Part shown: positions 1-64,000 of the stretch, piece after piece
Layout: every line of letters starts with the position of its first letter
How positions within the stretch are numbered: the stretch's first letter is position 1
Assembly: GCF_002954545.1 (NCBI RefSeq)
Contig: NZ_MSCH01000003.1
Coordinates: forward strand, 1,328,824-1,392,823
DNA from: Psychrosphaera saromensis
GTDB taxonomy: Bacteria > Pseudomonadota > Gammaproteobacteria > Enterobacterales > Alteromonadaceae
Length of the DNA stretch: 64,000 bases
Direction of reading: 5' to 3'
The notes under the pieces: model-generated
Database searches by the model: none
The model's input: the letters and a program-made list of their open reading frames with translations, nothing else
What the model was told of the DNA's origin: nothing
Translations under genes and position numbers: made by a program

Positions 1-1
1 T

Positions 2-1291
2 ACTACTGGTTTTGTGGAGACCTTAGTAGATGGTGTGATGTCTATTACGGTATTAATTATGATGGCGTTATATTCATTAAAGTTGACTGCTATTGTTTTA
101 GGGGCAATAACTTTATATACAATAGTGCGTTTAGTTTTGTACCGTCCTTTGCACCAGGCAACAGAGGAGATGATCCAAAGCTCAGCCAAAGAGCAATCTA
201 GTTTTTTAGAAAATATCCGTGGCATGCAAACCATTAAGTTGTTTGGTAATGAATCTCAACGACAAGGTATTTGGCAAAACCGTTATGCAGAAGTGATAAA
301 TTCTGAAATTAGACTTGGCCGACTAAACATAAGTTTTGAGTCTTTTAACAAACTGTTATTTGGTCTAGAGAATGTATTTGTTATTTATTTTGCTGCACAG
401 ATGGTGATGGTTAATAGCTTAACCGTTGGTATGGTATTGGCGTTTATTGCTTATAAAGGTCAGCTAACGCAACGTTTTGCTAATTTAATTGAGCAAATTA
501 TTCAGTTTAAAATGATGCGTTTACACCTTGACCGCATTTCCGATATTGCGCTCACTAATCAAGAGGCTAATAGAGAAGGGAAAGGCGATGGTAATGGAAG
601 TCTACAACTTTCAACTGGTTCTTCAAAAGGAGCGCTAACGTTAGAAAATATATGTTTTGCTTATAGTGATGAAGATGCATCCATTTTAAACAATGTTAAC
701 TTGTCATTAAACGCAGGTGATTCTATTGCGATTACTGGCCCATCTGGTGCGGGTAAAACAACGCTAATGAAAATTATGCTTGGGCTATTACAACCAACAT
801 CTGGCAGGGTATTGCTCGATGGTAAAGACATTACTCACATTGGCTTAAAAAATTACCGTAAACAGATAGCTGCCGTTATGCAGGACGATACATTATTGGC
901 GGGGTCCATTGCTGACAATATTAGCTTTTTTGATACTCAACCTGATTTTGCAAAAATAGAGCAGAGTGCTCAGTTAGCGTCTATTCATGATGATATTGGT
1001 AAAATGACAATGGGATATAACTCTTTGGTGGGTGACATGGGCTCTAACCTTTCAGGTGGACAACTTCAGCGCGTTTTACTCGCCAGAGCTTTATATCAAT
1101 CACCAAGTATTTTATATATGGATGAAGCGACAAGCCATTTAGACACAGATAATGAAGCTAAAATTAGTGAGCAAATCCAGCACTTATCAATGACGCGTAT
1201 TATGATTGCACACAGGAAAGAAACGATTAATATGGCCAATAAAGTTTATCAGTTACTTGATGGCCAGTTGACCGAACTCAATAAGCTTTAA
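2..1291 (+). CDS. Peptidase-containing ABC transporter (PCAT), 3' part only, copy 1
   Basis: The reading frame is open from base 2, so the gene enters from the left edge and lacks its N-terminal C39 peptidase domain and first membrane helices in this window. What is present is the end of the transmembrane domain and a complete ATPase domain. The ATPase has Walker A GPSGAGKTT, signature LSGGQ, Walker B ILYMDEAT and an H-loop IAHR. It is almost identical to residues about 307-713 of the full copy at 8920. The main difference is the linker before the ATPase, which is longer here (after EANREG). PCATs cleave double-glycine leaders in the cytoplasm and export the mature peptide across the inner membrane, so the substrates are probably the peptides at 4533-7722. 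A broken CPBP protease gene follows 50 bases downstream. Confidence 0.93.
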   Translation, partial: TTGFVETLVDGVMSITVLIMMALYSLKLTAIVLGAITLYTIVRLVLYRPLHQATEEMIQSSAKEQSSFLENIRGMQTIKLFGNESQRQGIWQNRYAEVINSEIRLGRLNISFESFNKLLFGLENVFVIYFAAQMVMVNSLTVGMVLAFIAYKGQLTQRFANLIEQIIQFKMMRLHLDRISDIALTNQEANREGKGDGNGSLQLSTGSSKGALTLENICFAYSDEDASILNNVNLSLNAGDSIAITGPSGAGKTTLMKIMLGLLQPTSGRVLLDGKDITHIGLKNYRKQIAAVMQDDTLLAGSIADNISFFDTQPDFAKIEQSAQLASIHDDIGKMTMGYNSLVGDMGSNLSGGQLQRVLLARALYQSPSILYMDEATSHLDTDNEAKISEQIQHLSMTRIMIAHRKETINMANKVYQLLDGQLTELNKL

Positions 1292-1341
1292 TTGAATAAG
1301 TTTTAAACTAAAAAAGAAATAATCTAAAAAGGAAATAAATT

Positions 1342-2066
1342 ATGGATAACTTGAATCAAGAAAAGGACGTGTTTTCACTTTCAGGATCTTTATTATGGTG
1401 CTTTACATTAACTGTTGGGCTTTAGATCATAATTAGTTTTGTATTTACAGTCGGTTTGAGTATAAATGGTGTTGCTTCTGATGATATAGAAGCACAGTTT
1501 TTAAAGCCAGATATCATGTTTTATACGTCCTTAATTGCAATGCTCTTATCTATTCCTTTAGTAAAATCTGCTTCCAAACAAGTTACTTATACTCACTTAG
1601 CTAGCTTTATAAAAATGATGCCAATTAAAAAAACAGACGTTAATAAAGCCAATTTGTAATTGGCTTTGTGTATTACCTTTTTAAATATTTAACCGTTAAG
1701 TTATTAGGTATTGGAACCCCGCAATACATGTTGGATGTAAAATCACAGGTTAGTACTAATTGGGATTTAATTTTACTTGTTATAGCTGTTTGTATTATTG
1801 CGCCGATTGTTGAAGAGGTGATTTTTAGAGGTGTTATTTTTTCAAGACTTCAAAACAGTAGAGTTGGTTCACCTGATGCTATTGTCTACACTAGTATTTT
1901 TTTTTGTATTTTACATGTACATTATGAGTTAATTATCATGAGATATACACTTTTGATAGGAGTGATGTTGGGCTTTATTAGTTTGAAAACCAGCAATATT
2001 TGGTACTGCATAATCTTGCATATGATGGTGAATGTATTTTCTACGATTGAGTTATTTGCGTTTTAG
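1342..2066 (+). pseudogene. CPBP (Abi/CAAX-type) intramembrane protease, broken by a stop and a frameshift
   Basis: This is a decayed relative of the intact gene at 7768. It begins at an ATG at 1342 (MDNLNQEKDVFS) with an AAAAAGGAAA ribosome-binding region. An in-frame TAG interrupts it at 1423-1425. The same frame then resumes to a TAA at 1657, and the C-terminal half continues in another frame from about 1668. That half still carries the family motifs EEVIFRG, the histidine of FFCILH and HMMVN. CPBP proteases of bacteriocin loci often confer self-immunity or help process peptides. This copy cannot make a full-length protein unless both lesions are bypassed. Sequencing error is a less likely alternative, because two independent lesions would be required. 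Confidence 0.82.
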
Positions 2067-2205
2067 GGGGGGAAGCCGTATATATTTAGTGCTAATGTAA
2101 TCACCTTTAAAAAGCCTATCTAAATTATAGTGTTACGTCATACATCTAAGTTAGTGCTTATGCACTTAGGAAATTTTTGCTAATAAATTGTTTACGGGAA
2201 AAATA

Positions 2206-2397
2206 ATGTTAAGAATATTTTTTATATTAGTCGTCGCTTTGGCTAGTTATACTTACTATAGAGATAATGGCGAAATAAAAATCGGTCTCATGGTAATCCT
2301 TGTGTGGTTAGTAGTATCTTTAATACATTCTTATTATGTTAAGTTTTTCCCTCGAGTAAATAAATTATCTACCCCAGAAAACAACTCTCAAATGTAA
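2206..2397 (+). CDS. Small two-helix membrane protein, possible immunity protein, copy 1
   Basis: The product is 63 residues from the ATG at 2206; a TTG further upstream (2188) is less likely because it has no better ribosome-binding site. It has a hydrophobic N-terminal segment (residues about 2-15, LRIFFILVVALASY), a short polar YYRDNGE loop, and a second hydrophobic segment (about 24-45, GLMVILVWLVVSLIHSYY). The basic tail ends in PENNSQM. It is clearly paralogous to the 57-residue protein at 4769, which lies directly after a double-glycine peptide gene. Small two-helix proteins beside such peptides are commonly immunity proteins, but no known immunity family is recognised here, so the role is inferred from context. 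A remnant of the 3' end of a third copy is at about 13210-13274. Confidence 0.65.
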   Translation: MLRIFFILVVALASYTYYRDNGEIKIGLMVILVWLVVSLIHSYYVKFFPRVNKLSTPENNSQM

Positions 2398-2427
2398 ATT
2401 TATTATGAGAGAGGTTAGCGAGCAAAG

Positions 2428-2650
2428 AACTACTTAACTCATCCCCTAGTGGCTCTTTGTTCATTTATTACCATCTTGGTTAGGCTCTCTTTTTCTAGGT
2501 CGATACCTTGCAAATGCGCTATGTCTAAAACCCTAAGTACTATATTTGCCAATACTTCACCAAAGGCATCTGTAGGTATTTCGTTTCGGTATTCTTTAAT
2601 TGCTTCACCCACTTCAGATGCAACCAGTGCTAAGACTTCTAAATGAGTTG
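2428..2650 (-). pseudogene. 5'-truncated copy of the MazG-like gene
   Basis: This stretch aligns along its length with the intact MazG-like gene at 13294-13578, including the shared downstream flank (an ACTTAACTC motif). It ends abruptly at about 2645, so roughly the first 20 codons are missing and no start codon remains. The opposite strand has a short open frame across it, but that is a shadow. The truncation point abuts the 3' remnant of a membrane protein gene (2656), which makes this the likely breakpoint of a tandem duplication. Confidence 0.75.
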
Positions 2651-2655
2651 GAGCT

Positions 2656-2752
2656 AACTTCTCAATACTTAACCAAATTGCAGAATTGGTTACTCTATAT
2701 TTAATTATATCTTACAGTTTAAACTCCAAGTTTGATTTAAAGCGTAAAAAAT
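2656..2752 (+). pseudogene. 3' remnant of the multi-helix membrane protein gene (copy of the 3' end of 11982-12686)
   Basis: Bases from about 2656 match the last 25-30 codons of the membrane protein gene at 11982 and run on into its 3' flank. The shared text includes the run TTGGTTACT followed by a TATATTTAAT motif, with scattered substitutions and a frame change. No start remains and nothing functional is expected. In the intact unit the same gene lies just upstream of the small secreted peptide, and here too the remnant is followed by a degraded copy of that peptide and then by hlyD. Confidence 0.65.
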
Positions 2753-2797
2753 AACCTACAGGTTGAATTTTGTTATGTTTTAATTTTTTTCGTGTGA

Positions 2798-2890
2798 AAT
2801 TATACACTTCAGTAAGGGGGGTGATATTAATATCATCAATACTAGCTTTTTTCCTTGATATATCAGGTTGATAGATAAATAAAGGTCTGA
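2798..2890 (+). pseudogene. Degenerate copy of the small secreted peptide gene and its palindromic upstream site
   Basis: The stretch GTGTGAAATTATACAC at about 2801-2816 is an imperfect version of the perfect palindrome at 12731. It is followed by a purine-rich run and then by TATTAATATCATCAATACTAG, matching the signal-peptide codons of the gene at 12767. The initiation codon is lost. The remnant sits 140-230 bases upstream of the first hlyD, in the same relative place as the intact gene precedes the hlyD-promoter scar at 12920. Confidence 0.55.
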
Positions 2891-3029
2891 GTTGAGTAAT
2901 GTTTTTCTAAAATTAATCAATACAATATTATCTAGTGTAAATTAATAAAGATTTTTATTGACGCAACTTATTTTGTGTGGAAATATTCCAACATTAAGTT
3001 GTTGCACGTTGTTATTAATCGGAATTAAT

Positions 3030-4274
3030 ATGTCGCTATTTAGAAAGGAAGCTGTAGCTCAACAAAGTGAACGCCTAACGGGTGAGATTATACTGGCTCA
3101 GCCATTATCAATAAAATTAACGGTAGGTACGCTTGTCGCCATTACCGCTACAATTGTGTTATTTATTTTTACTGCTGAGTATTCTAGAAAAGAAACCGTT
3201 CGTGGCTTTTTAATCCCAATAAAAGGCGTGGTTAAAAGCGTAGCCACACAAGGTGGTGTGGTCGATAAGCTTTGGGTAAAAGAGGGCGATAAGGTAATAA
3301 AAGGTCAACCGCTTGTTAGTATTATTATTCAAAAGAAAAACGCCACAGGCATTGACTTAAGTGACCAGCTTATTGAGCAAGTTGAACGTCAAAAGTTAAT
3401 GCTCTCTGATGAAATAAGCCAACACAACACACTCCAATTACAAGAAGTTAAACATTTAAAACAACGTTATTTAGCATTAAAAAATGAACAAGGTGCATTA
3501 ACAAATCAGCTAACGTTAGCGGATGAAAAGTTAACCTTATTGTTGGCACAACAAAAATACTTTAATACGTTAAGTAAAAATGGCCATCTCTCCAAGTTTG
3601 AAAAAGACACTCAAGAGCAAGAGTTACTAGGCGCAAAACAAGAGAAACAAAATATCAATCGCTTGTTGATACAACAACAAAATGAACTTAGCCAAGTTAC
3701 TTTTGATATTAATAATATTCCTCAGCAATACGCCCTTAAAATAAATAGTCTTAAACGCCAAAAAAGTGAATTCTCTAGCCAAATAGCACAAATATCTAAC
3801 GGCCATAAATATACTATTACAGCGAGCCAAGGCGGAGTCGTATCTGGCATTCAAGTTTTTGAGGGCGAAAACTTAACTCAGGCAAAATCTATATTACATA
3901 TTTTGCCAGAAGACTCAGAACTGATTGCAGAACTGCTATTGCCAACTCGTTCAGCTGGATTTATTGAGGAAGGGAATAACACTCGGTTACGTTTTGATGC
4001 CTTCCCATATCAACGCTTCGGTTTTATCCAAAGCCAAATTGTACAAATAGATCAAACATTGATCACACCAAATGAAAGACAAATGCCTATTGCACTACAA
4101 GAGCCTGTTTATAGGTTAAGTGCTAAGTTGAATCAACAGCAAATCCAAGCGTTTGGCAAAGCGTTCGACTTAAAAAGCGGGATGTTATTTGACGCAGACA
4201 TCATGCTTGAGCAGCGCACATTAATAGAATGGCTGCTAGAGCCGCTATACAGCTTAAAAGGCCGAGTTGGTTAA
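3030..4274 (+). CDS. HlyD-family membrane-fusion protein of peptide exporter, copy 1
   Basis: The product is 414 residues, the usual size for membrane-fusion proteins that pair with PCATs. I chose the ATG at 3030 (MSLFRKEAVAQQ) because the alternative TTG 24 codons upstream would add an unrelated Cys-rich segment before the cytoplasmic tail. One membrane helix (about 29-48) precedes a biotinyl-lipoyl-like half domain (about 57-98, with VKEGDKVIKGQPL). A long coiled-coil hairpin (about 110-250) and the second lipoyl half with a beta-barrel region follow, ending in KGRVG. It would bridge the inner-membrane ABC transporter to an outer-membrane channel, which is not encoded in this window. It is near-identical to the copy at 5746; the differences cluster in the second half of the coiled coil and near the C-terminus. 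An 11-codon frame after the stop (4279-4314) is conserved in both copies. Confidence 0.95.
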   Translation: MSLFRKEAVAQQSERLTGEIILAQPLSIKLTVGTLVAITATIVLFIFTAEYSRKETVRGFLIPIKGVVKSVATQGGVVDKLWVKEGDKVIKGQPLVSIIIQKKNATGIDLSDQLIEQVERQKLMLSDEISQHNTLQLQEVKHLKQRYLALKNEQGALTNQLTLADEKLTLLLAQQKYFNTLSKNGHLSKFEKDTQEQELLGAKQEKQNINRLLIQQQNELSQVTFDINNIPQQYALKINSLKRQKSEFSSQIAQISNGHKYTITASQGGVVSGIQVFEGENLTQAKSILHILPEDSELIAELLLPTRSAGFIEEGNNTRLRFDAFPYQRFGFIQSQIVQIDQTLITPNERQMPIALQEPVYRLSAKLNQQQIQAFGKAFDLKSGMLFDADIMLEQRTLIEWLLEPLYSLKGRVG

Positions 4275-4375
4275 AGCTATGGCTAAACTAAAATGGGTGT
4301 TTGGTAATAAGTAGAGATAAGAATTTAAAAGAATTTTCTAACTAAGGGATTAGTGTTAATAACTAGACCTTAACG

Positions 4376-4532
4376 GAAAATAGAGCGGCTAGCTTTAGTC
4401 AACTTTGAACAGAACAACTAAAGTCAGCCAAATTAACCGCTAACTTAAATAATTAAGCTAGCAAATTAACAATCCGACAAATCTTAAGCCTGGATACAAG
4501 CAAAGAAATGTCAGAAACATGGAGTATATATT
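4376..4532 (+). promoter_or_regulatory. Conserved 5' cassette upstream of precursor peptide 1, with two inverted repeats
   Basis: This untranslated stretch recurs almost unchanged before all three precursor genes (see 7107 and 7435). The first inverted repeat pairs GGCTAGCTTTAGT at 4387-4399 with ACTAAAGTCAGCC at 4417-4429. A second, weaker pair (TCCGACA and TGTCAGA) lies immediately before the ribosome-binding GGAG at 4521. Neither hairpin is followed by a T run, so they look more like regulatory RNA structure or recombination homology than terminators. The function is inferred only. Confidence 0.6.
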
Positions 4533-4697
4533 ATGCGTGAATTAAACGTAAATGAAATTGAACAAGTTAATGGTGGATTCATTGTGAGTGCAATTAAGGC
4601 TATTGTGAAGTCTTTTAGTTCGAAAAACACAGCACGTGCTATTACAGTTTTGGAGACTACTGAAACTTTAGTCTCTGACACTGAGACTGCTAAATAG
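4533..4697 (+). CDS. Double-glycine leader precursor peptide 1 (class II bacteriocin/microcin-like)
   Basis: The precursor has 54 residues, starting at an ATG placed 8 bases after GGAG. The leader MRELNVNEIEQVNGG fits the double-glycine leaders cut by C39 peptidases and resembles the N-terminus of the lactobin/cerein-type class IIb bacteriocin family. Cleavage after GG would release a 39-residue peptide that begins FIVSAIKAIVKSF. Its N-terminal half is amphipathic and cationic, and its C-terminal half is Thr/Glu-rich, ending in DTETAK. There is no cysteine and no modification enzyme nearby, so an unmodified peptide is expected. It lies between the first hlyD and a two-helix membrane protein. 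Whether it kills, signals or is inert is unknown. Confidence 0.85.
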   Translation: MRELNVNEIEQVNGGFIVSAIKAIVKSFSSKNTARAITVLETTETLVSDTETAK

Positions 4698-4738
4698 CAA
4701 ATAGCAAATAGCAAATAGCAAATAGCTATTTGCTATTT
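4693..4738. repeat. 7-bp tandem repeat running into a perfect 26-bp palindrome at the 3' end of peptide 1
   Basis: The unit CAAATAG (or a rotation of it) repeats about five times from the stop codon of peptide 1. The last copies then form the left arm of a perfect palindrome at 4713-4738, with arm AAATAGCAAATAG. The stop codon of the precursor lies inside the first unit, so changes in repeat number would not alter the peptide. The palindrome could form a hairpin between the peptide gene and the putative immunity gene. No T run follows, so rho-independent termination is not clearly supported. Confidence 0.8.
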
Positions 4739-4768
4739 CAACTTCAATTCTAATTTTAAGTGAAAAAG

Positions 4769-4942
4769 ATGTTAAAAATTTTTTTTATACTAGTAGTATC
4801 TTTGACTAGCTATACCTACTATAGGGATAATAAAGAAGTAGATGTCGGTCTCATGGTAATCCTTGTTTGGCTACTGTTGTCTTTATTACATTCTTTTTAT
4901 TTGAAATTGTTATCTTTAAAAAGAAAAAAATATGACCGTTAG
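4769..4942 (+). CDS. Small two-helix membrane protein, possible immunity protein for peptide 1, copy 2
   Basis: The product is 57 residues from the ATG at 4769; a GTG three codons upstream is possible. It has the same plan as the protein at 2206: a hydrophobic segment at residues about 3-15 (KIFFILVVSLTSY), the loop YYRDNKEVD, a second hydrophobic segment at about 24-45, and a lysine-rich tail ending KKYDR. It begins 71 bases after the stop of precursor peptide 1 on the same strand, the classic place for a dedicated immunity gene. Its sequence matches no family I recognise, so immunity is inferred from position, size and topology. Confidence 0.68.
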   Translation: MLKIFFILVVSLTSYTYYRDNKEVDVGLMVILVWLLLSLLHSFYLKLLSLKRKKYDR

Positions 4943-5046
4943 TATTTTTGTGAAAAATGCAGCGAAGCTAACTTAAACTACTATTCCAATTATGTGTTCT
5001 TTAATGTACACCGGTTTATATATGTAATCACAAATTCAAAAACTAA

Positions 5047-5141
5047 TTAACTTTTCATCCTTAAAATCAGTTCCATTGATCCTGCAAGCTGAAGTTGTTA
5101 AATGTGGTTTGGCTTCCATGGCTATGGTGGCGAGTTTTATA
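5047..5141 (+). pseudogene. Remnant of a PCAT gene (C39 peptidase N-terminus)
   Basis: The stretch matches codons about 10-42 of the intact PCAT at 8920. It keeps the catalytic-cysteine context (KCGLASMAMVASF, here with K for E) and the preceding LILQAEVV. Similarity ends at about 5141, where the sequence joins a different gene fragment. This shows that a PCAT gene once followed peptide 1 and its neighbour in this unit. Confidence 0.8.
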
Positions 5142-5290
5142 GTTTTAAAAAATTAAATATAAATGGTCATGTCATTCAAGACGTTAGCTTTATAAAGGGT
5201 GAGAAAAATATTTTAGGGACTAATATTTTGTCAAAATTTGATTTCCCTAATCGTCAAATGTACCTGAAATCAAGGAATGAAAATGAATAA
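5142..5290 (+). pseudogene. C-terminal fragment of a retropepsin-like aspartic protease
   Basis: The open frame after the PCAT remnant encodes LNINGHVIQDVSFIKGEKN followed by ILGTNILSKFDFPNRQMYLK. This pattern (LG-N-L--FDF----MYLK) is typical of the last strands of small bacterial retropepsin-like proteases of the Asp_protease_2 type. The catalytic DTG half is absent, so the fragment should be inactive. It stays in frame with the PCAT remnant from a GTG/ATG near 5102, so a 62-residue fusion could in principle be translated. The assignment rests on motif resemblance only. Confidence 0.5.
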
Positions 5291-5465
5291 ATATATCTTT
5301 ATTACCTGCATTATCTTTTTGAGTGCCTGTACATCTCAATCTGGACAACGAGGGAATAGTTCTCTTGATTGCAAAAGAGTGGAGGAGCAATGTAGATTCT
5401 CAGGATATTATGATGAGTGGTATACAACCAATGGTGATTTAGGATGTAATTGCGTTGACTTGTAG
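5283..5465 (+). CDS. Small cysteine-rich lipoprotein
   Basis: The product is 60 residues from the ATG at 5283, preceded by AAGG at a good spacing; an in-frame ATG two codons upstream (5277) is also possible. A signal peptide with lipobox LSAC ends at about residue 15. The exported part (CTSQSGQRGNSSLDCKR onward) has five cysteines, counting the lipid-anchored one, which could form disulfides in the periplasm. The gene overlaps the end of the retropepsin fragment by a few bases. No family is recognised. It may be an outer-membrane-facing accessory or immunity lipoprotein of the peptide locus, but that is only a guess from position. Confidence 0.6.
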   Translation: MNKYIFITCIIFLSACTSQSGQRGNSSLDCKRVEEQCRFSGYYDEWYTTNGDLGCNCVDL

Positions 5466-5488
5466 CTAATAGTTTATTTTAAGTGTGG

Positions 5489-5605
5489 TTATGTAAAAAT
5501 ACACACGTTTAAATTAAGGTTTACATGAAAATATAAGAATGGTATTAATATCACCAATACTAGTTTTTGCCTTGACGTATCAGCTTAGTATGTAACTAAA
5601 TCTTT
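5489..5605 (+). pseudogene. Second degenerate copy of the small secreted peptide gene and upstream site
   Basis: The segment reads GTTATGTAAAAATACACAC and then a TTAAGGTTTACATG start context aligned with that of the gene at 12767. A stop follows after three codons (MKI*). The downstream text TTAATATCACCAATACTAG still matches the signal-peptide codons of the intact gene. It lies about 140 bases upstream of the second hlyD, as the first remnant does before the first hlyD. Confidence 0.55.
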
Positions 5606-5745
5606 GATTTTATTATGTTTTTATAAAATTAACAAATGCAATATCATCTAGTGTAAATTAATAAAAATTTTTATTGACGCAACTTATTTTGTGTGGAAAT
5701 ATTCCAACATTAAGTTGTTGCACGTTGTTATTAATCGGAATTAAT

Positions 5746-6990
5746 ATGTCGCTATTTAGAAAGGAAGCTGTAGCTCAACAAAGTGAACGCCTAACGGGTG
5801 AGATTATACTGGCTCAGCCATTATCAATAAAATTAACGGTAGGTACGCTTGTCGCCATTACCGCTACAATTGTGTTATTTATTTTTACTGCTGAGTATTC
5901 TAGAAAAGAAACCGTTCGTGGCTTTTTAATCCCAATAAAAGGCGTGGTTAAAAGCGTAGCCACACAAGGTGGTGTGGTCGATAAGCTTTGGGTAAAAGAG
6001 GGCGATAAGGTAATAAAAGGTCAACCGCTTGTTAGTATTATTATTCAAAAGAAAAACGCCACAGGCATTGACTTAAGTGACCAGCTTATTGAGCAAGTTG
6101 AACGTCAAAAGTTAATGCTCTCTGATGAAATAAGCCAACACAACACACTCCAATTACAAGAAGTTAAACATTTAAAACAACGTTATTTAGCATTAAAAAA
6201 TGAACAAGGTGCATTAACAAATCAGCTAACGTTAGCGGATGAAAAGTTAACCTTATTGTTGGCACAACAAAAATACTTTAATACGTTAAGTAAAAATGGC
6301 CATCTCTCCAAGTTTGAAAAAGACACTCAAGAGCAAGAGTTACTAGGCGCAAAACAAGAGAAACAAAATATAAATCGTTTGTTAATACAACAACAAAATG
6401 AACTGACTCAAGTTCGTTTTAATATTGAAAATATTCCTCAGCAATATGCACTTAAAATCAATAATCTTAAACGCCAACAAAGTGAATTTTCCAGCCAGAT
6501 AGCCCAAATATCTAACGGCCATAAATATACGATTACCGCGAGCCAAGGCGGAGTTGTGTCTGGTATTCAAGTGTTTGAAGGTGAAAACTTAACTCAAGCC
6601 AAATCCATATTACATATTTTGCCAGAAGACTCAGAACTGATTGCAGAACTGCTATTGCCAACTCGTTCAGCTGGATTTATTGAGGAAGGGAATAACACTC
6701 GGTTACGTTTTGATGCCTTCCCATATCAACGCTTCGGTTTTATCCAAAGCCAAATTGTACAAATAGACCAAACTCTGATCACACCAAATGAAAGACAAAT
6801 GCCTATTGCACTACAAGAGCCAGTTTATAGATTAAGAGCCAAGTTGAACCAACAGCAAATACAAGCTTTTGGCAAAGAGTTCGACTTAAAAAGCGGGATG
6901 TTATTTGACGCAGACATCATGCTTGAGCAGCGCACATTAATAGAATGGCTGCTAGAGCCGCTATACAGCTTAAAAGGCCGAGTTGGTTAA
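5746..6990 (+). CDS. HlyD-family membrane-fusion protein of peptide exporter, copy 2
   Basis: The product is 414 residues with the same plan as copy 1: one N-terminal helix at about 29-48, lipoyl half domain, long coiled coil, then second lipoyl half and barrel. DNA identity with 3030-4274 is essentially complete over roughly the first 600 bases. It is lower in a block at about 6372-6600, where the coiled coil carries LTQVRFNIEN instead of LSQVTFDINN, and high again to the end except for a few changes near 6830-6880. The patchy pattern suggests gene conversion or mosaic recombination. It is followed by two precursor peptide genes on the same strand. With the PCAT at 8920 it would form the inner-membrane export complex. 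Confidence 0.95.
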   Translation: MSLFRKEAVAQQSERLTGEIILAQPLSIKLTVGTLVAITATIVLFIFTAEYSRKETVRGFLIPIKGVVKSVATQGGVVDKLWVKEGDKVIKGQPLVSIIIQKKNATGIDLSDQLIEQVERQKLMLSDEISQHNTLQLQEVKHLKQRYLALKNEQGALTNQLTLADEKLTLLLAQQKYFNTLSKNGHLSKFEKDTQEQELLGAKQEKQNINRLLIQQQNELTQVRFNIENIPQQYALKINNLKRQQSEFSSQIAQISNGHKYTITASQGGVVSGIQVFEGENLTQAKSILHILPEDSELIAELLLPTRSAGFIEEGNNTRLRFDAFPYQRFGFIQSQIVQIDQTLITPNERQMPIALQEPVYRLRAKLNQQQIQAFGKEFDLKSGMLFDADIMLEQRTLIEWLLEPLYSLKGRVG

Positions 6991-7106
6991 AGCTATGGCT
7001 AAACTAAAATGGGTGTTTGGTAATAAGTAGCGATAAGAATTTAAAAGAATTTTCTAACTAAGGACTTTCTAATCAGAAGATTAGTGTTAATAACTAGATC
7101 TTGAAT

Positions 7107-7254
7107 GGAAAATAGGGCGGCTAGCTTTAGTCAACTTTGAACAGAACAACTAAAGCCAGCCAAATTAACCGCTAACTTAAATAATTAAGTTAGCGAATTA
7201 ATTCCGACAAACATCTTAATGGTAAGAGAATGTCGGAAACATGGAGTATAGATT
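7107..7254 (+). promoter_or_regulatory. Conserved 5' cassette upstream of precursor peptide 2
   Basis: This is the second copy of the untranslated cassette. Its inverted repeat is GGCTAGCTTTAGT at 7119-7131 paired with ACTAAAGCCAGCC at 7149-7161. The promoter-proximal pair CCGACA and TGTCGG flanks a spacer that differs from the other copies. The stem is kept while the loop varies, which hints at selection for RNA or DNA structure next to the ribosome-binding GGAG. Confidence 0.6.
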
Positions 7255-7398
7255 ATGCGTGAATTAAACGTCAATGAAATAGAGCAAGTTAATGGTGGTT
7301 CATTTAATGCGCCAGAGCCTGAATATATTTGGGTTCGCGACCCTCTTACTGGTGGTTACAAAAAAATGCAAGTATCACCATATATTTTTGGCCAATAA
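7255..7398 (+). CDS. Double-glycine leader precursor peptide 2
   Basis: The precursor has 47 residues with the identical leader MRELNVNEIEQVNGG, placed after GGAG. Cleavage after GG would release a 32-residue peptide that begins SFNAPEPEYIWVRD and contains PLTGGYKK, ending in SPYIFGQ. It is aromatic-rich, nearly neutral and cysteine-free, and has no visible similarity to the mature parts of peptides 1 and 3. It lies 264 bases after the second hlyD and just upstream of peptide 3. The two may act as a pair, as in two-peptide bacteriocins, but nothing in the sequence proves this. Confidence 0.83.
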   Translation: MRELNVNEIEQVNGGSFNAPEPEYIWVRDPLTGGYKKMQVSPYIFGQ

Positions 7399-7434
7399 GA
7401 ATTCTCATTCTACTTTTATAACAAAGTAAAATGA

Positions 7435-7578
7435 AAATAGAGCGGCTAGCTTTAGTCAACTTTGAACAGAACAACTAAAGCCAGCCAAATTAACCGCTAA
7501 CTTAAATAATTAAGCTAGCAAATTAACAATCCGGCAACTTTCGTATAAAAGTAATGTCGGAAACATGGAGTATATATT
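7435..7578 (+). promoter_or_regulatory. Conserved 5' cassette upstream of precursor peptide 3
   Basis: This is the third copy of the cassette, here between two adjacent precursor genes. The inverted repeat is GGCTAGCTTTAGT at 7444-7456 with ACTAAAGCCAGCC at 7474-7486. The second stem pairs CCGGCA with TGTCGG, with one wobble. Placing the cassette between two genes on one strand suggests that peptide and cassette move or duplicate as one module. Confidence 0.6.
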
Positions 7579-7722
7579 ATGCGTGAATTAAACGTAAATG
7601 AAATAGAGCAAGTTAATGGTGGTATATCGTGGACTGGAGCGGCAAGAATGGCAGTAAAATACTTATCTCGTATGCCATCTTTTAGAGGGCCTAGTAGATA
7701 TAATGGAGAATGGAATGGTTAA
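7579..7722 (+). CDS. Double-glycine leader precursor peptide 3
   Basis: The precursor has 47 residues with the same MRELNVNEIEQVNGG leader and ribosome-binding context as peptides 1 and 2. The predicted mature part is 32 residues, starting ISWTGAARMAVKYLSRM and ending GPSRYNGEWNG. It is clearly cationic (four Arg, one Lys and one Glu), with a possible amphipathic helix at its start, which fits a membrane-active antimicrobial peptide. There is no cysteine. A CPBP protease gene starts 45 bases downstream and is the best candidate for its immunity or processing partner. Confidence 0.84.
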   Translation: MRELNVNEIEQVNGGISWTGAARMAVKYLSRMPSFRGPSRYNGEWNG

Positions 7723-7767
7723 GCGACACCTAATAAAGTATATAAACTAAATAGGAGTTTTTTGAGC

Positions 7768-8535
7768 ATGGATGCTCTCATCTATTATAAAAGTGAAAGT
7801 ATGGAAGAAGTATTTGATCAAAGAAATAAAAAAATTGGAGATGTCTTAAATACGGCGTATTGGATATTTTTCCTATCAATAGTTTTACCTTTTTTTTCAG
7901 CATTTTTTATTTTAATTTCAGGGGTGGGCTCTCTGTTTCTGAGCGATGTGTCTACGTTAGAACATATAGAGTCTAATCCATTCTTTAATTTCTTAAGTAC
8001 AATTATGTGGACAATATTAATTATTCCATTAATTAAATACTCTCTAGACGTTAAAAGCTACTCGGACTGTATAAGAAAATTAGCATTTAAGTCTATCTCG
8101 ATTTATCCATTACTGGGAAGTATTCTAGTGATGTTTGTATTTTCATTTTTTGAGTCGTTATTTTTTAAGTTTGAAATATTAGAAGTACCGAGTTTTTTAC
8201 TCGAGCTTGAGTATCAAACAGATTCAATATTAGAAGTCGTGATGTTATTTATAATTGTTGGTGTAGTGGGTCCTTTTATCGAAGAAATTATATTTAGAGG
8301 AATAGCTTATGAAAGATTAAAATACAGTACGTTAGGTCCGGCAGGAGCAGTTATTATGCCAAGTATTATTTTTACATTTATACACACTCAATATGAGCAG
8401 CCTATCCTTTTAGCTTTAATTTTTGTTTCATCGTGTATTTTTGGATGGCTTCGTTATTTTACTGGTAATTTATGGTATCCGATAATTGGACATGTTGCTA
8501 TGAATGTTCTTTCGTTATCAACTGGGCTTTTATGA
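7768..8535 (+). CDS. CPBP family intramembrane metalloprotease (Abi/CAAX-type)
   Basis: The product is 255 residues from the ATG at 7768, which sits 10 bases after AGGAG; a TTG two codons earlier is too close to that site. It has several membrane helices, and the family's catalytic motifs lie in the C-terminal half: EEIIFRG (Glu172, Glu173, Arg177), FTFIH (Phe202, His206) and HVAMN (His242, Asn246). CPBP proteins resemble CAAX prenyl endopeptidases and are common in bacteriocin loci, where some give self-immunity. The gene follows precursor peptide 3 closely. All key residues are present, unlike in the broken copy at 1342. Confidence 0.92.
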   Translation: MDALIYYKSESMEEVFDQRNKKIGDVLNTAYWIFFLSIVLPFFSAFFILISGVGSLFLSDVSTLEHIESNPFFNFLSTIMWTILIIPLIKYSLDVKSYSDCIRKLAFKSISIYPLLGSILVMFVFSFFESLFFKFEILEVPSFLLELEYQTDSILEVVMLFIIVGVVGPFIEEIIFRGIAYERLKYSTLGPAGAVIMPSIIFTFIHTQYEQPILLALIFVSSCIFGWLRYFTGNLWYPIIGHVAMNVLSLSTGLL

Positions 8536-8565
8536 CTATAATTATTAGTTACATTTATTCTCTAA

Positions 8566-8673
8566 GCTGAATGTGGTTTGGTTTCTATGGAGGAGATGGC
8601 TAGTTTTTTTAGATATCAGCTTAATATTAGGGTTACCAAAGAAATATATGAACTGACCAAAGTTGTTAGTTAG
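8566..8673 (+). pseudogene. Second remnant of a PCAT gene (around the catalytic cysteine)
   Basis: The frame AECGLVSMEEMASFF then RYQLNI matches residues 28-48 of the intact PCAT (AECGLASMAMVASFYGHQLDM). It continues as unrelated sequence to a TAG at 8671. It lies immediately after the intact CPBP gene and about 250 bases before the intact PCAT. A PCAT copy has therefore been lost here too, and the intact one belongs to the next repeat or was inserted beside it. Confidence 0.7.
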
Positions 8674-8697
8674 TGATTTATTTTTTTAGCAGGTAAG

Positions 8698-8831
8698 ATG
8701 AAAAACATACTCTTTATCACAATGTATTTATTTTTTGTGATTTTGAACGCTTACTCTCGGTTTCTTTTGTTGGGATTTTAGCAAGCGCTGTGTTTTCTCA
8801 CACAATGCAATATAACGCAGCGGACTTATAA
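8698..8831 (+). pseudogene. Short membrane-like frame, apparently frameshifted
   Basis: An ATG after AGGTAAG opens a 27-codon frame with a signal-like start (MKNILFITMYLFFVILNAYS). It closes at 8779, and a second hydrophobic stretch (VSFVGILASAVFSHTM) continues in another frame to 8831. Together they look like one small exported or membrane protein broken by a frameshift. No family is recognised, and it may be noise in a decayed spacer. Confidence 0.3.
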
Positions 8832-8919
8832 AAATAATCAGATATATTTATACAAAATAATACTTAGTTCTGTGCATAAGCAACATTTGAATACTCGACC
8901 AATTTTAAAGGTGACGATC

Positions 8920-11061
8920 ATGGAAGATACAATAAATAATAGTTCATTACTTAACTTCTCATCATTAAAATCAGTTCCTTTAATCCTGCAAGCGGAAGTT
9001 GCTGAATGTGGACTTGCTTCCATGGCGATGGTGGCGAGTTTTTATGGCCACCAACTTGATATGCCTGCCATGCGGAAGCGTTTTTCTGCCAACTTAAAAG
9101 GCATGAACCTGCAGCAATTAATTGATGTGGGTGACAGTCTTGGTTTAGCAAGCCGTGCATTACAATGCCCGATAGATGACGTGCATAAATTAGCAACGCC
9201 ATGCATTTTACATTGGGATATGAATCACTTTGTGGTGCTAACTAAAGTCTCTGGTAAAGGCAATAAATCTACTTTTTCTATTAATGATCCCGCCGTAGGT
9301 AAACGTACTTTAAGTGCTGATGAATTTGGTAAACACTTTACTGGTATTTGTTTGGAGTTAACCCCCACTAATAAATTTGAAGTAAAACAAGAACAAGCTC
9401 GAATGAAGTTTACCCAGTTGTGGAGTTCAATGTCTGGATTAAAATCTGGACTGGTTAAACTGGTGGCTTTATCTCTAGTGTTACAACTTTTTGCACTGAT
9501 GTCGCCGTATTATATGCAGTGGGTAGTGGATGAAGTATTAGTCAGTTTTGATGAACCACTGTTAACTGTGTTGGCAATGGGCTTTGGTTTAATTGTTATT
9601 ATTTCTACTGTGACTAATGCGGTACGTAGTTGGTTAATATTGCGTTTATCTAGTTTGCTTAATATGCAAATGGGTGTGAATTTACTCAGACACTTATTGC
9701 GTTTGCCCATGAATTATTTTGAGTCACGCCATGTGGGAGATATTATTTCTCGTTTTGGATCCCTTGCGCAAATCCGTGAACGGATTACTACTGGTTTTGT
9801 AGAGACCTTAGTAGATGGTGTGATGTCTATTACGGTATTAATTATGATGGCGTTATATTCATTAAAACTCACCGCTATTGTTTTAGGTGCAATAACTTTA
9901 TATACAATAGTGCGTTTAGTTTTGTACCGTCCTTTGCACCAGGCAACAGAGGAGATGATCCAAAGCTCAGCCAAAGAGCAATCTAGTTTTTTAGAAAATA
10001 TCCGTGGCATGCAAACCATAAAACTGTTTGGTAATGAATCTCAGCGACAAGGTATTTGGCAAAACCGTTATGCAGAAGTGATAAATTCTGAAATTAGACT
10101 TGGCCGACTAAACATAAGTTTTGAGTCTTTTAACAAACTGTTATTTGGTCTAGAGAATGTATTTGTTATTTATTTTGCTGCGCAGATGGTGATGTTTAAT
10201 AGCTTAACTGTAGGTATGGTATTGGCGTTTATTGCTTATAAAGGTCAGCTAACGCAACGTTTTGCTAATTTAATTGAGCAAGTTATTCAGTTTAAAATGA
10301 TGCGTTTACATCTTGACCGAATTTCCGATATTGCGCTCACCAGTCAAGAGGCTAATAGAGAGGGCTCTGTACAGATTAAAAATGGTGATTCCAAAGGCGC
10401 GCTAACGTTAGAAAATATATGTTTTGCTTATAGTGATGAAGACGCAGCCATTTTAAACAAGGTTAACTTGTCATTAAACGCAGGTGATTCTATTGCGATA
10501 ACTGGCCCATCTGGTGCCGGTAAAACAACGCTAATGAAAATTATGCTTGGGCTATTACAACCAACATCCGGCAAAGTGTTGCTAGATGGTAAAGACATTA
10601 CTCACATTGGCTTAAAAAATTACCGTAAACAGATAGCTGCCGTTATGCAGGACGATACATTATTGGCGGGGTCCATTGCTGACAATATTAGTTTTTTTGA
10701 TCCTCAGCCTGATTTTGCAAAAATAGAGCAGTGTGCTCAATTAGCATCTATCCATGATGACATTGGTAAAATGACAATGGGATATAACTCTTTGGTGGGT
10801 GACATGGGCTCTAACCTTTCCGGTGGACAACTTCAGCGTATATTATTAGCCAGAGCGTTATATCAATCACCAAGTATTTTATACATGGATGAAGCGACAA
10901 GCCATTTAGACACAGATAATGAAGCTAAAATTAGTGAGCAAATCCAACACTTATCCATGACACGTATTATGATTGCACACAGACAAGAAACTATTAATAT
11001 GGCAAGCAAGGTTTACCGATTGCTAGATGGTGAATTAACCGATGTTCAGTTAACAAAGTAG
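8920..11061 (+). CDS. Peptidase-containing ABC transporter (PCAT), intact copy 2
   Basis: The product is 713 residues from the ATG at 8920, preceded by AAAGGTGA at good spacing; a GTG at 8872 lacks such a site. Residues about 18-150 are a C39 peptidase with oxyanion Gln24, catalytic Cys30 (AECGLAS), His103 (NHFVVL) and a likely Asp123 (INDPAVG). Six membrane helices span about 170-450. The ATPase has Walker A GPSGAGKTT at 529-537, LSGGQ at 633-637, Walker B ending in Asp657-Glu658, and H-loop His687. PCATs remove double-glycine leaders and export the core peptide, so the three MRELNV-leader peptides upstream are its expected substrates. It acts with an HlyD protein and an unlinked TolC-type channel. 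An 80-residue membrane protein follows. Confidence 0.97.
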   Translation: MEDTINNSSLLNFSSLKSVPLILQAEVAECGLASMAMVASFYGHQLDMPAMRKRFSANLKGMNLQQLIDVGDSLGLASRALQCPIDDVHKLATPCILHWDMNHFVVLTKVSGKGNKSTFSINDPAVGKRTLSADEFGKHFTGICLELTPTNKFEVKQEQARMKFTQLWSSMSGLKSGLVKLVALSLVLQLFALMSPYYMQWVVDEVLVSFDEPLLTVLAMGFGLIVIISTVTNAVRSWLILRLSSLLNMQMGVNLLRHLLRLPMNYFESRHVGDIISRFGSLAQIRERITTGFVETLVDGVMSITVLIMMALYSLKLTAIVLGAITLYTIVRLVLYRPLHQATEEMIQSSAKEQSSFLENIRGMQTIKLFGNESQRQGIWQNRYAEVINSEIRLGRLNISFESFNKLLFGLENVFVIYFAAQMVMFNSLTVGMVLAFIAYKGQLTQRFANLIEQVIQFKMMRLHLDRISDIALTSQEANREGSVQIKNGDSKGALTLENICFAYSDEDAAILNKVNLSLNAGDSIAITGPSGAGKTTLMKIMLGLLQPTSGKVLLDGKDITHIGLKNYRKQIAAVMQDDTLLAGSIADNISFFDPQPDFAKIEQCAQLASIHDDIGKMTMGYNSLVGDMGSNLSGGQLQRILLARALYQSPSILYMDEATSHLDTDNEAKISEQIQHLSMTRIMIAHRQETINMASKVYRLLDGELTDVQLTK

Positions 11062-11118
11062 TGAGCGATAAGAACTTTCTAACCAAGGTACTCGCAAGGT
11101 TATAAGAGGCTTGTATAC

Positions 11119-11361
11119 ATGAATAAAATAGATAAAACTAAAGAACAAAAGCTAATGAAAAAAATTAGGCAGAGTTTTATTTTCTACACTGTCATTGGTT
11201 GTAGTGTTATCTCCTTCTTCTTACTAATTTCTATTTTTACTAGTTCAGGGGCATCTTTATTACCATACTTATTTATAATTATATTACTTTCATTAAATTA
11301 TCTATTTATTAAAGATTGTTTTGCCGAATTATTAACTCTATTGCAAGGCGATGAGAAATAA
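11119..11361 (+). CDS. Small two-helix membrane protein of unknown function
   Basis: The product is 80 residues. A charged N-terminus (MNKIDKTKEQKLMKKIRQ) precedes two hydrophobic segments at about 19-42 and 47-64, and a polar tail ends LQGDEK. It begins 57 bases after the PCAT stop on the same strand, so co-transcription is likely. It is not visibly related to the 57-63-residue proteins at 2206 and 4769. It may be an immunity or accessory membrane protein of the export locus, but no family is recognised. Confidence 0.6.
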   Translation: MNKIDKTKEQKLMKKIRQSFIFYTVIGCSVISFFLLISIFTSSGASLLPYLFIIILLSLNYLFIKDCFAELLTLLQGDEK

Positions 11362-11732
11362 TAATCTATATGCAGCAGTATCTTTTTTAATACATAGAAT
11401 TAGTTTTTATACTGTTCTAAATACTTTGGAAGGTATCAGCCATATGAGTATGACTTTAGCTCTTCTTCCTTTGGTACAGCCTGTTTAGATAATCGATACT
11501 TTGTTTCTTTTGAGCAATCCATTTTTAAATTTATGAATATGCCCAAGTTGTAAGACTACGCGAACTGAATCAGGGTATTAGATTTGTGTAAGTGAATTAT
11601 TTTAGCTATTAAAAGTGATCTAAGCTGTAAGTGTGATTATAATACATAGGAATAATTAGTCCCCTCACTTATTTTATAAGCTAACATGCTTAAGGGGATT
11701 ACAATTAAATAACGAATGGGTAAATATTAGCG
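11362..11732. other. Gene-free spacer with one imperfect inverted repeat
   Basis: No convincing gene was found in these 371 bases. An inverted repeat pairs GTCCCCT near 11661 with AGGGGAT near 11693, upstream of the XRE regulator gene. It could be an operator or part of a promoter region. The rest is AT-rich with short broken frames and may be eroded coding sequence. Confidence 0.4.
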
Positions 11733-11978
11733 ATGAAGTTTTCAGGTAAAGAACTAAGGGGATTGAGAAAAGAAGCTGGATTTACTCAAGCTCAAATAGC
11801 TAAAGAAATCGGGATCAGTCGTGAAACGGTTGTAGCGATTGAAAATGAACATCCTAAAGTCATAGATGCACTTAGCCTTGAGGTCGTTAATGCCTGGTGG
11901 TTAGCGTGCAGACAGTCTGTGTCCGAGAGCAGTCAATTATCATTTAAGGTTCAGTTGCTAAAGTTTTTTGGTATGTAG
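11733..11978 (+). CDS. XRE-family helix-turn-helix regulator
   Basis: The product is 81 residues. Residues about 4-45 form a Cro/C1-type helix-turn-helix (LRGLRKEAGFTQAQIAKEIG then ISRETVVAIE). The short C-terminal part includes NAWWLACRQSV and no recognised sensing domain. The downstream membrane protein gene starts 3 bases after its stop, so the two are translationally close. It is the only regulator in the peptide locus and is a candidate to bind the palindrome at 12731, though that link is inference. Confidence 0.88.
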   Translation: MKFSGKELRGLRKEAGFTQAQIAKEIGISRETVVAIENEHPKVIDALSLEVVNAWWLACRQSVSESSQLSFKVQLLKFFGM

Positions 11979-11981
11979 TTT

Positions 11982-12686
11982 ATGTATCTCATTAGAGATT
12001 GGATTGAAAAAGCGATCACAGCAACGTTAGCTTTGGTGTTTATATATTTGGGATATTTATCTTTCGATTACCCCTTATATTTTGATCGATTGTTTATTCT
12101 TGTACTACTCGTGTTAATTGCTACATTCAAAGTAAATAAAAACTTATTCTCCATTGGCCTTATCCTTTTACTGGAAAGGGTGTTAGCTGCTTTATTATTT
12201 GAAATCAGTTCGGAAATAATGTCTAAAGTGGCGGTTTATTGTTTAGGTTTATTTTTTATGTATAAGCTTAAATTTGACAAGCAGGTCTTTAGTATTCTGT
12301 TACCTATCTGGCTTGGTAGTATATGCGCTGAAATTTATTGGTTTGTAACCAATTATCCCGCTCCAAGGATCCACACATATATTGGGTTGATTTATCTTAA
12401 TTTAGTTACTCGTTTTTTCTTGATCTTTAGAGGGCATATCTTAAATTCTAAATTAACATTTAGAATCTCAAGTTTACCCTTAGATTGGAATTTATATAGA
12501 ATCGCTGGTTTTTATAACTTGGTTATCGCGGCTATAATAATTGAATATATTATCAGGCATATGACTTCAGCTAAGCCAATGTTGGTTTATACTAACTACT
12601 CAGGTATTACCCAATTAACTACATTGGTTACTTTATATTTAATTCTATCTTACGTTTTGAACTCCAAATTTAGATTAAAAGCTTAA
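11982..12686 (+). CDS. Multi-helix membrane protein of unknown function
   Basis: The product is 234 residues, mostly hydrophobic, with about seven or eight predicted helices and short basic loops, ending SKFRLKA. It follows the XRE regulator by 3 bases, suggesting a two-gene operon. Such a pair could sense a signal at the membrane and control the locus, but no sensor family is recognised. A remnant of its 3' end lies at 2656-2752, so it was part of the duplicated unit. Confidence 0.75.
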   Translation: MYLIRDWIEKAITATLALVFIYLGYLSFDYPLYFDRLFILVLLVLIATFKVNKNLFSIGLILLLERVLAALLFEISSEIMSKVAVYCLGLFFMYKLKFDKQVFSILLPIWLGSICAEIYWFVTNYPAPRIHTYIGLIYLNLVTRFFLIFRGHILNSKLTFRISSLPLDWNLYRIAGFYNLVIAAIIIEYIIRHMTSAKPMLVYTNYSGITQLTTLVTLYLILSYVLNSKFRLKA

Positions 12687-12730
12687 AATTCAATCTATAT
12701 GTTTTAATCTCATTATATTTCTAGTATGTT

Positions 12731-12750
12731 ATGTGTGAAATTTCACACAT
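12731..12750. promoter_or_regulatory. Perfect 20-bp palindrome, probable operator
   Basis: ATGTGTGAAATTTCACACAT is identical to its reverse complement and lies 16 bases before the start of the small secreted peptide gene. The core TGTGA and TCACA halves are separated by 4 bases, not the 6 of a standard CRP site, so a different dimeric regulator is more likely. Degenerate versions precede the two remnant copies at about 2801 and 5489. Confidence 0.65.
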
Positions 12751-12766
12751 AATAATAAGGGTTCAC

Positions 12767-12919
12767 ATGAAAAAGATAAAAATAATATTAATATCATCAA
12801 TACTAGTTTTTAGTCTTGACGTATTAGCTGCAGAAACTGGATCTCAGAAAGAGCCACCTACATTGACAAGTATGTTTTTTAAATTGATAAATACAATACT
12901 AGGTGATGAAAAAAAATAA
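12767..12919 (+). CDS. Small secreted peptide, intact copy
   Basis: The product is 50 residues from the ATG at 12767, which follows AATAAGGG; an upstream in-frame ATG at 12731 falls inside the palindrome and is unlikely. A signal peptide (MKKIKIILISSILVFSLDV, then LAA) probably ends near residue 21. The exported part is about 29 residues (ETGSQKEPPTLTSMFFKL onward, ending GDEKK), polar first and then amphipathic. It is the only intact member of a set of three; the others, before each hlyD, are broken. It might be an autoinducing or export-associated peptide. No family is recognised. Confidence 0.6.
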   Translation: MKKIKIILISSILVFSLDVLAAETGSQKEPPTLTSMFFKLINTILGDEKK

Positions 12920-13293
12920 TCACTTTTTTATTAATGCAACCCTGGTGGTGTGTAAATATATCCACATCGTCAGTGTTGTGCATTCTTATTAATTACATGC
13001 TTTCTAACGTTTGGTTGTTCAAATATACCAAAGCATGGATTATCTTCCAGTGAGGTTGAAGCTAATCAAAATCTGCGTTAGAACAATGTGGTAATGGTAA
13101 TGTTAAAAAAGTAACTAGCTCAGGCTTCGTTTGTAAAAATAAATCTTAATAACAAGTGTAATTGTGAATGGTTTACTCTTAGGAGTGTGTACTTTCAACT
13201 TTAGGAGCCTTGTTATGTAAAGTTCCCCCCGAGTAAATAAGTTATCTGATCTAAAAAATAACACTAAAACGTAATTATTAATGAGGTTATAAG
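12920..13293 (+). pseudogene. Scar of a third unit: hlyD promoter region, broken lipoprotein-like frame and 3' end of an immunity-like gene
   Basis: Bases 12923-12998 match the 5' flank of both hlyD genes (about 2950-3026), but the hlyD coding region itself is absent. The next stretch (about 13000-13150) has frames such as CSNIPKHGLSS and QCGNGNVKKVTSS broken by stops, resembling a small Cys-containing lipoprotein. From about 13210 to 13274 the sequence matches the 3' end of the two-helix protein gene at 2206. No intact gene is seen here. Confidence 0.6.
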
Positions 13294-13578
13294 TTACTTA
13301 ACTCGCCCCCTAGTGCCTCTTTGTTCATTTATTGCCATCTTGGCAAGGATCTCTTTTTCTAGGTCAATACCTTGCCAATGGTCTATGTCTAAAACCCTAA
13401 GTACTATATCTGCCAGTTCTTCGCCAAAGGCGTCTGTAGGTGTTTCGTTTCGGCATTCGTTAATTGCTTCACCCACTTCCGATGCAACAAGCGCTAAGGC
13501 TTCTAAGGTGGTTTTGTTATGCCATCCCATCTTTTCAACCCATAAGTAATTTTGTTCTGCGATGTCGTTGATTTTCAT
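13294..13578 (-). CDS. MazG-like nucleotide pyrophosphohydrolase family protein
   Basis: The product is 94 residues from the ATG at 13578 (MKINDIAEQNYLW); a TTG four codons upstream is less likely. It shows the MazG-type all-alpha metal-binding pattern, with EVGEAINECRNE at about 40-50 and EELADIVLRVLD at about 58-70. Single-domain proteins of this kind hydrolyse nucleoside triphosphates to monophosphates, often as house-cleaning enzymes. It faces the peptide locus convergently. Its truncated copy at 2428 indicates that the duplicated unit ended inside this gene, so it marks the likely chromosomal border of the locus. Confidence 0.82.
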   Translation of the reverse strand: MKINDIAEQNYLWVEKMGWHNKTTLEALALVASEVGEAINECRNETPTDAFGEELADIVLRVLDIDHWQGIDLEKEILAKMAINEQRGTRGRVK

Positions 13579-13789
13579 GTGAGGTTCCAAGGTCGATTGT
13601 CGAAATTTCTTATTACACCATACCTATCAGGATAAAATAATCCAACTGCGCTAACCTTAATCTTTACCGATTTGCGTGTTAATACACGCTTTTATCAATG
13701 TGTTCATGCATTTAGACTAATTGCCGTTAATTAGGTTTTCATATACTGTAGCGGCATATACGTTACCCAATTTCAAAAAATGAAGCATT

Positions 13790-14401
13790 ATGTCTTTTAA
13801 AATAACACCCCATAGAATGGCAGTACCAGAATTACAACCACACCACTCAAGGCTAGGAAACCGATTCACTCGCTGGTTTGGCCGTAGCATGTTGGGTTTA
13901 TTAGGTTGGAAAATTACCGGTGAATTTCCAGCTGATAAAAAATGCGTTATTTGCATTGCGCCACACACTTCCAATTGGGACTTCTTTATTGGTATGTTCA
14001 CTTTGTTAGCTCTGGACGTAAAATTGAACTGGGGTGGGAAACATCAAATATTTATTTGGCCGATTAAACCTTTATTACTTGGTTTAGGTGGCATCGCCAT
14101 TAACAGAAAACAAGCGGGTGGATTTGTAGGTCAAATTGTAAATGAATTTGATAAGTCTGAGTCTATGGTTTTTGCCCTTGCACCAGAAGGCACTCGTAAT
14201 TATGTACCAAAATGGAAAAATGGATTTTTACGAATTGCTAAAGAGGCGAATGTTTCAGTGTATTTAGTCAGTTGGGACTATGGCAATAAAGAAATGCACT
14301 TTGGTCACGGTATTGAAGTGAATGACTTGGATGAGTCTATGGATATTGTTCGTGGCTATTATCAAAAAATAGTGGCTAAACACCCAGCGAAAACTAATTA
14401 A
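13790..14401 (+). CDS. Lysophospholipid acyltransferase family protein (PlsC-like)
   Basis: The product is 203 residues. The acyltransferase catalytic motif HTSNWD (H-x4-D) lies at about residue 63, GGIAINRKQAGG provides the substrate-binding arginine block, and PEGTR lies near 125-129. The protein is short and has one hydrophobic N-terminal stretch around LGLLGWKI, so it would act at the inner membrane, transferring acyl groups to a lysophospholipid or related acceptor. The exact substrate is unknown. It stands alone, divergent from the MazG-like gene. Confidence 0.87.
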   Translation: MSFKITPHRMAVPELQPHHSRLGNRFTRWFGRSMLGLLGWKITGEFPADKKCVICIAPHTSNWDFFIGMFTLLALDVKLNWGGKHQIFIWPIKPLLLGLGGIAINRKQAGGFVGQIVNEFDKSESMVFALAPEGTRNYVPKWKNGFLRIAKEANVSVYLVSWDYGNKEMHFGHGIEVNDLDESMDIVRGYYQKIVAKHPAKTN

Positions 14402-14514
14402 TAAATACCTACTAATTTAGTCTTTATACATTCAGCTATTACTTAAACTGTAAGCTTTCTAGTTTCGTATTTTTAAGGGCAAACACTGAAACCTTTAAAG
14501 CGTAAAATAAAAAG

Positions 14515-14556
14515 TGGAGTCTAAACTTGTGTGTTTAGACTCCATTTTGTTTTTAC
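14515..14556. terminator. Bidirectional rho-independent terminator
   Basis: A perfect 12-base stem pairs TGGAGTCTAAAC with GTTTAGACTCCA around a 6-base loop. T-rich sequence follows on the plus strand and an A-rich run lies on the left. It separates the acyltransferase gene from the convergent DUF885 gene. Confidence 0.85.
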
Positions 14557-14604
14557 TACTTAGCACTGTAGCTACATACATCTACTATATGAAAGTAGTT
14601 TAAT

Positions 14605-14628
14605 TTAGAACATAAGCTTATGTTCTAA
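14605..14628. repeat. Perfect 24-bp palindrome centred on AAGCTT
   Basis: The arm TTAGAACATAAG is followed directly by its reverse complement. It lies 6 bases beyond the stop of the DUF885 gene. It could form a cruciform or hairpin at the transcript end but lacks a clear T run on either strand. Confidence 0.7.
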
Positions 14629-14633
14629 AAGCT

Positions 14634-16463
14634 TTATGCTTTAGAAGCAACCCACTCATTTACCAAGTCTTCAAGTGTGCTTAGTGGAACGGCACCGTCT
14701 TTAAGTACTACGTCATGGAATTCAGGTAAGCTGAATTTATCACCTAGTTTGGCTTTTGCTGCTTCTCGTAATTGAACAATTTTCAGCATACCAATTTTAT
14801 ACGCAGTTGCTTGTGAAGGCATTACTACGTGACGTTCTACCATTTTAACTGCGTCTGGTTTTGGATTTGGTGTATTGGTAACGTAATAGTCTATACCTTC
14901 TTGGCGAGTCCATTTTTTCGCATGAATACCAGTATCAACCACTAAACGACATGCTCTCCATAATTCCATTGATAGGCGACCAAAGTCAGAATATGGGTCT
15001 TCATAAAGACCAATTTCTTTAGGGATCATTTCTGAATACAAACCCCAACCTTCAACGTATGCGGTATAACCACCAAACTTACGGAACTTAGGAATACCTT
15101 CTAGCTCTTGAGCAATCGCAATCTGCATATGGTGTCCTGGAATACCTTCATGGTAAGCAAGTGCTTCCATTTGGTATGTAGGCATATCGCTCATGCGGTA
15201 TAAGTTTGCGTAATATGTACCAGGGCGAGAACCGTCTGGTGCAGGCTGTTGATAAAATGCTTTACCAGCTGATTTTTCACGGAAAGATTCAACTGCTTTT
15301 ACAATTAGGTCTGCTTTAGGTTTTACTATAAATAGCTCGTCTAAACGCGACTTCATGTTTTCAATTAAGGCAACTGCTTCGCTAAGGTAACGTTCTTTAC
15401 CTTTAGCCGTTTCAGGATAATAAAAGCGTTTGTCAGTTCTCATGAATTGGAAAAATTCTTGTAGGTCACCCTCAAATTTTACTTTTTTCATGATGGTGCG
15501 CATTTCGTCATGAATTCTTGCAACTTCACTTAATCCAACGTTATGAATTTCATCCGCTGTCATATTTGTCGTTGTGGTGTTTTTAAGTGCGTTGTTATAA
15601 AACGCTTCACCTTCTGGGAATTTCCATGCACCGTCACGATCATCAGCTTTAGCTTCTAACTTTTTTAGTGTCATGACTAAGCTTTCGTAACCCGGTTTAA
15701 CTGACTTGATTAATGCTTTTTTAGCGTCGGCAAGCAGTTGTGCTTTTATAGATTTATCTATCTCTAATGCAGTTACTTTACGTTTAAAGTCTTCCAATAA
15801 AGTACTGTCATCACCATTAGTAAATGGTGCACCATTTAATAGATTTTCGCTGTCAGAGATTACATATGGGTATACAAATTTAGGCGCTAAAATACCTAGC
15901 TCAGCACGTTTGTTAAGACCTTTTTCTAATTCAGCTAATAGTGCTTCAACACCATTTAAACGGCTGATGTAAGCAACCGCGTCAGACTCTGAAGAGATTG
16001 AATGTTGGTTAATTAATAAAGAAGGCACCATAGAGTGTAAGCCAAACATTTGGTTTACTGGGTAGTTATGGTTACGCCATTTATAATCAGCAATTTCATC
16101 TTCTAATTGCTGCTCAAGTAACTTGTAGCTTAATGCCGTTTGTGAATCTAACTTAGCACTGTCTAACGTTTGCAACTTAACAAGGTTTGCTTTGGCAAAT
16201 TCATGATCTTCTAATCCACGAGCTTCAGATATGTCATCCCATTTTCCGTAATCTTTTTTTATCGCCATATAAGTTTGATAAATAGGAGAGCGCATCACGC
16301 CTTCCATAAACATGTCGTCAAACATTTTATTGGCTTTTTCTGATTCAGATTGAACAGTTGCTGACGCACTTTGAGTACCAGTTTTTGTCGTTGCTGTTTC
16401 ATTACTACAGGCACTTAGCCCTAATGATAACGCGATAGCAAGCGCTGTTATTTTAAGTTTCAT
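14634..16463 (-). CDS. DUF885 family lipoprotein, putative zinc carboxypeptidase
   Basis: The product is 609 residues, typical for the DUF885 family. A lipoprotein signal ends at LGLSAC (Cys about 19). The C-terminal half carries the metal-binding motif YHEGIPGHHMQ (H-E-x4-H-H), with the downstream glutamate context AYVEGWGLYSE. The fold is gluzincin-like, and the protein would act in the periplasm or be anchored to the outer membrane. DUF885 members are generally taken as peptidases of unknown specificity. It is monocistronic, bounded by terminators. Confidence 0.9.
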   Translation of the reverse strand: MKLKITALAIALSLGLSACSNETATTKTGTQSASATVQSESEKANKMFDDMFMEGVMRSPIYQTYMAIKKDYGKWDDISEARGLEDHEFAKANLVKLQTLDSAKLDSQTALSYKLLEQQLEDEIADYKWRNHNYPVNQMFGLHSMVPSLLINQHSISSESDAVAYISRLNGVEALLAELEKGLNKRAELGILAPKFVYPYVISDSENLLNGAPFTNGDDSTLLEDFKRKVTALEIDKSIKAQLLADAKKALIKSVKPGYESLVMTLKKLEAKADDRDGAWKFPEGEAFYNNALKNTTTTNMTADEIHNVGLSEVARIHDEMRTIMKKVKFEGDLQEFFQFMRTDKRFYYPETAKGKERYLSEAVALIENMKSRLDELFIVKPKADLIVKAVESFREKSAGKAFYQQPAPDGSRPGTYYANLYRMSDMPTYQMEALAYHEGIPGHHMQIAIAQELEGIPKFRKFGGYTAYVEGWGLYSEMIPKEIGLYEDPYSDFGRLSMELWRACRLVVDTGIHAKKWTRQEGIDYYVTNTPNPKPDAVKMVERHVVMPSQATAYKIGMLKIVQLREAAKAKLGDKFSLPEFHDVVLKDGAVPLSTLEDLVNEWVASKA

Positions 16464-16850
16464 ATCTGTTCCTTAGTTTATTTATAAGCTTATTGTTGTT
16501 TTTATATTTTGAAATTTAATGCTGTTAGCAGCATAACACGCCTTACTATTTTTGTGAGTCCATTAGAGGTCTCTATGAGATGAAATATATAAAAAATAAG
16601 GTGAATTAATGTAACGTTTTATGTCTGTTTTTTAGGGACTTGTTTTTAGCTACTAGCTCTAGCTTAAACAACACGTTAGGTGAATTTTGTTAACTCGTCA
16701 CCTGCATTTAACTTGTTTGTGCGATTGCTTGTGATTACCTAGGTTATAAGTGTATGAATATTCATTATGGGTTATTGCTCAGGAATAGGGCATGTCAATA
16801 AAGTAGCCTATTTAACCTGTATTATTAGTTTAGGTATTCGATAAAAATTT
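16464..16850. other. Divergent promoter region without genes
   Basis: The 387 bases separate the DUF885 gene (minus) from the sensor-domain gene (plus). They are AT-rich with no open frame of note. Promoters for both flanking genes are expected here, but no specific operator was recognised. Confidence 0.4.
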
Positions 16851-17804
16851 ATGAATTATATTAGTGTCATTGAAAGGTACCAAGATTATAAAAATCCAAT
16901 TCATGAGCTCATGGCGTCTATTATGGCTGGCGCATTTGATGAGGCTTTCTTTACTGATGAAGATACTTTAGTCAAGTCGATGAAATGGCTGCGCCGCAAT
17001 TATCCTTTTGTAGAGTTAATGTTTACCTTGGACAGCAAAGGGGTGCAATTAAGCCCTAATATTTCAACCAAATCATTAAGTGATAAAACTTTCGGTCTTG
17101 GAAAAGGTATCGACCGGTCTTATCGTCCGTATTTTATTAAAGCCAATGAAAGTGATGGTATTGGCGTTACTGAGCCTTATTTATCAACATCTAGCCACAA
17201 CTTGTGTATTTCAGCCGCGCTTAAACACGTAAATAAAGAGGGTGAAGTGGTTGGTATTTTAGTACTGGATATTGATCTATCTCACGCCATAGAGTTTTTA
17301 ATGGGGGACAATAAACGTAAACGTTTTCAACCATTTTTTATTAGTGTTTATTCTTGCATAGTAGTGGGATTGTTTTTTATTGTCGGTATTTTGTTGTACT
17401 CAGCAGGTAACGAAATTGTTGGTTTGTTGCTAGACCCCAGTACGGAAGGACTTCAGTCTAAGCCGTTTGGTATTATTATATTCTTAACTCTGGCGTTGGC
17501 GATATTTGACTTAGGTAAAACCACCATGGAAGAAGAAGTCTTAATGCAAAAAGACATCTTTAGACACAGCTCTACGCGCAGAACGATTACTCGCTTTATG
17601 GCAACGATTCTAATTGCTATCTCTATAGAAGCGCTGTTGTTAATGTTTAAGTCTGTTTTAGGCTCACCTCAGTATTTGGTGAATGCGGTAGCTATGATGG
17701 CGGCATCTGCTGGATTATTAGTGGGGTTAGGAATTTATGTGTATTTAGGAGCAAAAGCGGAAGTGTTGTTAAAGGGAAATATGACAGATAAAGGAAGTGC
17801 GTAA
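16851..17804 (+). CDS. Cache/PDC-type sensor domain membrane protein
   Basis: The product is 317 residues. Residues about 5-155 resemble a PDC (Cache-like) sensory domain: FVELMFTLDSKGVQLSPN, DRSYRPYFIKA and EGEVVGILVLDIDL are typical strands. No signal peptide precedes it, so the domain seems cytoplasmic here. Four hydrophobic segments follow in the C-terminal half (about 168-190, 208-225, 250-270 and 280-305). There is no kinase, GGDEF or methyl-accepting domain. It probably senses a ligand and acts through partners; the output is unknown. It ends at a strong terminator. Confidence 0.78.
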   Translation: MNYISVIERYQDYKNPIHELMASIMAGAFDEAFFTDEDTLVKSMKWLRRNYPFVELMFTLDSKGVQLSPNISTKSLSDKTFGLGKGIDRSYRPYFIKANESDGIGVTEPYLSTSSHNLCISAALKHVNKEGEVVGILVLDIDLSHAIEFLMGDNKRKRFQPFFISVYSCIVVGLFFIVGILLYSAGNEIVGLLLDPSTEGLQSKPFGIIIFLTLALAIFDLGKTTMEEEVLMQKDIFRHSSTRRTITRFMATILIAISIEALLLMFKSVLGSPQYLVNAVAMMAASAGLLVGLGIYVYLGAKAEVLLKGNMTDKGSA

Positions 17805-17861
17805 TAGATATAGGGATTCGGTGTTTTATGTTAAATGAGTACTGTATAGTTTAGTTAAAAT

Positions 17862-17893
17862 AAAAGGCTAAGAATGTAAATTCTTAGCCTTTT
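17862..17893. terminator. Bidirectional rho-independent terminator
   Basis: The stem AAAAGGCTAAGAA pairs perfectly with TTCTTAGCCTTTT around a 6-base loop. A and T runs on each side let it serve both the sensor-domain gene and the convergent siderophore receptor gene. Confidence 0.9.
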
Positions 17894-17920
17894 TGTTCTA
17901 ATGTATATTTTTCACATCAA

Positions 17921-20053
17921 TTAAAAGCTATATGTTACACCAACGCTAGCTTCAACAGGTGCACCGTAATATCCTATATTTTTTAAGCTAGTGATGTACT
18001 TCTCATCAGTTAAGTTGTTGATATTAGCTTGTACACTTAACGCCTTACTGACATTCCAACGGGCAAACGCGTTTACTAACAAGTATGAATCTTGTTTAAC
18101 GGTGCCAGCTGCATTTTCAACATCTGATTGCCATTTACCACCAAGACCTAATGATAATTCAGGTAGCTGAGGTAAAGCATAATCGGCTGAAAACTTAACT
18201 GTGTTTTCAGGCTCCCATGCACTAGTCTCGTCTCCGTTTTCATCTTTTATATCTAGATAAGTGTAAGCAAAGTTTACATTTAGATTCTCTGCAATGTTTC
18301 CAAATACTTCTAATTCAAAACCTTCAGTATCTTGAGTTGTACCTTCATAATATGCAAATCCCGCAGCGTTTGCTCCTGCGTAAACCGCGATATTTTCTTG
18401 CTCTGCACTAAATACGGCAAAAGTCGTGAGCAACGCGTCATCAAACCACTGACTTTTAACACCGATTTCAAAGTTTACACCTTTACTTGGGTCTAAAAAC
18501 TCTCCATCAATATCATACTGATCTAATGGTTGATAAATGTCTGAGTAACTTGCATAGACATTAATGTCGTCGTTAATTGAATAAGTCGCCGCTACATAAG
18601 GACTTATTTCACTTTCCTGGTTATTTACAGCAACACCAGAGTTATCACCTTCACGGCTGTAATCAATGGCATTAATACCAGCGATGAAAAATAAGTCATC
18701 GGTTACATTTAACTTGGTTGAACCAAATACACGAGTTAACGTGACATCAAGATCAGAATATCTAATTTGGTCTTCCCATTCAGGTTCAGGAAGCGCATCA
18801 GAGCTTGTAGAGTATGGAAATGCAGGAGCGTATGCGACAGTCGAACCGTAATAAGAAAAATACGGAGCTGATGCAATAGCCATGTTAGTAAAAGACTCAG
18901 CAGTGCTTTTAGAGGTACTTACCCCAAACATTAACTCATGTGTTTTTCCTGCTAAATCGAATCCACCTTTAACGGTTACATCGAATAGGTTAGCATTAAA
19001 TTCAGAATCATAACGCCCTGGTAAAGCAACCAAACCTAAGTTAGTTGCACTGTCAAAAGCACCAAGAGCATCATAAACATAAAGTAATTTACTTTGGTCG
19101 TCTGAATTCTGGTGATTATAAGTTGTCTTAATTTCCCAGTCGTTATCGAAGGAGTAAGAGTATTCCACAAAAATATTGTTATTTGCTGCATCCCACATAG
19201 TCCAATCTTGAGTGGGACTTGTACTTACATCAAACTCAGCTTGTGTGCCATCAGCGTAGGCTAAAGATAAGCCACCCCACATAACGCCATCGCTATTGGC
19301 ATCTTGATATGAAAAGCCTGCAGCTAATGTTGAATTGTCAGTTAATTGCCCATCAACTACAAAAGAAACATAAGCGCGGTCATCTTCTAAAGCATCAAGG
19401 TATGAACCTGAATCTTCGACTGCAGCAACAAGGCGTGCAGCCCAACTGCCGCTCTCAGTTAATAACATAGAGTAGTCGGCTTGTAAGCGTTTAGAGTCAT
19501 AAGAACCAAGTGTTACACCAACTTCACCTTCGTTTTTATTGGTTGGACGTTTACGCACATAGTTTATGGTACCTGAAGAGTTACCTACGCCTGTAAGTTG
19601 GCCATTGGCGCCACGGATAACTTCAATTTCTTCGTAACCGTAGCTTTCAACTGCACCAGTAACAAGACCCCAAGAGTTAGGTAAACCTATGCCATCAACT
19701 TGAGTATTTTGAATGTCGAAACCACGAGCTGTAAATCTAGTGCGGTTGGTTTCACCTTTTTCTACTGTAATGCCTGTTGCTAGTTGCATTGCATCATTTA
19801 TGTTATCAATCGAGAAATTTTTGATTTGTTCTGCGTTAATAACGCTAATTGATTGTGGAGTTTCATTAATCTCCATTGTTAAGCCTGTTGCGCCTTTACT
19901 ATCGCGGTCTGTTCTTGTGCCTACGATAAGTATCTGTTCAACATCTTGCTCTACTTCTGTAGCGTTGTTTTTATTTTCAACGTCTTGCGCATGAGCCTGA
20001 AAACCCATTGCTAGAACTAGAGTTGTAAGTGCAAAGTTATGATTGTTTTTCAT
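17921..20053 (-). CDS. TonB-dependent siderophore receptor
   Basis: The product is 710 residues. A signal peptide ends at about residue 22 (FQAHAQ), then a TonB box-like IEQILIVG region is followed by a plug domain with ETPQSISVINAEQIKN and RGFDIQNTQVDGIGLPN. The rest forms a 22-strand barrel ending GVTYSF, with the terminal Phe needed for outer-membrane assembly. The pattern is that of ferric-siderophore receptors of the FhuE/FpvA/PupB kind. A Fur-box candidate at 20148 lies upstream, shared with the divergent PepSY genes, so iron-repressed expression is likely. The substrate is not predictable, and no siderophore synthesis genes are in the window. Confidence 0.95.
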   Translation of the reverse strand: MKNNHNFALTTLVLAMGFQAHAQDVENKNNATEVEQDVEQILIVGTRTDRDSKGATGLTMEINETPQSISVINAEQIKNFSIDNINDAMQLATGITVEKGETNRTRFTARGFDIQNTQVDGIGLPNSWGLVTGAVESYGYEEIEVIRGANGQLTGVGNSSGTINYVRKRPTNKNEGEVGVTLGSYDSKRLQADYSMLLTESGSWAARLVAAVEDSGSYLDALEDDRAYVSFVVDGQLTDNSTLAAGFSYQDANSDGVMWGGLSLAYADGTQAEFDVSTSPTQDWTMWDAANNNIFVEYSYSFDNDWEIKTTYNHQNSDDQSKLLYVYDALGAFDSATNLGLVALPGRYDSEFNANLFDVTVKGGFDLAGKTHELMFGVSTSKSTAESFTNMAIASAPYFSYYGSTVAYAPAFPYSTSSDALPEPEWEDQIRYSDLDVTLTRVFGSTKLNVTDDLFFIAGINAIDYSREGDNSGVAVNNQESEISPYVAATYSINDDINVYASYSDIYQPLDQYDIDGEFLDPSKGVNFEIGVKSQWFDDALLTTFAVFSAEQENIAVYAGANAAGFAYYEGTTQDTEGFELEVFGNIAENLNVNFAYTYLDIKDENGDETSAWEPENTVKFSADYALPQLPELSLGLGGKWQSDVENAAGTVKQDSYLLVNAFARWNVSKALSVQANINNLTDEKYITSLKNIGYYGAPVEASVGVTYSF

Positions 20054-20147
20054 GTTTACGTTTACCTATATCAAGATCTTTATCTTGAAGTTTTGAGTCA
20101 TATTTAAAATTTTTCAGGAGTATATTTAAATGTCGCGCGAATGTAAA

Positions 20148-20162
20148 TGAGAATTGTTCTCA
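20148..20162. promoter_or_regulatory. Putative Fur box
   Basis: TGAGAATTGTTCTCA is a near-perfect 7-1-7 dyad close to the Fur consensus TGATAAT-N-ATTATCA. It lies in the 228-base gap between the divergent siderophore receptor and PepSY genes, 95 bases from the first and 120 from the second. This placement fits joint iron control of both transcripts. Confidence 0.7.
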
Positions 20163-20281
20163 CTACCGAATGGTATAGTAAATAGGAATGATTTTTATTT
20201 AGTTTTGTCTTGATGTGGTTATGTCCGGCAAGATAAGATGCTTTTCTAAGTAGTCTAAAACTCAATTTAATTAGGTAACAA

Positions 20282-21469
20282 ATGGCAAAGGTTAGTAATC
20301 GTTTTTTATTTCAACTACACGGTTGGTTCTCATTACCAGTGTGGCTTATATTCTGTATTGTTTGCTTAACAGGAACTATTGCTGTGATAAGTCATGAATT
20401 AACTTGGCTTACTAATCCAGCATCACGTGCATTGAATCCAGATGCTCTTCCAGAAAAAACCATGCCTGAACTTATCTCTATTGTAGAAAAAGCTTACCCT
20501 ACGGCGAAAGTCAGTACTGCGATGAATTTTGAAGACTATTTAGTTAATGCGGTTATTTTTACTGACACCGATAAGCCTGTTGCTGTTGCTTATGTAAACC
20601 AGTACACAGGAGAGATACAAGAGATCAACCAAGGCATGACATTTATAAACTTTATGCGCTCCTTACATGCCTGGTTGCTGTTTCCTTGGGAGAGTAATTA
20701 CAGCATTGGTTATTATCTAGTTAACTTAATGGCGTTTGTCATGTTGGGGGCTTTAATTACAGGCTTATTGGTTTATAAGAAGTTTTGGCGTTCTTTTACC
20801 CAGCCTAAGTTAAGGGTCGATCAAGGTAAAAAAACGGTATTAGCCGACTTACACAAGCTAGCAGGTGTTTGGTCTATTTGGTTTTTAATAGTTATGAGCG
20901 CCACAGGTTTATGGTATTTAATTCAAGCCGTGTTATGGCATGCTGATTACACCATTGAAGAGCACCCACCTTTAGCTGCAATTTCAGAGCTTCCTGCCAG
21001 TTCAAATAAAATGACAACTGAAGTAGCTACCGATTCAATACCGTCAATATCTTCAGCACCTCCAGTGTCGTTAGCAAATGCGTTAGAGATCACCAAACAA
21101 AAATTTCCAGACTTTAAAAGCTCTTATATTATGCCGATTGAACATAACCGCGATACATATAAGTTGTATGGTGAAGGTGACTTTATTTTCTATGACAAAT
21201 ACGCTTATGGAGTAACGGTTAATCAATGGACTGGCAAAATTGAAAGTGTGCGTGAACCAGATGAAATGACCACATTACAAACCTTATCGCATATTGCAAA
21301 TCCACTGCATTACGGAACCATTGGCGGTATTTGGACTAAAATAATCTGGTTTTTGTTTGGCGTCTTACTAACAGGAATGTCTATAACTGGTTTTATGATG
21401 TGGGGCGGTAGAACGGTTAGGGCAGCTAGAAATACTGACGTTAAATCAAATGAACAGGAGGTTGTGTAA
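20282..21469 (+). CDS. PepSY-associated TM helix protein (iron-uptake reductase-like)
   Basis: The product is 395 residues. Four membrane segments are seen, at about 11-33, 140-162, 195-215 and 350-372, with PepSY-like periplasmic domains between them. Family hallmarks are HGWFSLPVWL near the start, the SLHAWLLFPWE segment and DLHKLAGVWSIWF. Proteins of this type (PiuB/FsqB-like) accompany siderophore receptors and are thought to reduce or help release iron in the periplasm. It is divergent from the receptor across a Fur box. Its stop overlaps the start of the next gene by one base (TAATG). Confidence 0.9.
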   Translation: MAKVSNRFLFQLHGWFSLPVWLIFCIVCLTGTIAVISHELTWLTNPASRALNPDALPEKTMPELISIVEKAYPTAKVSTAMNFEDYLVNAVIFTDTDKPVAVAYVNQYTGEIQEINQGMTFINFMRSLHAWLLFPWESNYSIGYYLVNLMAFVMLGALITGLLVYKKFWRSFTQPKLRVDQGKKTVLADLHKLAGVWSIWFLIVMSATGLWYLIQAVLWHADYTIEEHPPLAAISELPASSNKMTTEVATDSIPSISSAPPVSLANALEITKQKFPDFKSSYIMPIEHNRDTYKLYGEGDFIFYDKYAYGVTVNQWTGKIESVREPDEMTTLQTLSHIANPLHYGTIGGIWTKIIWFLFGVLLTGMSITGFMMWGGRTVRAARNTDVKSNEQEVV

Positions 21470-21939
21470 TGTCGCGTTCTAAAAGAAACTTTTTATCCCG
21501 CAATAAATACAAACTTAACGGTCTTGTTTTAATTCTGCCTTTTATTTTTCTTTATCAATCGCTAAATCCTGTTTTTCCAAGTGTATGGCAAAAACAAATA
21601 ATAGGTTCATTTGAAATAGCACCTATGCCGTATAATTTAAAGCAACCGTATTTACATGGTGGGCATTACACCAAAGACTTTTTCTTAATATTTAGCAAAG
21701 GTAAAGTTGCTGATATTCGTCAGGCTTATCTTAATATTGGTGAGCAAGCACTGCCATTAGTTGAATTGCAAAAACACGATGAAGGTATTTTACATGGTAG
21801 CCAGCACGGACAGGAAGTACACGGAATTGCACCTGAAACCTTAAAGCCAGAGCATAAAGTTTGGCTCACCATTGAGGATTGGCAAGGTGATGTGTGGGTG
21901 ACTAGTTGGGATTTACCAAAAGAGTTATTGGCCGATTGA
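21469..21939 (+). CDS. Membrane-anchored protein of unknown function linked to PepSY protein
   Basis: The product is 156 residues. One membrane helix (about 15-31, LNGLVLILPFIFLYQSL) anchors a periplasmic domain. That domain has histidine-rich spots such as LHGGHYTKDF and LHGSQHGQEVHG, which might bind metal. Translational coupling to the PepSY gene by a one-base overlap suggests a shared role in iron uptake. No named family is recognised. Confidence 0.72.
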   Translation: MSRSKRNFLSRNKYKLNGLVLILPFIFLYQSLNPVFPSVWQKQIIGSFEIAPMPYNLKQPYLHGGHYTKDFFLIFSKGKVADIRQAYLNIGEQALPLVELQKHDEGILHGSQHGQEVHGIAPETLKPEHKVWLTIEDWQGDVWVTSWDLPKELLAD

Positions 21940-21976
21940 TTTTACTTGTAGTGGATTACAGAACAAAATAGGAAGA

Positions 21977-22006
21977 AAAAAGGCTTAGTGTTAACTAAGC
22001 CTTTTT
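21977..22006. terminator. Bidirectional rho-independent terminator
   Basis: The stem AAAAAGGCTTAGT pairs with ACTAAGCCTTTTT around a 4-base loop, with A and T runs at the two ends. It ends the PepSY operon and the convergent ppc gene. Confidence 0.9.
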
Positions 22007-22034
22007 GCATTCATTTGGACTGATAAATGAAAAT

Positions 22035-24596
22035 CTAACCTGTATTACGCATGCCCGTCGCTATACCTGTCATGCTAACCATAAGTAACTGCTCACATAC
22101 AGGATGTTCAGGTTGTTTACGTAAACGTTTTAACGCTTCTATTTGCATTAAATGCAACGGCAATAAATACGGCTTACGTAAGTTAAACGAGGTTAGATTC
22201 CACTGGTCCGTTTCCAATGTCTCAGTTTGACCAAGTAACTGTAAAATAAATGCTTTATCTTTAGTTAGTTGCGCACGTAATGCATCGCCCATAGGTTGTA
22301 GTTCTGGATCAACTAAGCTTTGATCATATAACTGAGAGATCTCTGTGTCAGATTTTAAATACACCATTTCTGTTAATGAAATACGTGCTCTAAAATAAGC
22401 CCAGTTATCTAACATATCTTTAATCACGTCACCTTGAGTTTGATTATACTCAGAGATAGCTTGTCCAGACCCTAACCAACTTGGAACCACTAAGCGATTT
22501 TGACTCCATGAGAATATCCACGGGATAGCACGCAGCGATTCAATACCACCGTCAGACTTACGTTTGCTTGGACGCGAACCCAGCGGCAAAGAAGAAAGCT
22601 CTTGCTCTGGCGTGGCTTGACGGAAGTACTTAACAAAGTCTTCTTGTTCACAAACATAATCACGATAAACCTCACAACTACGTTCAGACATATCATCCAT
22701 GATTTTACGCCATGCCGCTTTTGGCGCTGGTTGTGGCTTCACTAAGTTAGCTAAAATTGCACTTGCGTATAAATGTAAGCTACGCACCGCTAGGTTAGGT
22801 AAACCAAATTTGAAGCGAATAGTCTCGCCTTGTTCAGTGACTCGTAATCCACCCTCCAGTGTTCCAGGAGGTTGTGATGCTATTGCTGCATGTGCAGGAC
22901 CGCCGCCTCGACCGATTGTGCCACCACGGCCATGAAACAGTTTCAATGTGATCTTATGACCTTTAGCGACCGCAACTAACGCTTCTTGCGCTTGATATTG
23001 CGCCCAAGCCGCAGCTAACACACCTGCGTCTTTTGCTGAGTCGCTGTAACCTATCATTACATGCTGTGCGCCATGAGTACGTTTGGTGTAATCTGAGTCG
23101 CCTAACAATAAGTCCATGACTTTAGATGCGTTGTTTAAGTCGTCCAAGGTTTCAAACAGAGGTGCAATTGGCATGTCCCAGCTAAGGTCAGTCGCTTTCA
23201 TTAATAAATTTACGGTAAGCACATCGCTTTGTTGGCTCGCCATAGAAATAATGTAAATACCTAATACTTCTTTTGGCTGCTCCGCTATGAACTTAAAGGT
23301 ATCGAGTACCTCTTGAGTTTGAGCGCTCCATTTTGCGTTTGGTAATAATGGTCTTGGATTATTTATTTCTTTTTGCAAAAACTCACAACGTTTAGGTTCA
23401 TCCCAAGATAAGTAATCACCCAAACCAAGACTTTCAACAATTTCGGCGATGACCTGGTCGTGGAATTCACTATGTTGACGTACATCCAATTTCACTAGTG
23501 AAATACCAAAACAATGTACTTTGCGTATAACGTCTAACAGGATTGAATTGGCGGCTTTATGCAGACCAACTTCTAACAAGCTTTCACGACATAAGTTTAA
23601 TGGCTGTAGCAGCTCTTCTGGGCTGGCAATAACCCCCTGAATTTGATCGTTTTTAAGTAACTCAATGCTGTGTTCAAGTTTACCAATGGTTTGTTTTATT
23701 AGATTTCTATATGGCCCAATACTATTAGTATCTGCTGCAATAAGCTCGTCGTTGGCTTTGTGCATAGACAGTTCTAAATATAAGTTTTGGAAATCAATTA
23801 AATATAATTCAGCCGCAAGCAGTCGAGCTTTTAAAATGGCTTCTTTACTTAATTCAGCGGTTACAAATGGGTTACCGTCGCGGTCACCGGCCATCCAGCT
23901 AGCCATTGTTATCGGCGTAGCATCAACAGGTAATTCTTTGCCTGAAACTTCCTGACATAACTCATCAAGCTCACGAACAAATTTAGGAACGGCAAACCAC
24001 AAGCTGTCACGAATTGCATTCAAACCCCAGCGTGATTCATCTAACGGAGTAGGGCGTTGAGGGCGTATTTCGTTAGTATTCCAAGCCTGTTCAATTAATT
24101 CTTCAATACGGCCGTTTAATTCCGGCCCTGTGACTTCTAACTGCTCGGCAATTTCATGATACTTATGAATAAAAGTACGGCGGTTTACTTCGGTTGGATG
24201 GGCCGTTAACACTAATTCAATATGCAGTTTTTTAATGGCGGCGAAAAACTCATCAGGTTTACAGTCGCTTAATTGTTCTTGCAAAGACTCTAACGGATGC
24301 GGCAGGTCTAATTCAGCTAAACCTTGCTCGCTGGTGGTGTGTTGCTGCTCTGCAATATTGGCTAAGTTTAAAAATTGACTAAACGCGCGAGCATAAATCA
24401 ATAAGTCTTGTTCATCACAAGATTGGAATAAGGCTTTTAATTCATCAATGGCATAGGCTTCATGCGCTACGCCATCTTTGGCTAATAGTCGAACACGTTC
24501 AATGTTGTCCAACCAACGTTGGTCTTTGTCGTTAGCGATAGTTTTACCTAACACCGAACCGAGCGACCGTATGTTTTGTGAGATTGTTTCTAACAT
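22035..24596 (-). CDS. ppc: Phosphoenolpyruvate carboxylase
   Basis: The product is 853 residues, somewhat shorter than the 883 of E. coli. It carboxylates phosphoenolpyruvate with bicarbonate to oxaloacetate, replenishing the TCA cycle in the cytoplasm. The first catalytic motif VLTAHPTEVNRR places the essential histidine at about 133. GYSDSAKDAG and the loop FHGRGGTIGRGGGP follow in the C-terminal half. The protein ends in the conserved SMTGIATGMRNTG, where the terminal residues help form the active site. It is a single gene with a divergent LysR regulator 131 bases upstream. Confidence 0.98.
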   Translation of the reverse strand: MLETISQNIRSLGSVLGKTIANDKDQRWLDNIERVRLLAKDGVAHEAYAIDELKALFQSCDEQDLLIYARAFSQFLNLANIAEQQHTTSEQGLAELDLPHPLESLQEQLSDCKPDEFFAAIKKLHIELVLTAHPTEVNRRTFIHKYHEIAEQLEVTGPELNGRIEELIEQAWNTNEIRPQRPTPLDESRWGLNAIRDSLWFAVPKFVRELDELCQEVSGKELPVDATPITMASWMAGDRDGNPFVTAELSKEAILKARLLAAELYLIDFQNLYLELSMHKANDELIAADTNSIGPYRNLIKQTIGKLEHSIELLKNDQIQGVIASPEELLQPLNLCRESLLEVGLHKAANSILLDVIRKVHCFGISLVKLDVRQHSEFHDQVIAEIVESLGLGDYLSWDEPKRCEFLQKEINNPRPLLPNAKWSAQTQEVLDTFKFIAEQPKEVLGIYIISMASQQSDVLTVNLLMKATDLSWDMPIAPLFETLDDLNNASKVMDLLLGDSDYTKRTHGAQHVMIGYSDSAKDAGVLAAAWAQYQAQEALVAVAKGHKITLKLFHGRGGTIGRGGGPAHAAIASQPPGTLEGGLRVTEQGETIRFKFGLPNLAVRSLHLYASAILANLVKPQPAPKAAWRKIMDDMSERSCEVYRDYVCEQEDFVKYFRQATPEQELSSLPLGSRPSKRKSDGGIESLRAIPWIFSWSQNRLVVPSWLGSGQAISEYNQTQGDVIKDMLDNWAYFRARISLTEMVYLKSDTEISQLYDQSLVDPELQPMGDALRAQLTKDKAFILQLLGQTETLETDQWNLTSFNLRKPYLLPLHLMQIEALKRLRKQPEHPVCEQLLMVSMTGIATGMRNTG

Positions 24597-24727
24597 AATA
24601 TTGCTCTCAAATAGTTATTAATGAATTGTCTAATTCATATACGTAATTGGTATAACTCCATCCTAGAATTAGTTTTGAATAGAGTCTAATATATATAATT
24701 AATTATATTCATAGATAAAAATCTATA

Positions 24728-25672
24728 ATGAGCTTGAGTCCCAAAACAAATCGACAACCAACAATTAGACAATTCCAATTGGTACAAGCATTAGCTCGGT
24801 ATCAGAGTTTGTCTGTGGTTGCCGAAAAATTGCATATATCTCAACCTTCTGTTTCTATTCAGTTAAAAAACTTAAGTGATATTCTCGGTTTACCTGTTTA
24901 TCAAATGCTAGGACGAAAGCTTGAACTAACGGACGCAGGGCAAGCGGTATTACGTAGTGCCAATCAAATCTTTGAAACCTTAGATAATCTCAGAACAGAT
25001 ATCGACAATTTACAGGGCGTGGTAACGGGGACTTTATCTATTTCTGTGGTGACAACAGCGCAATACTTTTTACCTTTGTTATTGGCGGCATTTGCCAAAC
25101 ATTACCCACAAGTTGAGGTTAAATTAGAAATAGGCAACCGCGATAAAATACACGCTAGGTTGGCGGATAAGCTCGATGATTTTTATTTGTTTGGCCAAAT
25201 ACCAGAAAACGTTGAGGTGATAGAAACCCCATTTCTAGATAATGAATTAGTGGTGGTTGCGCCTGAACGACACGAATTAACTTTAATGCCAAACATCACT
25301 TTAGCGCGCTTAAGTCACTATCCCTTCATTTTGCGTGAAGAAGGTTCCGGCACCCGAGAAACAACGGTTCAGTTATTCAAACAGCACGGTTTTGAGTTGC
25401 ACGAAAAAATGACCATAGCCAGCGGTGAAGCAATAAAACAGTCGGTTGCTGCGGGGTTAGGTTTGTCGGTTTTAAGCAAACACAGTTTAGATTTTGGTAT
25501 TTTGCCAGGATTGAAAATACTTAAAGTAGAGCATTTTCCTATTAGGAGTAAGTGGCGTTTAGTGCAAAATGCATCGCGTAAACCAACTATTTTGGCTCAG
25601 GCTTTTCAGCAATTTATGTTAGAAAATGGTGTGCATATTTTGGCGGCAGCAGTGCAAAACAGTCATGATTAG
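24728..25672 (+). CDS. LysR-family transcriptional regulator (CbbR/CysB-like)
   Basis: The product is 314 residues. An N-terminal winged helix (about 15-75) includes LSVVAEKLHISQPSVSIQLK. A co-inducer-binding domain follows with ISVVTTAQYFLPLLLAAFAK and REEGSGTRETTVQLFKQHG; the latter is typical of the RbcR/CbbR/CysB branch. It is divergent from ppc, the classical arrangement for a LysR regulator and its target, so control of carbon or bicarbonate metabolism is possible but unproven. Its stop overlaps the convergent next gene by four bases. Confidence 0.9.
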   Translation: MSLSPKTNRQPTIRQFQLVQALARYQSLSVVAEKLHISQPSVSIQLKNLSDILGLPVYQMLGRKLELTDAGQAVLRSANQIFETLDNLRTDIDNLQGVVTGTLSISVVTTAQYFLPLLLAAFAKHYPQVEVKLEIGNRDKIHARLADKLDDFYLFGQIPENVEVIETPFLDNELVVVAPERHELTLMPNITLARLSHYPFILREEGSGTRETTVQLFKQHGFELHEKMTIASGEAIKQSVAAGLGLSVLSKHSLDFGILPGLKILKVEHFPIRSKWRLVQNASRKPTILAQAFQQFMLENGVHILAAAVQNSHD

Positions 25673-26442
25673 TTTTGTTTTTTCTTCAAATATTTATCCA
25701 TGCTTTTTCTATAGGCTTGCCTAAGCGGATCGGTCGATAACGGGCAAGGTGTACCTGACCAGACTGAATCACCAAGCGAGTTTTTCTGAATTACAAAACA
25801 TGCATCGCCAGATTTTATTAATTGGCTACCATCACCCGTTTTCCCTAAATCTGTCATCCCACTAATATCAGGTGTAAATTTACCATCGTATTTTTTAGCT
25901 TTTTCATTTTCTACTTGTTCATTTAACTTTTTTTGTGTTTGTTGAAATTGATGTTCCTGCCAGCTTGTCGGAGGCATACTTTGGTTCTGATTTAAATAAT
26001 CGCGTGCGTTTGAAATACTAGATGGTTTTTTATTTATGATCATCATCGAACTTGTAGGGGCTGTTGGAGTTGAAGTCGGCTTTTCTACCACTGTTGGCTC
26101 CTGTGCTGCTTTCTGCACTGGTTTTTTGACAATTGGAGCTTTAGGTTTAACCGTTTTAGGCTTAATAGCTTCAGGTTTTGCAACCTGCTTTTTTACTATT
26201 GTTTTCTTTGCTGGGGGAGGTGTTGGTGCTTTTTGTTTTTTCACTACTGTTTTTTTTATTTTAGGTTTGGCGACAATTAAATAGGATTTTATTGCAGTGT
26301 TAGTTTGTGCTTTTTGTTTGGGGGTTGTTGCTGACAATTCTTGTTGCACAAGAATTGTGACAATAATGGCATGAATAAAAATAGAGAATAATACAGGGGC
26401 TAACCATTTAGGTGTTTGTATTTTAGCGCTCCACTTTTCCAT
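25669..26442 (-). CDS. Proline/lysine-rich, TonB-like inner-membrane protein of unknown function
   Basis: The product is 257 residues. A short cytoplasmic start is followed by one helix (about 15-32, VLFSIFIHAIIVTILVQQ), then a long Pro/Lys/Val-rich stretch (about 58-125, with KAPTPPPAKK and KPEAIKPKTVKPK) like the periplasm-spanning part of TonB or TolA. The C-terminal domain has two cysteines (GDACFVIQ and GTPCPL) but no TonB C-terminal motif. It would sit in the inner membrane and reach through the periplasm. No partner genes ExbB/ExbD or Tol are adjacent. Confidence 0.75.
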   Translation of the reverse strand: MEKWSAKIQTPKWLAPVLFSIFIHAIIVTILVQQELSATTPKQKAQTNTAIKSYLIVAKPKIKKTVVKKQKAPTPPPAKKTIVKKQVAKPEAIKPKTVKPKAPIVKKPVQKAAQEPTVVEKPTSTPTAPTSSMMIINKKPSSISNARDYLNQNQSMPPTSWQEHQFQQTQKKLNEQVENEKAKKYDGKFTPDISGMTDLGKTGDGSQLIKSGDACFVIQKNSLGDSVWSGTPCPLSTDPLRQAYRKSMDKYLKKKQN

Positions 26443-26590
26443 GTAAAAATTCTACTTAGCTATCTGTGTTAGGTTAAACAATGTATTGGGCAAAAAGTTC
26501 CATAGTGGAACTCGTAAAGCATAATATCTGTATAAAAGGTTTTATAAAACAGTAACAAAACTGCAGGCTAACGTCTCATATTAAGAGGCG

Positions 26591-27124
26591 TTAGTCTTGT
26601 TTCTCTTTGGTTTTAGGAGTAAATACTTTTCTTAACCTAAATGGAGTAGGTTGTTGTTTCCAATTGGTATATTTGGTGTGAACGCCTTTTGATAAGGTTT
26701 GAAATGTGTTTTCCAATATGTCGACACCAACTAAAATAAACACCACAACTAATGACAAAATAATAGAAGTGGAATAATTGTTACTAGCAATAGAAACACC
26801 AATAGCCGCCAGTACCCATATAGTTGCAGCAGAAGTAACACCGACCACAGCGCCATCTTTAGCTAACATAACACCAGCACCTAAAAAGCCAACACCTGTG
26901 ATCACTTGCCCTATGATCCTGGAAGGATCGACTGCTGCAGAGTCAATCACCACATAATTAGCTGTGGCGACAAATACATAAGTTCCAAGCACAATTAAAG
27001 ACGATGTTCTTATACCTACAGGTTTGCCTCTGAATTGTCTTTCCAGTCCAATAATAGTGCCACACAATAATGACGTAAAAATGCCCATCCAACTATATGG
27101 CGTAATGTTAAATATCAGTTCCAT
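26591..27124 (-). CDS. MgtC/SapB family membrane protein
   Basis: The product is 177 residues. The family signature is clear: CGTIIGLERQFRGKPVGIRT near the N-terminus, then GQVITGVGFLGAGVM and VGVTSAATIWVLAAIGV. Four or five helices span residues 10-145, and the tail is short and basic, without the long C-terminal domain of virulence MgtC. Members affect growth at low Mg2+ or modulate ATPases in the inner membrane; the role here is unknown. It is a single gene. Confidence 0.92.
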   Translation of the reverse strand: MELIFNITPYSWMGIFTSLLCGTIIGLERQFRGKPVGIRTSSLIVLGTYVFVATANYVVIDSAAVDPSRIIGQVITGVGFLGAGVMLAKDGAVVGVTSAATIWVLAAIGVSIASNNYSTSIILSLVVVFILVGVDILENTFQTLSKGVHTKYTNWKQQPTPFRLRKVFTPKTKEKQD

Positions 27125-27273
27125 TGTGTCCTTGTGTATTTATTATTGGTTTCTAGTTAGTGCAGGTTAATACGTGACGAGGGAAGTTAGCCAATTGTAA
27201 TGCCTGTGTAATAATTACAAATATATGCAATATGAAGCAATAAGTTAAGTGATTATTTTTACAGGGAAGATTA

Positions 27274-27307
27274 AGAGCGCTATTCGTGTGAATATGCGCT
27301 CTTTTTA
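27274..27307 (+). terminator. Hairpin followed by a T run
   Basis: AGAGCGC pairs with GCGCTCT, the stem is extended by a TATTC/GAATA pairing around GTG, and T residues follow on the plus strand. No plus-strand gene ends here, so its role is unclear; it may act weakly on the minus-strand transcript from 27410. Confidence 0.5.
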
Positions 27308-27409
27308 TTTAGCATTAAATGTTTACAACTTAGTGTTACTTGAACTTTTTTGGCATTTAGTTTGATAAATGCGCGAGAGTTTACTGCTTAAATTTGTGGG
27401 AATACTCCC

Positions 27410-27574
27410 CTACCATTCATCGTAGTAGTTAACCTCTTTGTTCATACGTCGCATTTCTTTTAAATCTTCAATTCGTCTTTGGGTTTCAAAGCGTCTTCTG
27501 CGATCACCTTTGTCTGACTTATCAGACACGTCATCAACTTCATCAATTTCACAGATATCGTCAAAATAATCCAT
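27410..27574 (-). CDS. Small charged cytosolic protein (54 residues)
   Basis: The product is 54 residues starting at an ATG preceded by GAGG, just downstream of maoP on the same strand. The N-terminal third is acidic (MDYFDDICEIDEVDD). The middle is strongly basic (GDRRRRFETQRRIEDLKE), and the end is aromatic (VNYYDEW). The basic R-R-x-E helix resembles the small PA3496-like proteins of gammaproteobacteria, but this is a loose resemblance. The 23-base spacing suggests co-transcription with maoP. Confidence 0.65.
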   Translation of the reverse strand: MDYFDDICEIDEVDDVSDKSDKGDRRRRFETQRRIEDLKEMRRMNKEVNYYDEW

Positions 27575-27597
27575 AAAAAAACCTCAATAAATTAATA

Positions 27598-27939
27598 TTA
27601 GAGTTCTAGATAATATTCACCAGACTCAAAGTTATTTTGTGGGCGTCCCATCCCATATACATTTTCGTACTTTCTTGGTGCCGCTAACGAAATGTATTTC
27701 ATCCATGTTTTTTCTACCAATGTCTGCGCGATTTCTCGGCCTGTGCAAACATCAGCGAATCTTACTTCCTCTGTATTCTCTGGCATCAAAGAGCCATTGG
27801 ATAACAGTTGCAAGGAATAGCCATAATCATTTAACAAATTCGATTCTTGTACCGTAAATTCTCCGCTGCGGCTAAAGCCTCTAGGGAAATTAACATCATC
27901 AAAAAACGATTTAGAACCTTTTCTAATTTGTGTGTTCAT
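27598..27939 (-). CDS. maoP: Macrodomain Ori organisation protein MaoP (DUF413)
   Basis: The product is 113 residues, the usual length. It matches the DUF413/MaoP pattern, with FFDDVNFPRGFSRSGEFT at about 12-29, the VCTGREIAQTLVEKTWMKY segment and the APRKYENVYGMGRP end. In E. coli MaoP acts with the maoS site to organise the Ori macrodomain of the chromosome. The divergent LysR gene at 28060 corresponds to hdfR, the same neighbour as in E. coli, which supports the call strongly. Confidence 0.9.
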   Translation of the reverse strand: MNTQIRKGSKSFFDDVNFPRGFSRSGEFTVQESNLLNDYGYSLQLLSNGSLMPENTEEVRFADVCTGREIAQTLVEKTWMKYISLAAPRKYENVYGMGRPQNNFESGEYYLEL

Positions 27940-28059
27940 TTTAATACCCTCAACAATTTTGCTAAAAATAGTCTTAGTTTGAGCATTTGAAAAACAAATT
28001 ATTTTTGTCGAAGTTAAAAAAAAGTTTGTTAATTAATTTTTTTTATTTATCCTGCCCTT

Positions 28060-28947
28060 ATGGACGTAAAAGTATTCAAAACCTTCCTAGAGGTAGCAAA
28101 CACTAGGCACTTCGGCAAAGCCGCGGAAACACTCTATATTACTCAAGCTGCGGTTAGCGCCAGAATTAAGCAGCTAGAGGAATTTGTCGATGCTCCGTTA
28201 TTTGAACGTATTAGAAATAATATTTGTTTAACGCCCGCTGGTGAAAGACTCATCCCTTATGCAACCACTATGGTTAGGGCGATGCAGCAGGTGAAAACCG
28301 ACATATCTTTGGCCGACTCTCAACTTGTGCAACTATCTATTGGCGCTACGCCCAATGTTTGGGATGCGTATTTTCAAAACTACTTAACGGTAGTGACGAA
28401 AGGTTTACCAGAGTTAACGTTTAAAACTGAGATGTTAGGCATCAGGCAGTTACATTCTTCTATATTAGATAACACGTTAAATTTAGCGTTAACCTTTGAC
28501 CCATTCTTATCAAACGAAGTAATTAGTGAACAAATTGCGAATGTAAATTTGGTGATGGTAACCACCAAAGGCAACATTAAAGCAGACGAAGCGATGGCTG
28601 AACATTACGTTTATGTTGATTGGGGTACCCAGTTTGCGTCTGAACATGATGCCAAATACGGTAAAAGTTACGTGCCTAAGCTAATTACCTCTACAGGCCG
28701 CATCGCGTTGGACTTCATTTTGTCTGAGGGCGGAACGGCATATTTACCAACTGCACTGGCCGAACCCTTTATTGAAAGTGGCGAATTGTTTAAGGTCAAA
28801 GGTAAACATTCGTTAACTCGTTCCATCTATGCTGTGTATCAAAAACACAATAGATTGGTCGACACAATAGAGAATGTGGTCACGGTTATTGATCAATCTT
28901 CACCAGAACGTTCAGCGGTTATTGAAATGGCTTCTAACAACGACTAA
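28060..28947 (+). CDS. hdfR: LysR-family regulator, HdfR-like
   Basis: The product is 295 residues. The start MDVKVFKTFLEVANTRHFGK and the helix-turn-helix text AAETLYITQAAVSARIKQL match HdfR. The effector domain includes LSIGATPNVWDAYFQ and STGRIALDFILSEGGTAYLP. In E. coli HdfR represses flhDC and is divergent from maoP, as here. The target in this organism is unknown, since no flagellar genes lie in the window. A paralogue is at 51725. Confidence 0.85.
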   Translation: MDVKVFKTFLEVANTRHFGKAAETLYITQAAVSARIKQLEEFVDAPLFERIRNNICLTPAGERLIPYATTMVRAMQQVKTDISLADSQLVQLSIGATPNVWDAYFQNYLTVVTKGLPELTFKTEMLGIRQLHSSILDNTLNLALTFDPFLSNEVISEQIANVNLVMVTTKGNIKADEAMAEHYVYVDWGTQFASEHDAKYGKSYVPKLITSTGRIALDFILSEGGTAYLPTALAEPFIESGELFKVKGKHSLTRSIYAVYQKHNRLVDTIENVVTVIDQSSPERSAVIEMASNND

Positions 28948-29070
28948 AAAATATTGTTAATTCGATAAAAAATATTAGTTTTCCAAATAGCAAAAACAAC
29001 ACTAATTTAGCGCAACTTCTTTTAGTGAATAAAATGTTTTTAAGAACAAACTTTTTTGGAGAATTAAATA

Positions 29071-29343
29071 ATGAAAAAAATAATTGGCTTAGTGTTGTTA
29101 GTTAGTAACTTAGTTTTTAGTAATCTAGCTGTTGCTAACGATGAAGTTGAAAGTCCGGATCCAGAGTTCGTTAGAGACACTTATGAATATTGTCTAAACG
29201 TTCAAGATCCTGAAACAATAGATAAAAAAGCATTGTTAGCTTGTGTAAACAGTGAAATGGATTATTACGAATACGCTAAATTTACCAGTGTAGAGAAAAT
29301 AATTGAGTACATTGCATCGGTAGTTGATGAAGAAGAAATGTAA
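29071..29343 (+). CDS. Small secreted protein of unknown function
   Basis: The product is 90 residues. A signal peptide probably ends after LAVAN at about residue 23. The mature part is strongly acidic (DEVESPDPEF and VVDEEEM at the end) with two cysteines (YEYCLNVQ and LLACVNSE) spaced to form one disulfide in the periplasm. It has a good GGAG ribosome-binding site and its own terminator. No family is recognised. Confidence 0.7.
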   Translation: MKKIIGLVLLVSNLVFSNLAVANDEVESPDPEFVRDTYEYCLNVQDPETIDKKALLACVNSEMDYYEYAKFTSVEKIIEYIASVVDEEEM

Positions 29344-29390
29344 TCAAGCTTATTAAAACCTAAGGTAAAACACCATTAGGTTTGCTACAA

Positions 29391-29426
29391 AAAAACCAAT
29401 AACATTTGTTATTGGTTTTTTATTTT
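29391..29426 (+). terminator. Rho-independent terminator
   Basis: AAAAACCAATAA pairs with TTATTGGTTTTT around a 6-base loop and is followed by a T-rich run, ending the small secreted protein gene. Confidence 0.9.
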
Positions 29427-29568
29427 GAGAAAAAATAATAGGTTAACGACATACATTAGCTACTAATGCTAAGTTAACAAACGCAGACATGAAGTTTGTA
29501 CTTAGGCAAAAGTGATAAATATTTATCATCGGCCAACCAAATAAGAAAAATCACAGGCATTATTAACA

Positions 29569-30171
29569 ATGAAATTTATTAAATCAGTTATTTGTTTTAT
29601 CTCTTTAACCGCGTTATTAACCGGAACTGCTATGGCAGAAACCGTTGATAAAGTAGCGGGTCAATTGTTTAAAAAAGTTGAGATTGAACTCACTAGTTTA
29701 AAACAACAAAACAATTTAACGGTTCAAACTGCACAGCTACTTGTTGAAAAAGAGTTGTTGGTCAATATTGACGAAAAGTTTTTTGCTTACAAAGTGTTAG
29801 GTAAGCATTTGGTTAAGTTGACGCCAGAGCAAAAAGCCGAATTTGTTACTGTATTAAAAGATACTTTGGTGGCTAATTACGCCAGCAGTTTAGTAAATTA
29901 TAATAATGAAAAAATTGTTTTAGCGTCATCGATAATGACCAACTCGAATAAAGGTGCCAGCATTACCATGAAGTTGGTAGGCGAGAATAAAACAACTCAG
30001 TTGACGACCAAATGGCGCTTTTCTGATGTTGAAGATAAATGGTTAATGTACGATTTTGTTATTGAAGGCATTAGTTTGTTGCAATCAAAACAAAAAGAAC
30101 TTGCTAAGGTATTAGCTACATCTGGTCCCGAAGCCACGCTTGAATTACTTAAAAGTAAAATTAAAAAATAA
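29569..30171 (+). CDS. MlaC/Ttg2D-like phospholipid-binding periplasmic protein
   Basis: The product is 200 residues with a signal peptide ending at TAMAE (about 23). The family features are FFAYKVLGKHLVKLTPEQKAEF near the middle and WLMYDFVIEGISLLQSKQKEL near the end, typical of MlaC-type (toluene-tolerance Ttg2) proteins, which carry phospholipids across the periplasm. No mlaABDEF genes are adjacent. Instead it starts an apparent operon with an MscS channel and MgtE, so it may be a stand-alone MlaC paralogue with an envelope role linked to these transporters. Confidence 0.85.
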   Translation: MKFIKSVICFISLTALLTGTAMAETVDKVAGQLFKKVEIELTSLKQQNNLTVQTAQLLVEKELLVNIDEKFFAYKVLGKHLVKLTPEQKAEFVTVLKDTLVANYASSLVNYNNEKIVLASSIMTNSNKGASITMKLVGENKTTQLTTKWRFSDVEDKWLMYDFVIEGISLLQSKQKELAKVLATSGPEATLELLKSKIKK

Positions 30172-30183
30172 TAAGGCAGTCAC

Positions 30184-31179
30184 TTGATTACATTTATGCA
30201 AAGCCATTTAGCTATCACCATAATGTTGATCCTAACGTCGTGGTTTTTAAAGTACTTTATTTTTCAATTAATCAAAAAAAGAGCCATAGAAAAAGGCGAC
30301 GATAAACGTTATTTGATCAATCACTTAAAAAACTTAATTAACGTTTTGGTGGTTATCTTATTGTTTGCTATTTGGCATGAAGAAATTCAAGGCTTTGCAT
30401 TTTCCATTGCTGCTTTTGTGGTGGCAATTATTTTAGTAACTCGTGAAATAATTCAGTGTTTCATTGGCTTTGTTTATATCTCTAGTTCTAGACCATTTAG
30501 GATTGGTGATTGGATTCAAGTTGGACACCATGCCGGTGAAGTTACTGCGACAGACATGGCAAAAACCACTTTATTGGAAGTTGATTTAGTTACTTATTCT
30601 TATACTGGTAAAAGTGTTTTTATTCCCAATTTACAGTTGATTAATTTACCAATAACTAACTTAAATTATATGAAACGTTATGTGAATCACTCGTTCTTTT
30701 ATATAAGAGAAAGTTTGACCATTAATCCGTACGCGCTAAAAAATGCTTTGATGAAGCAAGCCCAAAAGTATTGCGCTGAATTTAAAGACGTTGCTGAACG
30801 TTATAATTCTATGATTGAAAATAGACTCGACATAAAAATTACCGGACCTGAGCCAACCGTCTCTTTTGAGTCTACCGAGCTAGGTAAAACTAAGGTGGTA
30901 TTTAGTATTTTTTGTCCAACAGAGCAAGCAACCTTAATTGAGCAGCAAATGTTGGAAGAGTGCATAAGACTCTTTTTACTTGAAGAAAAGAAACAATTAG
31001 ATAAAAAACAGTTAGCTAGTACGAGTTCAGAAAGTAAATCATTAGAAAATAAGACAGCAGCCAGTACTGCAACTGCTAAACCAAGAGCGAAACCAAGCGC
31101 TAAGCCAAATACGAAAGCAAAAACTAAAGCCGTTGTAAAAACAAAGGCAGCAGTTAAAAGTGAGCAAAACAAAACTTAA
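30184..31179 (+). CDS. MscS-family mechanosensitive channel with Lys/Ala-rich tail
   Basis: The product is 331 residues if the TTG at 30184 is used. That start is favoured because AAGGCAGTCAC precedes it exactly as AAGGTAGTCAC precedes the ATG of the next gene; the first ATG (30196) is four codons inside. Three helices (about 8-25, 50-65 and 70-95) lead into the MscS beta domain with SSRPFRIGDWIQVG and VFIPNLQLINLPITN. After the cytoplasmic vestibule domain a low-complexity basic tail (about 290-331, KPRAKPSAKPNTKAKTK) follows and may bind nucleic acid or membrane. It releases solutes on hypo-osmotic shock. Confidence 0.9.
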   Translation: MITFMQSHLAITIMLILTSWFLKYFIFQLIKKRAIEKGDDKRYLINHLKNLINVLVVILLFAIWHEEIQGFAFSIAAFVVAIILVTREIIQCFIGFVYISSSRPFRIGDWIQVGHHAGEVTATDMAKTTLLEVDLVTYSYTGKSVFIPNLQLINLPITNLNYMKRYVNHSFFYIRESLTINPYALKNALMKQAQKYCAEFKDVAERYNSMIENRLDIKITGPEPTVSFESTELGKTKVVFSIFCPTEQATLIEQQMLEECIRLFLLEEKKQLDKKQLASTSSESKSLENKTAASTATAKPRAKPSAKPNTKAKTKAVVKTKAAVKSEQNKT

Positions 31180-31196
31180 CTTTTTAAGGTAGTCAC

Positions 31197-32531
31197 ATGG
31201 AACATCAAACAATACCATCACTAGACTTTGTCAGTATCTTAGCTGACGATTTGGTTGTGCTACCGGCTGAAACTGAAAGTTACACACCTAATAAATGGGC
31301 ATTGATCTTAGAAGGGTTAACCAATGCCCAGCGTTTAAAATTGTGGCCGTTAATCGATCAGTCGCTAGAAGGCGCTATTTTATATGAAATGCGTGACGAC
31401 GCTCGTCAGCAGCTACTTTCAGTATTAACCTCAGAAGAGTTAGAAGACGCCGTTAAGTCCAGCTCTGACAATGAAGTAGTAGAAATTCTAACTGCGTTAC
31501 CGCAAAAGTTGGTTGCCAAGTTAATCAACAAGCTATCGCCTCAGTCACAATCAAACGTTGAATCTTCATTAAGTTATGATGAAGAGCAAGTTGGACGTTA
31601 CGCAAATTCAGATGTTTATACCGTTAAGCACAATACTTCAATTGAAGATGCATTAGACGAAATACGCCAAAGCGATTTAACGGATTATTCTGGTAATTAC
31701 ATAGTGTTAGATGATGAATCTCATTACGTAGGTGAAGTCTCAATAAACGATTTGTTAAACGCTGAAGGCGTAACGTTAGTCCAAGCGATTGCAGAAAAAA
31801 GCGATGACAATATCTTAGATACACTTTCATTAATGGAAGCGTCAAATCTGATTAAAAACAGCAATCGCCCAACCTTACCGATATTAACGGACGCGGGTAA
31901 GTTTGTTGGTGAGTTTTCTATGGGTGACGCCTTATCTATCTTCCAACATCATTACGAAGCCCAGGTTGCTCACATGGGTCAGGTAAGTGATGAAGATTTA
32001 TTTGCACCAATATTTACCAGTGCCAGACGCCGAGCGTTATGGTTGGGGATTAATTTAATTACTGCTTTTTTAGCGTCAGCAGTTATTGGTATTTTCGACA
32101 AGGTCTTAATTGAAGTGGTGGCTTTAGCGGTATTAATGCCAATTGTCGCAAGCATGGGTGGGATAACAGGTAGTCAAACCTTAACGTTAACCATCCGTGG
32201 ACTTGCCACTGGACAATTAAATACAGCCAACTACAGAGCGTTGCGTGATAAAGAACTAAGTGTTGCTGCGGTAAACGCGGTTGTTTGGGCTGTTATTGTT
32301 GCAGCCATGACTATATTTTGGTTCGACAACTATTTATTATCGGTGATTTTAAGCGTGGCCATGGTGGTGAATATGTTAGTGGCTGCTTTGTCTGGCATTA
32401 TCATTCCAATGGTGCTTGATAAAAATGGCATAGACCCAGCACTAGCAGGCTCAGTTATTCTAACTACAGTGACAGACGTGGTCGGCTTCTTTGTATTCTT
32501 AGGCAGCGCCACTATTATTTTTATGAGTTAA
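31197..32531 (+). CDS. mgtE: MgtE-type magnesium transporter
   Basis: The product is 444 residues, the normal MgtE length. The order is an N-terminal superhelical MgtE_N domain (about 25-130), two CBS domains (about 135-255, with YSGNYIVLDDESHYVGEV and RPTLPILTDAGKFVGEF), then five membrane helices from about 280. The helices include PIVASMGGITGSQTLTL and [19 protein letters not shown], the segments that line the Mg2+ pore. It mediates Mg2+ influx gated by cytosolic Mg2+. It is third in an operon after MlaC-like and MscS genes. A truncated duplicate lies at 33601. Confidence 0.95.
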   Translation: MEHQTIPSLDFVSILADDLVVLPAETESYTPNKWALILEGLTNAQRLKLWPLIDQSLEGAILYEMRDDARQQLLSVLTSEELEDAVKSSSDNEVVEILTALPQKLVAKLINKLSPQSQSNVESSLSYDEEQVGRYANSDVYTVKHNTSIEDALDEIRQSDLTDYSGNYIVLDDESHYVGEVSINDLLNAEGVTLVQAIAEKSDDNILDTLSLMEASNLIKNSNRPTLPILTDAGKFVGEFSMGDALSIFQHHYEAQVAHMGQVSDEDLFAPIFTSARRRALWLGINLITAFLASAVIGIFDKVLIEVVALAVLMPIVASMGGITGSQTLTLTIRGLATGQLNTANYRALRDKELSVAAVNAVVWAVIVAAMTIFWFDNYLLSVILSVAMVVNMLVAALSGIIIPMVLDKNGIDPALAGSVILTTVTDVVGFFVFLGSATIIFMS

Positions 32532-32944
32532 AACCGTTAACAACTTTACCCGAACAATTAAATCAAGTTGGTTAAGTTACCCAACTATTAATGAGTTGTT
32601 AATTAACCGAGGGGAAAAGCTCGTTCTTTAGGTAGTACTGAATTAGCCCGTATTGCTGCAGCATCCAATGGCTTATTGATGGCACTACCATACAGGTCAC
32701 TATGGGAGTGCCAGCGTCAGTGGAATCTATTGAAGCCTTTTTAAGGGCGTTGAGTTTATTATCAAAAAAAGTGAGTCAATAACGTCATTTATTACTGATT
32801 AATTTAAAAAGTAAAAACAGCCCAGCTCTGGTTCTATATTTAATAGGGAATGATTTTATTGGTTGATTTTTGTTCAAAAAAGTATTAATACTGAAGTGGT
32901 AAAAACTCTAGCATCACATCAATTTTCAAAAAAAAGGAACAGTT
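32532..32944. other. Gene-free region with decayed coding sequence
   Basis: Short frames in this 413-base gap read like old protein (for example TMGVPASVESIEAFLRALS ending at a stop near 32780), but none has a start or an identifiable family. No terminator with a clear T run was seen directly after mgtE. A promoter for the lipoprotein gene at 32945 is expected at the right end. Confidence 0.35.
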
Positions 32945-33391
32945 ATGAAATACTTAGTAATGCTTTCTATTTTAGTTTTGTCAGCTTGCAGTTTAACCAC
33001 AGAGATTACAAAGGTTGAAGAAGAGGCAAAACCAACAGATTTAAATCAACTTGTTGAAAAAGCGATCATTCGATATCCAGCAAGTGTAAATGGCACCTTT
33101 CAATTTCCAATACAAACAGCCGAGAGTAAAGATGGCGTTGTTTACTTGTACACACACTCCAACGAAAAAGACCCTAAAAATATAACGGTTATACTTGCTC
33201 AATCAAGTATTGATGCTTTTGTTGATATTTATGGTTCATCACTTGAGTCATATTTCAAAGGAAAAACTATTGAAGTCGATGGTCATGTTAAGCTTAATAA
33301 AGTAATCCCTCTTAAAGGTGGTAAACATTATTACAAAACTGAAATAAAAGTGAGATCTACTGACAATTTAAAAGTACTGAACCAAGTTTAA
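32945..33391 (+). CDS. Lipoprotein of unknown function
   Basis: The product is 148 residues after a clear AAAAGGAAC ribosome-binding site. The lipobox LSAC puts the lipidated cysteine at about residue 15. The rest has beta-rich segments such as NGTFQFPIQTAESKDGVVYL and FKGKTIEVDGHVKLN, with a spacing reminiscent of OB-fold (nucleic-acid-binding-like) periplasmic domains. No family can be named. It lies between mgtE and a rearrangement scar and may have arrived or survived with it. Confidence 0.72.
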   Translation: MKYLVMLSILVLSACSLTTEITKVEEEAKPTDLNQLVEKAIIRYPASVNGTFQFPIQTAESKDGVVYLYTHSNEKDPKNITVILAQSSIDAFVDIYGSSLESYFKGKTIEVDGHVKLNKVIPLKGGKHYYKTEIKVRSTDNLKVLNQV

Positions 33392-33425
33392 TTTTTTAGT
33401 CTTCTCTACACAGATTTAAATCTAG

Positions 33426-33599
33426 TTAATATTTAGGCCTTTTCAACGGTGCTAAATACGGTTGAAAATTCTGCCACTGCTCAGTGGCAAATTTATAAAT
33501 AGGCTGTTGTACTTGTTCAGAACTTGGTGTTTTGATGTTTCTTTTGGTTTTATGAAAATCAATACAAGGCTGTTCAAACTCCAAACCACAAAAATCTGC
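33426..33599 (-). pseudogene. C-terminal fragment of a TPR-linked sulfotransferase gene
   Basis: The minus strand encodes 57 residues to a [23 protein letters not shown], then TPSSEQVQQPIYKFATEQW, ending LAPLKRPKY. This is the typical C-terminal end of bacterial sulfotransferases of the Sulfotransfer_3 type often fused to TPR repeats, where QVRQPIY is conserved. The sequence is cut at about 33600, exactly where similarity to mgtE begins on the other strand, so the gene lost all of its N-terminal part. Confidence 0.72.
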
Positions 33600-33600
33600 C

Positions 33601-33936
33601 TTATCTATTTTCCAACATCATTACGAAGCTCAGGTTGCTCACATGGGTCAGGTAAGTGATGAAGATTTATTTGCACCAATATTTACCAGTGCCAGACGCC
33701 GAGCGTTATGGTTGGGGATTAATTTAATTACTGCTTTTTTAGCGTCAGCAGTTATTGGTATTTTCGACAAGGTATTAATTGAAGTGGCTGCTTTGTCTGG
33801 CATTATCATTCCAATGGTGCTTGATAAAAATGGCATAGACCCAGCATTAGCAGGCTCTGTAATTTTAACTACAGTGACAGACGTGGTCGGCTTCTTTGTA
33901 TTCTTAGGCAGCGCCACTATTATTTTTATGAGTTAA
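33601..33936 (+). pseudogene. Truncated mgtE duplicate with a 264-bp in-frame internal deletion
   Basis: The sequence matches 31932-32531 of the complete mgtE almost base for base, but lacks the N-terminal and CBS domains and 264 bases (88 codons) of the membrane part. The deletion joins IEV to AALSGII at a short GTGGCT repeat present at both ends in the parent (about 32117 and 32379). A 97-residue frame from ATG 33643 remains open, with about three helices, yet the conserved Mg2+-pore glycine-rich segment is gone. Function as a transporter is unlikely. Confidence 0.88.
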
Positions 33937-34083
33937 ATTTGCCCCGTATCTAGTTTACGGGGTCACACCATACTCATTACGAAATTAGTACCATAACAAT
34001 AGTTAATTAAATCAAGTGTTTTCATTCTCGACTTTTTGCTACAGTGCATGTATTCACAGTCGTACCACTTGAGTTTTATTTGT

Positions 34084-35298
34084 ATGGAAACGAAACAAGT
34101 CACCGTTGTTACTATTTCTCCTATTTATGCACCGTTAGAATTAAAGACGGGCATCAATCGTTTATCAGAACAGTACATTGCGTTCAAAAAACAACTTAAA
34201 AGCCCTAACATATTATTTTTAAACGACAGTGTTCAAAAAGAATACGAGTTTATTAATCATGACAGTTGGGATCATCGCCTATTTATATGGTGTGATGAGG
34301 CGTTAGACCCAACGCTGTCAATTCATGTATTCCCCAATAATATTGCAATAGCTGTGGTTACACACACTCTTGATTATAACGATGACACTGAAGCCTTAGA
34401 AAGCGCGGCTCAAACCAGTGCTAATTTTCAAATCAAACAAGCTTATCCTGGCTTTGTAAATGCGATTAATAATTTAAAAACGGAATCAACACAGACGTTT
34501 TTTGAATTTGATAACACTGCGTCATTAACGCCAGATATCTTTTGGGTTTCAAGAACCTTAGTGGTAAATAGTGATGAGGTCTCATCGGATGTTAACCAAC
34601 CGTTATTAACTAAATGGTTACGACATACTTACAATCCGGATGATGCTCAAAACATTATTGATGGCACTTTAGATTGCTCATTAACCTGGCTTAACTATGT
34701 GATTGTTGATTTAGCCTCTTTAAGCGACGAAAGATTAGAAAGTATGATTTTGGCGCAATATTATTACTCTGCGCAAGAACGCTGCAATCGCTTATTAAAA
34801 TCAGCGATTGATAGCGCGTATAATGACTCAAATGATAAACAAGCCAACAAACAGTTAATTAGCAGTCGTGTTATTACTCGTTTGCATCAGGTGGATTACC
34901 ATGAGCATTTGAAGTACTTAACGCAAACAAAACGTAAACGTGTGCAAGACATTCTAAAGTGTTGGGACTTTGAACAGCTGACTGAAAATGGTCAAAGAAT
35001 GATTGAGATATGTTCAAGTAAAATTGAAGACACTGAAAATAAAAAACGTGAAAAAAGCTCCCTGATGACAGACTTACTGCTTGTCGCCTTGAGCTTTTTT
35101 ACTGTGTTTGAGCTTTCGTTATATTTGACTGAATTAAGCCGCGAAATGATGTCTCGTCCAGCGCTTGATTTTAATGACGATAGTCGCTCGTTCATGCTGC
35201 AGTTTATTGCAGGAATAGATACAGATGTCATGTTTGGTTCGGGCTTTGTTCTTACCTTATTGCTGTTCTTCGCTTATAAAATTATAAAATCTAGGTAG
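34084..35298 (+). CDS. Uncharacterised protein with two C-terminal membrane helices
   Basis: The product is 404 residues from the ATG at 34084 (METKQVTVVTISPIYAPLEL); starts at 34036 and 34048 would add a short Cys-rich segment and are less likely. Residues 1-335 look soluble and mixed alpha/beta (NPDDAQNIIDGTLDCSLTWL in the middle), followed by two helices (about 335-358 and 385-402). A large cytoplasmic domain with a C-terminal membrane hairpin is the likely topology. It is followed 5 bases later by a solute-binding protein gene and then a membrane protein, suggesting a three-gene operon. No family is recognised. Confidence 0.7.
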   Translation: METKQVTVVTISPIYAPLELKTGINRLSEQYIAFKKQLKSPNILFLNDSVQKEYEFINHDSWDHRLFIWCDEALDPTLSIHVFPNNIAIAVVTHTLDYNDDTEALESAAQTSANFQIKQAYPGFVNAINNLKTESTQTFFEFDNTASLTPDIFWVSRTLVVNSDEVSSDVNQPLLTKWLRHTYNPDDAQNIIDGTLDCSLTWLNYVIVDLASLSDERLESMILAQYYYSAQERCNRLLKSAIDSAYNDSNDKQANKQLISSRVITRLHQVDYHEHLKYLTQTKRKRVQDILKCWDFEQLTENGQRMIEICSSKIEDTENKKREKSSLMTDLLLVALSFFTVFELSLYLTELSREMMSRPALDFNDDSRSFMLQFIAGIDTDVMFGSGFVLTLLLFFAYKIIKSR

Positions 35299-35303
35299 TT
35301 ATC

Positions 35304-36323
35304 ATGTTTCATATTAGCTCACGCTTAATCCGCGTTATTGCATCGTCATTACTTATATTATTTGCCAGCTTGTCATACGCCGAGCCGACAGAAACTATTT
35401 TAACTGAAACTTGGCCGCCTTATATTTTGTCGCAAGATGAACCTAAAGGGAGCGCCGCAAAGTGGTTGGATTTACTTTTTGAACATCAAAAAACAACACC
35501 TAATTGGCAATACATGCCTTATGACGTTTCTTTTTATTATGTGAGTAAAGGGCAACGAAATTTAGGCTTTCCATTTTTTAAAACGTCCGAAAGGGCATCT
35601 CAAGTATTGTTTTCCGATCCTGTTTTTTATGTCACCAGTAAAATGTATTACAACCGCCAATACTTGAATGCGGACTCAGCTAAAATCGCCTTTGAGCAAA
35701 AACAAAAAATGGGCAAAGTAGCCGGCTACAGTTATGGCGCAACCTTAGATAAATTGCTTGAAAATGCGATTGAGTTTGGTACTGAAAAGCAGGCGTTAAC
35801 GGCTTTGTTTAATCATGAGATATACATATTGCCAATGACGGAAGGCGTGATGAATTACCATTTAACCAACGACTTCCCGCTTAGAAAAGAGCTTGTTAAA
35901 TCGTTAAAAGGCATTGAAGACACGTCTAGCTTGCATGTTATTGCAGCCAACAATAGCGCGGGTAAAAAACTAGTTAATGACATTAACCAAACGATTAAAA
36001 TATTGGCCGACGCTGGCATTAATGACTTACAAACTAATAAAACCAATATACCTGTTGCTATCGACGTTGCTCAACTGATCACATCGGAAGGTTATCCGTT
36101 AATCACCGGGCAAACTGAAAAGCAGGGTGAGAATATTGATTATTACGCGCTACCAAGAGGCAGTAAAGTTATTGTTATCCAGTGGAGTGATAAAATGACT
36201 CAGGCTTCAAAGAGCGATAGGATTTATAAAAACATGATGGATTTAAGTAAAGTGGTTGTATTAAATGGGCCTCATGTAGGCAAAGAATTATTTGTGCGTA
36301 ATATGCATATTGAGCTGCTGTAA
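35304..36323 (+). CDS. Periplasmic solute-binding protein (family 3-like)
   Basis: The product is 339 residues with a signal peptide ending SYAEP at about 27. The start of the mature chain (TEWPPY-type ETWPPYILSQDE, then KGSAAKWLDLLF) and LGFPFFKTSERASQVLFSDP resemble amino-acid-type family 3 binding domains. No ABC permease or ATPase gene is beside it. It is flanked by two membrane proteins of unknown function, so it may be a sensor or regulator subunit rather than part of a transporter. Confidence 0.8.
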   Translation: MFHISSRLIRVIASSLLILFASLSYAEPTETILTETWPPYILSQDEPKGSAAKWLDLLFEHQKTTPNWQYMPYDVSFYYVSKGQRNLGFPFFKTSERASQVLFSDPVFYVTSKMYYNRQYLNADSAKIAFEQKQKMGKVAGYSYGATLDKLLENAIEFGTEKQALTALFNHEIYILPMTEGVMNYHLTNDFPLRKELVKSLKGIEDTSSLHVIAANNSAGKKLVNDINQTIKILADAGINDLQTNKTNIPVAIDVAQLITSEGYPLITGQTEKQGENIDYYALPRGSKVIVIQWSDKMTQASKSDRIYKNMMDLSKVVVLNGPHVGKELFVRNMHIELL

Positions 36324-36324
36324 G

Positions 36325-36879
36325 ATGATTTTAATAATTGGTTGGTTTGGGACATTTCTTTATTTAATTGGTCATGCTTATATTTCGCTTAAGCAACATT
36401 GGCATAAAAATACCTATTACACCTTTAACTTGGTTGCGGCGATAAGCTTAATCATTAGTTCGGTGTATAACGCTTCATGGCAAGCGGTTGTGGTGAATTC
36501 ATTCTGGGTCATTATCAGTGTTTTACTGCTTCTGAATGTTAACTTAACCTCAACTAAGTTTACAGTGCGTCAGTATTACTGGATATTCTTTGCGCTGGTT
36601 GCAAACTTTGTTATTCAATCTCTGTTAAAAAATCAGCTGGATTTAGCCTCTTTAGGTTGGATTGCTGCTTATGTTTTCTCTGCAGTTTACTTGTTGTTTA
36701 GTGCCGAAAAAATGCTGCCTAGATATTATTTACTGTGGAATATTTTTGCTGCGTTAGCGCTATTACCACAATTGTGGGTTGATCAAAATTGGCCTGTTTT
36801 TGGTTTGGAAGTTAGCTGGGCAATAATTTCAGCATACGGCGCAATACGGAAGTTTGAGCAAGCGCATTTAATAAATTAG
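36325..36879 (+). CDS. Membrane protein with two tandem CBU_0592-like units
   Basis: The product is 184 residues from the ATG at 36325, one base after the preceding stop; a start inside that gene (36292) is less likely. Each half repeats a three-helix pattern: GWFGTFLYLIGHAYISLK with a later SFWVIISVLLL, and GWIAAYVFSAVYLLFSAEK with a later SWAIISAYGAI. This resembles the small CBU_0592 membrane domain. The tight spacing argues for translational coupling with the solute-binding protein. The function of this domain is not known. Confidence 0.7.
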   Translation: MILIIGWFGTFLYLIGHAYISLKQHWHKNTYYTFNLVAAISLIISSVYNASWQAVVVNSFWVIISVLLLLNVNLTSTKFTVRQYYWIFFALVANFVIQSLLKNQLDLASLGWIAAYVFSAVYLLFSAEKMLPRYYLLWNIFAALALLPQLWVDQNWPVFGLEVSWAIISAYGAIRKFEQAHLIN

Positions 36880-37006
36880 AGTGGTCGCTATTTTCAGTTA
36901 GAGCCAGCCTGAAAGTGAAGGTATGCATATCATAAAATAGCCACTTTTTAAAAGCAGTGCTCAGTTAAGTTACTACTTATAGAGCGATTTTGATGAGGAA
37001 TAAATC

Positions 37007-37372
37007 ATGGCGTTTGACAGAGGATTAGAAGAGCGCTTGTACGATCATTTCCAAGGGCGACATGATTTAACCACCAAGAAGATGTTTGGTGGTTTGTGCT
37101 TTTTACTGTCAGAGCATATGTGCTGTGTCATCATAGGTGATAAATTGATGGCTCGTGTTGGCCCTGACAATTACCTCGACTGTTTAGCCAAACCTCAGGT
37201 TACAGAAATGGATTTTACCGGCAAACCCGTCAAGGGGTTAGTTTATATCCTACCAGATGGGTTTGAGTCAGACTCTGACTTAGCTTATTGGCTAAATACC
37301 AGCATTAGCTTTGTTGATTCTTTACCGCCTAAGCAACCCAAGCTTGCTAAAAAAAAACCTTCAAAAAAATAA
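37007..37372 (+). CDS. TfoX N-terminal domain protein
   Basis: The product is 121 residues. The TfoX_N pattern is evident, with KKMFGGLCFLLSEHMCCVI and then LMARVGPDNYLDCL, ending in a lysine-rich tail KLAKKKPSKK. Unlike the competence regulator TfoX/Sxy it has no C-terminal domain. Such short proteins are widespread and of unknown role; direct competence control is not implied. It has a good GAGGAAT ribosome-binding site and stands alone. Confidence 0.85.
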   Translation: MAFDRGLEERLYDHFQGRHDLTTKKMFGGLCFLLSEHMCCVIIGDKLMARVGPDNYLDCLAKPQVTEMDFTGKPVKGLVYILPDGFESDSDLAYWLNTSISFVDSLPPKQPKLAKKKPSKK

Positions 37373-37506
37373 GAAACTAAAAAACAAAACCACTTAAAAG
37401 TTAAAACTAATAAACCTCTAGGTGCGATCTAGATGTTATGTCCAGAGGTTATGCCCAGATGTTAGGTATAGCCTTACATACCAATGTAACTGCGTTGTAA
37501 AAACAC

Positions 37507-39228
37507 TTAGTGAATTGGTTTTCTAAATAAGACGTTGCCTATCTTTAAGTCGTTCCATTGTGGTGTAACGGCTTCAACTTCATTATTTAATAAATCAGTT
37601 TGCATTCCTGAAGCGTCGCCAGAGCCACTAGTATTATCCATATATTTATATTCCCACTGCTCATTGTTTAATTGGAGCAGATAAGCTGAGTAGTAATTGT
37701 CTTCTTCTGATATAAACACAAAGTTTAATTCACCGTCGTTGTTTAAGTCTTTAGCGACAACGTAATTAGTTATTTTACGCCCAGCCCGATAGAGTCCTAT
37801 TTCCTTGTCATAGATAGCTTGGATTAAGTCCTCAGAGAAATAACTTTGCTCTGGCCAGTATGTAAGGAATTGCTTAAATACGTCAATACTCACTATTTCA
37901 ACTTCTGTATCGTCATATTTGTAGTTCACATAGAGTCCATCAAGGAGTTCTACTTTTTCAGGTGCGTTTAGCTGTAGTTCAGGTCTAATTTCTTGTAAAG
38001 CCAAATAGCCTTGTCTGCCCAAAGAGTTTGCAAAGTAGTAATAACTAAAATCTTGATATGATGTTGTACCGTCTTGCAAGCGAGCTATTTGATTATTGGC
38101 GGTTAAACTCTGAAAACTTAACAACGGTGAGTTAACCAGTAACATAAAGGACATTACAACAAGGCCCATGACGACATTGACTTTACTCACGATTTCTAGC
38201 CATGCTCCTCGCTTTTTAATAATACCAACCAAATAACTAACTGAAAAACATGCTAATAAAAAGCAAACTAATACAGCCCAGCAGCGTGAAACGGTTAATC
38301 CATATTGGTCGATGCGAGACCAAATACCATAAAATGAAATAATGCTATAAAGCGGTAATAACGCCACACTAATAATAATGATTTTATTTAATACTGAGTG
38401 ATAAATACGTTCTTTGATATTTCCTTGGTAAACCGCATTGACAAAAAATAAGGTTAACGCTTGTAACCAAAGTGCTAGCGAACTGCCTTTGCCTGTTTCC
38501 CAAAGTGTGTCTAAACCGGTAAATATGAGTGTTGTTAAAAAGCCTAATGAAATAATACTCAACGCAGGTAACAAAAACTTTATAAGTGTTTTAAGTATGG
38601 TTGCTATGCTCTCGGCGGTAGAGGTGATATTTCTAAAAATGACAATAGCAAAGCCAAAAGCAAGATTTAATACTGGTATTACAAACCAATTTTTATCTAA
38701 TAATGTTGAAAAGAAATGTATGCCCAAAATTGAAAATAACTCAGCACCTAAATTTAGAATTCCCCAAAAAACCAATACAAATAAACAGCACTCACTAAAA
38801 ATAATAAAGTTTTGCCAAGACAGTTTAAACAATGAATGGAAGTTCGCTTTCTCTCCAGTAAGGCGCAATTGTATATACATTAATGCTTTAAAACACGCGA
38901 TCAAAACGGTGAAGATAAATACAGTTACAGCGGTGTCGTTATTGATAAGTTTAAGTGGGAGTTGTTGTAGACCAATGTAAGCGCCCAATAGTGATAACAC
39001 TAAGCTAAAAGGTAATAGGTATTTGAAACAAGCTATAACCTTCTGTTTTGTTATACAAAGTAAAGTTAACAAAGGGAAGCTAATGGTGAAAGTCATCAGT
39101 GAAATAAACCAAATAGGGTTACTACTAGGCCAAGATTGAGATTCCGAGCTTTGGTATAAAAGTGTTAATAAAATACCTTGAATGAGAGATATGATAATAA
39201 TGAGTGGTTTAGGTAATTGATTGTCCAT
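37507..39228 (-). CDS. DUF4153 family multi-pass membrane protein
   Basis: The product is 573 residues. About twelve helices cover residues 7-380, with DUF4153-like text including KERIYHSVLNKIIIISVALLPLY (20-residue core KERIYHSVLNKIIIISVALL) and DQYGLTVSRCWA. A soluble C-terminal domain (about 395-573) follows, with YKYDDTEVEIVSIDVFKQF and a LNNDGELNFVFISEED stretch. The family is of unknown function in the inner membrane. It is a single gene. Confidence 0.82.
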   Translation of the reverse strand: MDNQLPKPLIIIISLIQGILLTLLYQSSESQSWPSSNPIWFISLMTFTISFPLLTLLCITKQKVIACFKYLLPFSLVLSLLGAYIGLQQLPLKLINNDTAVTVFIFTVLIACFKALMYIQLRLTGEKANFHSLFKLSWQNFIIFSECCLFVLVFWGILNLGAELFSILGIHFFSTLLDKNWFVIPVLNLAFGFAIVIFRNITSTAESIATILKTLIKFLLPALSIISLGFLTTLIFTGLDTLWETGKGSSLALWLQALTLFFVNAVYQGNIKERIYHSVLNKIIIISVALLPLYSIISFYGIWSRIDQYGLTVSRCWAVLVCFLLACFSVSYLVGIIKKRGAWLEIVSKVNVVMGLVVMSFMLLVNSPLLSFQSLTANNQIARLQDGTTSYQDFSYYYFANSLGRQGYLALQEIRPELQLNAPEKVELLDGLYVNYKYDDTEVEIVSIDVFKQFLTYWPEQSYFSEDLIQAIYDKEIGLYRAGRKITNYVVAKDLNNDGELNFVFISEEDNYYSAYLLQLNNEQWEYKYMDNTSGSGDASGMQTDLLNNEVEAVTPQWNDLKIGNVLFRKPIH

Positions 39229-39305
39229 AATGACTTTTTACTTACTTCTCTAATAGTTAGTCCAATATGGGAAAGTATCACTTAGGTGTTTTTGCTACAA
39301 GTTTT

Positions 39306-40340
39306 TCAATGTTGAGTTGCCTGCTCTTTAAATACAGTTGGTGTCATGCCAGTCCAGCGTTTGAAGGCTCGTCTGAAATTGGTCACGTCGTTAAATTGTA
39401 AACTGTTGGCTATGTGTTCGTTATTCTGTTGGTTTTCTACCATGGCAAAAATAGCGTGTTGGCAGCGTATTCTATCTAACAAAATTTGATAACTAGTTTG
39501 GTGTTGAGCCAACTTACGTTTTAACGTTGATGTGCTAATTGATAAGTATTGAGCGCAATGCTCCAAACTAACATCTTGATACGTTACGCGGGATTCTATG
39601 AATTGGCTAACGGCTTGTACAAAGCCAATGGGATGCTGCTGTTCCTTTCTAATAAGTCGTGCATCTAACAAGGACATGTTTTTTAACGACTGACTGCAAT
39701 TTTCAATTTCATGAAATAACCAAACATCATCAAAGCTGACCATAGCAAGTTGCTGATCAAAGCTTACTTTATTACCTAAGTTAACATGGTACTGCTCAAT
39801 ATAATCCACCTCTTTATAAGGTAACTTTATTGCGATTGGGATGATTTCACCCAATCTATATTTAATGGCACCGACCATGGCAGATAAAATGAATTCGTAT
39901 AAAAATCGTTGTTGAATATTTGATACTTCGCCTATCGCGCTGTTAAACAAAAGATGAGTTTTGCCTTGGGTTTTTACAACATTGATATATAAAAACGGAC
40001 ATATCTTAAATTGAAATAATTGACACAGCTTTAACATCTGGGCAATGTTTTTACAGTTTAAAAAGGCTTGAGATAAACTACCTAGCTGACCTGGGAAAAA
40101 CTTTCGACCCAAAATAAAACTCAAATCGCCTCGCTTGGTTAAGCGTATGGCATTGTCAATTATGGTTAATAATTCTGTGGTGGAAATACGTTTGTTAGGG
40201 ATGTCGAGATCTTGATGAAAGCAACGAGTGCCTTTTAATATTTTATCTGGATGCACACCGCTTTGTTTGGCCAAATCAACAAGAACAACCACGAATTGTC
40301 TGCACAAAACAATATTGTCGTGTCGTTCAAATATCTTCAT
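39306..40340 (-). CDS. AraC-family regulator with arabinose-binding-type N-terminal domain
   Basis: The product is 344 residues. Residues about 20-200 form the Arabinose_bd domain (DIPNKRISTTELLTIIDNAI, LGSLSQAFLNCKN). The C-terminal AraC helix-turn-helix pair lies at about 240-338, with DVSLEHCAQYLSISTSTLKR and FNDVTNFRRAFKRWTGMTP. It is the OruR/MmsR-like architecture. Its start codon overlaps the stop of the upstream GGDEF gene by one base, so the two are co-translated. The target genes are unknown. Confidence 0.9.
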   Translation of the reverse strand: MKIFERHDNIVLCRQFVVVLVDLAKQSGVHPDKILKGTRCFHQDLDIPNKRISTTELLTIIDNAIRLTKRGDLSFILGRKFFPGQLGSLSQAFLNCKNIAQMLKLCQLFQFKICPFLYINVVKTQGKTHLLFNSAIGEVSNIQQRFLYEFILSAMVGAIKYRLGEIIPIAIKLPYKEVDYIEQYHVNLGNKVSFDQQLAMVSFDDVWLFHEIENCSQSLKNMSLLDARLIRKEQQHPIGFVQAVSQFIESRVTYQDVSLEHCAQYLSISTSTLKRKLAQHQTSYQILLDRIRCQHAIFAMVENQQNNEHIANSLQFNDVTNFRRAFKRWTGMTPTVFKEQATQH

Positions 40341-41296
40341 TATGCGACGTCTTTGCTATGTATAAGTTGATTAGGTGAGGCTTGGTTATTTATGTCGTGT
40401 TTGGTTGCCAGCATGCGGTCGTTTAACTTGTCTAACACATTTAAGTATTCATCCTCGCCATTACATTCCATGACGCAACTTGTCACATGCTGATATTGTG
40501 CAGCGGCTGAATTACCAATTTTAAAGGCTAGATTAGCAATGGCTTGTTCTATATGCGTCGCCACGGTTTGTGCGGTTTGCACTGAAGTGTTTGGCATTAA
40601 AATAATAAAACGGTCACTGGCATAACGGCAAGCTAAGTCTTCGTCTCTTAAATTCATTAGAATTAACTGTGCTGTTTCGCGTAATAAAGTGTCGCCTTGT
40701 TGATCGCCATATTTACGGTTAAAACTGTCGAACTTACGGATATCTATTAACATCATGACAAATGATTGTTGGTGTATCCCGGCGTTAATAATTTCTCTTT
40801 GTAATTGGTTTTTCATGTACTTGGCACTGTAAAGTCCAGTGACAAAGTCGGTTAAGCTATGGTCGCGATAATAACGTTCAGTGTTACGTAATTGTGCGTT
40901 GATACTCATTTGTTCTTGATGCCACCAATACAAAGCCACCGACATAATGATCATACCAACAGGTGCTGGTAATGACTCTATGGTGCCTAACCAGGCGCTA
41001 TCAGAAGTATAAAAGTAGAACTCATCTATAAAATCTAACAACATAGAAACATGAGTTAAGGTTAACCCAACAAATAATAAGTTAGTTACCTTGCCAGAGG
41101 GGCGGCTAATTAATATGAAAAATATCCACACTAAAGTCACGAGAGTAATGCCAGCCTCACCAACGGCATCAAACCAGTCGAGTTCAGACGCCTCTTTAAG
41201 TGTGCCAAGGTGAGTGGTAATGGCAACTATGCTTGTTATCACTAATAAAAGGATAAGAAACAAGTGACGGTGGAATTTTAAAAAAGATAGATTCAT
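40340..41296 (-). CDS. Membrane protein with degenerate GGDEF domain (ASDRF)
   Basis: The product is 318 residues. Five helices fill residues about 10-130, then a GGDEF fold begins with DFVTGLYSAKYM. The fold is intact (IDIRKFDSFNRKYGDQQGD), but the signature RYGGDEF is replaced by RYASDRF. Both active-site glycines and the catalytic glutamate position are altered, so diguanylate cyclase activity is unlikely. It may bind a nucleotide as a sensor or regulate the AraC protein it overlaps by one base. The upstream 399-base region separates it from a divergent TonB receptor. Confidence 0.88.
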   Translation of the reverse strand: MNLSFLKFHRHLFLILLLVITSIVAITTHLGTLKEASELDWFDAVGEAGITLVTLVWIFFILISRPSGKVTNLLFVGLTLTHVSMLLDFIDEFYFYTSDSAWLGTIESLPAPVGMIIMSVALYWWHQEQMSINAQLRNTERYYRDHSLTDFVTGLYSAKYMKNQLQREIINAGIHQQSFVMMLIDIRKFDSFNRKYGDQQGDTLLRETAQLILMNLRDEDLACRYASDRFIILMPNTSVQTAQTVATHIEQAIANLAFKIGNSAAAQYQHVTSCVMECNGEDEYLNVLDKLNDRMLATKHDINNQASPNQLIHSKDVA

Positions 41297-41695
41297 AAGG
41301 CTTAATAATAGTTTTGGTCGTTTTTAATAGCGTAAAAGAACGACCTTAAAGTGAATAGGGTCATATTAGCTCAGGTTAATGACACTTTTATGAAACCTAT
41401 TTACCCTTTTTACTTCATTCACTAAGCCCCCTTTAAATATCCTTTGATTATCAAAAGCTCATACCTCTTAAAATGACTTTTGTATTGGAGTCATATCAGC
41501 TCATAGAGTACAAAATGTTCAGCTTAATTGAGTGAAAATCAGATGAATTCTTGTTTATGAAATTTACTGAAATATTTCTGTCACTTTCATTGTTTAGGTT
41601 AGCGGCGCTTTAACCAATTATTGATTTGATTGGCAAAACAACAACTAACAATTCAGTACGAACAACATACGCCCTAAATTCGCATAACAACGAGA
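41297..41695. other. Divergent intergenic region carrying a Pho-box candidate
   Basis: No open frame of note is present in these 399 bases. The region lies between the minus-strand GGDEF/AraC genes and the plus-strand TonB receptor. The only recognised element is the Pho-box candidate at 41567-41584. The rest is AT-rich. Confidence 0.5.
41567..41584 (+). promoter_or_regulatory. Putative Pho box (PhoB-binding site)
   Basis: CTGAAATATTTCTGTCAC matches the two 7-base direct repeats with 4-base spacer of the PhoB consensus (CTGTCAT-N4-CTGTCAC). The second half is perfect and two bases are off in the first. It lies 111 bases before the TonB receptor start, and the downstream metallophosphoesterase makes phosphate control plausible. 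Confidence 0.6.
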
Positions 41696-44485
41696 ATGAA
41701 AATGAAAAATAAGAACGGAATATTTAAGCTATCACTTTTAAATACCGCTTTGATCAGCGCGATAGCATTATCTTCAACAACGGCATTAGCTAACTCTGAT
41801 ATGTCAGGACGCATTACTGACGCTAAAAATAGTGTTTATTTTGGTGGTGCAAAAGTAACGATTGAAGAACTAAATTTAACTACGATTAGTAAACGCGATG
41901 GTTCATTTCATTTTGATAATCTACCTGTTGGCGAATACACCTTAGTGATTAATTATGTGGGTACGGATGAACTACGTAAAAAGCTAGTGGTTACTTCGGA
42001 TGAACCAATTAATAATAATTATGTGATTGGCGATGTTGAAAACGTGATTGTTTATGGTCAACGAGCAGGGCAAGCGGGCGCGTTGAATCGTCAAAAAAAT
42101 GCAAATCGTTTAATATCGGTTGTTAGTGCGGACTCAATTGGTCAACTTCCAGACCAGAATGCAGCAGAAGCATTGCAAAGACTACCAGGTTTATCAATAC
42201 AACGTGACCAAGGCGAAGGCCGTTTTGTTACTATCCGTGGTATAGATCCAAACCTAAATAATGTGACTATCAATGGACTAAACGTACCTTCGCCAGAAGC
42301 GGGTGTGCGAAGTGTTGCTATGGATGTTATTCCAAGTGAATTAATATCTAGCCTTGAAGTCAGTAAAACTGTGACGCCAGATATGGATGCAAATGCAGTA
42401 GGTGGTTCAATAGAAGTTAAAAGTTTAAGCGCGTTTGACCGTGAAGGTAAGTCGTATAGCGTTACTGCACAAACTTCGTATAACGAATTAGTAGAAGAAG
42501 TTAGCCCTAAATTATCCGGTAGTTATTCAGATATATTCACACTTAATAATGGGTATGAATTGGGTATTGCAGGTGCTGTATCTTGGCGCAAGCGTGAATT
42601 TGGATCAGAAAATGTAGAAACCGATGGCGGTTGGTCTGAGATTGAAGTTGAAGATGCGGCCACCGGTGATGATGTTGAAATATTTGGCGCTGAAGAAATA
42701 GAACAAAGACTATACCGCATTGAGCGTGAGCGAGTGGGTGTAGCGCTTAATCTTGATTTATATACTTCAGTAACCGACAGCTATTATGTTCGTAGCTTCT
42801 TTAGTCAATTCTCTGATGATGAATACCGTATAAGAAATGAATACAAACTTGATAAAGGCGAAATCGACTTAACATCGTATTCAGAAACGTCAGCACAGTA
42901 TTCAAATGCTGAAATGGATCGTGACACCAAAGACAGATACGAAACTCAAGAGATCACGTCTATTGTTGCTGGTGGTGAAAATAAAATAGATTCTTGGTTG
43001 CTTGAATATCAATTGGGTTATTCAAAATCTACCGAAGAAGAGCCAGACCGTTTAGATGTATCGTTTAATGGTGAAGATCTTGATTTAGGTTACTTATCTT
43101 CTGGAGAAGTTCCTGAATTAACGCAATCGGCTAATGCTCATGATTTATCTAATTTTGCATTGGATGAAATCGTTGCTGAAAATAACTTGGCAGAAGATGA
43201 AGAAACCAGTTTCCGTGTCGATATTACCAAGAGCTTTATTTGGAACAATAACAGTGGTGAATTTAAGTTTGGTGGTAAATACAGCACACGTGAAAAAACC
43301 AATAGTGTTTTATCTAACATTTATGACGGTGGATTCGACGACTTAACCGCTGAAGATTTTAACGGCGGCAGCGTAGACTTCAGTTTAGGTTCATTTGGTG
43401 ATGGTTTATCGCGTGAAGGTATTCAACAATTTGTTAGTGACAACAAAGATAACTTTGAGCGCAATGATCTAGAGTCAGAAATCGAAACTAAAGGTAACTC
43501 TTATAACAGCAGCGAAGATGTATTTGCAGCGTATGCTATGGTGACGTTAGACATAGATAAGTGGCAAGTTATCACTGGTCTTCGTTATGAAGGCAGTGAG
43601 TTTGCAACCAAAGGCAACCAAGTTGAGTTGTTAGTTGATGAGATTAACGACGACGAAAGCGTTGCTATCGATAGCTGGGAAGTTAGTAAAGATTACGATT
43701 ACTTTTTACCAAGCTTAAATGTTAGATACGCAGCAAGTAAAAAATTGATTGCTCGTTTTGCTTACACACAAACAATTGCCCGTCCTACTTTTGACGATTC
43801 AGCGGCATTTCAGGTAATTGAAACTGAAATGACAGACGATGATGGCGAAATTGAAATTGAACGTAAAGCGGAAGTTGGTAACCCAGATTTAGACCCGTAT
43901 GAGTCACAAAATCTAGACTTTTCTGTGCATTATTATCCTGGTTATATTGGTGTAATATCGGCCGGTGTTTTCTACAAAGATATTGATAACTATATTATTT
44001 ATAGTGAAGTACAAGAAAATGGTGAGTGGGACGGTTTTGAGGAAGTTATCCAGCCAGTCAATGGCGGCACTGCAGAGTTAACAGGTTTGGAATTAGCGTG
44101 GAACAAAACCTTTGATTCTGGTTTGTTACTTGGCGCAAATGGTACGTTTGTCGATGCAAGTAGTGGTTTGCCAAATCAGTCGGACACTATAGCTAACTTA
44201 ATGTTAGGATTTGAAAATAATACATTTAGCACTCGTTTAAGTGCCAGTTATAAAAGTAATGTATATCAGTTTGATGAAAATGATGCGGGTGTGTTTGAAG
44301 ACGACCATGCTCAGTTAGACTTTAGCAGCAAATATCACTTTTCAGACTCGATTCAGTTTTACTTTAATGCATCAAACTTAACAGACGAACCTATGTACTT
44401 GTATCACGGAGTTAAACAATTTAACTACCAATATGAGCAATACGGTCGTACTTTTGAATTTGGTATTAAGATTAACTCGCTTTAA
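41696..44485 (+). CDS. TonB-dependent receptor with carboxypeptidase-like N-terminal domain
   Basis: The product is 929 residues. After a signal peptide (to about 33, TTALANS) comes a CarboxypepD_reg-like beta domain (about 36-110, MSGRITDAKNSVYFGGAKV). The plug contains SIGQLPDQNAAEALQRLPGL and VTIRGIDPNLNNVTINGL, and the large barrel ends FEFGIKINSL. This is the class common in Alteromonadales for polymer or complex organic substrates. A Pho-box candidate upstream and a phosphoesterase lipoprotein immediately downstream suggest uptake of an organic phosphate compound or its product. The ATG at 41702 is an alternative start. Confidence 0.93.
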   Translation: MKMKNKNGIFKLSLLNTALISAIALSSTTALANSDMSGRITDAKNSVYFGGAKVTIEELNLTTISKRDGSFHFDNLPVGEYTLVINYVGTDELRKKLVVTSDEPINNNYVIGDVENVIVYGQRAGQAGALNRQKNANRLISVVSADSIGQLPDQNAAEALQRLPGLSIQRDQGEGRFVTIRGIDPNLNNVTINGLNVPSPEAGVRSVAMDVIPSELISSLEVSKTVTPDMDANAVGGSIEVKSLSAFDREGKSYSVTAQTSYNELVEEVSPKLSGSYSDIFTLNNGYELGIAGAVSWRKREFGSENVETDGGWSEIEVEDAATGDDVEIFGAEEIEQRLYRIERERVGVALNLDLYTSVTDSYYVRSFFSQFSDDEYRIRNEYKLDKGEIDLTSYSETSAQYSNAEMDRDTKDRYETQEITSIVAGGENKIDSWLLEYQLGYSKSTEEEPDRLDVSFNGEDLDLGYLSSGEVPELTQSANAHDLSNFALDEIVAENNLAEDEETSFRVDITKSFIWNNNSGEFKFGGKYSTREKTNSVLSNIYDGGFDDLTAEDFNGGSVDFSLGSFGDGLSREGIQQFVSDNKDNFERNDLESEIETKGNSYNSSEDVFAAYAMVTLDIDKWQVITGLRYEGSEFATKGNQVELLVDEINDDESVAIDSWEVSKDYDYFLPSLNVRYAASKKLIARFAYTQTIARPTFDDSAAFQVIETEMTDDDGEIEIERKAEVGNPDLDPYESQNLDFSVHYYPGYIGVISAGVFYKDIDNYIIYSEVQENGEWDGFEEVIQPVNGGTAELTGLELAWNKTFDSGLLLGANGTFVDASSGLPNQSDTIANLMLGFENNTFSTRLSASYKSNVYQFDENDAGVFEDDHAQLDFSSKYHFSDSIQFYFNASNLTDEPMYLYHGVKQFNYQYEQYGRTFEFGIKINSL

Positions 44486-44504
44486 TTACAAACGTTAATA
44501 TAAA

Positions 44505-44543
44505 AATAACCTACAAAGTGTGCTTTGTGGGTTATTTGTTTTT
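44505..44543 (+). terminator. Terminator or attenuator between receptor and phosphoesterase genes
   Basis: AATAACCTACAAAG pairs with CTTTGTGGGTTATT (one wobble) around a 4-base loop, followed by TGTTTTTTT. It lies in the 82-base gap between two same-strand genes, so it may lower rather than abolish expression of the second. Confidence 0.85.
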
Positions 44544-44567
44544 TTATATGATTATGGGTAAAGATTT

Positions 44568-45863
44568 ATGAATAAAATGATACTTAGTAGCTTATTGGTT
44601 GCTTCTGTTCTAGCTGGTTGTGGTGGTAATAAAGAGACAGAAACAACGACAAAGAAAGATGCAAAAAACATTGAGTTTTTGGCTTTTGGCGATGGTGGAT
44701 ATCATCCGGATTATCCAAAGAAAAAGCATATTAAAAATCCAAGAAATAAAGAAGAGTTTATCGCAAAAGAAAAAGAAGATTGGTTAGAAGATTATCGACC
44801 AATTGAAGAATTTGATCATGCGCCAATCTATATGTATCCAAATACCGATATTGCTACCGAGCAAACCGGAGCATCAGCAGTAGGTAATGCAATGGCTGAA
44901 GTTTGTCGTACTCGTGAATGTGAGTTTGCTCTGCAACTTGGCGACAACGTTTATCCAGATGGTGCAGACGCCAAAGATGGCAAAGACGACCAGAAACGCA
45001 TGGACGATCTTATATTAAAACCTTTATTACCTTTGTTAACAGAAAATCCAGATTTAGTGATTTACTCTGCTCTTGGTAACCACGACTGGAAAACGTCGCG
45101 TAAAGGTGTTGAATTACAAACTAACTGGATGGCAGAACAGCCAAACTTCCATTTAGATAAAAAAGGTTACTATCAATATAAAATGGGTGAAGCGGGTAAC
45201 GATGTTGAGTTCTTTGTACTCGATACCAACATGTTATTGTCTGCTAAACCTATTTATGAAATCCCATTAAATCCAGATGGCAGCGAAATGGAATTAGCTG
45301 AAGCAAAAAGTAAAGGCATAGGCGAATTAGAAACACCAGAGTCTCACGAAAGCCCAGTTCATGGTGAAGACATAGTACAAATAGATTGGTTGAAAGCGGG
45401 CTTAGCTAACTCAACCGCTAAATGGAAAATCGTTTATGGCCACCATATTTTATGGTCAATAGGCGGCAGTAAATACAGTGAAGGCCATGTATTGCGTGAA
45501 CGCTTAATGCCAATGCTTTGTGAATATGCTGATGCCTATATTGCAGGTCATGAACATGACTTAGAGCTATTAACCGATGATTGTTCGTTATATTTAGCTG
45601 ACTCAACACGTCCACCTTTACCGCTTATTATTAGTGGTGCTGCATCAAAAATGCGTGGTAAACACACACCATTTGCACAGCAGCAGGAAAAGCGTTACCC
45701 AGAATATGACTTGTTGTGGTCTAAGAGTTTTGTATGGGGCTTTGCTCATATTAAGCTAGATAATCAAGCTGACAAACTGGATGTTGAGTTCTTTACAACA
45801 CCAAGAGATTTATCGAACAAATTAGTACCAGAAGCCAAGTTTAGCTTTGACCGTAGAAATTAA
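44568..45863 (+). CDS. Metallophosphoesterase lipoprotein
   Basis: The product is 431 residues with lipobox LAGC (Cys about 18), so it is probably anchored in the outer membrane. The calcineurin-like metal motifs are in order: FGDGG at about 43, QLGDNVYPDG near 125, ALGNHDW near 170, YGHHILW near 290 and AGHEHDLE near 325. This is the purple-acid-phosphatase-like arrangement. It would hydrolyse phosphate esters at the cell surface or in the periplasm and likely serves the receptor encoded just upstream. Confidence 0.9.
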   Translation: MNKMILSSLLVASVLAGCGGNKETETTTKKDAKNIEFLAFGDGGYHPDYPKKKHIKNPRNKEEFIAKEKEDWLEDYRPIEEFDHAPIYMYPNTDIATEQTGASAVGNAMAEVCRTRECEFALQLGDNVYPDGADAKDGKDDQKRMDDLILKPLLPLLTENPDLVIYSALGNHDWKTSRKGVELQTNWMAEQPNFHLDKKGYYQYKMGEAGNDVEFFVLDTNMLLSAKPIYEIPLNPDGSEMELAEAKSKGIGELETPESHESPVHGEDIVQIDWLKAGLANSTAKWKIVYGHHILWSIGGSKYSEGHVLRERLMPMLCEYADAYIAGHEHDLELLTDDCSLYLADSTRPPLPLIISGAASKMRGKHTPFAQQQEKRYPEYDLLWSKSFVWGFAHIKLDNQADKLDVEFFTTPRDLSNKLVPEAKFSFDRRN

Positions 45864-45901
45864 TAACCAGGTTAATTTCTTGTGAAATAAGTATTAATTG
45901 G

Positions 45902-45930
45902 AGCCAGTTATGAGAGTAACTGGCTTTTTT
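45902..45930 (+). terminator. Rho-independent terminator
   Basis: AGCCAGTTA pairs with TAACTGGCT around TGAGAG and is followed by six T residues. It ends the receptor-phosphoesterase unit. Confidence 0.9.
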
Positions 45931-46056
45931 GTGATTTTAAAAGAAGTAACTTACTACCTTTATTGAGTATGTAGCTATGCATCTATTTAATTGAAGTCAC
46001 CGATAAGTGGTGCTAATTTACATCAATATAAGCTTTAGGTTTTCAGGGAAGTATCT

Positions 46057-46467
46057 ATGAATATTAAGAAAATAATGACGTCTCCAGCCTTAACCATAAG
46101 TCTTGATGATGATTTGGCAACGGTAAATGAGATCTTTGCGAATGCTAAATTTCATCATTTGTTAGTGGTTGAAAAGAATAAATTATTTGGTGTGGTATCC
46201 GACCGAGATTTATTAAAAGCGGTGAGTCCTAAAATTGGTACGGCTGCAGCCAAGTTGACGGACACTGCGACTTTGAATAAGAAAGTGCATCAAATCATGA
46301 CTAGAAAACCGATATGCTTGCAGCAAGATAATACAGTACACGATGCGGTAAATTTATTTCTAGAGAATAATATATCTTGTATACCTGTGGTAGATAGTAG
46401 CTTCTGTCCAGTTGGCATTGTGAGCTGGCGAGATATTCTTAAAGCAATTAAAAAACCAAAGCTTTAA
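46057..46467 (+). CDS. CBS-pair domain protein
   Basis: The product is 136 residues and consists of two CBS motifs: MTSPALTISLDDDLATVNEI with HHLLVVEKNKLFGVVSDRD, and MTRKPICLQQDNTVHDAVN with SCIPVVDSSFCPVGIVSWRD. Stand-alone CBS pairs bind adenine nucleotides and act as energy or redox sensors through partner proteins in the cytoplasm. No partner is evident, and the neighbouring genes are unrelated. Confidence 0.88.
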   Translation: MNIKKIMTSPALTISLDDDLATVNEIFANAKFHHLLVVEKNKLFGVVSDRDLLKAVSPKIGTAAAKLTDTATLNKKVHQIMTRKPICLQQDNTVHDAVNLFLENNISCIPVVDSSFCPVGIVSWRDILKAIKKPKL

Positions 46468-46558
46468 TTTTTGCTAACGAAATTCTAACGTCAGCAGTTC
46501 TTGAGCGGAGGTCTTATATTGTCTACAATAGGGCACTTTTTTATATTAGGTTACGAAC

Positions 46559-46837
46559 ATGAACGACAGCACATCTGAGTCAACAGCGTCTGAATCAGCG
46601 GTATCAAAACCAGATTTACCAGATCGCCTTTCTATTAATCCACGCAGCCCACATCATGTGAAAGCAGTTTTTGAACATAATATTGGGATTAAAATCAATG
46701 GCAAAGAGCGTTTTGATGTTGAAGAGTATTGCATCAGTGAAGGTTGGATAAAAGTTGCGTCACCTAAAGCGTTAGACCGCCGCGGTCAACCTTTGTTGAT
46801 CACGCTAAAAGGAACGGTTGAAGCTTTCTATAGCTAA
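46559..46837 (+). CDS. DUF3297 family protein
   Basis: The product is 92 residues. A Ser/Thr/Glu-rich start (about 1-18) precedes the conserved DUF3297 core, with LPDRLSINPRSPHH and GIKINGKERFDVEEYCISEGWIK (core GIKINGKERFDVEEYC) and ALDRRGQPLLITLKG. The family is small, soluble and uncharacterised. It is a single gene. Confidence 0.88.
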   Translation: MNDSTSESTASESAVSKPDLPDRLSINPRSPHHVKAVFEHNIGIKINGKERFDVEEYCISEGWIKVASPKALDRRGQPLLITLKGTVEAFYS

Positions 46838-47046
46838 ATCGTTTTAACGTGCCCCAATCTAATTATTACTATTATTTAGATTGAGGGCATGAGTCAATTA
46901 ACTATCAAACCTGCGCCGTAAACTTCAGTAGTTTCCCCATACTCACAATAAATATTCACTCTCGCTAATTAATGACTATTCGTAATCCGTGTTCTTTAGT
47001 ATTCTCGGTTATATAATTTTTTCAATTACGGTTATCCATTCAAATT

Positions 47047-47913
47047 ATGTTTAAAACGCTGCCAATTTTAGCTTCTCTTTTATTAGCGCCATTTCAGTTG
47101 TTGTCTGCACAGCACGACTTCACAGAAATTGATGTCCAGGCGAGACTCTCTGCTATTGCTTATTTAAATGCTGATGGAGTTAAAAGCGGATTAGAAAGTC
47201 AAAGTAAGGTGCTTGTTCACCACTCTATGATTGAAGAAAATCAAGTAAGCTACTTTTTAACTCAATCTAACGGCGTGCAAACCATAGTCATACGCGGTAC
47301 GGCTAATGAAGCAAACGTTATGTTGGACTTAGATTTAGAATTGAAACCTGATACTCAGCTTAATATTAAATTACACCAAGGTTTTGCTTCAGCCGCAAGA
47401 GCGGTTTTAAATGACGTAAAACCTTATCTTAACGCTGACCAACCAGTTCATTTAACAGGACATAGCCTAGGCGGTGCGGTTGCCGTTGTGTTGGGAATGT
47501 ATTTAGAGAAAAACGATTTTAATGTGGCGCAAGTTATTACTTTTGGTCAACCTAAAGTGACCAATGTTGCGGGAGCTGAATTGTTTGCAAGCTTACCTTT
47601 ACTCCGTATTGTAACGCCTGACGATATCGTGCCTTTAGTTCCGCCAATTAGTCCTTTGCAAATAAGAGATTTAGATATTTATTGGCACATGGGGGTTGGC
47701 GTGATTTTGGATGGCAACGGCAAGTATTCTGAAGTTAGTGGCGTAAAAAGTGCACTAAGAGCTACTAAATTTACCTCGTCAGTACCAGGCCAGAAAAATA
47801 TTAATGCACATATGATGACGGAATATATTCGTTTAATAGAGCAACTTAAAATCTCAGCACAAGAGATACCTTATGAAACCGGCATTAGCTTGTTCGGACT
47901 TTCCATTAATTAG
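47047..47913 (+). CDS. Class 3 lipase-like alpha/beta hydrolase, secreted
   Basis: The product is 288 residues with a signal peptide ending at about 21 (QLLSAQ). The nucleophile elbow GHSLGGAV lies near residue 140. Downstream DDIVP near 195 should provide the acid residue and a later histidine completes the triad (candidate in AHMM near 257). The pattern fits the lipase_3 family, acting on triglycerides or other lipids in the periplasm or outside. No chaperone gene is nearby. The rest of its surroundings give no clue to the substrate. Confidence 0.87.
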   Translation: MFKTLPILASLLLAPFQLLSAQHDFTEIDVQARLSAIAYLNADGVKSGLESQSKVLVHHSMIEENQVSYFLTQSNGVQTIVIRGTANEANVMLDLDLELKPDTQLNIKLHQGFASAARAVLNDVKPYLNADQPVHLTGHSLGGAVAVVLGMYLEKNDFNVAQVITFGQPKVTNVAGAELFASLPLLRIVTPDDIVPLVPPISPLQIRDLDIYWHMGVGVILDGNGKYSEVSGVKSALRATKFTSSVPGQKNINAHMMTEYIRLIEQLKISAQEIPYETGISLFGLSIN

Positions 47914-47989
47914 TTAATCCGTTTTAAGGGCTCTTTGCATCACATATATTTAAACTGTGATGTACAGTTAGTCTTATTAATTTATTCGT

Positions 47990-48037
47990 AGTATCAAAAA
48001 ACACTAGTATCAAAAAACACTAGTATCAAAAAACACT
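47990..48037. repeat. Three tandem 16-bp repeats feeding into a terminator
   Basis: The unit AGTATCAAAAAACACT occurs three times in a row without change. The last copy's AAAAAACACTA forms the left arm of the terminator that follows, so the array probably arose by slippage duplication of that arm. Confidence 0.9.
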
Positions 48038-48063
48038 AAGGTTAAAAGCCTTAGTGTTTTTTT
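48031..48063. terminator. Rho-independent terminator between lipase and MscS genes
   Basis: AAACACTAAGG pairs perfectly with CCTTAGTGTTT around a 7-base loop, with a T run on the plus strand and an A run on the minus strand. It serves the lipase gene and possibly the convergent channel gene. Confidence 0.85.
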
Positions 48064-48065
48064 GT

Positions 48066-48941
48066 TTAAACTGCTTTTCTAGGTTCGCGTTTTAAAATAA
48101 GTGAGCCGTCGACGTGTACATCTCTTTGTGGGTAAGAGATAACAATTCCGTGTTGGTTAAATAGTTCATCAATCTCAAAGCGGATGTTACTACGCATAAC
48201 TCTTAATCCACCTTCTACGGTCGAGTTAATCCAAAAATTAACTTCAAACATTAATGAATTGTCACCAAAGTCATCAAAGATCACACTAGGCGCTGGATCT
48301 TTTAACACTTCAACTTGTGCATTTGTAGCTTGTAATAATAGCTCAGCAACTTTTTTTGCTGGTGAGCCGTAAGCGACACCCACACGTACCGAGGTTCTCA
48401 TTAATTTGTCGACTAAGGTCCAATTGATAACGGTGTTTTCTAATAATTTACTGTTTGGAATTAGCATATGAACACCATCAACCCGGCGGAAACGAGTAGA
48501 ACGTGTGTTTATCTCTTCTACTATACCTTTGGCATTTTCAACTTCTAAAAAGTCACCAATACGTATTGGGCGTTCCCACATTAATATCCAACCGCTAATA
48601 AAGTTGTTTATTATGTTTTGAGCACCAAAACCAAAGCCGATAGCGATGGCGCCAGATAAAAAGGCAAAGGCGGCGATAGGAATGTTTATCAGATCTAATG
48701 TGGTGATGAGTATGATAGTAATGGCTAATACATACATTAGTCGTTGAGTTAAATGAATTAAGTTAGGATCTTTGCTTTTACTGGTGAGTTTTTTGGTCAC
48801 AAATCTAACCAAGGCTTTGGTAAGCCAAAATCCAACGAGTAAAACGATGGGGATCAATAAAATATTGCCTAATGAAACTGGTTGGCCGGAGATAATGAAA
48901 AGGGTTTCATTTAATATATTTCTAACACTTTCTAAATTCAT
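48066..48941 (-). CDS. MscS-family mechanosensitive channel
   Basis: The product is 291 residues, similar in size to E. coli MscS. Helices at about 22-45, 65-85 and 92-120 lead to the pore segment with AFLSGAIAIGFGFGAQNIINN, whose glycine-rich helix (IAIGFGFGAQNIINNFISG) is typical. The beta domain shows ERPIRIGDFLEVENAKGIVE and RVDGVHMLIPNSKLLENTV. It opens on membrane tension and lets solutes leave during osmotic downshift. It is distinct from the paralogue at 30184, which lacks this glycine pattern. It is a single gene. Confidence 0.92.
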   Translation of the reverse strand: MNLESVRNILNETLFIISGQPVSLGNILLIPIVLLVGFWLTKALVRFVTKKLTSKSKDPNLIHLTQRLMYVLAITIILITTLDLINIPIAAFAFLSGAIAIGFGFGAQNIINNFISGWILMWERPIRIGDFLEVENAKGIVEEINTRSTRFRRVDGVHMLIPNSKLLENTVINWTLVDKLMRTSVRVGVAYGSPAKKVAELLLQATNAQVEVLKDPAPSVIFDDFGDNSLMFEVNFWINSTVEGGLRVMRSNIRFEIDELFNQHGIVISYPQRDVHVDGSLILKREPRKAV

Positions 48942-49040
48942 ACTATTCCTTAGGCGTACTTTTTCGGATTGCTTATTTCGAGAGATTTATTGCACATGAC
49001 TTTTCATGCTCAGCTATAGGTATAGGCTGCTTATAAAGAA

Positions 49041-49070
49041 AATCCCAATTGCTAAAGGGCAATTGGGATT
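49041..49070 (-). terminator. Rho-independent terminator of the rimK operon
   Basis: AATCCCAATTGC pairs perfectly with GCAATTGGGATT around a 6-base loop. On the minus strand it is followed by TTTCTTTAT, downstream of the last gene of the operon. Confidence 0.85.
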
Positions 49071-49079
49071 AATGATATT

Positions 49080-49532
49080 TTAGTTTTCTGAGATACAAAA
49101 AACTTCATCAGGGTCAACTAAGTATCTTGCCCCAATCGCTTCACGGCCAAACAACATGAGATAGTTCATGTCTGAACGGTCGGTAAGCGTGATCTCTACT
49201 AACCAAGTGTCTTCACCTAGTGTGAGAGGTGTTTCAATAACGTAGCGCATTTCCGCTGTGCCATTAGACGATTTTATGTTTCTAATATCGCTAAGACGAG
49301 CCGTACATGTCACTTGTTTATCAACATTATGAATATCAGGGTGAATGTCGAACTTAACGTGCGGCTTCCCTTTGATTTTCACTTTTTCAATGTTGTCTAC
49401 ATGCAATGACGACGTTTTAGCGCCAGTATCTACCTTCACTTGCATACTTGTTATGCCGAGCTCTGGTAATGATACAGACTCTAGTCGACCAATGATTTTT
49501 TTAACGCTTACGTTGCTAGATTCGGCCGTCAT
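49080..49532 (-). CDS. RimK-associated aspartic/zinc protease-family protein (PF05618)
   Basis: The product is 150 residues. The pattern GRLESVSLPELGI, VKVDTGAKTSSLHVDN and MLFGREAIGARYLVDP is that of the retropepsin-like family annotated as ATP-dependent zinc protease and often found beside rimK. The DTGAKTSS motif carries the likely catalytic aspartate. In Pseudomonas a protease of this kind counters the RimK glutamate ligase. It is third in a minus-strand operon, 4 bases from the preceding stop. Confidence 0.88.
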   Translation of the reverse strand: MTAESSNVSVKKIIGRLESVSLPELGITSMQVKVDTGAKTSSLHVDNIEKVKIKGKPHVKFDIHPDIHNVDKQVTCTARLSDIRNIKSSNGTAEMRYVIETPLTLGEDTWLVEITLTDRSDMNYLMLFGREAIGARYLVDPDEVFCISEN

Positions 49533-49536
49533 TGTT

Positions 49537-50568
49537 CTATCCTCTTAATAAACCTTCATCTTCAGGCAATAACAACTCATTCGCTGTTTCAATTTGCTCT
49601 GCGATGTCTTCGTGATCTTCTTCAAAGCTAGCGATATGGAACATAGCTTCGCCTTCTTGTGCCAAAGGTATGTTTTGTTTACCAATAACAATACCACCGC
49701 GGGTTGCAAGTACTTCACCTAAGATGTCACCAAAAGGACCACAGATTTTAGCCAGTAACTGGTTTTTCTGGACATGATCACCAAGAGTAACTAAGTTATT
49801 CACAATGCCGCTCGCATTGGCTCGAGTCCAACTGCTGTTATTGGCGATAAAAGGTTCAACTTTACGTTTTTTAGCCGTTTGCTTACGGATCATTTTTAAA
49901 TGCTGCAATACATTTAATATGCCCTTAAGACCGGCACGGATTGATAATTCATCAAAACGTAATGCTTCACCCGCTTCGTATAACAATACTTTGGTGCCAC
50001 TGGCAAAAGCTGACTCTCTTAAAGAGCCTTCTAATACTTCAGAATTCAACACCACACTTACACCAAATACTTCTGCCAACTCTTTTACTTCCGCGTCTGA
50101 CAAGTCAGCTCTTATTTGAGGAAGATTAGAGCGGTGAATCGCACCTGTGTGTAAATCAATACCAAAGTCACAATGTTTAATGATCTCTGTCATAAATATA
50201 TGTGCCACACGTCCAGCTAAAGAACCTTTAGCTGAGCCTGGAAAACTACGATTTAAATCGCGTCTATCTGGCATGTATCGGCTTTGAGTCACTACGCCAT
50301 ACACATTAACCATAGGTACTACGATTAATGTTCCGCAGGTGATTTTAAAGTTCTTTTGGCTTATCAGACGACGAATGATCTCAATACCATTAAGTTCATC
50401 GCCGTGCACTGCCGCGCTTACAAAAACCACAGGCCCAGGCTTTTTACTTCTAAAAATATGTACAGGTAAAGATACTGGAGCATTGGTGTATAACTTTGAA
50501 ACCTGTAATTCTATTTGACGAGATTCGCCAGGGGCGATTTCAAATTCGCCAATTTTAATATTTTCCAT
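49537..50568 (-). CDS. Succinylglutamate desuccinylase/aspartoacylase-family zinc hydrolase
   Basis: The product is 343 residues. Metal-binding HGDELNG (His and Glu) lies at about 58-64, with the third ligand in DLHTGAIHRS near 145. The C-terminal domain has a lipoyl-like fold (VTLGDHVQKNQLLAKICGPF). Family members remove acyl or peptide-like groups from amino acids. Here it sits between rimK and the small protease, so it may act on glutamate tails or related amide-linked substrates. The exact reaction is unknown. It lies 15 bases after rimK. Confidence 0.88.
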   Translation of the reverse strand: MENIKIGEFEIAPGESRQIELQVSKLYTNAPVSLPVHIFRSKKPGPVVFVSAAVHGDELNGIEIIRRLISQKNFKITCGTLIVVPMVNVYGVVTQSRYMPDRRDLNRSFPGSAKGSLAGRVAHIFMTEIIKHCDFGIDLHTGAIHRSNLPQIRADLSDAEVKELAEVFGVSVVLNSEVLEGSLRESAFASGTKVLLYEAGEALRFDELSIRAGLKGILNVLQHLKMIRKQTAKKRKVEPFIANNSSWTRANASGIVNNLVTLGDHVQKNQLLAKICGPFGDILGEVLATRGGIVIGKQNIPLAQEGEAMFHIASFEEDHEDIAEQIETANELLLPEDEGLLRG

Positions 50569-50583
50569 TTTAAAACCTTTATC

Positions 50584-51501
50584 TTAACCTTGACCTTTAG
50601 TCTTATTCACATTGGCTACTGGAGTTTCTGCAACGCGTTTTTCAATAAATTCTATAACCATTTTAGCTACATCTTTACCCGTTGCAGTCTCAATACCTTC
50701 AAGACCCGGAGAAGAGTTTACTTCCATTACCATAGGACCGTTTTGTGATTGCAATAAATCAACACCACAAACACCAAGACCCATTATTTTAGCTGCGTTT
50801 ACTGCAGTTTCACGTTCGGCTTTGGTTAGTTTAACAACTTCAGCTGTACCACCACGGTGAAGGTTTGAGCGGAATTCGCCTTCTGCACCTTGACGTTTCA
50901 TTGCAGCAACTACTTTACCGCCAACAACTAAACAACGAATGTCAGCACCGCCAGCTTCTTTAACAAATTCTTGTACTAAGATGTTTGCTTTTAAGCCCAT
51001 GAACGCTTCAATAATAGCTTCAGCTGCTTTTGCAGTGTCGGCTAAAACAACACCAATACCTTGCGTACCTTCCAATAATTTAATAACAACTGGTGCGCCA
51101 CCAACGTTTTTAATTAAATCTTTTACTTTATCAGGTTTGCTAGCAAATCCAGTTCTTGGTAGACCAATGCCTTTACGAGATAACAATTGTAATGAACGTA
51201 ATTTGTCACGTGAGCGACTGATAGCAACAGACTCGTTAACGTTAAAGGTTCCCATCATTTCAAACTGTCTTGCTACGGCTGTACCGTAAAAAGTGACTGA
51301 TGCGCCAATACGAGGGATGATTGCATCGTATTTTGGTAACTCTTTACCATGATAGCGAACTGTCGGACGGCTACTTGTGATGTCCATGTAGCAATGTAAA
51401 GTGTCGATGATATCAACTTCATGACCTAGCGCTTCGCCTGCTTCTTTTAATCGTCTAGTTGAATATAAGTTTCCGTTACGAGATAAAATTGCAATTTTCA
51501 T
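50584..51501 (-). CDS. rimK: Ribosomal protein S6 glutamate ligase (ATP-grasp)
   Basis: The product is 305 residues. The start [20 protein letters not shown] and the ATP-grasp segments are clear: [30 protein letters not shown] and [15 protein letters not shown]. RimK adds glutamate residues to the C-terminus of ribosomal protein S6 using ATP, tuning ribosome function. First of three minus-strand genes, followed by two hydrolases that could reverse or shape the modification. Confidence 0.95.
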
Positions 51502-51724
51502 AGTTATTCCTAATGCGTTTAATTAATTATTTAATTTGATGATTTAAGAATAGCTTTAAACCTGTAATTAATATAATTTATTATTTCTATCGGTTTGATA
51601 AAAAATATTGATTAACCTTTTACTTATAATAGCTATGAAAAAAAGGTTTAATTAACAACCCCAGTAAAACCCAAATTTAGTGGCTAAACATAAGCGCCTA
51701 AAAACAATAAGTGGCTAAATATAA

Positions 51725-52720
51725 ATGAATACTCAATTGTTAAGAACCTTTCTTGAAGTAAGCGAAACACTTCATTTTAGAATTGCTGGGGAAAACCTTG
51801 GTTTGTCACAGGCGGCTGTTAGTTCGCGTATAAAACAGCTGGAAATCGAACTCTCAGCTTCTTTATTCGACCGTACTCACAAACAGTTAAAGCTAACACC
51901 AGAAGGGCATAGGTTAATAAAACACGCCAATGGTATTTTAGATATGTGGCAAAAAGCCAAACAAGACATTGGTATGTCACGTCATCAAGCTAGCCAATTG
52001 GTTATTGGCGCTATGATGTCTATTTGGGATATTGCCTTACACTCTTGGATGCAAAAAATTCATCGTAATATTGATGATGTTGGTTTGTTTACTCGGATTT
52101 ATAATCCGTTGGAATTACGTAGTGATATTTTAAATAGAAAAGCCGATATTGGTTTTTTGTTTGAACCGCCATCAGTCGATTTAATTAAAACTCGAAAAGT
52201 CGCCTCAATCCCTTTGCACTTAGTGACCACGTCAAAATTGGCCTCAACTAGTCATAACTATCCCAATTTGGTCAGTGTTGATTATGGCGAGTCGATAAAT
52301 GATGGTTATCGAACATTTTTAGGTGAACAACACCAAGCCAAACATAATATGAGTCAGCCGAAAATTGCTTTGGATTATATTTTAGAAGCTGGCGGAACAG
52401 CTTACTTGCCTAAACCTATGACTTTTCAATTAACTCAGCAAAAACAATTGTTTGAGGTTGAAGGTGCGCCCGTATTTTACCGAGATATAAACGCGATATA
52501 TTTAGAAAAAGGGCAGAAGCAGGAATTGATAGAACAAGCGTTAGATTTGTTTCCAGTTGTGAAATCTTTGGTTAAGACTCCAGTAGATAAACCTTTAGTC
52601 TCTAATCGCCCGTTAGCTAATCCCTTGCTAGATGATGTTTTGGTAGATGAGCTTTTAGTAGATGATCTTTTAGTAGGTAGCCCCTCGCTAAATAACTCAG
52701 AGCCTACCGATACTGTATGA
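51725..52720 (+). CDS. LysR-family regulator, HdfR paralogue with repeat tail
   Basis: The product is 331 residues. The start MNTQLLRTFLEVSETLHFRI and the HTH LGLSQAAVSSRIKQLEIELS resemble the HdfR-like protein at 28060, as do the effector-domain pieces LVIGAMMSIWDIAL and LDYILEAGGTAYLPK. It is about 35 residues longer because of a C-terminal acidic tail (about 300-320) with LLDDVLVDELLVDDLLVG, encoded by 15-bp repeats. Its stop overlaps the start of the next gene (ATGA), indicating translational coupling. It is divergent from rimK, which it may control. Confidence 0.88.
   Translation: MNTQLLRTFLEVSETLHFRIAGENLGLSQAAVSSRIKQLEIELSASLFDRTHKQLKLTPEGHRLIKHANGILDMWQKAKQDIGMSRHQASQLVIGAMMSIWDIALHSWMQKIHRNIDDVGLFTRIYNPLELRSDILNRKADIGFLFEPPSVDLIKTRKVASIPLHLVTTSKLASTSHNYPNLVSVDYGESINDGYRTFLGEQHQAKHNMSQPKIALDYILEAGGTAYLPKPMTFQLTQQKQLFEVEGAPVFYRDINAIYLEKGQKQELIEQALDLFPVVKSLVKTPVDKPLVSNRPLANPLLDDVLVDELLVDDLLVGSPSLNNSEPTDTV
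52631..52675 (+). repeat. Three imperfect 15-bp tandem repeats inside the LysR gene tail
   Basis: The units GATGATGTTTTGGTA, GATGAGCTTTTAGTA and GATGATCTTTTAGTA encode DDVLV, DELLV and DDLLV. The in-frame expansion lengthens the acidic tail without breaking the gene. Confidence 0.85.
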
Positions 52721-53244
52721 TATTAAGTAAAGAGCAGTTACTCACTTCCTTATTGGCTGAAATAGAAAAGTCATTAGAAATAGCAACACGTGCCGCTAAT
52801 GACGCCAAGGATCTTGCGACCCACGAGCAAAGCAAACCTGAAACCCAATATGACACGGTGGGATTGGAAGCCTCTTATCTTGCCCACGGGCAAAGTCAGC
52901 GAGTCGCCGAGTTAAAACTGGCTTTATTACAATGGCAGAAACTCAGAGGTGTGTTGATAGATCAACACAAACCAATTGAATTCGGTAGTTTAATTCAGCT
53001 GCAAAATGACAACGGTGATAGTTCTAGTTCTATTTCTAGCACCAATGTAAACAATCATGCTTCTTGGTTTTTACTCGGTCCTGCAATGGGCGGGTTAAAG
53101 TTAAAACAAAACAATAATTTGATAACTGTGATCACAGATTCATCGCCATTAGGTAAACTGCTTATTGGCAAATATTTAGATGATGAAATAACACTGACCT
53201 TACAGGGTAAAAAAATAGATTACGAAATTGTGGAAATAGCTTAG
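52717..53244 (+). CDS. GreA/GreB-like transcription elongation factor family protein
   Basis: The product is 175 residues. Residues about 1-85 form a coiled-coil-prone helical hairpin, and a FKBP-like C-terminal part includes ITVITDSSPLGKLLIGKYLD and EITLTLQGKKIDYEI. This order resembles GreA/GreB and related RNA-polymerase secondary-channel proteins, which stimulate transcript cleavage. The acidic tip residues cannot be assigned with confidence. The start overlaps the LysR stop by four bases. Its stop TAG uses the TA at which a MITE is inserted. Confidence 0.8.
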   Translation: MILSKEQLLTSLLAEIEKSLEIATRAANDAKDLATHEQSKPETQYDTVGLEASYLAHGQSQRVAELKLALLQWQKLRGVLIDQHKPIEFGSLIQLQNDNGDSSSSISSTNVNNHASWFLLGPAMGGLKLKQNNNLITVITDSSPLGKLLIGKYLDDEITLTLQGKKIDYEIVEIA

Positions 53245-53508
53245 GGGCTGTTTATCTTTCATTTTGCGCAACGCTGGCGGCTATTTGTTGCATCCAGCGA
53301 GGCAGAAGACTCGCGAATAGTGGTTCTATTTAAGTGTCTGATGACGAAGTTGGGGTGACAAATAGACCCAGCCCTTCGGGTTGAGGTTAAATTATCCCCA
53401 CTCTTTGTTATAAACATACTTATTTAATCCATTAAACCTCGATTTTTATGCCGCGATTGGGAATGATTTTCCACTCAACGTTGCGTAAAATGAAAGATAA
53501 ACAGCCCC
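53244..53508. mobile_element. Miniature inverted-repeat transposable element (MITE), TA target
   Basis: The 265-bp element begins GGGGCTGTTTATCTTTCATT and ends with the reverse complement of that sequence. The terminal inverted repeats extend about 30 bases with one mismatch (GCGCAACG against GCGTAAAA-side pairing). A TA dinucleotide flanks each end (53242-53243 and 53509-53510), as expected for IS630/Tc1-mariner-type insertion. No transposase frame is inside. The interior holds a short hairpin (CAGCCCTTCGGGTTG). It would be mobilised by a related transposase encoded elsewhere. Confidence 0.88.
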
Positions 53509-53609
53509 TAGGTACTTTGTAAAAAATACTAGGCTCTGAAAATTATGGATAGATGGATGATCGAGCACCAATATCTTATTGTTTTAATGTAATTAATTTA
53601 GGTATGTAT

Positions 53610-53960
53610 ATGAATAAAGAACTTGCTGCACAATTTGTCACTAATATTTTAACGCTAACTACGGTGTTTTTTTCTATTGGGCTGATTTCATCTAATATTC
53701 AATTGAATATTCAAAATATTTTCCCGTATTTAACTTCCTCCATAGTAGGGACAGGAGTTGGGATCGTCTATTTTCAATTTATCGGCTTTAAATTTACCAA
53801 GTTTCAATTTATATCTTGTATTGTTCCGACCGTCTTGTTTAGTTTTATACTTATGAAATCTGGCTTACACCATAATTGGATAGTCCATGATTTAACCGCC
53901 ATAATTTCTTTTATGTTAGTCGTGCTTAATTCATTAGAAAGTAAACGCAAGTTATTCTAA
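53610..53960 (+). CDS. Small four-helix membrane protein of unknown function
   Basis: The product is 116 residues from the ATG at 53610 (MNKELAAQFVTN), 7 bases after AGG; upstream in-frame starts at 53553 and 53604 are weaker. Four hydrophobic segments cover about 8-27, 35-55, 62-80 and 88-105, and the tail is LESKRKLF. It lies between the MITE and an aldo/keto reductase gene on the other strand. No family is recognised. Confidence 0.65.
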   Translation: MNKELAAQFVTNILTLTTVFFSIGLISSNIQLNIQNIFPYLTSSIVGTGVGIVYFQFIGFKFTKFQFISCIVPTVLFSFILMKSGLHHNWIVHDLTAIISFMLVVLNSLESKRKLF

Positions 53961-54002
53961 CAAGGCTGATAGAGCCTTGTTAGATATGGCATAGTGTTTC
54001 GG

Positions 54003-54980
54003 TTACGGTAATTGGCGGCCTCTTGCTGCTAACCATAGCTCATACCAATGACTGCGAGTTAGCTGTATATTTTCAGCTTGTGCGCAGTTTTTAATTCTAG
54101 TTGGATTTGTGGTGCCAATAACGGGTTGGATTTTTGCGGGATGTCGCATCAACCAGGCTAAGACGATAGCTTCTTTACTTACCTGATATTCAGCCGCTAA
54201 TTTTGCTACTAGCTGTGCGGTTTGTTGAACATGCACTGGTTCGTTTGAAACATCAGCACCAGAAAATAATCCTTGCGATAAACTGCCCCAAGATTGCAAT
54301 TGGATGTTATTTAATTGGCAATATTCCAAAGTCCCTGCACCATAGTTAACAATACTTTCTCCTGAATTCCCTGTAGTTACACCTTCTTCTATAAAGGCTA
54401 AGTGAGAAAGACTTAGCTCTACTTGGTTCACTATTAAAGGTTTAGATAACGATGCTTGTAAAAATGCCATCTGGTGATGTTGCATGTTAGATACACCAAA
54501 GTGTTTTACTTTGCCTGAGCCTTGTAGCTTATCAAATACTTCAGCAACAAGTTCAGGCTCCATTAATGGATCTGGACGGTGTAATAAAAGAATATCCAGT
54601 TGTGTTGTATTAAGTTGTTTTAAGCTGTTATCAACCGATTGTAAAATCCACTCTGGTGAAAAGTCGTATTGCTGAGGGTTGTGTTCGTTGGGAAAGCGGA
54701 TACCACATTTTGATTGAATGCTAATTTGCTCTCGTAACTCAGGGCGTTGCTTTAATACTTCGCCAAATACTTTTTCTGCTTTGCCTCGGCTATAAATGTC
54801 GGCATGGTCAAAGAGTGTTATGCCAGCATCAAGGGCTGCATCTACCGCTTGATGTGCATGTTTAATATTCTCAGCACTAATTTGGTTACTATCCCAACTG
54901 CCGCCTAAGCCCATGCAGCCAAATACAATAGGGCTATTTGGTGAAATCAATTTAGATAATGGGTAACGAGAATGAGTCAT
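54003..54980 (-). CDS. Aldo/keto reductase
   Basis: The product is 325 residues, with the (beta/alpha)8 oxidoreductase pattern. The catalytic set is visible: Asp and Tyr in DHADIYSRGKAEKVFGEVL (core DHADIYSRGKAEKVF), Lys in IQSKCGIRF and His in LLLHRPDPL. The end has PVIGTTNPTRI, which binds NADPH. It resembles YdhF-type cytosolic oxidoreductases that reduce aldehydes or ketones; the natural substrate is unknown. It is a single gene. Confidence 0.93.
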   Translation of the reverse strand: MTHSRYPLSKLISPNSPIVFGCMGLGGSWDSNQISAENIKHAHQAVDAALDAGITLFDHADIYSRGKAEKVFGEVLKQRPELREQISIQSKCGIRFPNEHNPQQYDFSPEWILQSVDNSLKQLNTTQLDILLLHRPDPLMEPELVAEVFDKLQGSGKVKHFGVSNMQHHQMAFLQASLSKPLIVNQVELSLSHLAFIEEGVTTGNSGESIVNYGAGTLEYCQLNNIQLQSWGSLSQGLFSGADVSNEPVHVQQTAQLVAKLAAEYQVSKEAIVLAWLMRHPAKIQPVIGTTNPTRIKNCAQAENIQLTRSHWYELWLAARGRQLP

Positions 54981-55101
54981 AAAGGATATTCCTTAATACC
55001 AAATTGATAAATTTAACTGATTTATCTAAGTTGGTATAAAAAGCGGGCTAGAGTACAATTACTGCATTGATGATACATGTGTTTTTACTAGGTTTTAAGA
55101 G

Positions 55102-55995
55102 ATGATAAATAAAAGTGGCAACGAGGAATATAGTTATTGGGTTCGTTTTGCGAGCTCAGCTGCTATTTTTGCGGCGTTTTCGATGATACTTGTAAAGGGT
55201 TATGCCTGGTTAAATACCGACTCTGCTAGTATTTTGGCTTCGTTAACTGACTCTGTATTTGATATTGCAGCTTCGGTTGTTAATTTTTTTGCCGTACGTT
55301 ATGCGTTAACACCTGCCGATGATGATCATAGATTTGGTCATGGTAAAGCGGAGTCATTGGCCGGATTGTTTCAATCTGCATTTATTACTGGTTCCGCACT
55401 GCTATTAATATTTCATTCAGTTGGTCAGCTTTCTCACCCTAATCATGTTGAAAATATTTCAATAGGTTTAATGGCCATTTATTTTAGTATTGTTATTACT
55501 TTGCTATTAGTTGTGGTGCAAACCTATGCACTTAAACGTACAAGCTCAATCGCCATTAAAGCCGATAGCTTACATTATAAAGGTGACTTGTTAATGAATG
55601 TAGGCGTTCTAGTTGCTTTGTATTTAACTCAATTGGGTTATGCGTCTATTGATTCATGGATTGCTATTGGCATTGCAGGGTATTTATTTTACGGCGCATA
55701 TTTAGTTGGTAAAGAATCGGTTCAATCGTTAATGGATAAAGAGTTACCAAGTGAAGATGAGCAAAAGATCATACATATAGCTAAAAACATTCCACTAGTA
55801 AAAGGGGTTCATGATATTCGAACTCGCCAATCTGGTGGCACAGTATTTATTCAAATGCACCTTGAGTTAGATGATAATCTGATATTACTGGATGCTCATG
55901 ACGTGAGCGATAATGTAGAAGCGGCTTTGGAAGATGCATACCCATATTCAGATATATTAATTCACTTAGATCCCGTTTCAGTTGTGAGAAAGTAA
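55102..55995 (+). CDS. fieF: Cation diffusion facilitator, FieF-like metal exporter
   Basis: The product is 297 residues, close to E. coli FieF (300). Six helices fill residues about 13-205. The metal site residues are in LTDSVFD (helix 2) and ADSLHYKGD (helix 5), and DDDHRFGHGKAESLAG lies between. The C-terminal cytoplasmic domain (about 210-297) has HDIRTRQSGGTVFIQMHL. It exports divalent cations such as Fe2+ or Zn2+ in exchange for protons. It is a single gene. Confidence 0.92.
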   Translation: MINKSGNEEYSYWVRFASSAAIFAAFSMILVKGYAWLNTDSASILASLTDSVFDIAASVVNFFAVRYALTPADDDHRFGHGKAESLAGLFQSAFITGSALLLIFHSVGQLSHPNHVENISIGLMAIYFSIVITLLLVVVQTYALKRTSSIAIKADSLHYKGDLLMNVGVLVALYLTQLGYASIDSWIAIGIAGYLFYGAYLVGKESVQSLMDKELPSEDEQKIIHIAKNIPLVKGVHDIRTRQSGGTVFIQMHLELDDNLILLDAHDVSDNVEAALEDAYPYSDILIHLDPVSVVRK

Positions 55996-56168
55996 AAAAA
56001 TAAATTATGTTAGAAAATAAGGGGTAACGCATAAAATTTTAAATAAATTTGATCTAAAACAACAAAATAAGGGAATTCCCTATGTTTGTTTTTTAGTCGG
56101 ATCAATACAATGCACCCATCAGATTTATTACACACTAATTTAAATAATTTATTAAACGGGGATTTAAA

Positions 56169-56537
56169 ATGAAAACATTAATCGCAGCATTAACTTTAGT
56201 AATTGGATTTGCATCAGCTTCATTCACTCAAACAGCTCAAGCTGCTAGTGCAGACGCGTTAAATGGTATTTGTGAAAACGTAGCAGCAGATAACAAGTCT
56301 CGTTTTCGTAAAAAATTAAAAGAGTCAGGTATGAAATTACGTGATATTTATACTGGTATTTCTTGTGGTGGCGAAAACCTAGTTCGTTACGCTATGACAA
56401 ATAAAGCTGAAACTGTTGGTAGCTACATCGTTAAACGTATGCCTGCTTCTCATTTTGCAGCTTCTGGTGATTTAGATTGGGCTAACACAAGTGGCCATGC
56501 TAATTCTTCAATTGCTACTTCTATCGCTTCTCGATAA
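56169..56537 (+). CDS. DUF3718 family secreted protein
   Basis: The product is 122 residues with a signal peptide ending at TAQAAS (about 26). The domain shows ICENVAADNKSRFRKKLKE, then LRDIYTGISCGGENLVRYAM, with two cysteines able to form a disulfide, as in DUF3718 proteins of Alteromonadales. The tail is Ser/Ala/His-rich. Function is unknown; a periplasmic location is likely. It has its own terminator. Confidence 0.88.
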   Translation: MKTLIAALTLVIGFASASFTQTAQAASADALNGICENVAADNKSRFRKKLKESGMKLRDIYTGISCGGENLVRYAMTNKAETVGSYIVKRMPASHFAASGDLDWANTSGHANSSIATSIASR

Positions 56538-56555
56538 GAACAAAGTATTTGAATT

Positions 56556-56584
56556 AAAAAGGATGCCATTGGCATCCTTTTTTT
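56556..56584 (+). terminator. Rho-independent terminator
   Basis: GGATGCC pairs with GGCATCC around ATT, flanked by an A run on the left and seven T residues on the right, ending the DUF3718 gene. Confidence 0.92.
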
Positions 56585-56629
56585 GTGCCTGTAATTTTAA
56601 ATCATATATTTAAAATTACAGGTTTATAG

Positions 56630-57733
56630 TTATTTTATTAGCTGAAAACGCTCTGCTAATACATCAATTACTTCTTGTTTTGGATTGTCAGATAATACAA
56701 TTTTGCTACCTGTGATCTTTTCAGCAATATTGATATAGGTTGAAGATATATCCATTATTACTTCTTCAGGTAATGCGTTGTCACGAGCTAACGCTTCACG
56801 CTCCGGCATTCTGTTTTTGTTTAACAAGATGTCAGGGTCTGGAAAATGATTAAGTAACATTTGTCTAAATCCTTCTTTCGAGTTTTCGACAACTTTACCA
56901 TTTCTAAAATTAGGGCCGTCCCAAATTCTTGATGAATCAGGTGTTCCAACTTCATCCATATAAATTAGCTTGTCATTACCCGCCGCATCTTTTACATAAC
57001 CGAACTCAAACTTGGTATCTACAAAGACTTGATCTAATTCAGCTAACGCACCACTGATTAAATTAAACCCTTGTTTCAACAGTACTTCATATTTATCAAC
57101 ATCAGCTGTGTTTAAGAAATTGAAGGCTTTGAAATTATTACTAATATCCTGACGGCTTATATTTACATCATCCACTTCTGGCACATTAGGAATACCTTTT
57201 AGGATGCCTTTTGTTGATGGTGTTATGAGTATGTCGTTTAACTTTTGATCTTTAGTTAAGCCTTCAGGTAATTGAATGCCACAAAACTCGCGTTCGCCTT
57301 TTTCATAACTGCGCCACATAGAACCTGTGATGTATTGACGTGCGATGGCTTCAATCATAACGGGTTTAGCTTTTTGTACTATCCAAACAAATGGATGTGG
57401 GATATCTAAAATATGACTGTCGGCTAAACCATTGTCTTTGAACATTTTAAACCAATGATTAGAAACTGCATTTAATGCAGCACCTTTACCTGGAACACCT
57501 TTAATACCGCCTTCACCATGCCAAATGCAATCAAATGCAGAGATACGGTCACTGATGACCATAATGGCTAGAGGGGCGTCAGATTGGACGTTATAACCAT
57601 TTTTTTCAATCAGTCGTTTGCTATCCGCAGCTGTTAACCAGTACACGGAACGAACTTTGCCACTATGAACTTTTTGATCTGTAATGATAGGTAGGTCGTT
57701 ATTTACGGCTAAAACCGAGTTAGCTAAGCTCAT
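56630..57733 (-). CDS. purC: Phosphoribosylaminoimidazole-succinocarboxamide synthase (long, Vibrio-type PurC)
   Basis: The product is 367 residues, longer than the usual 237-residue PurC but typical of the Vibrio/Alteromonadales type. It joins CAIR with aspartate using ATP in purine biosynthesis. SAICAR-synthetase motifs include [46 protein letters not shown] and [13 protein letters not shown]. The gene is single, followed by no other pur gene. It is cytosolic. Confidence 0.95.
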
Positions 57734-57868
57734 TGGGCTTCCTAATGTAAGAGGTCTGTTGGATGTTAGTACAATTACTTTAATGCGGGCATTCTAGCAA
57801 ATTCCTTTAGTCAGCATCAAACGTTAAATTTAATAGTTACTTACATCTACATATATAATTTCTAGACA

Positions 57869-57896
57869 TAAAAAAAGACCACATTAAGTGGTCTTC
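57869..57896 (-). terminator. Rho-independent terminator of the chemoreceptor gene
   Basis: AAGACCAC pairs with GTGGTCTT around a 5-base loop. On the minus strand, in which the gene at 57938 is read, seven T residues follow. Confidence 0.88.
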
Positions 57897-57937
57897 ATTT
57901 TACAAGGGGCTTTCTTTTATTTGATAGAAAGTGCTTG

Positions 57938-59560
57938 TTACAGTTTAAATTTAGAAGCGGCTTCCAACAAGTCATCAGACAATGTATGCAAGTTACTTGA
58001 TACATCTCTAATGCCACCTAAGGCTTCTAATGTTGAGCTAATAGATGTATTCATATCGTTCACGTTATCTATAACTGTTGTCGCTACAGCTGTTTGTTCT
58101 TCAGTTGCGGTAGCTACTTGTGTGTTCATGCCATTGATTGTATTAATGTGCTCTGCAATTTTCTTAACTGACTCTCCAGTTTGAGCTGCATACTCTTCAT
58201 TGCGCTCTGCTTGAGCACTGGCACTTTCCATTGAATCAACTGATGCTGTTGCAGCTTCCGTTAATGCAGTTAATAATTCACGAATTTCAGTAGTTGATTT
58301 AGATGTTCTTGATGCTAATCCTCGAACTTCATCAGCAACAACCGCAAAACCTCGTCCATGTTCTCCAGCTCGCGCTGCTTCAATCGCCGCGTTAAGCGCT
58401 AACAAGTTAGTTTGGGCTGCAATGGCCGTGATCACATCTAATATTGTATTTACGTTTTGAGTATCTTCTGCAAGTTTATGGATAACCGAAGATGCGCCTT
58501 TAATTTCGATATTTAGCGCTTGAGATGCCGCCATCGACTTACTCAAAATTTCTAAGCTTTGTTTTGCTTCTATTTCTGCATCGCTTGTAGCTTGTGATGC
58601 TAGAGCTGCAGAGTTAGATATTTCATTTACGCTATGATGCATCTCTTGCATTGATTGGCTTACAAGTTCTGAATCTTCGCTTTGCTTATGCATTGCTGAC
58701 TCAGCAGTTTCCATGCGTTGAATAAGACGAGTTGAGTTATCAAGTAATGGCTGAACAACTGACATTACATCACTTATCGCACCACGTAATACTTCCATAA
58801 ACTTATTAAAGTTTTTCGCTAGTTGACCAATTTCATCTTCACTTTCAACATTCAAGCGAGATTTTAAGTCACCATCGCCGTTAGCTAATTCACCTAATGT
58901 ACAAGCTGCATCTGATGCCGCTTTACGGATGTTAGCACCGATAATATAACCTAATAGGATGATAAGTATGGTAAGTGTGATTGAAATAATAAGACTGTTA
59001 TTAATTGCATTTTGAGAGCGGGTTTTAGCGTCGTTTGCCATTTTTGAATATAGGTCGTCAGAATTCATTTTATATTCATCTAACGCGGTATTAATGCTTC
59101 CGTATAAGTCAGCTTTAATTTTTGATTTTTCTTGGATAATTGAAAAATCTAATGATTCATTAATAAAGCCTTTAACGATTTCAACTGCAATTTGATTATA
59201 ACTATTAAGGTCGGCTTTAAATTTTTCAAGTAAGCGAGTGTTAGAGGCATTGTCGAGTGCTTCAATTTTTTCAATATTGTTGATTAATAAATTGTATTGT
59301 TCACCAGCTGCAGTGATGAGATCTTCATCACCAAATGACACTGCTTGCGTGTAAAGTTCATCGATGCGATTGATGATAAAAGAGTTTGCTGTTGAATACT
59401 GAGCAATAAGATAACGTTTATCTTTGAGTTCATCTAAGCTTTTATTGTTTTCACTGATAGCAGATGCATTTAAGATTAATACCACTATTAACGCGAACAT
59501 AGCGATAACAGTAATGACATTAATTTTAATAAATACACTTAAATTTTTAAATTTGTTCAC
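57938..59560 (-). CDS. Methyl-accepting chemotaxis protein
   Basis: The product is 540 residues from a GTG start at 59560, which follows TGAGGGTG. One helix (about 11-30) is followed by a helical periplasmic sensor domain (about 32-185) of four-helix-bundle type. A second helix (about 190-210), HAMP (about 212-265) and the signalling domain follow. The hairpin tip [20 protein letters not shown] and [17 protein letters not shown] are conserved. It passes ligand signals to CheA/CheW and may control motility. The ligand is unknown, and no pentapeptide tether for CheR is at the C-terminus. Confidence 0.95.
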
Positions 59561-59772
59561 TCGACACCCTCAAAATAATCAAAATAACCGTTTAACAACA
59601 TTCATATCGGCACAGAATTAAAATTCTTTATTGGCTATTGTAACCTTTATTGTGCTGATTAGTAGGTAATGGTGCTACTAATGGCATTAAAATTCACATA
59701 AATAAATTTATAATGGCAATATATTGTTATGTATCAACAATTAAAGCACATATTTAAAAAAAAGGAGGGGAG

Positions 59773-59799
59773 AGTGTAATTATTTTTAATAATTACACT
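59773..59799. terminator. Palindromic hairpin downstream of the ABC exporter permease
   Basis: AGTGTAATTA pairs perfectly with TAATTACACT around a 7-base loop. It lies between the permease gene (ending at 59831 on the minus strand) and the divergent-side chemoreceptor start. It is AT-rich and only weakly T-tailed, so terminator function is moderate in confidence. Confidence 0.5.
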
Positions 59800-59830
59800 C
59801 TAAATGACAATTTTTATTGTTTTTCGCTAT

Positions 59831-60598
59831 TTAAGAGCGAATACCAATACCTTTATTGATCAAATAAAGAGCAAGAGCAAAGAAGATAACAGTAAAACCA
59901 ATGATCATGATAACTGCAAAAGTTAAGTCTACGTCCGATACGCCTAAAAATCCGTAACGAAAGGCGTTAACCATATACACAATTGGGTTTATTTTAGAGA
60001 TGTCCTGCCAAATTTCAGGTAACAATGTAAGACTATAAAACACACCGCCAAGATAAGTTAATGGCGTTAAAATAAAAGTAGGAATAATAGAGATATCATC
60101 AAAACTATTGGCAAAAATAGCGTTAATTAAACCAGCCAATGAAAACACCATGGACGTTAATAACACAGTGAATATCAGTATGGTGTAGCTGTGGATTTGA
60201 ATATCAACAAACAACATAGATACACAAGTGACAATTAAACCAACTAATAAACCACGCAGCATGCCACCGCCAATATAGCCTAAAATAATAATGTAGTTAG
60301 GAACTGGTGCAACCAACAACTCTTCAATGTTACGTTGGAATTTAGCGCTGTAAAACGAGCTTGCTACATTGGAGTAGGAGTTAGTGATAACTGACATCAT
60401 AATTAAGCCAGGGACAATGAAGGACATATAATCAAAGCCACCCATTTCACCAATACGAGAACCAACTAAGTTACCAAAAATAACAAAATATAATGTCATG
60501 GTAATTGCTGGCGGCACTAAGGTCTGTACCCAAATTCGTAGGAAACGATTACATTCTTTAGTGAGAATAGCTTTTAATGCGACTGAATATGACAACAT
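59831..60598 (-). CDS. yadH: ABC-2 type transporter permease (YadH-like)
   Basis: The product is 255 residues with six helices and the ABC-2 membrane signature, including GLIMMSVITNSYSNVASSF and LTPLTYLGGVFYSLTLLP. It begins 1 base after the ATPase stop, so the pair is translationally coupled. YadGH-type exporters are of unknown substrate. The complex is in the inner membrane. Confidence 0.92.
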   Translation of the reverse strand: MLSYSVALKAILTKECNRFLRIWVQTLVPPAITMTLYFVIFGNLVGSRIGEMGGFDYMSFIVPGLIMMSVITNSYSNVASSFYSAKFQRNIEELLVAPVPNYIIILGYIGGGMLRGLLVGLIVTCVSMLFVDIQIHSYTILIFTVLLTSMVFSLAGLINAIFANSFDDISIIPTFILTPLTYLGGVFYSLTLLPEIWQDISKINPIVYMVNAFRYGFLGVSDVDLTFAVIMIIGFTVIFFALALYLINKGIGIRS

Positions 60599-60599
60599 A

Positions 60600-61586
60600 T
60601 TATTTATCTCCTTTGGCTTGGTTAGACTTGCCTTCTTCTACTAATCGGACAAACAATTCTTCTAACCTATTGGCTTTATTACGCATACTTAGCACTTGAA
60701 TATCTTGTGTATCCAATTGTTTAAATATTGCATTTAAGCCTTGTCCTTTTTTCACTTCAACTTCAATTGTATGATCATCGACAATTTGGTGATGATAATC
60801 CGCTAAATCTGGTGAGCCTTCAAAAGGGCTAGTGTCTAATACAAATGTTTCTACATTTAATGTAGCTAACAATGATTTCATATTGGTGTTTTGGCCAATT
60901 TTGCCGTTGTCGATAATGGCAATGTTACGACACAGCATCTCAGCTTCTTCAAGGTAATGCGTGGTTAAAATAATGGTAATGCCCTGGGCATTTAAGTCTT
61001 TTAAGAATTCCCACATACCACGGCGGATTTCAATGTCCACGCCAGCGGTTGGCTCATCCAAAATCAAAATCTTTGGTTCATGCATTAGAGCACGAGCTAT
61101 CATTAAACGGCGTTTCATGCCGCCAGATAATTCACGACCACGGGCATTACGCTTTTCCCATAAGTCAGTTTGTTTTAAATATTTTTCAGCACGTATTAAT
61201 GCTTCAGTGCGTTCAACGCCATAGTAACCGGCCTGGTTTAGCACTATTTGTAATACAGTTTCAAACATATTGAAGTTGAATTCTTGAGGAACCAAACCTA
61301 TTTGAGACTTTGCCGCTTCTACATCAGAGTCGATATCGTAACCAAACACTTTTACTGTGCCTGATGTCTTGTTTACTAATGAACTGATGATACCGATAGT
61401 GGTCGACTTACCAGCGCCGTTTGGACCAAGTAAGGCAAAAAAGTCACCTTGTGCCACGTTTAAAGAAATCCCTTTTAACGCTTCAACGGTTCTTGATTTT
61501 GATTGGTAGGTTTTTTTGAGATCTGTAATTTCTAAGGCATTCATAGCTGTTTTTTTACCATTAATAGTCGGCTCTAAGGTGTTCAT
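60600..61586 (-). CDS. yadG: ABC transporter ATP-binding protein (YadG-like)
   Basis: The product is 328 residues from the ATG at 61586, which has AAGAGG upstream; an internal Met at about residue 15 matches the usual start better by length but lacks such a site. The ATPase has Walker A GPNGAGKS, signature LSGGMKRR, and Walker B ILILDEPTAGVD with TTHYLEEAE as H-loop. A C-terminal domain of about 100 residues is present as in YadG. It energises the YadH permease, encoded just downstream. Confidence 0.92.
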   Translation of the reverse strand: MNTLEPTINGKKTAMNALEITDLKKTYQSKSRTVEALKGISLNVAQGDFFALLGPNGAGKSTTIGIISSLVNKTSGTVKVFGYDIDSDVEAAKSQIGLVPQEFNFNMFETVLQIVLNQAGYYGVERTEALIRAEKYLKQTDLWEKRNARGRELSGGMKRRLMIARALMHEPKILILDEPTAGVDIEIRRGMWEFLKDLNAQGITIILTTHYLEEAEMLCRNIAIIDNGKIGQNTNMKSLLATLNVETFVLDTSPFEGSPDLADYHHQIVDDHTIEVEVKKGQGLNAIFKQLDTQDIQVLSMRNKANRLEELFVRLVEEGKSNQAKGDK

Positions 61587-61595
61587 AATAGCCTC

Positions 61596-62234
61596 TTAAG
61601 ATTTTGTATAGCCCCAGCGAGGCACTATTTGTTGATTTATTTGTAAGTGGTCTAACACTCGGGCAACCATAAATTGCACTAAGTCTTCGATTGATTTTGG
61701 TTGATGATAAAACCCAGGAGCTGCAGGCATGATAGTCACGCCTAAGTTAGAAAGTTTTAACATGTTTTCCAAGTGAATAGAGGAAAACGGAGTTTCTCTA
61801 GGCACTATAATTAGTTGTCCACGCTCTTTAATAACCACATCGGCGGCGCGTTCTAATAAGTTATCTGATGCACCAACCGCAATAGAAGAAAGAGTGCCGG
61901 TCGAACAAGGGATCACAACCATTTGTTTAGGCGCCGCAGAACCTGATGCTACTGGAGAGAACCATTCGTCTTTACCAAAAACCGTAATTTGTTGGCTTTT
62001 CGCATTAAAAAATTCGGTAAAAAACTCAGTTGCCTTTTGCGGATGTCCGGGTACATCAATGTCGGCTTCCGTTTTAAATACCACACGGGCAGCAGAAGAA
62101 ATAATGACAAATACTTGAATGTTGTTGTTAACCAATTGCTTAATTAATTCAACGGCGTAAGGAGTGCCAGACGCACCTGTGATACCAATAGTAATCTGGC
62201 TTGCAAAATTGTTTTCACTGTCAATAACGGACAT
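61596..62234 (-). CDS. ubiX: Flavin prenyltransferase UbiX
   Basis: The product is 212 residues. Hallmarks are [38 protein letters not shown] and [17 protein letters not shown]. UbiX prenylates FMN with dimethylallyl phosphate to make the cofactor for the decarboxylase UbiD in ubiquinone synthesis. It lies between mpl and the ABC exporter genes on the same strand with gaps of 29 and 9 bases, so co-transcription is likely. ubiD is not in the window. Confidence 0.95.
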
Positions 62235-62263
62235 TAAATGAGCCTTTAAGGTTACTTTATAAG

Positions 62264-63640
62264 TTAAGCTGGTTTGTTAAATTTGCCATTAATCGCATCG
62301 GCTAATTTTACATGGATACCGTCAAAACCACCATTACTCATGATCACTATATGGTCATTAGGCGCAGAAATATCAACAAGCTGTCGGACAATTTGTTCCA
62401 CATCATCCGAGATAATTAATTTATTATCTTCTGGTAAGTGCCAAGTCTGTTCTTTGCTTTGACATAAAAACACTTTGTCGGCTTCTTGCCACGAATTTGC
62501 CAAGGTATCTTTATGTATTCCCATTTTCATTGTGTTAGACCTAGGCTCTAAAACCGCAATGATCCTGTTACTGCCTACCTTGTTGCGTAAGCCTGCTAAC
62601 GTAGTAGCAATTGCCGTAGGATGGTGAGCAAAGTCGTCATAAATAGTAATGTCATGCTGCGAGTATATTTGCTCCATGCGACGCTTTGGTGTTTTAAAGG
62701 TATTCAACGCCTGTATTGCTACTTTAACATCGATACCTGCATGTCTAGCTGCCGCAATCGCCATAACGCCATTATAAACATTATGCTGGCCTGTCATGTC
62801 CCAGTTCACTGTGCCCAATACTTGTTTGTTAAACAGTACCTCAAACGACGAACCATCTTTATTGCCTAAGGTATTCGGCAGTAAATTAACTTGCCAAGCA
62901 CCATTGCCTAGAACAGCAACACTTTGAGTTTCAGTCCAACAACCTAAAGATAAAGTGTCGGTGACATTGGCGTCATCCGAGTTATTTAATATCAGTCCAT
63001 TGGCTGGCACTGTTCTGATCATATGATGGAATTGACGTTTAATTGCGTCCAAATCATCAAAAATATCGGCGTGATCAAATTCAAGGTTATTAAAAATTAA
63101 GGTATTAGGTAAGTAATGAATAAACTTAGAGCGCTTATCGAAAAAGGCGGTGTCGTATTCATCCGCTTCAATAATGAAAAACGGGTCTACGCCCGCAGTC
63201 GCTGATAACTCTAAATTACCTGGTACGCCACCAATTAAATAACCCGGTTCAAAACCAGCGTCTGACAATATCCAAGTTAACATGCTTGTTGTGGTGGTTT
63301 TGCCATGTGTGCCTGCCACTGCCAATACCCAACGATTTTGCAACAAGTTGTTCTTTAACCATTCCGGACCTGAGGTATATGGAATTTTACGTGATAATAC
63401 ATATTCAACGGCTTGGTTACCGCGAGACAGCGCATTGCCGATAATGACAACGTCAGGTACAGGTTCAAATTGTTCTGGTCCCCAACCTTGGGTTAACGAA
63501 ATACCCAGTTTTTCTAACTGTGTAGACATTGGCGGATAAACATTTTGATCTGAGCCTGTCACCTGGTGACCTAATTCTTTGGCGATAGCAGCGATGCCAC
63601 CCATGAATGTGCCGCAAATACCTAAAATATGAATATGCAT
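62264..63640 (-). CDS. mpl: UDP-N-acetylmuramate:L-alanyl-gamma-D-glutamyl-meso-diaminopimelate ligase
   Basis: The product is 458 residues, the usual length. The Mur-ligase ATP loop is [13 protein letters not shown] at about residue 108. [20 protein letters not shown] and [15 protein letters not shown] are typical of Mpl. It recycles peptidoglycan by attaching the tripeptide to UDP-MurNAc in the cytosol. It is first in an apparent minus-strand unit with ubiX and yadGH. Confidence 0.95.
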
Positions 63641-63796
63641 AAAAGGGGTGTTTTCCTTTGGAATTGTCCTACAGAGTATATATTACGCTAATTTACAGCA
63701 TTTAAATTATGTAGAAACTATCTTAACAAATAGATTGAAGACGAATAATAACGCAGACAAGGTTAGACGCAAAGCGCCAACCTTATCTAAATGTTA

Positions 63797-64000
63797 TTAA
63801 ATTGGAGAGCCAGGAGGTAAAGCGGTTGGTTTGATCAGCGGTAACCACTTTCTGTGTTCAAAATACCAAGCTAAATGATGATTAACTAAGTTGTTGAAAC
63901 TGGTTTTTCTAGAATAGGATGACAACCAAACTGACAATTCTTGTAGTGATTGGAATAACTCAGCTTTGACTTCAACCGAGGTTCCATCACTTAATAACGC
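63797..64000 (-). CDS. Partial gene of unknown function, C-terminal 67 residues
   Basis: An open frame enters from the right edge and ends at TAA (63797-63799). It encodes DGTSVEVKAELFQSLQELS, FNNLVNHHLAWYFEHRKWL and finally KPTALPPGSPI. The composition and clean frame look like a real protein end, but no family could be named from this piece. The gene would be transcribed toward mpl. A weak inverted repeat lies at 63757-63786 after its stop. Confidence 0.6.
   Translation of the reverse strand, partial: ALLSDGTSVEVKAELFQSLQELSVWLSSYSRKTSFNNLVNHHLAWYFEHRKWLPLIKPTALPPGSPI

Follow-up and report, generated by a model that had tools for sequence, protein, structure and literature searches.

Why would a bacterium place one and the same leader in front of unrelated peptide cores, and what are the resulting peptides for? 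The question arises from a locus in Psychrosphaera saromensis that lies partly in the window (the whole 64,000-nt stretch of DNA analysed here). A sequence-only reading of the window had reported three double-glycine precursors with an identical leader and cysteine-free cores, accompanied by HlyD, PCAT and CPBP genes and no modification enzyme, and had taken their products for exported bacteriocins or signals of an undescribed system. The three precursors are real: they share the 15-residue leader MRELNVNEIEQVNGG, and their ORF translations have cores of 39, 32 and 32 aa without Cys. The companion genes were recovered by Pfam (Table 1), and no modification enzyme was seen in the ORFs of the locus or among 17 proteins run against Pfam. 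As a description of the locus, three precursors proved too few, since a fourth (precursor 1; G000:C6:1326875-1327144, or L005:14052-14321; 89 aa, Cys-free core of 74 aa) lies 5' of the window. The locus starts ~3.5 kb ahead of the window and is built of three tandem exporter cassettes, with three HlyD genes, two intact PCATs, one PCAT remnant, and degenerate or orphan genes among them.

Table 1. Features of the locus in window coordinates, or in locus coordinates (L005) where upstream of the window
Feature	Position	Strand	Basis or remark
HlyD 1 (cassette 1), upstream of window	L005:12542-13786
PCAT of cassette 1, 3' part	1..1291	+	ORF, tblastn, DNA repeat; begins upstream of window, complete gene L005:15135-17291
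Orphan CPBP gene in two frames, likely through a frameshift	1456..2066	+	ORF reading
Orphan small membrane protein	2206..2397	+	70% identity over 50 aa to protein at 4760-4942
MazG-like fragment	2431..2642	not given	repeat (89%) of 13295-13506, right of locus
HlyD 2 (cassette 2)	3030..4274	+	ORF, tblastn, Pfam HlyD_3
Three-hairpin element, copy 2	4384..4535	+	118.7 bits
Precursor 2, 54 aa, core FIVSAIKAIVKSF...	4533..4697	+	ORF, tblastn
Small membrane protein (candidate immunity protein for precursor 2)	4760..4942	+	ORF; one hydrophobic segment by hydropathy count
Remnant of PCAT 5' end, cassette joint	5043..5138	+	DNA repeat comparison, tblastn
Short lipoprotein-like ORF with Cys, ahead of HlyD 3	5277..5465	+	lipobox read from sequence
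HlyD 3 (cassette 3)	5746..6990	+	Pfam HlyD_3, 49.1 bits
Three-hairpin element, copy 3	7116..7257	+	111.9 bits
Precursor 3, 47 aa, core SFNAPEPEYIW...	7255..7398	+	ORF, tblastn
Three-hairpin element, copy 4	7441..7581	+	126.5 bits
Precursor 4, 47 aa, core ISWTGAARMAV...	7579..7722	+	ORF, tblastn
CPBP (Rce1-like) membrane protein, candidate immunity	7768..8535	+	Pfam Rce1-like, 71.2 bits (cut-off 22.4)
PCAT of cassette 3, C39 peptidase + ABC exporter	8920..11061	+	Peptidase_C39 104.7 bits, ABC_membrane, ABC_tran
Orphan 80-aa membrane protein	11119..11361	+	87.5% homologue in Psychrosphaera sp. 2-982

Across the whole genome, the start of the leader-coding sequence is found at four sites. All four sit in a repeated block of ~200 nt (4376-4576 plus copies) that spans the 5' region as well and includes a structured element ahead of every own precursor, so these precursors are not chance frames. 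DNA identity among these four is 80-100% in the leader blocks and 16-47% after GG, placing a sharp leader/core boundary at the GG codons. The exporters are repeated as well: the first 600 nt of HlyD 2 and HlyD 3 are identical (98% aa identity over the proteins), and window positions 1-300 are a 97% DNA repeat of 9786-10085. The dN/dS values of HlyD (0.046-0.11) and PCAT (0.047-0.10) speak clearly for purifying selection on the exporters. We read the MazG-like fragment as a duplication scar, the Pfam MazG match of 13294-13587 itself being under the cut-off (18.9 of 22 bits). A PCAT remnant like that at the cassette joint is present in Psychrosphaera sp. 2-982 (L106:12266-12418), and the lipoprotein-like ORF is retained at 76% in another locus (L042, genome G002). 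Sequence matches pair the orphan genes with precursors of the sister species: the 3' piece of the split CPBP gene is 49-52% identical to CPBP genes of precursor loci L073 and L192, and in Psychrosphaera sp. 2-982 the homologue of the 80-aa membrane protein follows a precursor that is absent here. In the intact CPBP gene the motifs EExxxR, FxxxH and HxxxN can be read, and the locus holds no immunity gene private to precursor 3.

Among related loci, of which 91 out of 114 were kept after removal of 22 duplicates and one without HlyD, the leader pattern gave 123 matches; six were PCAT pieces, leaving 117 precursors in 66 loci and none in the other 25. Leaders are alike and cores hypervariable, and many loci of marine Gammaproteobacteria share the gene order HlyD, precursor(s), membrane or CPBP gene, PCAT. 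Set against the refuting condition named in the sequence-only reading, conservation of the own precursors in relatives is divided: leader and position are kept and the window cores are not; cores 3 and 4 have only unconvincing matches (E 0.03-0.1) in 295 family genomes, and core 2 has one weak relative (28%) in a Thalassotalea MAG, with no common neighbour family. For hypervariable toxins, missing core homologues are expected and do not refute the reading. Where cores can be linked, they tend, with statistical support, to travel with a neighbour gene: a neighbour family is common to 13 of 29 core-linked pairs against 264 of 6653 (permutations as high: 0 of 300), while the remaining 16 share none and the pairs are not independent. 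For this comparison 12 of 31 neighbour clusters (exporter fragments, housekeeping genes, intergenic frames, missed precursors) were removed by eye, and two pairs of loci, L080/L081 and L118/L119, were left out. A plasmid origin was rejected, given that the 232 of 72,556 plasmid records with an HlyD relative all fall below 60% identity and include no close copy.

The most unusual feature of the locus, absent from the earlier reading, is the structured element, ~130 nt long and folding into three covarying hairpins. A copy stands ahead of every own precursor and, in total, ahead of 46 of the 117; no recognised element stands at the other 71, 23 of which lie in loci possessing one. In the own genome nothing besides the four precursor sites matches at E below 1, and 54 copies occur in 33 of the 295 family genomes (one follow-up run took in 39 of the 83 sources of the element search). 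A GG frame starts at the element's ATG in 47 of the 52 readable copies from these 295 genomes, with a fixed spacing to the Shine-Dalgarno sequence and start codon, and precursors overlooked by the leader pattern were found through the element (e.g., L115/G193, L161/G034). Judged from the alignments, compensatory change is strong: in a structure-fitted alignment of 51 copies, 23 of 25 pairs are altered on both sides and 93.4% of cells are paired (75.4% when shuffled), a sequence-only alignment of 20 copies gave 89.6% against 81.7%, and 31 copies outside model building gave 91.4% against 71.5%. Rfam returned no match up to E 1 at 18 loci with element copies, and in window positions 4200-7800 one sub-threshold match located off the element. 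Median element identity is 81% within and 51% between loci, with a within-locus low of 44%, and in nine cross-locus core-linked pairs the elements are 32-75% alike, though the cores reach 77-84% in three of them; statistically, element and core appear to have separate histories.

The element would most likely control precursor expression at the mRNA level. A role in the DNA itself, for example as a site of cassette capture or recombination, or one as antisense RNA, seems unlikely, albeit worth keeping in view. This alternative would agree with the element forming a constant cassette edge, more alike within than between loci, and with a synonymous constraint that reaches into leader codons 2-8. 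The sense strand moreover carries no wobble signature, G.T and A.C cells being about equal (41 and 56, a count uncalibrated on known RNA), and folding is no worse on the antisense strand, with lower raw energy in 46 of 51 copies and a z of -6.3 against -5.8 (p 0.075; 0.027 with one copy per locus). However, 12 FMN riboswitches (z -2.45 sense, -2.96 antisense) and four tRNAs likewise had no sense-strand bias in z, so that we take the folding-energy strand test to have no power; both sense-strand tests were discarded as strand evidence, having given no mRNA signature and, for the folding version, no power in the control. Against a DNA-level or antisense role stand the fixed spacing to the Shine-Dalgarno sequence and start codon, the border between conserved and variable sequence, which falls at the GG codon beyond the element and not inside it, and, near the own locus, the detection of no recombinase trace other than an integrase fragment. 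Two identities judged by eye were set aside: CsrA-type control through GGA motifs near the Shine-Dalgarno sequence, as several copies with an altered hairpin 3 lack the upstream GGA, and an integron attC site, whose boxes do not fit. Doubtful, and offered tentatively, is the wider view that the element represents a new structured nucleic-acid family with a job beyond expression, namely a constant head for capturing foreign core-plus-immunity pairs; this would be an integron-like cassette logic without a dedicated integrase, in which element and leader are the host's own, while toxin and antidote travel as a pair.

For the locus as a whole we favour, at a probability of roughly 0.7, a chromosomal class II microcin-type bacteriocin island, in which three tandem exporter cassettes serve four unmodified double-glycine precursors made of heads and exchangeable cores. 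Each own precursor would consist of a fixed head (three-hairpin element, Shine-Dalgarno sequence and leader) followed by a core. The C39 domain of the PCAT would cleave after GG, and the core would leave through PCAT, HlyD and a TolC-type channel encoded elsewhere, for which eight PF02321 domain matches over the cut-off elsewhere in the genome are candidate partners only. Outside, it may act on the envelope of related bacteria, the producer being protected by the neighbouring small membrane or CPBP protein. New weapons would arise by exchange of a core-plus-immunity pair behind the constant head, probably through homologous recombination with heads and PCAT 5' ends as the matching stretches, leaving behind PCAT scraps and orphan immunity genes that may still protect. 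Precursors 3 and 4 were considered as a two-peptide (class IIb) pair and rejected as such, being 180 nt apart with an element each; relatives hold 20 tight precursor pairs.

The choice between bacteriocins and signals, left open by the sequence-only reading, falls towards probable bacteriocins, while its double-glycine/PCAT/HlyD class was right: relatives share the gene order and neighbours co-vary with cores. Double-glycine export is also used by pheromones, and CPBP proteins can be proteases. Short, Cys-free cores would suit pheromones, with the neighbouring membrane proteins as receptors or processing proteases and not as immunity proteins, yet we consider this improbable: the 17 Pfam-scanned proteins include no kinase/regulator pair (a small HTH gene at 11733-11978 is all there is of this sort), one genome has several unrelated cores and core diversity is extreme, and orphan membrane genes are retained without their peptides. 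Distinctly improbable is that the locus is in decay and that precursors 3 and 4 are functionless leftovers of duplication, as the PCAT remnant, the split CPBP gene, the orphan genes and the lack of homologues for cores 3 and 4 might suggest; the exporter dN/dS (0.05-0.11) and the presence of element, Shine-Dalgarno sequence, start codon and leader at each own precursor argue against it. Modified RiPPs with a tailoring enzyme elsewhere in the genome are highly improbable, for although the exporter's top NCBIfam match is NHLP-type (under the cut-off, 501.6 of 853.3 bits), all four own cores lack Cys, no tailoring gene was seen within the own locus and the leader belongs to the short, microcin-type class.

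The bacteriocin island reading also bears on the claim that the locus matches no named bacteriocin, which made it more isolated than it is. Precursor 1 passes NCBIfam TIGR03949 (class IIb, lactobin A/cerein 7B family) with 23.1 bits over a cut-off of 21.5, precursors 2-4 staying under it (17.5, 14.7 and 17.5 bits) and the match being mostly to the leader; precursor 1 does not reach the MccV profile (12.1 of 27 bits). Class II microcin leaders have 15-18 aa and end in GG or GA, which the 15-aa leader here fits. Class II microcins, such as microcin V of Enterobacteriaceae (CvaC/Cvi/CvaB/CvaA/TolC), are described in the part of the source drawn on here as having a comparable leader with GG at its end, a C39 PCAT and membrane-fusion protein by the precursor, a separate outer-membrane channel, and a small membrane protein beside the precursor, here the candidate immunity protein (PMC10233263). 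According to the same part, the cores of ten known class II microcins have 60-90 aa (PMC10233263), a range that only the upstream precursor fits, the window cores being shorter. The present locus further differs in belonging to a marine member of the Alteromonadales, in its multiple precursors, in CPBP neighbours and in the covarying element, and the marks of siderophore (class IIb) microcins, a Gly/Ser-rich core C-terminus and siderophore-attachment genes, were not seen in it. Xylella fastidiosa, likewise Gram-negative, has three adjacent MccV-like genes, double-glycine precursors accompanied by export genes, a likeness drawn from that description (PMC10233263). The blp region of Streptococcus pneumoniae, in the portion of its description used here (PMC4860687), shares with the locus a common exporter for several double-glycine peptides and a mixture of immunity genes (candidates here), some for small membrane proteins and some of the CAAX (CPBP) type, which occur in variable combinations and outnumber the bacteriocins. 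Here, by contrast, the host is Gram-negative, exporter genes are duplicated per cassette and no quorum-sensing genes were seen, and the head element has no counterpart in that portion. The locus organisation is thus of an already known class II microcin/blp kind, and what is new is the covarying three-hairpin element.

Head element and swappable cores together suggest modular weapon exchange, and this one genome suggests how toxin-antidote pairs may swap behind a fixed export tag. The related loci indicate that marine Gammaproteobacteria possess a large and apparently undescribed stock of likely antibacterial, unmodified peptides; the peptides themselves are unalignable, but the structured DNA/RNA handle gives access to them. 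Should the element prove to regulate cassettes or to capture them, one could test directly how bacteriocin diversity originates.

All three precursors that the sequence-only reading had reported are present in the window, and a fourth copy of their leader lies upstream of it, where it opens a precursor of 89 aa; a membrane protein of 107 aa and a full-length PCAT (C39 peptidase and ABC exporter) are encoded there too. The locus, in a genome of 3.64 Mb, is built as three tandem cassettes (see table), the third of which has C39, ABC and HlyD domains; outer-membrane channel genes are present elsewhere in the genome. The tRNA cluster and integrase fragment on its left are likely the insertion point of an island, and the repeated MazG-like fragment is taken as a trace left by tandem growth. 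Differences among the HlyD copies and among the PCAT copies are mostly synonymous (dN/dS 0.046-0.11 and 0.047-0.10, respectively, comparisons with Psychrosphaera sp. 2-982 included). HlyD 2 and HlyD 3 show no difference in their first 600 nt and 88-89% identity directly after, a sign of gene conversion.

Features of the locus and of related loci (window, G000:C6:1328824-1392823; plain positions are those of the window; L005, own locus with upstream DNA)
Feature	Position	Remarks
Cassette 1		HlyD - precursor 1 - membrane genes - PCAT - split CPBP - membrane gene
Cassette 2		HlyD - precursor 2 - membrane gene - PCAT scrap
Cassette 3		HlyD - precursor 3 - precursor 4 - CPBP - PCAT - membrane gene
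Precursors in the window	starts 4533, 7255, 7579	
tRNA-Phe/Thr/Phe cluster, then integrase fragment	L005:10063-11760	left of locus; Phage_integrase 58.1 bits
MazG-like fragment	2431-2642	repeat of 13295-13506 (right end of locus)
Small Cys-containing, lipoprotein-like ORF	5277-5465	directly upstream of HlyD 3; counterpart 76% kept upstream of HlyD in sister species
80-aa orphan	11119-11361	87.5% identical to a Psychrosphaera sp. 2-982 gene behind a precursor absent here
Cut 49-aa frame	L005:14750	96% identical to start of an 81-aa Psychrosphaera sp. 2-982 gene behind another precursor
33-aa polar core VLSNTTVNEG... behind PCAT	L118:14529-14675; L119:14274-14420	same core in two Pseudoalteromonas strains

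Across the four precursors, leader DNA is 80-100% identical in each 15-nt block, while after the GG identity is 16-47% per block; the stretch upstream of the three window copies is 88-98% identical over 105 nt and 89-95% over 75 nt. Of 295 family genomes, 121 carry at least one HlyD relative (E <= 1e-60). Joining 78 named loci (from the best 80 of 123) with the family-genome loci gave 114, of which 91 distinct ones were kept, and the leader pattern returned 123 frames, or 117 precursors in 66 of these 91 loci once six PCAT pieces were removed. Leaders in relatives are alike and cores are not: in this set, with its named part limited to the best 80 of 123, 44 of the 117 precursors fall into 19 core clusters (two confined to one locus) and the rest are single. 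Most closer relatives keep the order HlyD - precursor(s) - neighbours - PCAT; in Shewanella and Ferrimonas the exporter genes are adjacent and the precursors follow PCAT. Twenty tight precursor pairs (<=27 nt apart) occur in relatives, e.g., in L080, L082, L091, L099, L104, L107, L126, L127 and L148; a related first peptide recurs in four loci (L082, L126, L148, L154), with a second peptide directly behind in three, suggesting two-peptide bacteriocins in Gram-negatives.

Upstream of the Shine-Dalgarno sequence of each own precursor lies a stretch of about 130 nt with three hairpins. A covariance model built from 20 copies found 51 (E <= 1e-5) in 38 of 39 sources, corresponding to 37 loci. In the 51-copy alignment, which was fitted to the structure, 93.4% of 1241 cells are paired (75.4 +/- 0.6% when shuffled), 23 of 25 pairs show changes on both sides, and covariation is 0.487, slid controls reaching no more than 0.074. 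A sequence-only alignment of the 20 copies, its structure drawn on one row, gives 89.6% paired vs. 81.7 +/- 0.8%, with double changes in 13 pairs; the 31 copies outside model-building, model-aligned and in some cases close to used copies, give 91.4% vs. 71.5 +/- 0.9%. With gaps counted, the 51 copies show 40 distinct strings in the 5' arm of hairpin 2, and it is therefore the pairing that is kept, not the sequence. Neither the window copies nor those of 18 loci match Rfam.

In the own genome, the element model hits the four precursor sites at E <= 1.4e-18, and the best match after them has E 2.2. The family scan found 54 copies in 33 of 295 genomes: in 47 of 52 readable copies the element's ATG opens a GG frame (with an unusually long leader in two), and the others comprise two register slips before precursors already located, one GG leader a few codons on and two without any; the remaining two copies precede precursors in the twin locus L158. 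The order scan found it in six of 394 genomes, all but one from the same family. It is not universal, being present at 46 of 117 precursors and 34 of 66 precursor loci (named loci, best 80 of 123), and 23 of 69 precursors in the 35 loci with a copy lack it, many being the second member of a tight pair. The metagenome-assembled loci L121 and L158 hold arrays of five and eight precursors with other genes between, four and five of them, respectively, carrying the element. In each of the Shewanella loci L143 and L146, several precursors share one leader (e.g., MQNSKIEELTFDEIEQVNGG), but the element model does not match either locus up to E 1, a parallel solution that merits attention.

Constraint continues into the leader, where codon choice at codons 2-8 is restricted across 31 loci: Arg2 is CGT in 29 of 31 (background 0.40), Asn5 AAC in 22 of 26 (0.34) and Asn7 AAT in 22 of 23 (0.66); common ancestry of the module may add to this. 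Control of precursor expression is the most likely role of the element, because it sits at a fixed place by the start codon. G.T wobble cells show no excess (41 vs. 56 A.C), and the antisense strand has the lower raw folding energy in 46 of 51 copies (z -6.3 vs. -5.8); FMN riboswitches, the folding control, show no sense bias in z either.

Element identity has a median of 81% within loci (27 pairs; minimum 44%) and 51% between loci (1248 pairs; maximum 97%), while in nine core-linked pairs across loci the elements are 32-75% alike. The clearest case joins a Thalassotalea and a Pseudoalteromonas with 78% core identity, a common neighbour family and elements 32% alike, possibly an underestimate given their low scores (about 46-54 bits); the same Thalassotalea carries two elements 99% alike before unrelated cores. 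The histories of head (element, Shine-Dalgarno sequence and leader) and core thus seem to differ.

Cores tend to travel with neighbouring genes. Relatives of precursor 1 and its 107-aa neighbour adjoin each other in one genome (G189; cores 43%, neighbours 40% identical). Among precursor pairs across loci (named loci, best 80 of 123), 13 of 29 core-linked pairs have a neighbour family in common, vs. 264 of 6653 unlinked pairs; 0 of 300 permutations reach 13 (mean 1.3), nor do any of 300 reach 11 without the CPBP cluster, and 16 of the 29 have none in common. Because of the kinship among loci, and because some pairs of loci contribute more than one precursor pair, this is support and not a clean probability. 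The 80-aa orphan and the cut 49-aa frame are read, by their similarity, as putative antidotes outliving lost toxins.

In titles and abstract openings, with subscription journals mostly outside the search, no description of the locus was found. The consulted portions of two marine fish papers (PMC10456417, PMC11278639) hold nothing resembling it, the former listing RiPP-like matches in Pseudoalteromonas, and these marine families lie outside the scope of Cole et al. (PMC9746304), as far as its consulted portion goes. Set against features drawn from parts of a microcin review (PMC10233263) and of a study of blp, the pneumococcal bacteriocin-immunity region (PMC4860687), the locus appears from its sequence to work in the manner of class II microcins and of blp. 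It is not classed here among the class II microcins in the strict sense: three of its cores fall short of the known lengths, and antibacterial activity is putative. What is new here is the three-hairpin element and the modularity of head and core.
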